Assembly (NCBI GenBank): GCA_913009825.1
Contig: CAJVYQ010000057.1
Span: 1-35,513 of the forward strand
Length of the DNA: 35,513 bases
Reading direction: 5' to 3'
From: an uncultured Deferribacteres bacterium
Lineage (GTDB): Bacteria; Zhuqueibacterota; JdFR-76; DREG01
The notes beneath the pieces are model-generated. The model made no database searches and was not told the DNA's origin. It saw only the letters and a program-made list of their open reading frames with translations. The position numbers and the translations under genes were made by a program. Below, one piece after another: positions 1-35,513 of the stretch (position 1 is the first letter of the stretch; every line of letters begins with the position of its first letter).

Positions 1-124
1 CTAAGACATGAAAGCATCCTGAAGGATGCTATCGTAAATAGGACGCTTTAGCGCCCTTTCATTTCTTAGCCTTGTCGTTCACGGCAAGGCGAAAAAGATT
101 GAAAGAAAACACCTGAATAGTTAC
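1..124. mobile_element. Right end of an IS66-type miniature element, highly structured
   Basis: Positions 112-124 read CCTGAATAGTTAC, the inverse of the GTAACTATTCAGG terminus seen at four other places in this window, so 1-124 is probably the right part of such an element whose left end lies outside. The interior can fold: arms 1-14 and 56-69 pair with one mismatch around hairpins at 13-30 (AGCATCC/GGATGCT) and 41-56, and 70-91 forms another (GCCTTG/CAAGGC). No ORF is visible. The element assignment rests on one terminus only. Confidence 0.6.
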
Positions 125-340
125 AATTAATTTTAATATCACGCTTGCCACAGTTCGACTCTGCTCACAATGGCTTCCTTTTTAAGCCGGTCTGGGCCCT
201 TCGTCAAGCTCAGGATAAACTCAGTCGGAAGACTGATTTCGTTAAAAAATTCAACTGATCATTCATAAAATAAACTTTTTGAGTCATTCATGCCTGTCCG
301 CATCGGGATTATTTTCAGTGGAGAAACCGTTACTGAAAAC
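125..340. other. Non-coding gap with a hairpin module and a post-stop stem-loop
   Basis: No gene is visible. Around 150-235 there is a sequence (TTCGACT, then GTCAAGCTCAGGATAAA, then AGTCGGAAG) that recurs inside the element at 33678-33822. Directly after the stop codon of the FHA gene, TTTTCAGT (312-319) and ACTGAAAA (332-339) form an 8-bp stem. It lacks a clear U-tract on either strand, so it is at best a weak or factor-dependent end of the operon. Confidence 0.5.
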
Positions 341-745
341 TTAATGGATCTGCATGGTTTCAAAGCGCAGGATTGTTGAACCCAACTTCAGCAGGCAGCC
401 ATGAATCAGGCGCTCTTTTTCCCTGATTTTTTTCCCATTGATGAACACACCGTTCTTGCTCCGGTTGTCCTGGATCCAAAACTGGCCGTTTTCCTCAAAC
501 ACCTTTGCATGATGTTTTGATATTTGTGTATCCTGCAAGACTACTGTATTTATTTTATCCCGACCGATGAACGACAAACGCCTGTTGAGATGAAATACGG
601 CGCTGGGCCTGTCTCCGTGGAGCATCACCAAACGGGGGGAGTTATCGGTTTTACCGGCTTCGCTAATTAGACGGGAGCCACATCGGGTACAAAAACGGTA
701 TTCCGCCCTGTTTTTATGCCGGCATTGCCAACAAATTTTTTCCAT
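341..745 (-). CDS. Zinc-ribbon plus FHA-domain protein
   Basis: A 134-residue cytoplasmic protein. The N-terminus has a four-cysteine zinc ribbon (C5, C8, C19, C22). Residues about 55-128 form a forkhead-associated domain, with the GR near 61-62, the S-K-H-H stretch that binds phosphothreonine, and the later N-x-x-S-x-N-G-x-x-x-N-G pattern. FHA domains recognise phosphothreonine peptides, so this protein is a plausible reader of the Ser/Thr kinase encoded two genes upstream. It is the last gene of the operon, 14 bases after the zinc-ribbon-TPR gene, which has a similar ribbon. There is no catalytic domain or signal peptide. Domain assignment is firm; the link to the kinase is inferred from neighbourhood. 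Confidence 0.9.
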   Translation of the reverse strand: MEKICWQCRHKNRAEYRFCTRCGSRLISEAGKTDNSPRLVMLHGDRPSAVFHLNRRLSFIGRDKINTVVLQDTQISKHHAKVFEENGQFWIQDNRSKNGVFINGKKIREKERLIHGCLLKLGSTILRFETMQIH

Positions 746-759
746 CTCTCCTCTCCACT

Positions 760-1035
760 TTACATCTCCATCGCAGTTTGAACTTGTTCAATCATCTGAC
801 CGGCCATGGGATGATTGGGATCCTGTGCCAGTACCTTTTTAAAATTTTCCAACGCCAGTTTGTATTTCCCCTGCTTCAGGTAAACCATACCCAGGTTTAA
901 GCGGATATCGCTCACTTTCAGTTCCTGTTGTGTGAAGGAACTTGTACTTTGCTCTATTGTCAGATTAAAGCCGCAAAAGCCGCAAAACTTATCATCTTCC
1001 TGAATCTGTTTTCCGCATCTTGGACAAGTACTCAT
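760..1035 (-). CDS. Zinc-ribbon plus single TPR-unit protein
   Basis: A 91-residue protein. It starts with a four-cysteine ribbon (C4, C7, C18, C21, each pair followed closely by glycine). After a short linker it has one tetratricopeptide-like helical pair (about residues 43-76; L-G-x-x-Y-x-x-x-G-K-Y then A-L-E-x-F and D-P-N-H-P). It lies between the histidine kinase and FHA genes, with 23 bases upstream and 14 downstream, so it is almost certainly cotranscribed. A ribbon followed by TPR suggests a small adaptor, but no partner can be read from sequence. The downstream FHA protein has the same kind of ribbon, so the two may bind a common surface. Confidence 0.85.
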   Translation of the reverse strand: MSTCPRCGKQIQEDDKFCGFCGFNLTIEQSTSSFTQQELKVSDIRLNLGMVYLKQGKYKLALENFKKVLAQDPNHPMAGQMIEQVQTAMEM

Positions 1036-1058
1036 CTTCTTTTCTCCAAATTTATGGA

Positions 1059-2075
1059 TTACATACCAACCATAGTCGACGTACGCAGGATTATATCTTC
1101 ATACATATTTTCTTTATCGATCATCGGAAAAATTATTTGAAATCTGGTGCCGATACCCGGTTGCGACAGAACTGCCAGATTTGCATCATGCCTTTTGACA
1201 ATATCACTGGAAATCGACAGTCCCAATCCGGTTCCCTTGTCCCGGTCTTTGGTAGTAAAAAAAGCCTGGAAAATATTATCCAGATTCTCTTCATCGATCC
1301 CCGGCCCGTTATCTTCAAATTCGATGAGAACAAACTGCTTGTGTTCGGTTAATAACCGGTTCCATTTGGCCGGTGACAGGCAATAATGTTTTCCCACATT
1401 TCCCCCGGTCTCCACCCAATCCAGAAGAACAACTTTACTGCTCACCCTGAGTAAATTACCGTTCGTTTTCATGGCATCGAAGGCATTTTTTGCCAGATTC
1501 AAAAAAATTTGGTTGATTTGATACTGATCGCCTTTTATCATCAACGGCAATTCAAAAATCTCTTTTTGCAACTTGATCCCTTTGGGAATAATCATCTCGA
1601 TGGTGGACATACTTTCTATTAAATTTTTGTTCACATCAAACAGGACAAAATCTTCCTGCGATTTATAGGCCATGGAACGAAAGCGGTTCAGATAACCGGA
1701 CAATCTCATCACTTGTTTTGATATTTGCCGCAACTGCTCCTGCAATTCGGCAGGAGGATCCATCATCAGGGCCATCTCGGCATGGGCGGAAATGATTGTG
1801 AGCGGATTTTTTAATTCGTGGATGATTTCCGTAATAAATTGCCCGATTGACGAAAGTTTCTCCAAATGAACCAAAAGGTTCTCTTTATTGGATATTTCTT
1901 CATAAGAGCGTTGTAACGCCTCAAAATTATCCTGAAGTTCCCTATAGGCGATCTCTTTTTCCTTAGAGGCCTGCTCGACAACCAACTCCAGATTTTGGTA
2001 GGAAACTTCCAGTTCTTCGAGCAGTTTTATATTCTCCTGCTCCAGATCTTCAACTGTATTGAGTGTATGAGACAT
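1059..2075 (-). CDS. Soluble sensor-type histidine kinase
   Basis: A 338-residue protein without membrane segments. Residues about 8-70 are a coiled coil, followed by a dimerisation/phospho-acceptor helix with H86 in the motif H-E-L-K-N-P-L-T. The ATPase domain follows: an N-box (N-Q-I-F-L-N-L-A-K-N-A), the D-N-G-P-G-I-D box, and G-T-G-L-G-L-S near the end. All catalytic boxes look intact. No sensory domain or receiver is fused, so it probably takes its input from its operon partners. Its start overlaps the end of the Ser/Thr kinase gene by 26 bases. In some cyanobacteria and myxobacteria a Ser/Thr kinase, an ATPase and a histidine kinase are fused in one chain; here the histidine kinase is separate. 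The cognate receiver is not in this operon. Confidence 0.92.
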   Translation of the reverse strand: MSHTLNTVEDLEQENIKLLEELEVSYQNLELVVEQASKEKEIAYRELQDNFEALQRSYEEISNKENLLVHLEKLSSIGQFITEIIHELKNPLTIISAHAEMALMMDPPAELQEQLRQISKQVMRLSGYLNRFRSMAYKSQEDFVLFDVNKNLIESMSTIEMIIPKGIKLQKEIFELPLMIKGDQYQINQIFLNLAKNAFDAMKTNGNLLRVSSKVVLLDWVETGGNVGKHYCLSPAKWNRLLTEHKQFVLIEFEDNGPGIDEENLDNIFQAFFTTKDRDKGTGLGLSISSDIVKRHDANLAVLSQPGIGTRFQIIFPMIDKENMYEDIILRTSTMVGM

Positions 2076-5000
2076 GGTTTTTTAGTTCCCTTTTATGTTC
2101 CACATTTTGAATGCCGGCAAATATTTGTGAATCCGTTTTTTGATCCATATCTTCTATTAAATTATTGATTTCGCGAACTTTATCCCCCAATTCCAATTTT
2201 TGATAAGCTTCGATGGCCTTTTCGTAACAAGTCCGTGCCTGTTCCTTTTTGCCGAAATTCCGATTCAAATTTCCATAACTCAGGTAATTTTCCGCAATAC
2301 CGTCGTAGTATTCCTGTTTTTGGTTTATTTTCAGGCTTTCCTTGAAATATCTTTCAGCTTCCTGATAATTTCCTTTCGCTGCGGCAACCATACCGAACAC
2401 ATGATGCGCTTCCGCTATATTTAATTTATCGTTCATTCTTGTGAAAATTTTCATCGCTTTATTCACATTTAATCCGGCTTTTTTCAGATTGCCCTGCCGC
2501 ACATAAGCCCTGCCCAGATTCAGAAAAGTCAACGCCCGCAACTGTTTATCTTCCACTTCATCGGCCAGAGAAAAACATTGTTCAAAGGATTTAATCGATT
2601 CCGGCCAACTTTCCAGATCGGCATAAGTCATACCCAAATTGTGGTATACCCGCGCCAGATTTTTGTTGTTTTTCTTTCTCTTATAAATTGCCAATGCCTG
2701 TAAATAGTTTTCCAGGGCAGCCTGATGCTTACCCTGAATATTGCAAACCGTACCTATGTTTGTCAAAGCGTGTGCTCTATCAAACTCCCCCATTACGCTA
2801 TCCACAGATTGCAGCGTTTTTTCAAAATACTGCAGTGCATCAGAAAAATTTCCCTGCTGGAACTGGATCAGACCTATATTGTTATAAATCCGGCTCATTG
2901 CATTTTTAATATTATACTTATCAATTAGCTTCAGACATTTTTCATAGTGTTGCAGGGAGATATCCCATTTTCCCAATTTGTCATAAATCCGGCCGATCCG
3001 GCGCAGTGCATCCTCTTGTTTTTCGTACTGTCCGGATTTTTCGCTGATCTCATGCAATTTCTGATATATTTTCAGGCTGCTATCCCATTTTCCCAATTCC
3101 TCGTAGCAAATACCCAATTGTAGATACAAACCAAATTCAGAAACAGATTCGAAAAACGGATTTTCTACATATTCCGCCGAATCGAGGAATTCTTCGAAAA
3201 AAACACTGGCCTCACGATAGGCGGAAATTTTAAACGCCCGTTTGCCTGCTTCGAAAAGCAGCGGCAGCGCTTTTTGATGATCGCCGCCTTTCCGGTAATG
3301 CAAGGCAATTTCACCGGTAAAGGCGCCGGGATCAGGCTTGTGCATCTCTTCTAATTCCGCCGCTGCCATCAGGTGATACTCTTGTGCCAGAATAACGGGC
3401 ATTTCATTATACAACAGATCGTGCAGCATGGGATGTTCAAATTGAAATCCCGATTCCGTGCTGCTGATAATTTCCAGATCCCGCTCGATCCGGTGCAATT
3501 TTTTAATCAATTTTATTCTCGGCAATTCGAGCAACTTTGCCAGCAGAGATATATCAAATTTGAATCCGGTCACAGCGGCAACCTGCAACATTTCCCGTTC
3601 ATCTTCGGAAAGATCATTCAGCCGGCGCAGAAAAACATCCTCCACCCGTTTGGGCACCTCAACGACAAAATTGCTCTGTTTATCATACCATATTTTATCT
3701 CGCCGGCAAATGATCTCTTTTTCCTGGAAAACTTTCAGCGTCTCGATAACGAAAAACGGATTCCCCTTGGTTTCATCGAATATTTTCTCATAAAATTCTT
3801 CTGAGAAATCGGTATTTACCAAACATTCATCGATCAGCAGGTCGCATTCTTCACGGATCAGACGATACAGATTCAGCAACTGGGCATGTCCTTCCTGGCG
3901 CATGCGGGAGAGCATATCGACAATCATGGAAGGTTTGCCGTTCTGTTGCAGATCGTGGCGGTCCGTCCGGCTGATCCCCATGAGGATAATCTGCTGATCT
4001 TGTATATTTCTGGACAGATAGTGGAACAAACGTAAGCTGGCTTCATCTGCCCAATGCAGATCGTCGATAATGAGCAGCACGGGATGAACAGCCGCTAACT
4101 GAGATAAAATATAATAGATGCCTTCAGAAAGATTACCGGTTTCCCGGCCGGTATTATTAGAAATATCCTGAGCCTCACCGGAGAAAACCGTATCGAACCG
4201 TTTAGTAAATTCACGCAATACCGGCACCTTTTCCCGAATAGTCTTTTTAAATTTTTCTCTCTCTTCGACGGAAAGTCTATGACTTGCTTTGGTAAGAAAA
4301 CGGCGTAAAGCATCGATATACGGTAAATATGCGTTCAACCCTTCCTGATAGAGAGATTCACCATATAGAATGAACGCTTCATCCTGTTCTACATATCGTT
4401 TGAACCGTTGTGCCAGACTGCTTTTACCTACACCCGCTTCACCTTGCAATATTACGGTCTGTCCATTTTTATGAGAGGCCTTATGGTATAAACCGATTAA
4501 TTTTTTAAACTCTTTTTCTCGGCCAATGAAAACCGAACGAAATTCCTGAAAATCTGCCGATCCATCTTCACCGGATTTATCAATCATGAAATCGGCGGAA
4601 ATAATTTCTGTATTTTGGTCTTGTCCCGTTCTTTTATGCTGCGTATTTTCAAGTTCCCGGTTAAACATGTCCGCAGAATCCCAGCGGTCTTCTTTCTCCT
4701 TTTTCAAGGCTTTCAGCAGAATTTGATTTACATCTTCGGATATTTCTTTATTCAAAAAGGATGGCGGCACCGGTTCTTCGTTCAATTTTTTAAACAGAAT
4801 ATCAACCGCGCCGGTCCCGGAAAACGGCAAACGACCCGTCAATAATTGATACAGGACAACGGCGGCTGAATACAGATCGCTGCGGTTATCGATTTGTTCT
4901 CCCAACATCTGCTCCGGAGGCATGTATTCGATAGTACCCAAAATATCTCCGGTCATGGTCAATTGCAGGTTCGATTGAACTTTTGCGATGCCAAAATCCA

Positions 5001-5457
5001 GAATTTTCGCCACATTATCATCGGTCACCAGTATATTTTCCGGTTTGATATCGCGATGCAGAATCCCTAATTTATGGGCAGCGGTAAGGCCCTGTAAAAC
5101 CTGGCCACCAATTCTGATGGCATCCGCCAGTGAAATTTTTTCTGTATCACGAATCAAATCCGTTAACTGACGGCCGGCCACATATTCCATCACAATGTAA
5201 CGGCCACATTCCGCTTCGCCGATTTCATAAATGGTTACTACATTAGGATGAACCAACTTGGCAGCCGCTCTGGCTTCGGTGAGAAATCTCTCTGCGTTTT
5301 TTTCATTCTCTAAAAGATGACGATGCATCACTTTGATGGCCACATCTCTTTCCAGCCGGGTATCGAAAGCCTGAAAGACCTGCCCCATGCCGCCGACGCC
5401 TATCTTTTTAAGGATATTGTATTGAGCGATATTCTTGAGTTCCATCCCGGCCTTCAC
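2050..5457 (-). CDS. Ser/Thr protein kinase - AAA ATPase - TPR signalling protein
   Basis: A 1135-residue multidomain protein. Residues about 14-270 are a bacterial PknB-type kinase with a glycine loop (G20-G25), K42, H-R-D-I-K-P-E-N at 134-141 (catalytic D136) and D-F-G at 154-156, so it should be active. After a linker a STAND/AAA_16-type ATPase begins at F-I-G-R-E (310-314), with Walker A G-E-A-G-V-G-K-S-S at 339-347 and Walker B ending I-I-D-D at 463-466. The C-terminal part (from about 720) is a long array of tetratricopeptide repeats. No transmembrane segment or extracellular PASTA domain is present, so this is a cytosolic kinase. The start overlaps the stop of the upstream TPR gene by 4 bases (ATGA), indicating translational coupling. 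A second ATG four codons in is also possible. Ligand and substrates are unknown. Confidence 0.95.
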   Translation of the reverse strand: MKAGMELKNIAQYNILKKIGVGGMGQVFQAFDTRLERDVAIKVMHRHLLENEKNAERFLTEARAAAKLVHPNVVTIYEIGEAECGRYIVMEYVAGRQLTDLIRDTEKISLADAIRIGGQVLQGLTAAHKLGILHRDIKPENILVTDDNVAKILDFGIAKVQSNLQLTMTGDILGTIEYMPPEQMLGEQIDNRSDLYSAAVVLYQLLTGRLPFSGTGAVDILFKKLNEEPVPPSFLNKEISEDVNQILLKALKKEKEDRWDSADMFNRELENTQHKRTGQDQNTEIISADFMIDKSGEDGSADFQEFRSVFIGREKEFKKLIGLYHKASHKNGQTVILQGEAGVGKSSLAQRFKRYVEQDEAFILYGESLYQEGLNAYLPYIDALRRFLTKASHRLSVEEREKFKKTIREKVPVLREFTKRFDTVFSGEAQDISNNTGRETGNLSEGIYYILSQLAAVHPVLLIIDDLHWADEASLRLFHYLSRNIQDQQIILMGISRTDRHDLQQNGKPSMIVDMLSRMRQEGHAQLLNLYRLIREECDLLIDECLVNTDFSEEFYEKIFDETKGNPFFVIETLKVFQEKEIICRRDKIWYDKQSNFVVEVPKRVEDVFLRRLNDLSEDEREMLQVAAVTGFKFDISLLAKLLELPRIKLIKKLHRIERDLEIISSTESGFQFEHPMLHDLLYNEMPVILAQEYHLMAAAELEEMHKPDPGAFTGEIALHYRKGGDHQKALPLLFEAGKRAFKISAYREASVFFEEFLDSAEYVENPFFESVSEFGLYLQLGICYEELGKWDSSLKIYQKLHEISEKSGQYEKQEDALRRIGRIYDKLGKWDISLQHYEKCLKLIDKYNIKNAMSRIYNNIGLIQFQQGNFSDALQYFEKTLQSVDSVMGEFDRAHALTNIGTVCNIQGKHQAALENYLQALAIYKRKKNNKNLARVYHNLGMTYADLESWPESIKSFEQCFSLADEVEDKQLRALTFLNLGRAYVRQGNLKKAGLNVNKAMKIFTRMNDKLNIAEAHHVFGMVAAAKGNYQEAERYFKESLKINQKQEYYDGIAENYLSYGNLNRNFGKKEQARTCYEKAIEAYQKLELGDKVREINNLIEDMDQKTDSQIFAGIQNVEHKRELKNHVSYTQYS

Positions 5458-6782
5458 ACCTTTTCGTGAACAAAATCAGCCGCTTCTATCCTGCTTTCAT
5501 TCTTTTCTTCATTTTTGCTTAATTGAAAACGAACCGTTTTTTCTTGTTTGTTTTTTTCCAGATTGATACGCCGGAAAATTTCCTCAGCCAGTTTATAATA
5601 TTTAGCGGCGCTCTCTTCACTTTGGGTCTCACCGATAAATTCCGCATATTCTTTGTAACAGTTTGCCAGTCCCAAAGGAATGCAGAATTCCTGATAAAGT
5701 TTGATGCTCTCTTCGTAAAATGCGGCAGCGGTACCCGTTTCTTTTGATTTCCAGTAAATCCGGCCAAACAATTTATTGGTTTTGGCAATGCCGATGGGAT
5801 TTTTCAGGCGGACCAAAATCTCCAACGCCCGGCCGCAGGTAGTGGCCGCCATCGGGTAATCGCCAACATCGCAATAAAATTCCGTCTTGTTCATGTAGAC
5901 AAAAGCCAGCAGCGGAAAATTACCGTATTCCTGGCACAATTGAAGCGCTTTATCGAAATAACTAACCGCCTCACGAAATTCACCTTCTTTGAGATACATA
6001 AATCCCAAATTGTTCAGACTATCTGCCGTCCCATGGTAATTCTTGATACTCTGAAACTCGATCAGCGCTTCCTGAAAATGGGTGAATGCCGCTCCGTAAT
6101 TCCCCTCCATGCGCTGAATAATGCCCAGATGATTACTGATAGTTGCCCTGCTGAATACATCACTTACCAGTTCCGAGGTTTGCAATGCTTTCCGGAACAA
6201 ATTTTGGGCAATCAGGTATTCCCCCTTGCGGTAAGATATTTTAGCTGATTCTATCTGCGCCAGCGCCAACCCGGCATGATTTCCTACCATCTGCAGAAAT
6301 ACTTCCGCATCGCGCAGCAGCGTCTGCGCCTTCTCCCAGTTTCCTCGTTGGGAATAGATTCTGGCGATACGGTAAAGAATGTCGCCCTGCATCTCATGAT
6401 TTTCCAGTGTTTTAGCAATTTCCAGTGCGGCGGAATAATGGTTGATGGCAGCGGCATAATTACCAAGGGTTTCATGGGTTTCACTAAGCACGGAAATAAA
6501 TTTCACCCGCTGCTCGTCATCCAGAATGGGACCGCGAATTTCCTCGAACGTTTTCAATGCCAGATCGATGTAGTATGCCACTTTTTCCAACGAGTCACTT
6601 TCAAATTCACTGACGGCAATCAACTGTTCCGGTAAATCCCGGTTGGCCAGTTTGTTGATCGCTTTCGCGATGGAATATAAACTGCGATTCTCCGCAATGT
6701 GCGACTTTGATGCCGTGCTTTTGATAATACGCGACATTTCCGATAAATAGACACGAATCACTTTACTACTGTCTTTAGTCAT
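5454..6782 (-). CDS. TPR-repeat protein of the kinase operon
   Basis: A 442-residue protein that is nearly all tetratricopeptide-like repeats, from about residue 100 to 390. Successive units show Y-x-x-A-L-x-x-x and N-L-G-x-x-Y/F-L-x-x-G patterns, as in the TPR arrays of its two neighbours. The first 90 residues are helical without a recognised domain and the last 35 are charged. It has no ATPase, kinase or membrane segment. It overlaps the upstream ATPase gene by 8 bases and the downstream kinase gene by 4, so all three are probably made together. Possible roles are scaffold or anti-activator for the two ATPases; that is inference from position and repeat type. Confidence 0.88.
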   Translation of the reverse strand: MTKDSSKVIRVYLSEMSRIIKSTASKSHIAENRSLYSIAKAINKLANRDLPEQLIAVSEFESDSLEKVAYYIDLALKTFEEIRGPILDDEQRVKFISVLSETHETLGNYAAAINHYSAALEIAKTLENHEMQGDILYRIARIYSQRGNWEKAQTLLRDAEVFLQMVGNHAGLALAQIESAKISYRKGEYLIAQNLFRKALQTSELVSDVFSRATISNHLGIIQRMEGNYGAAFTHFQEALIEFQSIKNYHGTADSLNNLGFMYLKEGEFREAVSYFDKALQLCQEYGNFPLLAFVYMNKTEFYCDVGDYPMAATTCGRALEILVRLKNPIGIAKTNKLFGRIYWKSKETGTAAAFYEESIKLYQEFCIPLGLANCYKEYAEFIGETQSEESAAKYYKLAEEIFRRINLEKNKQEKTVRFQLSKNEEKNESRIEAADFVHEKV

Positions 6783-9258
6783 GCATCACCTCAGCTTTCG
6801 CTTCAGTTTCCCGCCTTACAATTTCTGCCAATTTTTCATTCACAAACTTTACTTTTTCCTGAAGATCCTGGTTCGCAAAATCTTCTTTTGCTTTCTCCAG
6901 CCAGATAACGGCATTTCTCCGGTTATCCACTTCAATTTCCATCAGGGCGCGCTCATATTTTGTTTCCGCCACACCGAGTTTATTTTGCAGAGCCTGAAAT
7001 TTCTCAATAGCTATTTCAAAGTGTTTCACGGCTTCAGACCAGTTTTTTTGCTCCCTTTCCAGAATGCCCTGAACTTTATGATATTCTGAAATCCCCAGTT
7101 CATCGTTCAAACGCGTTAACAAACGATACGCCTTAAAATTGTACTCGCGCGCCTCCTCATAACGGTTCAAATTAACTAAGGCAATTGCCCGGTTCAAAAA
7201 TGTGATGGATTTTAACGGCACCAAACCCATTACATCGGAAACGGATAAACTTTTGCCATAAAATTCATTGGCCTTCTTCCAACTGGTTTCATCGGCATAG
7301 TTCATACCGATGTTGTGGTAAAGGCGGGCAAGGCCAAAATGGTCGCCTGATTTTTCAAAGATAGGAATCCCTTTGCTGTACATTTGAACCGATTTGAGAT
7401 GGTTGCCTAAAATATTTTCGATGATACCCAGATTATTATACAGCGTGCCGATAAGGGGTTCTGCGTTTAATTGTTTGGCTAAATGCAATGCACTTTGATA
7501 ATAATCAACAGCCTGGGGATATTCCGAAAGTTCCAGACAAACATTTCCCAACCCAAAATTGGCCATAGCTTTAATGAAGCCACTATCGGACGCGTCCGCA
7601 TGTAGGCAGTTAATCAAACAATCTCTGGCATCCTGCCACCGGTTTAGACGAAAATAGGTCAATCCTTTTTGAATCAGGATTTGATTTTTCATTTCACCGT
7701 CCATCAGCTCTTCACTCAATTTAAGCCCAAGTTCGGCATATTCAATACCTTCCCGATAATTGCCTAAAACGCGGCTGAGCCAGGTCATTTTAAAGTAAAG
7801 ATACAACAGACCGGAAGAATCATACAAATGGGTACCGTCGTTAGTTAGACTCACGGCATCCTGATAAAACTCTTTCGCTTCGATGAAGGCAAAATTTGCG
7901 AGGGCAGCATCAAAGGCTTTCAATAAATATGGAAATGCCTTCTCTCTCTCTGTTGAGCGAAGATAATGATGTGCCATTAAATACTCTTTTTTAGGATATT
8001 CCATCTTTCCGCTTGCTTCGATGGCCTGCGCTATTTTAAAGTGCATAACCGGAATTTGCTCTGCCGGAATGTCGGCCAAAATGGCTGCGGCAACTGCAGA
8101 GTTTTTGAATTTATAATTCCGGTCCTCCGACTCGATGAGTATTTTTTTATCCTTCAATTGCACTAATTCTTTAACCACCTTAATCCGGGGAACATTTAGA
8201 ATCGTGCTTATTAGAATATAATCGAAGGAATTATCTAACAAAGCGCCATATTCAACCATTTTTTGCCGGCGGTCCGGCAGGTCTTTTATACCGGGCAAAA
8301 TGTCTTTTGTGTTGACTTCGCCCAGAACAAGCCGGGTTAAATCATTTTTTTGCAGATTTTCCCGGTTAAACCAAACACCTTTCTGCTTGTAAATGATCCC
8401 CCGATCGAACAGGGTCTGCAAACCGGCAACCAGCGTTCCGGGAATTCCGCCGGAGAGTTCATATAGCCACGGTAGAAATTTGCTGCTGAAATCGGAGCGT
8501 TGAAAAACCGCGTTTAAAAATTCCCTGGTTTTTTGCAGATCGAAACGCTGCAAACCGATGCGGTCGACGAGACACTCCCTGTTCATTCTTTGCAAAACAT
8601 TGGCATACGGCGGAATTTTTTGTTGCGATACTTCCCGTCCATCCTGACGCAACGTAACCAGCACCAGAATTTTTTGTTCAACCAAACTTTTGCTGAAATA
8701 GTGAATAAATTGCCAGGTAGTAAGCGGCGCCAGATGGAGATCCGCCAATACAAGAATCAGCGTCTCTTCTTTGGTATATTCTAAAATGGAGGCGACCAAT
8801 TTTTGTTGTACCAGGCCGAATTGCGTTTGCAGCGAATAAAGAGAAGAGAAATCGGAAGTTATTTTTTTCTTGTCGCCGTTGCCATTATCCGGATTCATGA
8901 GTTTTGCCAATCGGACCTGCGCAGCACCGGCATCTTTCACCTTTTGCCGGCTTAGATGATCAATAAGGCGAAAAAAGATTGTATAGGGATTATAGCGGCT
9001 TTCCGCATCAAATTTTTCTTCTAACGCCACAATCCCCTTTCTCTCCGCATCGAGTATAAATCGATGCGTTAATTTTGTTTTTCCTGTTCCCGCTTCCCCG
9101 CTGATAACAATGAAATGGCCGTTGCCGGTCAGCGCATCGTTAAGAAGATGATTCAGTTTGTCCAGGGCTTCATTACAACCGACCAGGGTAGAAGCCAATG
9201 ATGAGCGAAATTGATCTTCTTTGCCGGGGATGAATGTTCCTAACTCGAATCTTGACAT
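6775..9258 (-). CDS. AAA/STAND ATPase with C-terminal TPR array, no kinase domain
   Basis: An 827-residue paralogue of the C-terminal two thirds of the kinase protein downstream. A degenerate entry motif (V-G-C-N-E, 26-30) replaces the usual F-x-G-R-E. Walker A is G-E-A-G-T-G-K-T at 54-61. In the Walker B region, where the paralogue has I-I-D-D-L-H-W-A-D, this protein has V-L-A-D-L-H-L-A-P (170-178), so the first aspartate is replaced by alanine. Residues from about 400 to 800 are TPR repeats. It may bind ATP but hydrolyse it poorly. It is the first gene of the operon; the gap upstream (9259-9585) separates it from the chemotaxis genes, so the operon promoter should lie there. Confidence 0.9.
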   Translation of the reverse strand: MSRFELGTFIPGKEDQFRSSLASTLVGCNEALDKLNHLLNDALTGNGHFIVISGEAGTGKTKLTHRFILDAERKGIVALEEKFDAESRYNPYTIFFRLIDHLSRQKVKDAGAAQVRLAKLMNPDNGNGDKKKITSDFSSLYSLQTQFGLVQQKLVASILEYTKEETLILVLADLHLAPLTTWQFIHYFSKSLVEQKILVLVTLRQDGREVSQQKIPPYANVLQRMNRECLVDRIGLQRFDLQKTREFLNAVFQRSDFSSKFLPWLYELSGGIPGTLVAGLQTLFDRGIIYKQKGVWFNRENLQKNDLTRLVLGEVNTKDILPGIKDLPDRRQKMVEYGALLDNSFDYILISTILNVPRIKVVKELVQLKDKKILIESEDRNYKFKNSAVAAAILADIPAEQIPVMHFKIAQAIEASGKMEYPKKEYLMAHHYLRSTEREKAFPYLLKAFDAALANFAFIEAKEFYQDAVSLTNDGTHLYDSSGLLYLYFKMTWLSRVLGNYREGIEYAELGLKLSEELMDGEMKNQILIQKGLTYFRLNRWQDARDCLINCLHADASDSGFIKAMANFGLGNVCLELSEYPQAVDYYQSALHLAKQLNAEPLIGTLYNNLGIIENILGNHLKSVQMYSKGIPIFEKSGDHFGLARLYHNIGMNYADETSWKKANEFYGKSLSVSDVMGLVPLKSITFLNRAIALVNLNRYEEAREYNFKAYRLLTRLNDELGISEYHKVQGILEREQKNWSEAVKHFEIAIEKFQALQNKLGVAETKYERALMEIEVDNRRNAVIWLEKAKEDFANQDLQEKVKFVNEKLAEIVRRETEAKAEVMHD

Positions 9259-9585
9259 GCTTCACATTTTGATTTTATGATTCTGACATTTTTTGGGCAC
9301 TCATTTTTTTATCGACACATTCATGAAATTTATTAAGAACATTTGCTAATTTTAATGGTAAATGATGTAGGACAATTCGACGAAAAGACGCCTTGAATCA
9401 ATTAAAATCATGGTAAGAAAAAACGGAATTAGTAAATCAGAATAGCTTGCGGAAGGATTCTCTGAACATAATCAAAGAGTCATCTAATGAAATAACATAG
9501 CGAACGACAAGACAGAATAATTTTCCCGAATAATCGGGGCAGTGCGGTAAAATAGCAAAACGGAGTAATTTGCGCCAGTTAATTC
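9259..9585 (-). other. Non-coding gap with weak terminator; should contain the kinase-operon promoter
   Basis: The gap of 327 bases between cheB and the ATPase-TPR operon holds no ORF. A small stem, CCCGA (9525-9529) with TCGGG (9534-9538), is followed on the minus strand by AAAATTATT and may weakly terminate the cheA-cheB transcript. I could not pick a convincing -35/-10 pair, although the stretch at about 9290-9370 is AT-rich. None of the repeat termini found elsewhere were seen here. Confidence 0.4.
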
Positions 9586-10653
9586 CTATCTACTTACCAT
9601 CCGTGCAATTGCACCGGGAATGCTTGCCAATGGTAAAACGAGATCGGCCAGACCTTTCTCCACAGCTTCCCTGGGCATGCCATAGACAACACAGGTTTCT
9701 TCATTCTGGGCAATCACGAAACCGTTGTTTTTCTTGATCAACCTCAGCCCTTCTGTGCCGTCTTTGCCCATTCCGGTCATGATAACCGCCAGGAGTGGTT
9801 CGGCAAAATTTTCAGCGGCCGATGACATCATAACGTCTACAGAAGGGCAGAAGAGAGTTCCATTCGGTTCGGACGATACTCTTAAATATATTTCAGAATT
9901 ATTCCGCCGGAAAGTTAAATGCCGACCGCCCGTAGCGATAAATACTTTCCCTGGTGAAAACTTCTCGCCATCTTCCGCTTCTTTTACCTGAACCGCGCTG
10001 ACTTTATTTAATTTTTCCGCCAACGATCTGGTGAAATTAGGGGGAATATGCTGCACAATCGCCATGCCGACCGGAAAATCTGCCGGGAATCGAGGGATGA
10101 TTTTATTGAGTGCAAACGGACCGCCGGTGGAGATGCCAAGAACAACCGCGGCAAATTTGCCTCCCGGGAGTAACTTTATTTTTTCAATATCTTCATCGTT
10201 AATAGTTTCTTGATAAAAACCGTTTCCTTTTATTTTTGCATAAAAACCGGGATGATTGACAACACTCTTTATTTTGGCAATAATCTCCGATTTCATCTGT
10301 ATAATATTCAACGGCCCGTTCGCCAGCTCTTTGGGTACAAAATCGGCTGCGCCATAGCTTAAGGCCTCCAGCGTAACCTGCGCTCCTTTCGTAGTAACAG
10401 AACTGATGACCAGAACAGGAAGCGGATATTCCTTCATGATTATTTTCAGCGCCGTCAATCCGTCCATTCTGGGCATTTGGATATCCAGTGTAATCGCATC
10501 CGGCCTGAGCTGCCGGATTTTCTCGATGCCGTCCAATCCATCCCGGGCTGTGGCCACAACCTGAATATCAGGATCCGATTCCAGTAGCATAGATATGGAT
10601 TTGCGCATAAAAGCGGAATCATCGACAACAATTACTCTAATCGCTTTCATCAT
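9586..10653 (-). CDS. cheB: CheB-type protein-glutamate methylesterase (block A)
   Basis: A 355-residue response regulator-methylesterase. The receiver domain (1-125) has the acidic pair D11-D12, phospho-site D57 and K108. The methylesterase domain (about 165-350) keeps the catalytic triad S175 (G-I-S-T-G-G), H202 (Q-H-I-P-P-N-F-T) and D298 (M-T-G-M-G-K-D-G). It removes methyl groups from MCP glutamates, and may deamidate glutamines, when phosphorylated by CheA. It overlaps the cheA stop by 4 bases (ATGATGA) and is the last gene of block A. A second CheB (20448-21515) is encoded in block B; the two differ in the inter-domain linker and may serve different receptors. Confidence 0.96.
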   Translation of the reverse strand: MMKAIRVIVVDDSAFMRKSISMLLESDPDIQVVATARDGLDGIEKIRQLRPDAITLDIQMPRMDGLTALKIIMKEYPLPVLVISSVTTKGAQVTLEALSYGAADFVPKELANGPLNIIQMKSEIIAKIKSVVNHPGFYAKIKGNGFYQETINDEDIEKIKLLPGGKFAAVVLGISTGGPFALNKIIPRFPADFPVGMAIVQHIPPNFTRSLAEKLNKVSAVQVKEAEDGEKFSPGKVFIATGGRHLTFRRNNSEIYLRVSSEPNGTLFCPSVDVMMSSAAENFAEPLLAVIMTGMGKDGTEGLRLIKKNNGFVIAQNEETCVVYGMPREAVEKGLADLVLPLASIPGAIARMVSR

Positions 10654-12452
10654 ACGGCTGCCATCATTTCTTTTTTTTGAACCGCGGCTGCCCCACCTGA
10701 CCGGGATATCAACTCTTTCAGATCCAAAATCATCACCACACGGCCGTCACCAAGAATGGTCGATCCGGCAATTCCCGGCACATCGCCCAAATAGTTACCT
10801 AATGATTTAATGACAATTTCTTTCTGCCCCAGCAGTGAATCCACAATCAATCCCACCCTTTTTTCAGCAACACCTACAACAACTACATGCAACCACGTGG
10901 AACGAACTTTGTATTCAATACCGCTGAAAATATCACTCAACCGGATGAGAGAAAGAACAGAGTCCCGCAGCAAAACAACTTCCTTTCCGTTGATTGTCTC
11001 GATATCATCCGGTTTGATGCGAACTACTTCAACAACAGAATCCAGAGGTATGGAAAAAATATCAAAACCCACTTTTATCAGCAGCCCCTGAATGATGGCG
11101 AGTGTAAGTGGTAATTTTAAGATAAATTTTGTGCCTTTTCCCGGTTCTGATTCAATTTCGATAAGGCCCTTCAATTTAGATAGGTTCGTCTTTACCACAT
11201 CCATACCAACGCCTCTGCCCGAAATGTTGGTAATTTTGGCGGCAGTACTAAAACCAGGCGTAAATATTAAATTGTAAATATCTCTTTTCGGCATTTCCCG
11301 TGCCTGGCTTTCGAAAATCAATTTATTTGCCAACGCTTTCTGTTTTATCTTTTCCGGATCTATCCCTTTCCCGTCGTCTTCGATGGAAATTACGATGTGG
11401 TTCCCTTCATGTTCCGCTTTGACACGCACAGTTCCTTTTGGCTCTTTTCCGGCAGCCGTCCTCTCTTCAGTAGATCCAATTCCATGATCGACGGCATTCC
11501 GGATAAGATGAACAAGCGGATCATTCAGTTCCTCAATGATCGTTTTGTCCAGTTCCGTTTCTTCACCGAAAATCTGCACTTCAACTTTTTTGCCACTTTC
11601 CTTACACAAATCCCGAATCAAACGGGGAATTTTGTTAAAAACTTTTGCCACTGAAACCATTCTGGTTTTCATAACCGCCATCTGGATTTCATTGGTGATA
11701 GTATGAATTTGAGTGCTGGAATCATATAAATCCTGAATTTGCGAAGAATCGTTTTCCCGATCCTTCGACTGGGAAATAATTTGTTGCAGACGATTTCGGC
11801 TAAGTACTAATTCTCCTACTAAATCCAACAAATTGTCCAATCGCGCAACATCTACCCGAATGGTGGTGTTTATCTCATTTTTGATAACACCGCCAACTTT
11901 TTTCTTTTTATTTTCTTTTCCCGATAGATCCGGGGCTTCTTGTCTCATCGTTTCTTCGGCTAAAACATTTTCTTTTGCCGGATCTTTTTCCGGTACCTGC
12001 AACTCGTTTTTTTCGGAGCTATTTTTCCGGTCACCTGCTTCACTCAGTTCTTTGCCATCATCCTGAGTAGCCAACTCCAATTTTTTCAATATATCCGTCA
12101 GGTCATAATCATCGTGCATCTCTGTTTTTACCTGCTGCAGAAGTGTTTTAAGCAAATCATACGCTGCAAAAACCACATCCATTTTGGCAGGGGTAACGTG
12201 CATTTCTCCTTTGCGCACACGGTTGAACAGATCTTCCGATTTATGCGCAAGTTTGCGTATATTTTCAAAACCGAGAAAAGAAGAAGTGCCTTTTATGGTA
12301 TGAACCGAGCGGAAAATTGAATTTGCCAACTCAGGATCAACTTCTCCGTGATCCAGTTCCAATAAATCCCGGCCTAATTTTTCGAGAATTTCGTCCGTTT
12401 CAATGATAAAACTCTCAATAATTTCATCCATTTCATCATCTAATTCCGGCAT
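10650..12452 (-). CDS. cheA: Chemotaxis histidine kinase CheA
   Basis: A 600-residue CheA, the only one in the window. P1 (about 8-115) contains the phosphotransfer histidine H51 in H-T-I-K-G-T. Instead of a recognisable P2 domain there is a charged, Glu/Lys-rich linker at about 125-195. P3 dimerisation (from about 200; V-A-R-L-D-N-L-L-D-L-V-G-E), P4 ATPase (N-A-V-D-H-G-I-G; D-D-G-K-G-I-D; G-R-G-V-G-M-D) and the P5 CheW-like domain follow. Lack of P2 means the receivers must dock directly on P1 or P4. It couples MCP signals through CheW to CheY and CheB. An AGGTGA ribosome site lies 5 bases before ATG. A miniature element separates it from the upstream cheW. Confidence 0.96.
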   Translation of the reverse strand: MPELDDEMDEIIESFIIETDEILEKLGRDLLELDHGEVDPELANSIFRSVHTIKGTSSFLGFENIRKLAHKSEDLFNRVRKGEMHVTPAKMDVVFAAYDLLKTLLQQVKTEMHDDYDLTDILKKLELATQDDGKELSEAGDRKNSSEKNELQVPEKDPAKENVLAEETMRQEAPDLSGKENKKKKVGGVIKNEINTTIRVDVARLDNLLDLVGELVLSRNRLQQIISQSKDRENDSSQIQDLYDSSTQIHTITNEIQMAVMKTRMVSVAKVFNKIPRLIRDLCKESGKKVEVQIFGEETELDKTIIEELNDPLVHLIRNAVDHGIGSTEERTAAGKEPKGTVRVKAEHEGNHIVISIEDDGKGIDPEKIKQKALANKLIFESQAREMPKRDIYNLIFTPGFSTAAKITNISGRGVGMDVVKTNLSKLKGLIEIESEPGKGTKFILKLPLTLAIIQGLLIKVGFDIFSIPLDSVVEVVRIKPDDIETINGKEVVLLRDSVLSLIRLSDIFSGIEYKVRSTWLHVVVVGVAEKRVGLIVDSLLGQKEIVIKSLGNYLGDVPGIAGSTILGDGRVVMILDLKELISRSGGAAAVQKKEMMAAV

Positions 12453-12480
12453 ATATTCACCTGGATAATAAATTTATTTT

Positions 12481-12579
12481 GTATCTACTCAGGTAGCGTA
12501 CGAAAACACCCTCCTTGAGGGGGGTAAGGGGGGTGTAAAACAAGTTCTAATATAATCGTATCATATCCTTAATAGTTAC
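12481..12579. mobile_element. Degenerate IS66-type miniature element between cheW and cheA
   Basis: The left end GTATCTACTCAGG (12481-12493) and right end CCTTAATAGTTAC (12567-12579) match the GTAACTATTCAGG terminus with two and one mismatches. Flanks TTTATTTT and CGTATTTT agree in 6 of 8 bases, as expected of an aged 8-bp target duplication. The interior is a GC-rich hairpin (ACACCC with GGGTGT). It lies in the untranslated gap between cheW and cheA and may reduce read-through between them. Confidence 0.65.
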
Positions 12580-12586
12580 CGTATTT

Positions 12587-13093
12587 TTAAATCATAGAAT
12601 TCGACAGCAATGTTTTTTCAGCGAACGAAAGAATTTCTTCAAGTTCGAGAAGAATAATCATTTGATCATCGAACACAGCAACGGCAGTGATATATTTTGT
12701 CTCGACCCCGGATATCATATCGGGCGGCGGTTCAATGGCAGTAATCGGAATGCGCATGACTTCATTCACCCAATCAACAACAAAACCGACTATTTTGTCT
12801 TTCAATTCAAAAACCATAATTCTGGTATTTTTGTCCGCTTTTTTCCGGGGCAGGCCGAACCGGCTGCGCACGTCGACGATAGGAATTACTCTGCCACGCA
12901 AGTTGATTACTCCATCAACAAAATCCGGTGTGTTCGGAACCCGTGTTGATTTAATCAGGCGAATAATCTCTTTTATTTTCAGAATATCCACACCGAATTT
13001 CTCACTGCCGATATTGAAAGTGATAATTTGTATTTGTTCGGCAACCACGATAGGTTTTTTCTCAAATGTCGAGGCTGTAGTTAGATGATCCAT
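12587..13093 (-). CDS. cheW: CheW adaptor (block A)
   Basis: A 168-residue single CheW domain. It shows the typical F-x-I-G-x-E-x-F-G-V-D-I-x-K-I-x-E-I-I opening, the V-x-N-T-P-D-F-V-D-G-V-I-N-L-R-G-R-V-I-P-I-V-D stretch, and the C-terminal L-L-E-L-E-E-I-L. It bridges MCP tips to CheA P5. I start it at the ATG at 13093 rather than the TTG one codon earlier; AAGGAT lies about 10 bases upstream. It is cotranscribed with the membrane MCP upstream (59-base gap). It differs from the block B CheW, which has an acidic C-terminal tail. Confidence 0.95.
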   Translation of the reverse strand: MDHLTTASTFEKKPIVVAEQIQIITFNIGSEKFGVDILKIKEIIRLIKSTRVPNTPDFVDGVINLRGRVIPIVDVRSRFGLPRKKADKNTRIMVFELKDKIVGFVVDWVNEVMRIPITAIEPPPDMISGVETKYITAVAVFDDQMIILLELEEILSFAEKTLLSNSMI

Positions 13094-13152
13094 CAATTTA
13101 TATCCTTGTATTCATTATTCTTATGCGAATAAAAAGCGTAACCATAAAGGAC

Positions 13153-15144
13153 CTAGTTATTGTAAATCGTTTCAGTTATTTTTTGCTGTAAAGCAGAATC
13201 ATCCAACGTAATATTAATTCCTTTCTCTTTATGATTCATTTCTTCATCATTAGTATATTTAAATTGATTGAACATATCCTGTATCTGGTTAATTGACCGA
13301 CTCAAACCTTCAATTGTCATGGAAATTTGCTGCATGGCGCTGGCAGATTCCTGGGTAGCGGTACTGATCGATTCCACGTTCTTTGATATCTGTTCGCTGG
13401 TTGTAGATTGTTCTTCGCTGGCCACGGCAATATGTGTCACCTTGTCCGTAACATCCGCTGAATTTGCCACAATCTCCTGCAAAACATCATCAGCCTGGGT
13501 AACAAACCGGATCCCCTCATTAACCTTTTCTGTCCCCGCCTTCATAGAAGTAACTGCATTTTTCGTCTCTACTTGTATTTCCCTAATCATCTTCGCTATC
13601 TCTTTTGTTGCATTGCCCGTTTTATCCGCAAGTGTTCTCACCTCATCCGCAACAACGGCAAAGCCCCTTCCCTGTTCTCCCGCTCGTGCCGCTTCAATGG
13701 ACGCATTTAATGCCAGCAGATTCGTCTGATCGGCGATATCATCGATTACTGAAATAATTTCACCGATCTGATCACTGGATTTGCCAAGTTTCATCACGGT
13801 GTCAGAAGACAAATTCACAACGTCAGCAATATTTTTCATGATTTTTGTAGTTTTTCCCACAACTTCCCGTCCGTGTTCCGCCGATGATTTTTCTTTTTTG
13901 GCAGTATCCAGGGTAATGGCGGCGTTTTCGGAATTTTCAATAATAGTCCGGGTCATCTCCTCTACTGCCGACGCCAAATCGGTGGTTTGCAAAGATTGTT
14001 GCTGCCCGGTAATTGCCATTTCTTCCGTTGCACCGCTAATCTGCGTAACATCGCCGGCGACTGAAATTACAATTTGTGATAACTGCCGCAAAATATCATG
14101 AATTTTCACTACCGCAGCATTAAAACCCTGGAACAGGTTACCAATTTCATCATTCTCTTCAGATGATAAATTCACTGTCAAATCGCCTGCGGCAAACTTT
14201 TTCATTTCAATTAAAATTTTTTCAACATTTTTTCCCAAATATTGTTTGTGAGCATTGGATTCAGAAATCGCTTGCTGAATTTTTTGTTCTACAGAAACTT
14301 TTTCAGTTTGCAACTCATGAACTATTTTTTCATAACTTTCCTTCTCCACTTTTAAAGTATCGCGCATATTTTGCAAGGCAGAAAGTAATTCTCCCATCTC
14401 ATCTTGTTTTCTTATTTGAATTTTTGTGTCATAATTTCCGGAAGCAATTTTATTCGCCAAAGAAATGCTCTTCTGCAATGGTTTTGAAAAATCACGTATA
14501 AAAAAGTAATTCATTCCAAATCCCATGATTAAAAGAGCTATAGTAAAAATAACCGCGGTGATCGTCATAGCCCTATCTTTACTCACAATATTTGCTACCA
14601 TGGTTTTGTTAAAAGATTCAGCTATACCGAACATTTGACGCAATAAATGTTTCATTTTTTCTTTTTCACTGCCAACCTTTTTTAAAGTTTTGGTGAGATC
14701 AATCTTATTCTTTTGCTTAGATTGTTTTAAAACGTAATTTACTTGTTTTTGATAAAATTGATAATTTTGAATTGCTTCTTTTAATTTTGCCTGCAAACTT
14801 ACATTATATTTTGGGGGTGTCAAAATTACATAATCCGCAACATTTTTAAATTCCGTATCAGTTAATCCGAGAGAATGTTGAATTGTGTTCTCAAGATTTT
14901 TATGATGATCAGGATCACTATTATTTCCGGTTAGGAGAATTTCCGACAAATTAAAAGCCTGTTGATCAAGGTTAGTCATAATATCAGAAATTGAATTCCT
15001 TAAAGAAAAACAGATTTTTGAAGTGTCCTTCACTTCACATGTAATTGATTTCATTCTAAACAAACCAAACACCACTATAGATACAACAATCAGCAGAACG
15101 GCTGATATATTACCGATAATTCTTGATTTTAGGTTTACTTGCAT
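13153..15144 (-). CDS. Membrane methyl-accepting chemotaxis protein (block A)
   Basis: A 663-residue receptor. TM1 is at about 9-30. The helical periplasmic part (about 31-190) looks like a four-helix bundle with no cysteines beyond the first 50 residues. TM2 is at about 195-215. A HAMP domain follows (about 217-270), then a coiled linker and a second HAMP-like segment near 310-360. The signalling hairpin has its conserved tip in [21 protein letters not shown]. There is no aromatic pentapeptide at the C-terminus (ends T-I-Y-N-N). It probably senses a small ligand or a binding-protein complex; the ligand is unknown. A ribosome site AAGGAG lies about 11 bases before ATG. Confidence 0.95.
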
Positions 15145-15158
15145 TATCCCGGCACTCC

Positions 15159-16187
15159 TTATTTTAGACAGAATTGTTGTATTTTAGTCCCAACAACAGA
15201 CCTGTTTAGCGGTAAAACAACGATGTAATTCGCACCGGACTGAATGGCCTGTCGAACCAAAACAACATTCCAATTTTTTCCTTCAATCCAAAGCGGGACA
15301 GGCGTTGCAGCCAATATTCTTTTCAACTTCCTGCACAGGTGAATCCCCTTAAGTACCATCAAGCCAGCCTGGATAACAATTAATTTTATATTATTATAAC
15401 GCATCTGCTGTTGTAATGTAGAGACTGTCGGGGCATAATTATATGGCATATTTTTTTCTGTCAACAGAGTTTCAAGCTCATTTTTATCATTTTTTGATAT
15501 ATTAATTAGTAGAATTTTCCCTTGTTTGTCTGATGTAACTGTCCCTGAATCGATGGTTTCATTTTTAGCATGTTCCGGTTCCTCTTCCTGTTCTTTCAGT
15601 TCACCATGGCCTATCTGAGAGATGAAAGAAGCCGGTAAAACAAAATCGAAAAATGCTTCATATTTACCATCCACCTCAAGCCGGTAACTAAAATTAATCA
15701 AATATTCTTCGTTAAAAAATTTGCCAATTGTTTTTTGGATTTCACTCTCTTCTTCAACAGTTGCCACATCTATTTGTTTGATATGGATCTTCTCCGGGAG
15801 AATTTTAGCAAACACCTGGTCACTCATACCGATCAACTGATTACACAGTTCATGAAAAGCGTCAAACTCATCCTTGCCAAATTCAAGAGAAGTTATTTTC
15901 TCTTCAATCACAGCTTTGCCAAACATAGAAAGTGTACAACCCAAAAAGATCGCATCGCGCTTGGAGAAAACTAAAAGACCTTCACCTTCCCCTCCTTTGT
16001 CCATAATTAATTTACTAAATGCAAAAGGAGTTTGAAGAGCAGAAAAATATTCATCTACGGTTAACTTTTGCCATTTTTGAATATGAATATCGACCTTACT
16101 TCCTAACAATAAGGATAGGTTCTCACTAAATAACTTATAACTATTTTGAGAATATTCAGTTAATATTTCTCTGATATCCATAATCAT
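15159..16187 (-). CDS. CheC/CheX-like domain fused to a degenerate receiver
   Basis: A 342-residue protein with two parts. The N-terminal about 200 residues resemble the CheC/CheX/FliY phosphatase fold, with the signature helix containing E113-x-x-N116 in H-E-L-C-N-Q-L-I-G, the residue pair that removes phosphate from CheY-P in this family. After an acidic linker, residues about 222-342 have a receiver-like pattern (K-I-L-L-I-N-I, later [13 protein letters not shown]) but lack all active residues. The acidic pair is gone, the phospho-aspartate position reads I-V-I-Q, and the K-P lysine is leucine. It sits 10 bases after cheX, so it is likely a second phosphatase or regulator acting on CheY. 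The start (M1 or M3) is uncertain because the ribosome site is weak. Confidence 0.82.
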
Positions 16188-16197
16188 GCCGGTTTTA

Positions 16198-16671
16198 TTA
16201 ATTTTTTAACGTAAGCTGAATAAAGACTATTCCGAAGCTACCTTCGCAAAGGAATAAACGGTTATGATCCTTATTATAATTATTTGAGGAAAAATTATCT
16301 CCATCCAAAACAGAAGGAATTGATTGTTGAAACGGAGAGGTTCCCGTGTTAAATTTTGACTTAAAAATACCAACAATAATATTCGAAACTTCTCCGATAG
16401 CATCCCTTACTTCCGGTGTAACTTCATGAATATCGACATCTAACATACTCGATGTGATATGAGTTGCCATTTTGAGTGAACAATAGATAGATACTAATCC
16501 CGTCAATTCTCCAACAAATCCAACCATAGAAACCAAATGTTTCCCTTTAAAGCTGATTTGACCTTCCAATATTTTTGTTTTTTGTACGGTCATAATATCG
16601 AACGATTCGAATACTTCCGCCACACTTTCTTGTAACTTGGTTAAAATACCGTTATTTATGGGGTTAGTCAT
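16198..16671 (-). CDS. cheX: CheX-family CheY-P phosphatase
   Basis: A 157-residue single-domain protein. It has the CheX pattern: an initial helix, a beta strand pair around G-F-V-G-E-L-T-G-L-V, and the active helix V-R-D-A-I-G-E-V-S-N-I-I-V-G with E94 and N97. CheX homodimers dephosphorylate CheY-P, which fits its place 14 bases after cheY. The C-terminus has the expected F-G-I-V-F-I-Q-L strand. Its neighbour downstream is a second, larger member of the same superfamily, so CheY-P removal may be under two controls. No membrane or export signal is seen. Confidence 0.9.
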   Translation of the reverse strand: MTNPINNGILTKLQESVAEVFESFDIMTVQKTKILEGQISFKGKHLVSMVGFVGELTGLVSIYCSLKMATHITSSMLDVDIHEVTPEVRDAIGEVSNIIVGIFKSKFNTGTSPFQQSIPSVLDGDNFSSNNYNKDHNRLFLCEGSFGIVFIQLTLKN

Positions 16672-16685
16672 AATCTTCGCCTTTC

Positions 16686-17063
16686 TTACGATTCGACAGC
16701 TACCTGAATTTTTTCATTCAATTGATCCGGTGTGAACGGTTTAACAACATAAGCATCGGCACCGGATGTAATAGCTTCATCAACTATATCCAATCCGGCT
16801 ACCGTTGTGATCATTACAATCTTAATATGATCCAGTTCCGGTTTGCTGCGCACGGCTTTGACAAAACTAAGGCCATCCATATTGGGCATATTGACATCGC
16901 AGAAAATAAGATTAACATTATGATTGGCAAGAGCATTTAAAGCTTCTTTCCCATCACCGGCTTCCAACTCTTGATCGATCCGGATTCCAGTTTGCCGGAT
17001 ACTTCTCCTGATGATTTTTCTCATCACAGATGAATCATCGACGATTAATACATTATAACCCAT
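16686..17063 (-). CDS. cheY: CheY-like single-domain response regulator
   Basis: A 125-residue receiver with the full active site: D9-D10, phospho-site D56, T86/T87 and K108 in V-V-K-P-F. No output domain is attached, as in CheY. It is the first gene of block A and is followed at once by cheX, so it is the likely phosphatase substrate. A GGAAG ribosome site precedes the ATG. The gap upstream (17064-17276) contains one terminus of a miniature repeat. No flagellar switch or pilus gene is in the window to show what it acts upon. Confidence 0.95.
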   Translation of the reverse strand: MGYNVLIVDDSSVMRKIIRRSIRQTGIRIDQELEAGDGKEALNALANHNVNLIFCDVNMPNMDGLSFVKAVRSKPELDHIKIVMITTVAGLDIVDEAITSGADAYVVKPFTPDQLNEKIQVAVES

Positions 17064-17107
17064 AATTCTTCCAACATTTTTTAGATTAAAACAAAAATAT
17101 ATCTATA

Positions 17108-17138
17108 TAGTGTCTAACCGAAAACTCGCTTTTTCTGA
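17108..17138. repeat. Single terminus of a second miniature-repeat family
   Basis: TAGTGTCTAACCGAAAACTC continuing to TTTTTCTG closely matches the inverse of the right end of the element at 23270-23421 (TAGTGTCTGTCCGAGAACTC followed by GCTTTTTCTG). A matching opposite end was not found before the HDOD gene, so this is a fragment or a badly decayed copy. It lies about 45 bases upstream of cheY, inside its likely promoter region. The rest of the gap shows nothing recognisable. Confidence 0.5.
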
Positions 17139-17276
17139 TCCTGATAGAACGTCTGAGCAGCAACAAATTTTATTAACTTGCTCTCATGCAAAATACCCTC
17201 TTGTAGATAACTATTCACATTAACTTCCCATTTTATCTTCCTTTTTCCTATAATTATTTTCGGTAAAAAAATTAGA

Positions 17277-18173
17277 TTACTCAAAGATTTTTTTTACAGA
17301 TTCAGTAATAATCTGAAATTGATCCGTTAATTCCATGGAAAATCTCTTCCAATCCCGTCCGGCATAATCGTTACAGTTTTTTTGCAATATTTTGAACGAC
17401 GGTAGTTCATCCAGCGAAATCATCATTGCTTCATAAATTCCATAATTTAATCCGAGTAATCTTGTGAAAATATCAGACAGATTCACCGTTGCAACAAGTT
17501 TCTGATCATGTTGAGCCAATTCCGGAGAATGATGATATTTAATGGTTTGAATCAGATAAGGCGGAAATTTCCACATCATCGCTAATTTTTCACCTAAATC
17601 ACAATGAGTGATGCCAAACAATTCATTCTCCCCTTCGAACAGGTTAATCGATTTTTCATTAGCATGATTATAAACAAATTTAAATTCATCCGGGAAGTAT
17701 TGCGCCCAAATTAGTTCTCCGATATCATGCACCAGACCGGCCACATAGTAAACATCATCCGCCGGATAATCACTTTTCTTTTCCAGCAAAGCTGCACCTT
17801 TTGCGCACCCCAAAGCATGTTCCCAAAAATAATTTTGCGGTACAGTTGCCTTAGATAAATTAAAATGATTGATTAAAACAGTCGTCAGCACAATATCACG
17901 GATTTTTTTCAAACCTAATAGAATAATTGCATGTTTTAACGATGTAACCTTTCGCGCCGGAAAATAAAGAGTTGAATTAACAAGCCGGAGTACACCTACG
18001 GTAAGTGCCTGGTCTTTCATAATCAGAACTGCAATTTTCCGGATTTCCACATCAGGATTTGATATTTCTGCCAATATCTGATGCAGTACGGTTGGAATAG
18101 TGCGAATTGCCTGAATCGATGCCAATGCATCTAAAATTTCCGAACCTTTTTTTATCTTTTTCGAACTAACCAT
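17277..18173 (-). CDS. HDOD-domain protein
   Basis: About 298 residues. An HDOD domain covers residues 10-220 (I-P-T-V-L-H-Q-I-L, later L-R-L-V-N-S and H-A-I-I-L-L-G-L-K-K-I-R). HDOD proteins are HD-superfamily signalling proteins, often found with two-component and chemotaxis genes. Here the H-D of an HD site is retained (G-L-V-H-D-I-G), which many HDOD proteins lose, together with an upstream H in E-H-A-L-G. A longer reading frame starts at 18206, but I choose 18173: a GGCGGGG stretch precedes that ATG and it overlaps the cheR stop by only 8 bases. It is the last gene of block B. Confidence 0.88.
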   Translation of the reverse strand: MVSSKKIKKGSEILDALASIQAIRTIPTVLHQILAEISNPDVEIRKIAVLIMKDQALTVGVLRLVNSTLYFPARKVTSLKHAIILLGLKKIRDIVLTTVLINHFNLSKATVPQNYFWEHALGCAKGAALLEKKSDYPADDVYYVAGLVHDIGELIWAQYFPDEFKFVYNHANEKSINLFEGENELFGITHCDLGEKLAMMWKFPPYLIQTIKYHHSPELAQHDQKLVATVNLSDIFTRLLGLNYGIYEAMMISLDELPSFKILQKNCNDYAGRDWKRFSMELTDQFQIITESVKKIFE

Positions 18174-19026
18174 CTTGCCCCGCCGCCTTTTTGTAGGCCA
18201 TCCCACCGGGAAAATGCACCAGTTTAAATTTCTCCGTTACATCGAAGAGAGATTCTGAATGGCCTAATAAGAAAAACCCATGATTTACTAAACTTTCACA
18301 AAAATTTTCCACTACCCGCTTTTTGGATACCGTATTAAAATAGATCAACACATTTCGACAAAAGATGATGTCAAAATTCCTCATTGGGATATTATCTCTT
18401 TTATTATTGAGGTTTGAAACACGAAAATTGACCAATCTCTTCAAATTATCATTAACAGCGAAGCCGTTATGGTTAGTATTGAAGAATCTTTTACGAATCT
18501 CAGCCGGCACATTTCTCAACCTGTATTCAGTATAAATTCCTCTCTTTGCCGCTTCAATAACCGACGGGTCAATATCGGTCCCCAATATCTCAACCTGCCA
18601 ATTTCTGATTTTATCCTTAAGATATTCTAATAAAAACAGTGCAATCGTGTATGGTTCTTCTCCCGAGGAACATCCGGCGCTCCAAATTCTCAGTCGATTT
18701 GTCCCTTGCTTTTGCTTCATTTTTAAAATTTCAGGGACTATCAAATCTACCATCGCTCTGAATTGCGCAGCATTGCGAAAAAACGATGTTTCATTGATGG
18801 TAATTTCCTGTATTAGACGACTATATTCTTTCGGTCCTTCAGAATTCGTGCACAAGAAACGAAGATAGGCATGATAAGAATCAAGTTTTAATTCCTGCAG
18901 CCTGTGAGCAAAACGACTCTCAAAAAAATATCGTTTACTATCCGGAAAATACATTCCCGACGTTTCATAAATATAGTCTCTGACAAGAAGCACTTCATCG
19001 TTCATTGATTGTGGCATTCGCTCCAT
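18166..19026 (-). CDS. cheR: CheR-type MCP methyltransferase (block B, second copy)
   Basis: Up to 286 residues. The N-terminal CheR helical domain ends in N-E-T-S-F-F-R-N. The S-adenosylmethionine domain follows with motif I in I-W-S-A-G-C-S-S-G-E-E-P-Y-T, motif II in G-T-D-I-D, and the catalytic-core stretch I-I-F-C-R-N-V-L-I-Y-F. It methylates glutamates on MCPs. The ATG at 19026 overlaps cheD by 32 bases; in-frame ATGs at 19017 and 19005 are alternatives, and GGAG stands just before the 19017 one. It lies between cheD and the HDOD gene. A paralogue is at 21756-22616. They share the catalytic layout but diverge in the loop after G-I-Y, so they may prefer different receptors. Confidence 0.94.
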   Translation of the reverse strand: MERMPQSMNDEVLLVRDYIYETSGMYFPDSKRYFFESRFAHRLQELKLDSYHAYLRFLCTNSEGPKEYSRLIQEITINETSFFRNAAQFRAMVDLIVPEILKMKQKQGTNRLRIWSAGCSSGEEPYTIALFLLEYLKDKIRNWQVEILGTDIDPSVIEAAKRGIYTEYRLRNVPAEIRKRFFNTNHNGFAVNDNLKRLVNFRVSNLNNKRDNIPMRNFDIIFCRNVLIYFNTVSKKRVVENFCESLVNHGFFLLGHSESLFDVTEKFKLVHFPGGMAYKKAAGQDG

Positions 19027-19486
19027 TTCCCTGTAACCGCTTCATCATCACTACACCGGTTCCGGTATTGAATTTTAATTTTCGGCCTTGATTGCCGCCA
19101 ATATCGGAACTTACAATGCAGATACCTTCATCATTTAAATTATCTTTTGCTATTAAAATATTTTTTGTGCCAACGCTCACTCCTCCATTCGATCCCTGAA
19201 GTACCGCAGCACCGCCAAAAACTTTTGCTTTCAAATTTTGCTTTTGGCTGCCTAATTTAATCATCTTATCGATGAGTTTTTTTATGGCAATATTGCCAAA
19301 CTTGGGCGATGCTAACCCATTTCCATTCCAGAGCGCTAACTGGAAATGATTAATTCCACCAATTTTTAACTCCGGATCCCACAAACATACCGCAACACAA
19401 GATCCTAAAACTGTTGTCACCACAAAAGGCAAATTGTTCGCAAACAGAGTACCGGGATACAAGTAGTGTTCTCTTGTGCTTGTCAT
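18995..19486 (-). CDS. cheD: CheD receptor glutamine deamidase
   Basis: A 163-residue CheD. The catalytic triad is visible: C30 in L-G-S-C-V-A-V, H47 in G-G-I-N-H-F, and T24 six residues before the cysteine. The conserved G-G-A-A-V and S-S-D-I-G-G-x-x-G-R-K blocks follow. CheD deamidates MCP glutamines and, where CheC is present, exchanges between receptors and CheC. No plain CheC is in the window, but the CheC-like fusion at 15159-16187 could be a partner (inference). It is placed 9 bases after the His-less kinase gene and overlaps cheR by up to 32 bases. Confidence 0.95.
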   Translation of the reverse strand: MTSTREHYLYPGTLFANNLPFVVTTVLGSCVAVCLWDPELKIGGINHFQLALWNGNGLASPKFGNIAIKKLIDKMIKLGSQKQNLKAKVFGGAAVLQGSNGGVSVGTKNILIAKDNLNDEGICIVSSDIGGNQGRKLKFNTGTGVVMMKRLQGNGANATINER

Positions 19487-19495
19487 TTTTTTCTC

Positions 19496-20392
19496 TTAGA
19501 ACTCCAGCTCTTCTTCAAAAAATATTTCATTACCTTCTGCAGACGTAAATTCAAGATCGGTAGTTAATTGCGGAAGAATAATTGTGAAAACACTCCCTTT
19601 TTGTTTCTCGCTCTCAACAGAAATGCTGCCGCCAAGCAATTCCACAAGAGCTTTTACAACAGACAATCCCAGGCCATGTCCCGGATGATTTTTTGTTGTC
19701 CCGGTCTCCAATTGACGGAATCGATCAAATATTTTTTCCTGATTCTTCTTTTCTATGCCGATACCGTAATCTTTAAAAGAAATTTTAAAATTCATATCTT
19801 CTAACCAGGATTTAATCTCGATACTGCCGCCTTTTTCACTATACTCAACGGCATTTTGCAAAAGATTCGATCCGATCAGATGAATTTTTTCGGGATCTGT
19901 TACGATATACATATCCCTATTTTCATTTTGGGGAATTTCATTTACAAATGACACCTGAATGTTTTTTTGTTTAATTTTGTGCTGTATAGCATCGATAACA
20001 CTATTTATCATACTTTCTATTTCGACGTTTGAGATGGATGGGGATATATCTCCGGCTTCAATTTCTGAAGCAGTAAAAATATTTTTTAATTGAAAATCTA
20101 AATTTAGTGACTCTTCATGAATTGTCACTGCCACGGCACGCATGGATTCCTTAGTGGGCCAGTCAAATAAAAAAAGATTTTTAGACAATCCCATCAGAGT
20201 AGTAAGAGGATTAACAATCTCATTTCTGATATTTGACAAAAAACTACTTTTTAGCTGTTCCGATTCCTGGAGTTTTCGGTTCAACGTCTCCATCTCTTTC
20301 ATCAACTTTTTATGATCTTCAAGAGATTTTTTGTTTTGCTCAAATCTCTCCTGAAGTTCTTTTAATAATTCACTATCAGATAATTTTGACAT
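19496..20392 (-). CDS. Histidine-kinase-like protein with Asn at the phospho-His site
   Basis: About 298 residues, soluble. An N-terminal coiled coil (to about 50) leads into a HisKA-like helix where the usual F-L-x-N-x-x-H-E-I-x-x-P-L reads F-L-S-N-I-R-N-E-I-V-N-P-L: the phospho-accepting histidine is asparagine (residue 57; codon AAT, one base from CAT). The ATPase domain seems intact, with N-L-L-Q-N-A-V-E-Y, D-Y-G-I-G-I, I-F-D-R-F and G-H-G-L-G-L-S. The tail is very acidic (ends E-E-E-L-E-F). I start at ATG 20392, which has GGAG six bases upstream, rather than the GTG at 20404. It cannot autophosphorylate in the normal way; it may phosphorylate another protein or act as an ATP-controlled scaffold. 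It sits between cheB and cheD. Confidence 0.88.
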   Translation of the reverse strand: MSKLSDSELLKELQERFEQNKKSLEDHKKLMKEMETLNRKLQESEQLKSSFLSNIRNEIVNPLTTLMGLSKNLFLFDWPTKESMRAVAVTIHEESLNLDFQLKNIFTASEIEAGDISPSISNVEIESMINSVIDAIQHKIKQKNIQVSFVNEIPQNENRDMYIVTDPEKIHLIGSNLLQNAVEYSEKGGSIEIKSWLEDMNFKISFKDYGIGIEKKNQEKIFDRFRQLETGTTKNHPGHGLGLSVVKALVELLGGSISVESEKQKGSVFTIILPQLTTDLEFTSAEGNEIFFEEELEF

Positions 20393-20447
20393 AGATTTCT
20401 CCACAGTTCAAGACAGTTCAAGGTCCGATCGATTATATTTTTTCAAA

Positions 20448-21515
20448 CTAATTCCCGGCTACTTTCAAAATCGAATGAGGAATTTTCTGCAAAGAGACAA
20501 CATAGTCTGCTCCGCCAAGTTTGATTGCCTCATTTGGCATGCCAAAAACCACACACGATTTTTCTTCCTGTGCAATTGTTTTTGCGCCGGCTTCTTTCAT
20601 CTCCAACAGACCTTTAGCGCCGTCGTCTCCCATTCCGGTCATGATGACCCCAACAGCATTTTTCCCCGCATAGCGGGATGCGGATCGAAATAAAACATCA
20701 ACAGAAGGGCGATGCCGGCTGACCAACGGCCCTTCCTTCACTTCAACATAGTACCGTGCACCGCTTCTTTTTATCATCATATGAAAGTTCCCCGGAGCAA
20801 TCAGCGCCCGCCCCGGGATAATGCTGTCACCGTCCGCCGCTTCTTTTACAGATATTTGGCAAATTCCATCTAATCGTTTTGCAAGGGCAGTAGTAAAATG
20901 TTCCGGCATGTGCTGAACAATAGCCATCCCCGGTGCGTCGGGCGGCATTGCTTCCAATAAAATCCGCAGCGCTTCGGTACCACCGGTGGAAGCGCCGATG
21001 GCAATTATTTTTTCCGTTGTCTGAATCATTGCTTTATTTTTAGATTTTGTTAAAAACGCATCTGCTGTAAGCTTGGGCGCTACTTTTTTCTTCGGAGTTA
21101 TCCGATTAACTTTTGTCCGGGCAGCCGCTTTCACAATATCACAAACAACAATTTTCGATTCTTCTATAAACTTTTTTGTCCCCATTTTGGGCTTCTCAAT
21201 AATTTCAACTGCACCATATTCCAAAGCTTTTAAAGCTGTTTCCGACCCCTTTTCCGTCAAACTGGACACCATCACCACCGGAATCGGATATTGACTCATC
21301 AGCTTACGTAGAAATGTCACTCCATCCATGCGCGGCATTTCCACATCCAAAGTAACTACATCCGGAACTTCCGACTTGATTTTGTTTGCCGCCACAAATG
21401 GGTCGGAAGCCGTAGCCATCACGGAAATATGCGGATCTGATTCTAAAATTTCCATCAATGTCTGCCTTACTATTGCCGAATCATCAACTACTAAGACCCG
21501 AATCCTCTTTTTCAT
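20448..21515 (-). CDS. cheB: CheB-type methylesterase (block B)
   Basis: About 355 residues. The receiver (1-120) has the D-D-S acidic pair, the phospho-site in V-T-L-D-V-E-M-P and the lysine in I-E-K-P. A basic linker rich in Lys, Thr and Pro follows, then the methylesterase domain with the catalytic serine in G-A-S-T-G-G, histidine in Q-H-M-P-E-H-F and aspartate in M-T-G-M-G-D-D-G. I start at 21515, where GAGG stands six bases before ATG and the protein opens M-K-K-R-I-R-V; the frame is open to 21557, but that part is probably untranslated. The other CheB (9586-10653) has a shorter, less basic linker. It follows cheR after a 240-base gap with repeats. Confidence 0.94.
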
Positions 21516-21557
21516 GATTTTCCTCACACATCTTAAAAATTCCCGGCCAAATCCCAT

Positions 21558-21755
21558 TCTCTATTTAAATGTACTGTAGTGTAGTTTGGCGAATTTTGGG
21601 AGGCGGCGTCATTCCCCGCCTGCACAGGCGGATGAGATTGCCGAAGAAACTCCTGCGGGAGGAAATGGATTGTTCGCTACACTCAGAATGACATGAGAAT
21701 CGCTCCATTTAAGTAGTTGTTGCATTGAACTCATCCCTTACCAATTTATTACTAA
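21558..21755. repeat. Repeat-like non-coding gap between cheR and cheB
   Basis: No gene. The stretch 21610-21635 holds a hairpin-like CCCCGCCTGCACAGGCGG, related to the CCTGCCCGC hairpins in the elements at 22637-22793 and 23270-23421. Near 21690 GAATCGCTCCATTTAAG resembles the right terminus of the AATTGAGCGATT family. A matching left end was not convincing, so this may be an eroded copy. Confidence 0.35.
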
Positions 21756-22616
21756 TTATTTCTCCAGCTTTCTATAAACTGTTGGCGCAACAGGAATAAA
21801 CCGCACATTCAAATTTGTTATGCTTTCCGAATGTCCGAAAAACAGATATCCTCCATTTTGTAGGTGTTTGTAGAATTTATTCAATAAAATTTCTGTTTTC
21901 TCTTTATTGAAATAAATAATAACATTTCGGCAAAAAATGATATGAAATTTCTCTTTGATACCAAATGATGATTTCATAAGATTTAAACGGTGAAATTTAA
22001 TTGTATCCCTCAATCGAGGTACAATTTTTACAATTTCATTCCCGGGATTTTTACTTTTCAACAAATATTTCTTTTTCAAACCGAACGGTACCGGTTCCAC
22101 TTTTTCTCGCTTATATATTCCTCTTTCCGCCGCATCCAAAGCTCTGGATGAGATATCTGTAGCCAAAATTGTAAATTTAAAACCCGGTGTTATTTCAGCA
22201 AACTCTCCCAAAACCATTGCCAGCGTGTACGGTTCATCACCATAAGAACAGCCGGCGCTCCATACAAGCAATCTTTTTCTTGTGCCGGCTTCAGAAAATT
22301 GCTTTAATTCCGGCAGGGCGGTTTTAGATAGATATTCAAAATGTGCCGGTTCACGAAAAAAATCGGTCTTATTAGTTGTAACCACATCGATCATATTTAC
22401 TAATTCATTCCTCTGTCCTTCGGGACTAAAAATGAAATTACAATATTGCTTAAATGATTCGATGTTTAATTGCTTCATCCGTTTTCTAAGACGAGATTCC
22501 AACATTGTTTTTTTTGAGTCAGGCATTTTAATGCCCAATTCATTTTCAATGAATCCACTCAATCTCTTAAAATCTCTGGGAGCAATTCTTGCACTATTCA
22601 AGGAAACTTCAGTCAT
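21756..22616 (-). CDS. cheR: CheR-type MCP methyltransferase (block B, first copy)
   Basis: A 286-residue CheR. The N-terminal helical domain (about 10-95) ends in N-K-T-D-F-F-R-E-P-A-H-F. The SAM domain has V-W-S-A-G-C-S-Y-G-D-E-P-Y-T, L-A-T-D-I-S, and I-I-F-C-R-N-V-I-I-Y-F, followed by G-Y-L-F-F-G-H-S-E-S. All expected motifs and full family length are present. The ATG at 22616 has no strong ribosome site; AGGATAG lies about 10 bases before it, and a miniature element ends only 20 bases upstream. The insertion may have altered translation or transcription of this gene. A second complete CheR follows after cheD. Confidence 0.94.
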   Translation of the reverse strand: MTEVSLNSARIAPRDFKRLSGFIENELGIKMPDSKKTMLESRLRKRMKQLNIESFKQYCNFIFSPEGQRNELVNMIDVVTTNKTDFFREPAHFEYLSKTALPELKQFSEAGTRKRLLVWSAGCSYGDEPYTLAMVLGEFAEITPGFKFTILATDISSRALDAAERGIYKREKVEPVPFGLKKKYLLKSKNPGNEIVKIVPRLRDTIKFHRLNLMKSSFGIKEKFHIIFCRNVIIYFNKEKTEILLNKFYKHLQNGGYLFFGHSESITNLNVRFIPVAPTVYRKLEK

Positions 22617-22636
22617 TTAAAATTCTATCCTAAATA

Positions 22637-22793
22637 AAACCTTAATTGAGCGATTCCGAACTTCAGACTATCACCTATCGAATGAAATGTCATTCAGTAG
22701 GAATCTTGTTATTTTAATGCTTATAATCAAAAAAATTCCTCCCCGCCTGCTGCGGGCAGGCTGAATGGCAGAAAAATCGTTCAGTTAAGGAAA
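22637..22793. mobile_element. Miniature element, third repeat family (copy 1)
   Basis: The left terminus AAACCTTAATTGAGCGATT (22637-22655) and right terminus AATCGTTCAGTTAAGGAAA (22775-22793) are inverted repeats with few mismatches. The interior contains a strong hairpin around 22742-22762 (CCCGCCTGC/GCGGGCAGG). No ORF. It separates cheR from the response-regulator remnant. Flanks contain AAATAA on the left and AAAATAATAA on the right, not clear enough to call a target duplication. Confidence 0.65.
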
Positions 22794-22877
22794 ATAATAA
22801 TTAGTACTGTTTCCTATTCTTATATCGTCATACTTTTTAGTTTCTTGAATTTTGGTGAGTTTCTACATTCGTTTTAA

Positions 22878-23268
22878 TTATTCTAACTCGATGGTCAGAT
22901 CCCGAATACGCTGTTCCAACAGGCCACAATACATTTTACTTTCAAATTTCGATTACGCGTATTGGCTGCACCGGTTACATGATTCATTAACTCTTCCGGA
23001 TTTAACGGTTTTGCAATAAAACCATGAGCTCCATTTTCAATTATTCTCTTGCCCGGGTTAAACCCACCTGCTCCAGTAATTATAATTACAGGGATATCCG
23101 AATATTCTTTTGAGATATAGTTTTGCAATTCAATACCGGTTTTTCCCGGCATCACCACATCGCAGAGCACCAAATCAAACTCTTTTTTTTGCAGATGATC
23201 GCAAACCTCGGAATAATTGGCAGCTTCATTAAAATCATACCCGTGTTTGCTGATAATCCTGCTAATTA
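22878..23268 (-). pseudogene. Response-regulator (receiver) remnant, 5'-truncated and frameshifted
   Basis: The frame can be read from the edge of the repeat element: A-L-I-S-R-I-I-S-K-H-G-Y-D-F, then F-D-L-V-L-C-D-V-V-M-P-G (phospho-aspartate site) and F-I-A-K-P-L-N-P-E-E-L (lysine site). The first dozen or so receiver residues, including the start codon and the D-D acidic pair, are missing; a TGA lies in frame inside the element. Near 22930 the frame breaks: the open frame ends at 22895 in a non-receiver-like tail, while the next frame gives C-G-L-L-E-Q-R-I-R-D-L-T-I-E-L-E ending at 22878. One lost base in an A-run explains it. A TTG at 23173 is the only internal start candidate, so no working receiver is expected. 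Confidence 0.85.
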
Positions 23269-23269
23269 G

Positions 23270-23421
23270 TGCCTGAACAAAAACTATGAAATAGCATCTG
23301 CAGTGTCATTCCTGCGAAAGCAGCCTGCCCGCTGCAGGCAGTGAATCTAATGAAAACAATATGTTATGGATTCCCGCTTTCGCGGGAATAACAGAAAAAG
23401 CGAGTTCTCGGACAGACACTA
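23270..23421. mobile_element. Miniature element, second repeat family, abutting the ruined receiver gene
   Basis: The left side reads TAGTGCCTGAACAAAAAC (from 23267) and the inverse of the right side TAGTGTCTGTCCGAGAACTC. Both are bordered by CTAATTAG, a palindrome (23262-23269 and 23419-23426), which is either a target duplication or part of the terminus. The interior has hairpins: CAGCCTGCCCGCTGCAGGC and ATTCCCGCTTTCGCGGGAAT. Simple removal of the element plus one CTAATTAG does not restore an N-terminus for the receiver, so a deletion accompanied or preceded the insertion. Confidence 0.7.
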
Positions 23422-23434
23422 ATTAGTTCAAACT

Positions 23435-23962
23435 TTACGCTTCCACCGCTTCCGGTTCTTCTTCAACAGGAGCATCCCCGCTGTTCATATTACCGACACC
23501 AAGGAGTTCTTCGACAGAAAATATTTTAGTAAAATCCAAAATCAGAACAAAATCTTCACCTATTTTACCCATACCATCAAGAAACTCTGTATTTAACCGG
23601 GTACCCAATCTTGGCGGCGGCTCAACCTGGGTTTGATCCATATCGAATACTTCCTGTACAGAATCGACTAAGGCACCAAGAGTTGTAGTTTCCGAATCGA
23701 TGGTGTTCTCAACGATGATAATGCAAGTATTTACAGTTTGCTCACCTTTCGGCAGACCAAGTTTTAACCGCATATCTACAACCGGAACCACTTTGCCGCG
23801 TAAGTTTATCACACCCAGCATAAATTCCGGCATACGCGGTACTTTGGTTATTTTCGATAAATCCAATATTTCCCGAACTTTTGAAATGTCAAGGGCAAAC
23901 GACTCTTTGTCAAGTTTAAATGACAAGTACTGCGTCGTTTGATTACTATTGTTTTCACTCAT
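23435..23962 (-). CDS. cheW: CheW adaptor with acidic tail (block B)
   Basis: A 175-residue CheW-family adaptor. The domain (about 10-150) shows F-K-L-D-K-E-S-F-A-L-D-I-S-K-V-R-E-I-L, then V-P-R-M-P-E-F-M-L-G-V-I-N-L-R-G-K-V-V-P-V-V-D and L-D-F-T-K-I-F-S. The last about 20 residues are a Glu-rich extension absent from the block A CheW. Its ribosome site and start (GGAGGTAGTATGA) are identical to those of the upstream soluble MCP, suggesting matched translation. It is separated from that MCP by a terminator and a miniature element, and is followed after 12 bases by the second-family element. Confidence 0.94.
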   Translation of the reverse strand: MSENNSNQTTQYLSFKLDKESFALDISKVREILDLSKITKVPRMPEFMLGVINLRGKVVPVVDMRLKLGLPKGEQTVNTCIIIVENTIDSETTTLGALVDSVQEVFDMDQTQVEPPPRLGTRLNTEFLDGMGKIGEDFVLILDFTKIFSVEELLGVGNMNSGDAPVEEEPEAVEA

Positions 23963-24011
23963 ACTACCTCCCGGTAATAACTGTTGTATAGTAATATTTT
24001 TAACTAAATAC

Positions 24012-24113
24012 GTAACTATTCAGGCTCAGTATTCCTTGTAGAACGAGACGTTGTCTCGCTAAGGCGATTCAGCGAATCGCCCTACATAAAAGAAAACAAT
24101 GCTGAATAGTTAC
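24012..24113. mobile_element. IS66-type miniature element with perfect 8-bp target duplication
   Basis: The left end GTAACTATTCAG (24012-24023) and right end CTGAATAGTTAC (24102-24113) are perfect inverted repeats. CTAAATAC stands directly outside both (24004-24011 and 24114-24121), a perfect 8-bp duplication. IS66-family elements have ends starting GTAA and make 8-bp duplications, which fits. The interior has two hairpins: CGAGAC-GTT-GTCTCG and GGCGATTC-AGC-GAATCGCC. No ORF. It inserted just past the terminator of the soluble MCP gene. Confidence 0.85.
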
Positions 24114-24121
24114 CTAAATAC

Positions 24122-24160
24122 AATTAAATTGCAGGCCGATAAAACTTTATCGACCTGCAA
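24122..24160 (-). terminator. Intrinsic terminator after the soluble MCP gene
   Basis: TTGCAGG (24129-24135) pairs with CCTGCAA (24154-24160), and CGATAAA (24137-24143) with TTTATCG (24146-24152), leaving a 2-base loop. On the minus strand the stem is followed by TTTAATT. It starts 20 bases after the MCP stop codon, so the MCP is probably its own transcription unit and cheW needs another promoter or read-through. Confidence 0.8.
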
Positions 24161-24179
24161 TTGCACCATTAATTTTCCA

Positions 24180-25460
24180 CTAAAAATTTTCAAACTCATC
24201 ATCGTCAGCGGCGCCGCCATTATGTCCATTGCCTAAATCCAAATCGACTGTAGAATGCAAAGCCACAGAGTCTTTTTCATACACAGGCTTCGATTTTGCT
24301 TTGCTTTTTTTCTTTGGAGTCACTTTGGCAGTAGATCTTTTTGCACCATTTCTCTTTATGGAACTGTTCTTAGCAACATTAAAAAATGAAATGGTATCTA
24401 ACAATTGCTCCGACTGGCCGGAAAGTTCTTCCGCCATGGAAGACATTTCTTCAGAACCGGCAGCATTCTGCTGAATAACCTGATCCAATTGATTGATAGC
24501 TTTGTTGATCTGTTCTGCGCCGGTATTTTGTTCGGCGCTGGCGGCGTTAATTTCCTGAACCAGTTCCGCCGTCTTTTGAATATCCGGCACTAATTTTTCT
24601 AACATCTCACCGGCTTTTTCAGATACTTTAACAGTGGATGAAGACAATTCACCGATCTCTCCGGCGGCTTTCTGGCTGCGTTCTGCAAGTTTACGCACTT
24701 CGGCCGCAACCACAGCAAAACCTTTACCATGCTCGCCGGCTCTTGCCGCTTCGATGGCTGCATTTAACGCTAACAGATTGGTCTGCCGTGCAATCTCTTC
24801 AATAATGCCTATTTTATCCGCGATATCTTTCATGGCGCCAACAGCTTCAACCACAGCTTTGCCGCTTTCTTCTGCGTCTTGTGCGGCTTTACCGGCAATT
24901 TTATCGGTCTGCTGCGCATTATCGGAATTCTGCTGAATATTGGACGCCATCTGTTCCATAGATGAAGACGCTTCTTCCACAGAAGCCGCCTGTTCGGTAG
25001 CTCCTTCCGATAGCTGCTGAGAGCTATCACTTAAGCTATTACTGCCCAAAGCAACTTGGCTGGCAGCTGTTTGTATCTCTTGCGCAAAGTTGCTCAGATT
25101 CTCGATCATGGAATTTATATTTTTCTTGATCTCGTTAAAATCGCCCTTGTATTCATCGGTGATCTTCTCCGGAATGTCGCCTTTTGAAATCCGGTCCACG
25201 TATTCGGCAGTCACGTTAATCGGTCCGACAAAAGCGTCAACCGTATCATTAATTCCCTGTACAATTTTGGCAAAATCGCCGGTAAATTTATTAACATCCC
25301 CGCGCCGGTCAAGTTTGCCTTGCACAATTGCATCGGTTAACATACCTACCTCAGATACCAGCTCCCCTACCTGTTTTTTAAATAGGTCATTCTCTTCCTG
25401 CAGTGCTGTGAAATTTTCCTGAGGGGCATCCTTAACATAATTCTTTTTTTTCCAAATCAT
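24180..25460 (-). CDS. Soluble methyl-accepting chemotaxis protein with aromatic C-terminal motif
   Basis: A 426-residue MCP without membrane segments. Residues about 20-125 form HAMP-like helical units ([15 protein letters not shown]; then [13 protein letters not shown]). The signalling hairpin follows, with tip [21 protein letters not shown]. After about residue 365 a flexible Lys/Ser/Thr-rich linker leads to an acidic end D-D-D-E-F-E-N-F. The last five residues, E-F-E-N-F, fit the x-[HFYW]-x-x-[HFYW] pattern of the CheR-binding pentapeptide on some MCPs. No PAS, GAF or other input domain is visible, so it senses something internal by unknown means. Strong AAGGAGG ribosome site. Confidence 0.95.
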
Positions 25461-25657
25461 ACTACCTCCTTTTTCCTGATATTAATTTTCCTTCTGCAAA
25501 AGCTGCGGCATTATAGTTTCCCTCTTATATTAAGGCCTTCATAATTGCTTCCATTCGGCCGGGCTAGCATAGTCAGACCGTTTGAAATATTCGTGAAAAA
25601 CTATTTTCACCTAAATACAGACCTATAAATTGTTTTTAATCTTGAACCCATAAAATG

Positions 25658-26299
25658 TCAACCCACTTTTCTAAAAATTTGTCCGTCGGCACTCGTCTGC
25701 TCGAACAGGTTAGAAAGTCCTTCGGGAAGCTTTTGCGTCTGTTCCGTGGCAAAAAAACCACCCGGTAACAAGACATCATAAAACATTCTGATAACTTCGA
25801 TTCGTTCCTTATATTTTATATGAAGCAATACATTTTTACACACAATCAGGCTATAATCTTTGCCGGCCGGTTTTAGTGTTAATAAATCATGTTTCTGATA
25901 ATGAAGCCGGTTTCTGAGGAGTTCTACAATTTGGAAGTGATCCGGCTTCCCGTTTTTTTGAAAATATTTCTTAAACAACTCGCGCGGAATTCGTTCCAGT
26001 TCCGCTTTTGGATAGAGACCGGTAACGATAATCTCTTCGAAAAGATTGCTGCCGTCAATATCGGTGGCATCTATATGGAGATTCTTAAAGACAAATCTGC
26101 CCATATTCTCGGCAAGCAGAATTGCTAAAGTATAAGGTTCCTGCCCCATGGCACAACCGGCATCCCAAATACGAATATTGCTTCTTCCCGAAATGATTGG
26201 GAAAATATGTTTAACGGTTAGTTCTAATGTATGTAAATCTCTGAAAAAATAAGTGAATGCCGTTTTTTTCCTTCCAATACATTTATAAAATAAATCCAA
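25658..26299 (-). CDS. Short CheR-like methyltransferase lacking the N-terminal CheR domain
   Basis: Up to 213 residues. It opens with a remnant of the CheR inter-domain motif (A-F-T-Y-F-F-R-D) and continues with a full SAM domain: I-W-D-A-G-C-A-M-G-Q-E-P-Y-T, D-A-T-D-I-D, and the C-R-N-V-I-Y-F-type stretch as V-C-K-N-V-L-L-H-I. The usual 70-residue helical domain that docks on MCPs is absent; compact CheR-like proteins of this form do exist, so it may be complete. The first start is a TTG (26299) lying in the T-run of an intrinsic terminator, with no ribosome site, so expression is doubtful. The frame stays open upstream to a TGA at about 26326, without ATG or GTG. It may be decayed at its 5' end. 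The soluble MCP follows after about 200 bases. Confidence 0.7.
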   Translation of the reverse strand: MDLFYKCIGRKKTAFTYFFRDLHTLELTVKHIFPIISGRSNIRIWDAGCAMGQEPYTLAILLAENMGRFVFKNLHIDATDIDGSNLFEEIIVTGLYPKAELERIPRELFKKYFQKNGKPDHFQIVELLRNRLHYQKHDLLTLKPAGKDYSLIVCKNVLLHIKYKERIEVIRMFYDVLLPGGFFATEQTQKLPEGLSNLFEQTSADGQIFRKVG

Positions 26300-26348
26300 A
26301 AAAAAGGCACAATCAGCTATCCTGAATCAGGATTGCCAATTGTGCCTT
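26298..26348 (-). terminator. Intrinsic terminator immediately upstream of the short cheR-like gene
   Basis: AAGGCACAAT (26304-26313) pairs with ATTGTGCCTT (26339-26348), with inner stem TCCTGA/TCAGGA (26320-26332). On the minus strand it is followed by eight T residues, a textbook intrinsic terminator. The TTG start of the next gene lies in that T-run. The stem's TTGTGCCTT-ACTA unit is repeated in tandem next to it (TTGTGCCTTCACTAGAAAA, then TTGTGCCTTTACTAAAAAA, to about 26382). Confidence 0.8.
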
Positions 26349-26613
26349 CACTAGAAAATTTTGTGCCTTTACTAAAAAATCCCTTTTGTATTTTCTCGAT
26401 AAGGCGGCTCATTCAAACTAAATGAGTTCCGATATTCAATTACAATATCGGGAGCTATAATAAAAAACTTAATATGTTTTCGCAATTTATTTTTTGACAG
26501 TCTTGGAAAAAATCGGAAGTTATTTTTCAGTGACCCCTAAGAATAATTAAATTAGGACAATTTAGTAATTTAAACTCAGTTTGTTTTGCGAATCCTTTTA
26601 TTTAATTACAATT
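26349..26613. other. Non-coding AT-rich gap
   Basis: Apart from the tandem TTGTGCCTT copy at its left edge, this stretch shows no ORF, no recognised RNA and no clear inverted termini. On the minus strand it is the upstream (leader) side of the terminator at 26298-26348, so a short transcript or leader RNA is possible. Confidence 0.4.
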
Positions 26614-26738
26614 TAATCCTGAATTGAGCGATTCTCTTATTTTTGAGCTTGTTTTTATTGCTAAATGGATTTTTATTTTTAAACTAAATCCGATTAGCGA
26701 TTCAGCGAATCGTCCTACAATCGCTCAATTAAGGTTTA
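26614..26738. mobile_element. Miniature element, third repeat family (copy 2)
   Basis: The left terminus AATCCTGAATTGAGCGATT (26615-26633) and right terminus AATCGCTCAATTAAGGTTTA (26719-26738) are inverted repeats matching those at 22637-22793. The interior includes GCGATTCAGCGAATCGTCCTAC, nearly identical to the hairpin inside the IS66-type element at 24012-24113, although the termini differ. No ORF. Confidence 0.7.
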
Positions 26739-26760
26739 TATATAATTTAGTTTCTAAATG

Positions 26761-26781
26761 CTTTGTGTTTTTGTACCTTCG
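26761..26781. repeat. 21-bp direct repeat flanking the TraR/DksA gene (left copy)
   Basis: CTTTGTGTTTTTGTACCTTC plus a G occurs here and exactly again at 27457-27477, on either side of the zinc-finger gene. The right copy looks like one end of an inverted-repeat element (27349-27485), so this left copy is probably another end of the same family. Confidence 0.6.
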
Positions 26782-26951
26782 TTGTGAATGAATGTTTCAG
26801 GTTAAATAGAGAGTTGTCCGTAAATGTTTTCACATGCAGTTTGCTCGTTTATCGGTTCATATTATTTAATCGGAATTATAAAAATTTTGAACGCTTTTTC
26901 TGTGCATATATTGTGACAGAGTCATGATAATAAATAGTTTTCGAAGGAAAA

Positions 26952-27311
26952 TCAACGCGAATTTTTCGTTTTGCATGGCACACAATGGCGGGTATGAGGA
27001 ACCTCCTCCAGTCTTTCACGAGGAATCGGCTGCCCGCAATCGATACAAATACCATAGGAGCCGTCTTCAATGCGGTGCAAAGCTGCATTCAATTGGGCAA
27101 TATATTTTCTGGTGCGCGTGCCAAAATATGAATTAAGTTCCTTTTCCATTGTAACACTACCCTGTTCTGCCAAATGTGAAGTGTAACGGGAATCTTCCCG
27201 CGCTTCTGCCTTGCCGCTACTGCCTGACTCTATTAACTCTACATTTTGCAAGGCTTCATCGCGTTTCCGCAAAATGAGGGTTCGGAAAAATTCTAAATCT
27301 TTTTTATTCAT
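26952..27311 (-). CDS. TraR/DksA-family zinc-finger protein
   Basis: About 119 residues. A helical coiled N-terminal part (1-75) is followed by the DksA/TraR C4 finger: C-I-D-C-G, then R-H-C-V-P-C. The family binds the RNA polymerase secondary channel and modulates transcription, often with ppGpp. The acidic D-x-x-D-x-A tip of classical E. coli DksA is not evident; the region reads E-D-S-R-Y-T-S-H-L, more like the shorter TraR/YteA relatives. I start at ATG 27311 because GGAGG lies about 8 bases upstream; the in-frame ATG at 27326 is itself part of that site. It stands alone, with long non-coding gaps on both sides. Confidence 0.9.
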   Translation of the reverse strand: MNKKDLEFFRTLILRKRDEALQNVELIESGSSGKAEAREDSRYTSHLAEQGSVTMEKELNSYFGTRTRKYIAQLNAALHRIEDGSYGICIDCGQPIPRERLEEVPHTRHCVPCKTKNSR

Positions 27312-27348
27312 ATTTAAATCCTCCATAACCTGGCTTATTCATAAAGAA

Positions 27349-27485
27349 TTGCCACCAAGACACTAAGAAATAACAAGATAAAAGCTATTTGATCTACAAA
27401 CTTTGTTTTATGACTGTTTTCTGCGAATATTATCTTTATCTTATTGTTTATTATAACTTTGTGTTTTTGTACCTTCGCGGCATTC
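27349..27485. mobile_element. Probable miniature element upstream of the TraR/DksA gene
   Basis: The left side TTGCCACCAAGACACTAAG and the inverse of the right side (TGCCGCGAAGGTACAAAAAC...) share an imperfect TGCC-x-C-x-AAG core and CAC-AAAG stretch. Sequences of the CCACCAAGACAC / CTTTGTGT type are common in intergenic repeats of environmental bacteria. No target duplication was resolved. No ORF. Confidence 0.4.
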
Positions 27486-27564
27486 AAATTGTTCAGGATA
27501 AGAACTTAGTATTAAACTATTGTTTAATCATCACTTTTTTAAACTGTAAATTATCTTTCGGTTA

Positions 27565-27831
27565 TCATGATCGGTCAATTCCGTAAATTTCAATTTGGTG
27601 AAACATTTCTCCCTGTCCAAAATACATTTCCCCGACTTCCGTCATTAATTCGGAAAAATGAATATCAGGGTGCAGGGAAAATGAACTCCGGAGGAATTTT
27701 TCCGGCAACCTACCCTCGAAGACAACATACAGTACATCCGTATCCGGATCAAAGATAATTCCTTCCACCGCCTCAGATTCATTTTCCGGATAAATTTTTC
27801 CTGTTGCCGGCAGATGAACGCCTTTATCCAT
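27565..27831 (-). CDS. Small protein, possibly DUF2283-like
   Basis: An 88-residue acidic protein with no membrane segment or cysteine cluster. The middle reads I-I-F-D-P-D-T-D-V-L-Y-V-V-F-E-G, and the C-terminus ends in Q-I-E-I-Y-G-I-D. This recalls the D-x-x-x-D-x-L-Y and G-I-E-I-L pattern of small DUF2283-type proteins, but the match is by eye and loose. Codon use looks coding. The ATG at 27831 lacks a clear ribosome site in an AT-rich leader. No operon partner within 100 bases except the 30-codon frame at 27865-27957. Confidence 0.6.
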   Translation of the reverse strand: MDKGVHLPATGKIYPENESEAVEGIIFDPDTDVLYVVFEGRLPEKFLRSSFSLHPDIHFSELMTEVGEMYFGQGEMFHQIEIYGIDRS

Positions 27832-27864
27832 CGTACTATTTTTATACTATTTTTTCAACTATTT

Positions 27865-27957
27865 TTAACGCTTCAGCCGGTGTGCATTCGGGGAAGATAA
27901 ATAAGAGGCAAAATACCCGGAAAAGTATTTATCAGCCAAATCCTCGCCTGTGGTCAT
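27865..27957 (-). CDS. Doubtful 30-residue ORF
   Basis: ATG at 27957 opens a frame M-T-T-G-E-D-L-A-D-K-Y-F-S-G-Y-F and ends in H-R-L-K-R. It lies between the one-helix membrane protein and the 88-residue gene on the same strand. There is no ribosome site. A small stem (CCGG-ATTAAA-CCGG, about 27977-27990) precedes it, which may instead be a weak terminator for the membrane-protein gene. I recognise no homologue; it could be chance. Confidence 0.25.
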   Translation of the reverse strand: MTTGEDLADKYFSGYFASYLSSPNAHRLKR

Positions 27958-27991
27958 GAAGCGTGGGCAAGCCTAACCGGTTTAATCCGGC

Positions 27992-28111
27992 TCACATTTC
28001 CAGGATACCTAACAGAACGATGGCAACCAATAAAAGGCCCATCACAACAAGAACCCAGACACCACTAATCTGTTTTTCATCCTTTTCGCTTATTTTCTCT
28101 TCCTGTTTCAT
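27992..28111 (-). CDS. 39-residue single-helix membrane protein
   Basis: ATG at 28111 has a good ribosome site (GGAGG, about 5 bases upstream). The protein has a charged N-terminus (M-K-Q-E-E-K-I-S-E-K-D-E-K-Q-I-S) followed by one hydrophobic helix (about residues 17-37; V-W-V-L-V-V-M-G-L-L-L-V-A-I-V-L-L-G-I-L) and ends E-M. The layout suggests a small inner-membrane protein with its N-terminus in the cytoplasm. The intrinsic terminator at 28131-28179 ends about 20 bases before its start codon, leaving no room for a promoter in between, so its expression should depend on read-through. Function unknown. Confidence 0.75.
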   Translation of the reverse strand: MKQEEKISEKDEKQISGVWVLVVMGLLLVAIVLLGILEM

Positions 28112-28130
28112 ACATTCCTCCATATTTTAA

Positions 28131-28179
28131 ATAAAAAAAAGCCGGAACCTTGTTTATTCAAGCTGTATGGTTCCGGCTT
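28131..28179 (-). terminator. Intrinsic terminator in the leader of the one-helix membrane protein
   Basis: AAGCCGGAACC (28139-28149) pairs perfectly with GGTTCCGGCTT (28169-28179) around a 19-base loop. On the minus strand eight T residues follow. The next gene's ribosome site begins only about 10 bases later. A second hairpin (ACATTCTC 28192-28199 with GAGAATGT 28206-28213) lies just upstream in the same RNA. Confidence 0.8.
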
Positions 28180-28545
28180 ACAATTTAGCCCACATTCTCA
28201 CAACGGAGAATGTTTTCTGATTTGTCCGCCAAGCAGTATATCCGTCTTCATAAATGCATCGATGATTGAACCATGCAAATATAAAGGATCAATTTATTTA
28301 ATTATATTGTAAATCATTCACGGAATCAAGAAAAATTGAAAAAATCAGTAATCGTCGATTCTTTTTGTAGTAAAGAACATAGACGAAAAAAACGGATTGT
28401 AATATTTGCAATCATCAGATGTTTTTTGTTACAATTTTTGTTACAACGAGATAGAAACTTCAGATTATATTTTTGTGATTTTAACTTGATGATTTTGAAT
28501 GGATTCGCCGGCAGCTTTCCAATATACGAAAACAATGCCCGGTTT
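28180..28545 (-). other. Non-coding leader region with hairpin; possible structured RNA
   Basis: No convincing gene. On the minus strand, a hairpin at 28192-28213 precedes the terminator at 28131-28179, and a 31-codon open stretch without ribosome site (M-K-T-D-I-L-L-G-G at about 28252 downward, ending at the hairpin) runs into it. Together these resemble an attenuator leader or a small terminated RNA. The rest (28320-28545) is very AT-rich with only chance ORFs. Confidence 0.4.
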
Positions 28546-28929
28546 TTATATTTCTCCCAATTCATTCTGCAAATCTTTATCGAGAACAAAGACAAATATT
28601 CTTTCGCCGAGAGCCGGATTTAAATCGGTGAATAGTTTTACAAGCTTACAGCCGGTTATTTCGCAAATCATGGTTTCCAGCAAAGCCCGGGAGTTTTCTA
28701 TAATCTTTAATCTTACTTCTTTAATTAATTTATCCCCGTCGGCAGTTTGCGCCAGATTTCTTTCGGCAGGGGTCAAAATTCCTTTCAGGCGGATAATCAA
28801 CATATTTTGCAGAATGAAAGTCCTGGTTTCATCCGGCCCGCGCCCGAGCTGTTCCCTTTCATACCTGGTGATTGCATTGCTGATTTCCGCTTCTATTTGT
28901 CCTTTTGTTTTATTCATAATTTTCTGCAT
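28546..28929 (-). CDS. MpsC / DUF2294-family protein
   Basis: A 127-residue protein. The family pattern is clear: an initial helix, G-R-G-P-D-E-T-R-T-F-I-L-Q-N-M-L-I-I-R-L-K-G, then L-T-P-A-E-R-N-L-A, and I-C-E-I-T-G-C-K-L-V before a final strand F-V-F-V-L-D. DUF2294 (PF10057) was renamed after staphylococcal MpsC, part of a sodium-pumping membrane-potential system, but most members have unknown roles and this one has no MpsA/MpsB neighbour here. It has no membrane segment. ATG at 28914 (M-N-K-T-K-G) is an alternative start; neither has a strong ribosome site. Confidence 0.85.
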   Translation of the reverse strand: MQKIMNKTKGQIEAEISNAITRYEREQLGRGPDETRTFILQNMLIIRLKGILTPAERNLAQTADGDKLIKEVRLKIIENSRALLETMICEITGCKLVKLFTDLNPALGERIFVFVLDKDLQNELGEI

Positions 28930-29018
28930 ATTTTTTTCTCACATCGTAACAATTGTGGTTTTCTATACGCTATGATTTCTACATACAGTTGTTGCAGAGA
29001 AAAATAAATTATCCTGTC

Positions 29019-29367
29019 GTAACTATTCAGCTCACGTCTGTCTGACACAGGCAGAAAACACACGAAACAATCGAATGATCTCATCTAACTTTTTTCCTGT
29101 TTTTTTTTTGAGTCTTTCGCGGGCTGCCTGAGTAGTGACAATACCGTAACACTTTAGTTTTTTGAACAAATCCGCTTCCTTTGCGCTCTCTGCGTCTCTG
29201 CGTTTTAAAGCGCCTGTTTTTTTAACGCAGAGACGCGGAGGGCGCAGAGAAATTGAAAAAATCGTCTGCCTGTTCAGCACGCGAATTACACGAAATCATA
29301 CGAATAGGACAAAATAGTTAACGATTCTCGTTTTTTAGCGATATTAGCGGGCAACCTGGATAGTTAC
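29019..29367. mobile_element. IS66-type miniature element with perfect 8-bp target duplication, 349 bp
   Basis: The left end GTAACTATTCAG (29019-29030) and right end CTGGATAGTTAC (29356-29367) are inverted repeats with one mismatch. ATCCTGTC directly flanks both sides (29011-29018 and 29368-29375). The interior carries a long inverted repeat, TTTGCGCTCTCTGCGTCTCTG (from 29180) against CGCAGAGACGCGGAGGGCGC (from 29227), around a 17-base loop. An 82-codon open frame across it is a product of this palindrome, not a transposase. Confidence 0.85.
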
Positions 29368-29433
29368 ATCCTGTCAAAAATAAAGGACACACTGCCATTT
29401 CACATAAGAACGAACATGTCGCAATAAATGAAG

Positions 29434-29985
29434 CTAAAGCCCAAGATCGGCAGAAATAGATTGCATGGCGCTCAACACAGTCTGAATGTGTTCATCCGGT
29501 TCAACACCCAGTTCTTCAGCACCGTTGCGAATATCCTCCCGGCTGACCTGGCGGGCAAAGGCTTTATCCTTCATCTTCTTTTTCACCGATTTAACTTTTA
29601 CCTCCGCCAACGATTTGTTGGGTCGCACCAGAGTCACAGCCACGATGAAGCCACACAGCTCATCAACCGCAAACAGAGTTTTATCCAGTAAAGATTTCCG
29701 GGGCAGGCCATGATATTCGTTGTGGCAATGTACGGCATAAACCACATCTTCCGGGTAGCCCTGTTCTTTTAATATTTCCGCACCTTTTTGGGCGTGAACC
29801 GCCATGTCCGGATATTTTTCATAATCAAAATCGTGAATCAAGCCGACGATTTTCCATTTTTCCACATCCTCGCCGAATTTTTCCGCATAAGCGCCCATAG
29901 CGGCTTCAACTGCCAAACTATGATTGATTAAATTGGCATTAGTGGTGTACTCTTTCAGTAACTGCAACGCCTGTTTTCTGTCCAT
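29434..29985 (-). CDS. HD-domain phosphohydrolase-like protein
   Basis: About 183 residues. The HD metal site is visible: H22 (I-N-H-S-L), H51-D52 (L-I-H-D-F-D-Y), further histidines in V-H-C-H-N-E-Y-H, and D in V-D-E-L-C-G-F. HD proteins hydrolyse phosphate esters of nucleotides and other substrates; this one resembles the stand-alone HDIG hydrolase group whose substrate is unknown. I start at ATG 29985 because GAGG lies 8 bases upstream; the frame extends to a TTG at 30036 overlapping the upstream gene. It is the last gene of the metabolic run. Confidence 0.88.
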   Translation of the reverse strand: MDRKQALQLLKEYTTNANLINHSLAVEAAMGAYAEKFGEDVEKWKIVGLIHDFDYEKYPDMAVHAQKGAEILKEQGYPEDVVYAVHCHNEYHGLPRKSLLDKTLFAVDELCGFIVAVTLVRPNKSLAEVKVKSVKKKMKDKAFARQVSREDIRNGAEELGVEPDEHIQTVLSAMQSISADLGL

Positions 29986-30022
29986 CGATGCAACCTCATT
30001 TTTCACTGTAATTTTATTTAAA

Positions 30023-31396
30023 TCACTTGTTTGCAACCATCAGCGCCATCAATTCGCCAATCCCGGCTACCTGTTCCAGATGCCAGATTTTATCGCCGAT
30101 CTCCTGTTGCCGGGAGCGGGAAACAACCGGGTCGCTGAGACTGCTGAATTTTATCCAAAGCTCCTCCCGGGACATGGGCGAACGATAATCACCTTTGGGA
30201 TAATCGACCCACTTGCTAAAAGATCTGCCGTCATTCAGACTGATCTCCACTTCCGCCGCCTTCAATTTAGGAAATACCGATTCTATTTTGTTGTCTCCGA
30301 CAACTTCCACTTTGTTCAACATGGAACGGATGGCATGATTCATGATCTTTTCTTTGGTGAACTGCTGCGGCGTTATTTTCCGATCCACAATGGCGGCGGA
30401 AATCACATACGGCAGACTGTGATCGGCGGTTTCTTTGGAAGTGGGGTTGTATTTTGTCGGATCGGCCAGGATATCTTTGGCGCGGTGGGTCACTTTAACC
30501 ACTACTTTTGCTATATTTTCGCAGTACAAATCATTTTCCCCGACAATGTCCAAAACGGCCGTGATGGGCGAATGAGACAGCGCTTCGACGGGAAAAGCCT
30601 TCATGGAGCATTCCATAATTCTGAAGCTGTCGCCCAGATCATCGGTCAGAATGTTCAGATCAAACTCTCCGCCAAAAGCATCGGTAAACCCTTCTTTCCC
30701 TTCGAAGACGGCTTCCGGCCCCACATAGCCTTTTTTAGCCAGCAGCGCGGCAGTTACTCCGGCTTGAACCGATAACGGGTCCACGGTGTTTTTCATCATG
30801 GTCAGATGGCCGGCCGCCACTACGCCCGGTGTGTAATTATGACAACCGGCAATTCCCGTCGCATGCACCAGTTGATCTTCATCCAAATCGTAAATTTTGC
30901 CGGCAACCAATGGAGAAACAAATTGCGTGAGTGTGGCATGATGCCATTTTCTTTCGCGGATGCCGGGAAAAGCAAATTCGCACAACCTTTGCTCAAATTC
31001 ATAAGCCAGTACTATGGCCACAATGATCTCTTTCCCGCTGCTGTACATCACCTCCCCGGGCGCAAGTGCGGCGGGTATCAAATCACTGGGATGACCAGGA
31101 TCCTGCTTCCAGTAAATATCGTTATAGTCCATCGCTCTGGTCATCAGGCTATTGGCTAAAGCAGCATTGATGGCTGAATTTTTTCCCCCGGAACCGATAA
31201 TTGTCGCTTCCGGTGTTCCGCCCATTTCCTGCAACAGCTCGAGATAGATTTCCGCATCCTTCACTTTATAACCACCCAGAGCGCAACCCATTGAATCAAA
31301 AAGAAATCGCTTTGCCTGTACGACAACTTCTTCGGGTAAATCCTCATATCTCAATGATGTTGTGAAAGATGCCCATTTCCGTGAAACCGTATCCAT
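30023..31396 (-). CDS. MmgE/PrpD-family dehydratase-like enzyme
   Basis: A 457-residue protein. The family features are a helical N-terminus with K-R-F-L-F-D-S-M-G-C-A-L-G-G, N-A-A-L-A-N-S-L-M-T-R-A-M-D-Y-N-D, G-H-P-S-D-L-I-P-A-A-L-A, and later K-A-F-P-V-E-A-L-S-H. The family includes 2-methylcitrate dehydratase (PrpD), cis-aconitate decarboxylase and iminodisuccinate epimerase, so the exact reaction is open. It sits downstream of aconitase-type and isocitrate-dehydrogenase-type genes, which favours a tricarboxylate-like substrate. GAGGAG lies about 6 bases before ATG. Full family length; no signs of damage. Confidence 0.92.
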   Translation of the reverse strand: MDTVSRKWASFTTSLRYEDLPEEVVVQAKRFLFDSMGCALGGYKVKDAEIYLELLQEMGGTPEATIIGSGGKNSAINAALANSLMTRAMDYNDIYWKQDPGHPSDLIPAALAPGEVMYSSGKEIIVAIVLAYEFEQRLCEFAFPGIRERKWHHATLTQFVSPLVAGKIYDLDEDQLVHATGIAGCHNYTPGVVAAGHLTMMKNTVDPLSVQAGVTAALLAKKGYVGPEAVFEGKEGFTDAFGGEFDLNILTDDLGDSFRIMECSMKAFPVEALSHSPITAVLDIVGENDLYCENIAKVVVKVTHRAKDILADPTKYNPTSKETADHSLPYVISAAIVDRKITPQQFTKEKIMNHAIRSMLNKVEVVGDNKIESVFPKLKAAEVEISLNDGRSFSKWVDYPKGDYRSPMSREELWIKFSSLSDPVVSRSRQQEIGDKIWHLEQVAGIGELMALMVANK

Positions 31397-31570
31397 ACCG
31401 TTCTCCTCTAAGAAATCTACCGGTTGATTAAGAGATATCCCGCAAGTTACGCTGAATTATCAATCTAAATCTGAATATTCGAACTTTTTATCAGGCAAAA
31501 CCTTGGGGAGAGTTTGTAGACTTCATCAATAAACTTGTTCATTCAGCAGCTACAATTCGAATGAGTAAAA

Positions 31571-31963
31571 TTATCCATGGTGAGCGCGGGAAAAATGTTC
31601 ATGAACAATTTTCCATTTTTCACCTTTCTTCGCATAAACGTGGGTTCCCCGCCCGTGAATTTCACGTCGTTTTTTTCCTGAAACCATCACTACCAGCCAG
31701 TAAAAAGTCATAATGGCACAGTTATCATCGACAACTTTAATTAACGGACTGGTGATATTGAATTCCAGGGATTCAGACTCTTTCAAATAATAGAAGAAGG
31801 TCTCACGTACATCGTCTGGTCCCATCAACCGCTCATGCCTGGTAGAAGAAAATCCGATGACTCCTTCATCAAAAAAATCAACGATCTCATCAACCTTTCC
31901 CCGGTTGAAAGCTTCCACCATCTGTTTTTCAACTTCAAGGATTTGTTTTTCAATGGCTCCCAT
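31571..31963 (-). CDS. SnoaL-like / DUF4440 NTF2-fold protein
   Basis: A 130-residue protein with the NTF2-like pattern: a first helix (E-K-Q-M-V-E-A-F-N-R-G-K-V-D-E-I-V-D-F-F), F-x-S-T-R-H-E-R-L-x-G-P-D-D-V, and a final H-x-R-G-T-H-V-Y-A-K-K-G-E-K-W-K-I-V-H-E-H-F-S strand pair. The family contains isomerases, cyclases and non-catalytic binding proteins. It lies between the dehydrogenase and PrpD-like genes and may act on or bind an intermediate of that pathway. The 174-base gap after it shows no terminator that I can defend. Confidence 0.82.
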   Translation of the reverse strand: MGAIEKQILEVEKQMVEAFNRGKVDEIVDFFDEGVIGFSSTRHERLMGPDDVRETFFYYLKESESLEFNITSPLIKVVDDNCAIMTFYWLVVMVSGKKRREIHGRGTHVYAKKGEKWKIVHEHFSRAHHG

Positions 31964-32008
31964 GGTGTATTCCTCCTATTTTAGGTTCACTGCTCATACT
32001 ATAAAAAA

Positions 32009-33127
32009 TTACAGATATTCCGCAACTGCATTCGCCATTTCCAGCGATGTATTGGCACCGCCCAAATCGTATGTTCTCACTTTTCCTTCCCTGATTACTC
32101 TGGCCACGGCACATTCCAGTTTCTTCGCTTTTTCCATTTCTCCCAGATACTCAAGCATCAGTTTTGCCGCTAAAATCATAGCCGTTGGATTTACTTTGTA
32201 CCGACCGGCATATTTTGGCGCGGAACCGTGCGTAGGTTCGAAAACAGCATAATGATCACCAATATTGCCGCTGCTGGCAAAACCAAGTCCGCCAACCAAC
32301 TGGGCGCTCAGGTCTGAGATGATATCGCCAAACATATTTTCCGCTACCAAAACACCGTAATCATTGGGATTTTTCAGCAGCCACATGGTCATGGCATCGA
32401 TGTTTGTTTCCCACAAGTCGATGCCGGGATATTCAGCGGCAATCTTCCTTGCTTCCCGTACCATCAAGCCGCCTGTTTCCCGCAGTACGTTTGGTTTTTC
32501 TACAACCGTAACCGTTTTATATTCGAATCGATTGGCGTACTCAAACGCCTCCCTAACAATATTCCGACAGGCTTTTTTTGTCATCAGACGCAGAGAAATG
32601 GCAATCTCCCGGGGATCTACATTTTCGAACCGTTTCATTTTAGGATGCGTTTTTAGCAAGACCCGGCGTACTTCTGCCGGCAGAGGATAATATTCAATAC
32701 CTACATACAAACCTTCGGTGTTTTCACGGAAGATGACCAGATCGATATTTTCTTTATAATTCAATGGATTACCGGAATAAGCTTTACAAGGCCGTAAATT
32801 GGTGTGCAAATTGAATTTTTGCCGAAGTCCGACAATGGGGCTGCTGTAAATCAATCCTGTTCCCTGAAGCTCGGGGATCAATTCTTTTTCTGCCTCTTCT
32901 TTGGGTTTGGATGTGATTGCGCCAAACAGGCAGGAATCCGTTTCCTGCAGCAACCCGATGGTTCTATCGGGCAGCGGGTTCCCTTCTTTGCACCAAAATT
33001 CCCAGCCGATATCGCCGTAGATATATTCTGCATCCAATTTGATTTTATCCAAAACTATCATAACCGCTTCGGTAACATCTTTGCCGACACCATCACCCGG
33101 TAATACCGCAATTTTATACTTTGCCAT
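32009..33127 (-). CDS. Isocitrate/isopropylmalate dehydrogenase-family enzyme, NADP-type signature
   Basis: A 372-residue beta-hydroxyacid oxidative decarboxylase. The family motifs are L-P-G-D-G-V-G (9-15), the substrate loop S-P-I-V-G-L-R-Q with R102, L-R-P (111-113), F-R-E-N-T-E-G-L-Y (R134, Y141), K211, and metal aspartates D244, D268 and D272. The cofactor site reads H-G-S-A-P-K-Y-A-G-x-x-K-V-N-P (300-314). In E. coli isocitrate dehydrogenase the K-Y at this place binds the NADP 2'-phosphate, while NAD enzymes usually have D-I. One substrate serine is kept, but the position equivalent to E. coli N115 is Ile, so the substrate may not be plain isocitrate. RBS GGAGG. It follows the small aconitase subunit by 21 bases. 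Confidence 0.92.
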   Translation of the reverse strand: MAKYKIAVLPGDGVGKDVTEAVMIVLDKIKLDAEYIYGDIGWEFWCKEGNPLPDRTIGLLQETDSCLFGAITSKPKEEAEKELIPELQGTGLIYSSPIVGLRQKFNLHTNLRPCKAYSGNPLNYKENIDLVIFRENTEGLYVGIEYYPLPAEVRRVLLKTHPKMKRFENVDPREIAISLRLMTKKACRNIVREAFEYANRFEYKTVTVVEKPNVLRETGGLMVREARKIAAEYPGIDLWETNIDAMTMWLLKNPNDYGVLVAENMFGDIISDLSAQLVGGLGFASSGNIGDHYAVFEPTHGSAPKYAGRYKVNPTAMILAAKLMLEYLGEMEKAKKLECAVARVIREGKVRTYDLGGANTSLEMANAVAEYL

Positions 33128-33148
33128 AAAATCCTCCGTCTCTACAAT

Positions 33149-33643
33149 TTATTTTGCCTGTGCAATTTTTTTCTTCACATGGGCTATCAATCCGCCGTCT
33201 TCGATGATACCTAAAACAAATTCAGGAAGCGGCGGAAAGTTAAAGGTTCCGGCTTTACAATATAAAATTCCCCTGTCGAAATCAATCTCTATTTCCTCGC
33301 CGTTTTCGATGGCATCCACGGCTTCCGGTGACTGGATCAGAGCCAGTCCGGTATTGATTCCGTTGCGAAAATACAAGCGGGAAAAAGATTTAGCAATCAC
33401 AGCTCTTACTTTGGCAAATTTCAGACAGGTTGCGGCCTGCTCGCGTGAACTGCCGCAGCCAAAATTTTTTCCGGCAACGATGATATCGTCTTTCCGCACC
33501 GCTGTGGCAAAACCGGGGTCCAAATCCTCCAATGCGTGCTGCGCCATTTCGTTGGGATCGTGGATCGTGTAAGTATATTTCCCCGGGAAAATCACATCCG
33601 TGTTAATATCATCGCCATATTTCCATACTTTTCCTTTTACCAT
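33149..33643 (-). CDS. Aconitase-superfamily small subunit (LeuD type)
   Basis: A 164-residue swivel domain. It opens with K-V-W-K-Y-G-D-D-I-N-T-D-V-I-F-P-G and carries the conserved G-K-N-F-G-C-G-S-S-R-E-Q-A stretch and the Y-F-R-N-G-I-N-T-G loop. With the large subunit it forms a hydro-lyase isomerising a 2-hydroxy acid to its 3-hydroxy isomer (isopropylmalate, homocitrate, methylcitrate, citrate or dimethylmalate types). A miniature element (33678-33822) lies between the two subunit genes, which is unusual for such a pair. Substrate not decidable by eye. Confidence 0.92.
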   Translation of the reverse strand: MVKGKVWKYGDDINTDVIFPGKYTYTIHDPNEMAQHALEDLDPGFATAVRKDDIIVAGKNFGCGSSREQAATCLKFAKVRAVIAKSFSRLYFRNGINTGLALIQSPEAVDAIENGEEIEIDFDRGILYCKAGTFNFPPLPEFVLGIIEDGGLIAHVKKKIAQAK

Positions 33644-33677
33644 AAAAACACCCTGTATTTTTTATTTTTGTCCAATC

Positions 33678-33822
33678 GTAACCATTCAGATACGCACGGC
33701 AATCACGCTTCGACTCCGCTAAACATGGCTATCAAAGATATCCTGAACACCTCGACAAGCTCAGGATAAATTTAGTCGAAGGCTTACTGCGTAACAAACA
33801 ACAAGCACAACTGAATAGTTAC
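33678..33822. mobile_element. IS66-type miniature element between the two dehydratase subunit genes
   Basis: The left end GTAACCATTCAG (33678-33689) and right end CTGAATAGTTAC (33811-33822) are inverted repeats with one mismatch. TCCAATC flanks both sides (33671-33677 and 33824-33830), 7 of 8 bases of the expected duplication (G/A differs). The interior pairs GCTTCGACT (33708-33716) with AGTCGAAGGC and includes GACAAGCTCAGGATAAA, the same module as at 150-235. No ORF. Confidence 0.8.
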
Positions 33823-33868
33823 ATCCAATCAATATTTCAGATTCGCCGTTCTCCAACCTGATAGGAAA

Positions 33869-35119
33869 TTAAATCTCTCTGAAATCCACCAACTTTCCGG
33901 CAATGGCAGCAGCCGTGACCGAAGCAGGACTCGCCAGATATATTTCAGCTTCCCTGCTTCCCATTCTGCCCTTAAAATTGCGGTTGGAAGAACTGATGCA
34001 CACTTCACCGGGAGCCAGAGTTCCTTCATGTGCGCCCAAACAGGGGCCGCAGCCGGGATTCATCACAATCGCGCCGGCTTCGATCAGGGTCGCCAGATAT
34101 CCTTTAGCCATCGCCTCTTGCCAGACCTTCATGGATGCCGGAAATACTAAAAACCGCACATTTTTATTTACCTTTTTCCCTCTGATCATAGATGCCGCAG
34201 TTTCAATGTCTTCCAGACGACCGTTAACGCAACTTCCTAAAAATGCCTGGTTTATTTTTTTCCTATTCACAGCGGAAACCGGCGCCACATTATCCACCGT
34301 ATGCGGGCAGGCTATTTGCGGCTCCAAGTTATTAATATCAAATTCAAGTTCCCCGGCATATTCCGCGTCAGGGTCGGCCCTGATGATTTCAAAATCCGTT
34401 TTTGCCCGCGGTTCAAGCCGGGATAATGTCTTTTTATCCGGTGCGATAAAACCGTTTTTGGCGCCCATTTCTATACTCATATTGGCAATAGTCATTCTGC
34501 CGGCAATGGAAAGATCGGTAATTGCATCGCCGCAAAATTCCACGGATTTATACAGTGCACCGTCCGAACCGATATTGCCGATGATATGTAAAATAATATC
34601 TTTAGCGCTGATTCCCTCCGGCAGTTTCCCTTTTACGGTAATTTTCATGCTCTCCGGTATTTTGAACCAGATGATTCCCGTTGCAAAAATAACCGCCATT
34701 TCACTGCGTCCAATACCTGTGCCGAACGCTCCATAAGCTCCGTAAGTGGTTGTGTGCGAATCGGAACCAACAATTATTTTACCCGGCAAGGCAAATCCTT
34801 CTTCAGATAAAACCTGATGACAAATTCCTTTGTTCACATCATAGAAATTTTTAATACCGTATTTTTCCACAAAAGCCCGGACAATTTTGTGATTCAGCGC
34901 ATATTTTTCGCTGGGCGCCGGAGATGCATGATCTAGTACGATGACATGAATATCCGGATTGAATACTTTGTCAACGCCGATCTCTCTGAATATCATGGAG
35001 ATGGCCGCCGTATTATCATGGGACATGGCGATATCCGGTATAACTTCCACAATTTCACCGGTTTTTATTGGCCGTCCCATTTTTTTTGAAAATACTTTCT
35101 CGACAAATGTTTTGCCCAT
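33869..35119 (-). CDS. Aconitase-superfamily large subunit (LeuC type)
   Basis: A 416-residue protein of the length of archaeal/bacterial LeuC and homoaconitase large subunits. The three cluster cysteines are C297 (G-S-C-V-N-G-R), C357 and C360 (N-P-G-C-G-P-C). Also visible are G-S-D-S-H-T-T-T-Y-G (118-127) and the C-terminal S-S-N-R-N-F-K-G-R-M-G-S. It forms a [4Fe-4S] hydro-lyase with the LeuD-type subunit. It is the first visible gene of the metabolic run; no synthase (LeuA/citrate-synthase type) is in the window. An AGGT sits about 5 bases before ATG. Active-site residues look complete. Confidence 0.93.
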   Translation of the reverse strand: MGKTFVEKVFSKKMGRPIKTGEIVEVIPDIAMSHDNTAAISMIFREIGVDKVFNPDIHVIVLDHASPAPSEKYALNHKIVRAFVEKYGIKNFYDVNKGICHQVLSEEGFALPGKIIVGSDSHTTTYGAYGAFGTGIGRSEMAVIFATGIIWFKIPESMKITVKGKLPEGISAKDIILHIIGNIGSDGALYKSVEFCGDAITDLSIAGRMTIANMSIEMGAKNGFIAPDKKTLSRLEPRAKTDFEIIRADPDAEYAGELEFDINNLEPQIACPHTVDNVAPVSAVNRKKINQAFLGSCVNGRLEDIETAASMIRGKKVNKNVRFLVFPASMKVWQEAMAKGYLATLIEAGAIVMNPGCGPCLGAHEGTLAPGEVCISSSNRNFKGRMGSREAEIYLASPASVTAAAIAGKLVDFREI

Positions 35120-35387
35120 AGCTTACCTATTTTTGTATGATGAATAATTTCAATTTAAATATCACGACTGATACGGAGACGGTGTAGTAATAAAAACTTT
35201 GAAACAGTTGTTTCTAAGAATTTCATCTGTCGGTAACACCCGGCTTAAGCCGGGTGTTACCGACAGATGAATACAAATGCTTGCGATTTTTTGGTAAACA
35301 ATTATTTTTGAACACTCGATAAGCGAGGTAGAATTTATACTTCAAATCCTGTCCAATCTTTTAAATAGAATAATTATCCCGTTTATT
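35120..35387. other. Leader/gap of the LeuC-type gene with a long perfect palindrome
   Basis: No gene. The main feature is a perfect 50-bp palindrome at 35222-35271: arms TTCATCTGTCGGTAACACCC plus GGCTT (25 bases) and their exact complement with no loop spacer. No T-run follows it on the minus strand. It could act as a cruciform or as an end signal for a gene to the right of the window, or be a relic of a repeat. Confidence 0.6.
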
Positions 35388-35513
35388 TAGTGTCTGAACG
35401 AAAAGTGGAAAACATGCATCTTGCTTGTTTTATAAACTGTTTAGTTTCCTTCTTTTCAATAAAATTATAATTCAAACAAGATGTTTGATATACAATTTAG
35501 ATACTTTTCGTTC
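35388..35513. mobile_element. Second-family miniature element, cut by the window edge
   Basis: TAGTGTCTGAACGAAAAGT (from 35388) and the window end ACTTTTCGTTC (35503-35513) are inverted repeats. The missing right-most bases should read AGACACTA beyond the window. Sub-terminal inverted repeats (CATCTTGCTTGTTT near 35417 and AAACAAGATG near 35475) extend the pairing. Same family as 23270-23421. Confidence 0.65.

Follow-up and report, generated by a model that had tools for sequence, protein, structure and literature searches.

Three MITE families of one bacterial genome, probably colonized by two unrelated mini-palindromic units

The SDRs of Nostoc punctiforme, reportedly described by Elhai et al. 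in Genome Research in 2008, are said to be structured units of about 20 nt that were recently mobile, that often lie within minitransposons, and that are sometimes nested in one another. REPs and REPINs with a GTAG tag are mobilized by RAYTs (PMC3733652; Bertels & Rainey 2011, PMC3116915). The layout of a REP within a longer palindrome has precedent (Di Nocera et al. 2013, PMC3733652): long palindromes of A. variabilis contain GTAG-15 dimers, and GTAG-23 is found within small palindromes, with hundreds of target copies, in T. roseum. The GC clusters of yeast mitochondria are short GC-rich palindromes that insert and amplify and are sometimes merged (PMC4478555). A literature search for nested MITE/REP mosaics was without result.

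The window, the whole stretch of 35,513 nucleotides that was analyzed, is contig C57 of a 123-contig assembly. It was studied within a sample of 820 kb (16%) of the 5.1-Mb genome, drawn in 20-kb stretches and numbering 41 with the window, to which loci from searches were added; since some stretches were picked for containing listed hits, sample densities are biased estimates for the genome. A total of 140 elements were called in the 820 kb and assigned to three end families, T1, T2, and T3 (56, 58, and 26 calls, respectively). T1 elements end in GTAACTATTCAG and have an 8-bp target duplication (TSD), which was exact in 23/56 calls in the sample (next best length, 3/56). T2 elements end in CCTGAATTGAGCGATT, with a 5-bp duplication of the form TNNNA that was exact in 32 of the 58 calls (next best length, 8), and T3 elements end in TAATTAGTGTCTG, with a 2-bp TA duplication in 19/26 calls. 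Exact ends number 369 for T1, 332 for T2, and 41 for T3 in the whole genome. The elements are short (clusters of 60 to 350 bp), noncoding, and multicopy, and their terminal inverted repeats (TIRs) and fixed-length target duplications are those of TIR-type MITEs. T1, T2, and T3 are three separate, otherwise ordinary TIR-type MITE families, each with several interior subfamilies. Our reading of the data, to which we assign a probability of roughly 85%, is that these families have been colonized by two unrelated, independently spreading mini-palindromic units, a GTAG-tagged REP and an 18- to 20-bp palindrome.

Each family has a target duplication of its own and therefore presumably its own DDE transposase. 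The duplications suggest that T1, T2, and T3 elements would have moved by cut-and-paste, by DDE transposases that are absent or unseen; no autonomous partner sharing T1, T2, or T3 ends was found. An IS4/Tn5-family transposase with a DruA-like N-terminal domain is present at L082:4728-7213 (G000:C7:24728-27213), with CTTAACATGTCCCTCATTATTTACTG inverted repeats. This element was considered as an autonomous T1 partner and rejected, because the gene lies between inner inverted repeats (CTTAACATGTCCCTCATTATTTACTG) within a T1 MITE, in the center of which the transposase element apparently inserted. The T1 ends had earlier been labeled IS66-type. Their GTAA-type ends and 8-bp duplication do fit an IS66-derived MITE but are not specific to IS66. 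PF03050 had 0 matches in this genome, while control genomes do match, and the name is to be dropped because no IS66 transposase was found.

As previously described, five T1-ended elements in the window have five differing interiors. T1-160 (1-124, minus strand) is cut by the contig end. A second element (12481-12579, minus strand) has a CCCC...GGGG interior between the ends GTAACTATTAAG and CTGAGTAGATAC, of which the right end was called and the left was read from the sequence. T1-102 (24012-24113, plus strand) has its GTAACTATTCAG inverted ends around a GTAG-REP doublet, with the 8-bp TSD CTAAATAC on both sides; this 102-bp unit, with exact TSDs, also occurs at L078, L080, L085, and L096. T1-348 (29019-29367, plus strand) is flanked by the 8-bp TSD ATCCTGTC, and T1-d (33678-33822, plus strand), with a CTTCGACT...GTCGAAG interior, is flanked by an 8-bp TSD with one mismatch (GTCCAATC/ATCCAATC). 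T1 ends enclose at least seven differing interiors, a multiplicity under one TIR that had been called unlike MITEs and that is ordinary for MITEs with a common transposase.

Several other features of the window were observed. Contigs C1, C3, C8, and C12, like the window itself (1-124), start inside 160-bp T1 copies or have a T1 end about 110 to 125 bases in, so near-identical 160-bp T1 MITEs appear to break the assembly. At 35222-35271, near the contig end, lies a perfect, spacer-less 50-bp palindrome (TTCATCTGTCGGTAACACCCGGCTT plus its complement) that may be real or an assembly artifact. Within T1-348, positions 29176-29252 hold a CTCTGCGTCTCTGCG-type inverted repeat with 34 matches (two mismatches or fewer) in the 820-kb sample. 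A GCAGG..CCTGC hairpin at 24131-24159, directly downstream of a chemoreceptor-like gene (24180-25460, minus strand), resembles a terminator or else a tagged palindrome that has decayed. The window had no match in Rfam.

Two T2 elements and one T3 element in the window share short hairpins with elements that have other ends. T2-A (26618-26734, plus strand) has an imperfect copy of the family duplication (TTAAT/TTTAT). T2-B (22640-22790, plus strand) has the same ends, and its interior is built on GTCATTC..GGAATC inverted arms. T3-a (23263-23425, plus strand) has the TA target duplication. Despite their unrelated termini, T1-102 and T2-A both contain GCGATTCAGCGAATCG(C/T)CCTAC, at 24064-24085 and 26697-26718; the GCGATTCAGCGAATCG-type 16-mer occurs 113 times across the 5.1-Mb genome, compared with 0 occurrences of its reversed control, so the sharing is not due to chance. 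CCTGCCCGC hairpins are likewise found both in T2-B (22742-22760), sister copies of which are empty paralogues of the site, and in T3-a (23324-23341). A third reported case, a CTTCGACT/CAAGCTCAGGATAAA module at 150-235, did not hold. Positions 154-227 (plus strand) match the interior of a T1 element (L074:18952-19107) at 84% identity across 74 nt, so the module is a T1 copy stripped of its ends. It is an end-less relative of T1-d and therefore no case of sharing across termini.

The preliminary description read such sharing as termini that capture and exchange hairpin cassettes, with ends and interiors assorting independently. The many interiors within T1 ends agree with that proposal, as do the occurrence of one REP under T1, T2, and Melioribacter-type ends and the movement of T1-102, its REP doublet aboard, by T1 ends with 8-bp target duplications. 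The grouping by termini and by interior was examined by trimming TIRs from the 140 elements, clustering the interiors at 60% reciprocal coverage, and comparing the families by BLASTN. All 14 multi-member interior clusters were single-family, and 696/696 within-cluster interior pairs had the same terminus family (maximum of 378 in 10,000 shuffles). Similarity between T1 and T2, T1 and T3, and T2 and T3 consisted only of the 23-nt GTAG REP, a 16- to 24-nt GC palindrome, and two T2 copies that lie nested within stretches with T1 ends. Because clusters never mix families, the interior of an element follows its termini, and no more than two short units are common to different families. Both units, moreover, are independent elements that are also present outside T1, T2, and T3, a finding that the preliminary description had itself named as contrary to its proposal; the palindrome lies within the interior and does not adjoin the termini; and one of the three cited examples is the end-less copy of the same family. 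Thus, recurrence of short hairpin units under unrelated ends and carriage of the REP doublet by T1 ends were upheld, but independence of termini and interiors and the swapping of interiors were not, and cassette exchange is very unlikely to explain the mosaics.

The first of the two colonizing units, GCGATTCAGCGAATCGCCCTAC, belongs to a known kind of element, the GTAG-tagged REPs. It is part of one T2 subfamily and forms an inverted doublet in the 102-bp T1 subfamily. On the opposite strand, the hairpin common to both reads TGTAG-GGCGATTC-gct-GAATCGCC, which is the GTAG tag and stem-loop of RAYT-associated REPs. In T1-102, REP b (24038-24060, plus strand; GTAG and AACGAGACgttGTCTCGCT) and REP a (24063-24085, minus strand; GTAG followed by the stem-loop GGCGATTCgctGAATCGCC) are inverse to one another in a REPIN/BIME layout. 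T2-A holds a single REP (26696-26718, minus strand), and inverted GTAG doublets are also found at L106:329-375 and in Melioribacter copies. The 24-mer at 24063-24086 has exact matches in three other genomes. It is present without T1 or T2 ends in BMS3Bbin03, a genome of the same order; in a Melioribacter MAG, it lies in elements with (AGAC)TGTGTGAAAATT ends and a second, inverted GTAG hairpin; and in an Ignavibacteriae MAG (L145, JACPVN010000403.1), it occurs as a GTAG pair within coding sequence. The L145 pair, at about 2754-2777, appears to lie within a gene, in frame, and the reading frame of this gene is similar to a secretion-sorting C-terminal domain (NYPNPFNPST-like). The absence of surrounding T1 or T2 ends in BMS3Bbin03 and L145 identifies the REP as an independent unit. 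In the 820-kb sample, 21 REP relatives lay outside MITE calls, some of them possibly decayed MITE copies.

Shared hairpins might also reflect convergence, that is, functional stem-loops (terminators, IHF/gyrase sites, or RNase E sites) selected separately in each family. Both units are GC-rich, intergenic stem-loops, and Di Nocera et al. (PMC3733652) place most REPs downstream of genes, as this explanation would have it. Against it, the AGC loop and the unpaired CCTAC tag are letter-identical over 23 to 24 nt across families and genomes, and the palindrome is missing from exactly matching sister sites. We regard convergence as extremely unlikely.

If the REP did colonize the MITEs as a mobile unit, past RAYT-type single-strand processing would have been followed by passive amplification with the host MITE. 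A truncated RAYT gene (L106:385-846) lies immediately downstream of the GTAG doublet, and its broken end bears a GTAG REP; the best NCBIfam model for this gene is NF047646, with a score below the cutoff. Two further RAYT-like genes in the genome (L106:1477-2052 and L108:1288-1860) also score below the curated NCBIfam cutoff. IS200 TnpA genes are present at L101-L103. We infer that RAYTs moved the REP, and likewise the order in which REP and MITE were assembled. No REP-less ("empty") T1-102 or T2-A backbone was found in the 820-kb sample, so the REP may have entered preexisting MITEs or, equally, the T1-102 and T2-A MITEs may have formed around REPs.

The second unit, the CAGCCTGCCCGC hairpin, is an 18- to 20-bp palindrome of the form CC(T/C)G(C/T)C(C/T)G-N1-5-C(A/G)G(A/G)C(A/G)GG, 19 bp long in 42 of 77 copies and 18 bp long in 25 of 77. 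It is a strikingly small inserting unit, and the hairpins of T2-B (22742-22760) and T3-a (23324-23341) in the window are copies of it. The 19-mer pattern has 153 matches here (both strands, some double-counted), and none of 81 genomes of the phylum has more than 4; the mini-palindrome has therefore expanded in this genome. It is mostly intergenic, with 10% of copies in long ORFs, though long ORFs make up 70% of the sample. Copies lie outside called MITEs in 46/77 cases; others are inside T1, T2, and T3 copies and in the GTAG REP loop, an SDR-like placement. Tandem arrays of a 19-bp GC-rich unit, GTCGGGCAGGCCCGCTGCA, are also seen in T2-type elements (L065:16774-16889 and L067:13228-13276).

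Clean paralogous insertions were sought in a blind scan for inserts of 10 to 120 bp whose 12 + 12 exact flanking bases are contiguous elsewhere. Many 18- to 20-bp inserts were recovered, and most of the nontandem ones were the mini-palindrome. When each 36-nt junction was compared with other sites (6 mismatches or fewer), a paralogous empty site lacking exactly the palindrome was found for 29/76 copies, several with 36/36 identity, and for 0 in four controls in which the deleted segment was shifted by 12 or 30 nt; the 29 sites overcount independent events, as MITE copies with the same inherited insertion were tallied separately and at least 2 (L084:4211 and 4229) belong to a tandem array of the palindrome. 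Such precise filled and empty sites are those of an SDR-like, very small mobile element. In one pair, GGCGATTCAG^CGAATCGCC of the T2-A copies corresponds to GGCGATTCAG-CCTGCCTGTGCAGACAGG-CGAATCGCC at L063:11435, with the insertion in the REP loop. In another locus, a single T3 element holds two palindrome insertions (L100:9066 and 9098). The junctions are explicable without target duplication. They were G^C, G^G, or C^C in 82/120 strand-counted cases (68%), a preference that depends on the boundaries that the CC..GG pattern imposes.

Palindromes are prone to recombination, and recombination or gene conversion between MITEs, within short shared palindromes, could have moved the hairpins without transposition of the palindrome. 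The existence of tandem arrays of the 19-bp unit (as at L065:16774-16889) is compatible with this. However, empty and filled pairs differ by exactly the palindrome, with both flanks intact, on several unrelated backbones, and the palindromes that lie outside called MITEs (46/77) also argue against exchange between MITEs. We therefore consider recombination unlikely as the origin of the distribution and favor insertion of the palindrome as a unit.

Under insertion as a unit, the mini-palindrome would enter the loops and arms of MITE hairpins cleanly and with no duplication of the target, for the most part in intergenic DNA. Most likely, the hairpin, either as single-stranded DNA or as an RNA copy, would be copied into a nick or a single-stranded hairpin region; a single-strand or RNA-templated route is suggested because it agrees with both the insertions in hairpins and the missing target duplication. 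More tentatively, the CC..GG palindrome could represent a class of autonomous, ultra-short mobile elements of bacteria. Such an element would insert precisely, with no target duplication, and would prefer G^S where the DNA of other mobile elements is single-stranded or forms hairpins; its route would be either RNA-templated or a single-strand one like that of Y1 transposases/RAYTs. We consider this less likely than not. If true, few known DNA units that insert would be smaller.

Colonization of MITEs by two smaller units replaces the idea of cassette-capturing termini with a layered picture, in which MITEs probably serve as landing sites and amplifiers of much smaller palindromes. The precise 18- to 20-bp empty sites offer a clean system for asking how the smallest repeats move, a question that dates from the description of REPs and Nostoc SDRs.

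How do these elements compare with known systems? Like prokaryotic TIR-type MITEs (reviewed in PMC10969869), the three families have TIRs and fixed-length TSDs, lack genes, measure 60 to 350 bp, and are intergenic at high copy number; they differ in that all three bear secondary palindromic insertions and are otherwise ordinary. The REP resembles RAYT-mobilized GTAG REPs and REPINs in having GTAG at the base of a 19-nt stem-loop, in its inverted doublets, in its intergenic location, and in its co-occurrence with RAYT-like genes, one of which has REPs on its edges. Here, in contrast, most sampled exact hairpins lie inside two TSD-forming TIR MITE families and are amplified passively by them, and the RAYT adjoining REPs is truncated. 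In yeast, GC clusters (GC42, for example) exceed the mini-palindrome in length and have AG or ACT direct repeats at their flanks (PMC4478555); the mini-palindrome shows no consistent duplication. The nearest parallel to the mini-palindrome is the Nostoc SDRs, which it resembles in its size of about 20 nt, apparent recent mobility, embedding in minitransposons, and occasional self-nesting; it differs in sequence and host and in being an 18- to 20-bp near-perfect palindrome with CC..GG ends. We view Nostoc SDRs and yeast GC clusters as functional parallels and do not claim membership of the mini-palindrome in either.
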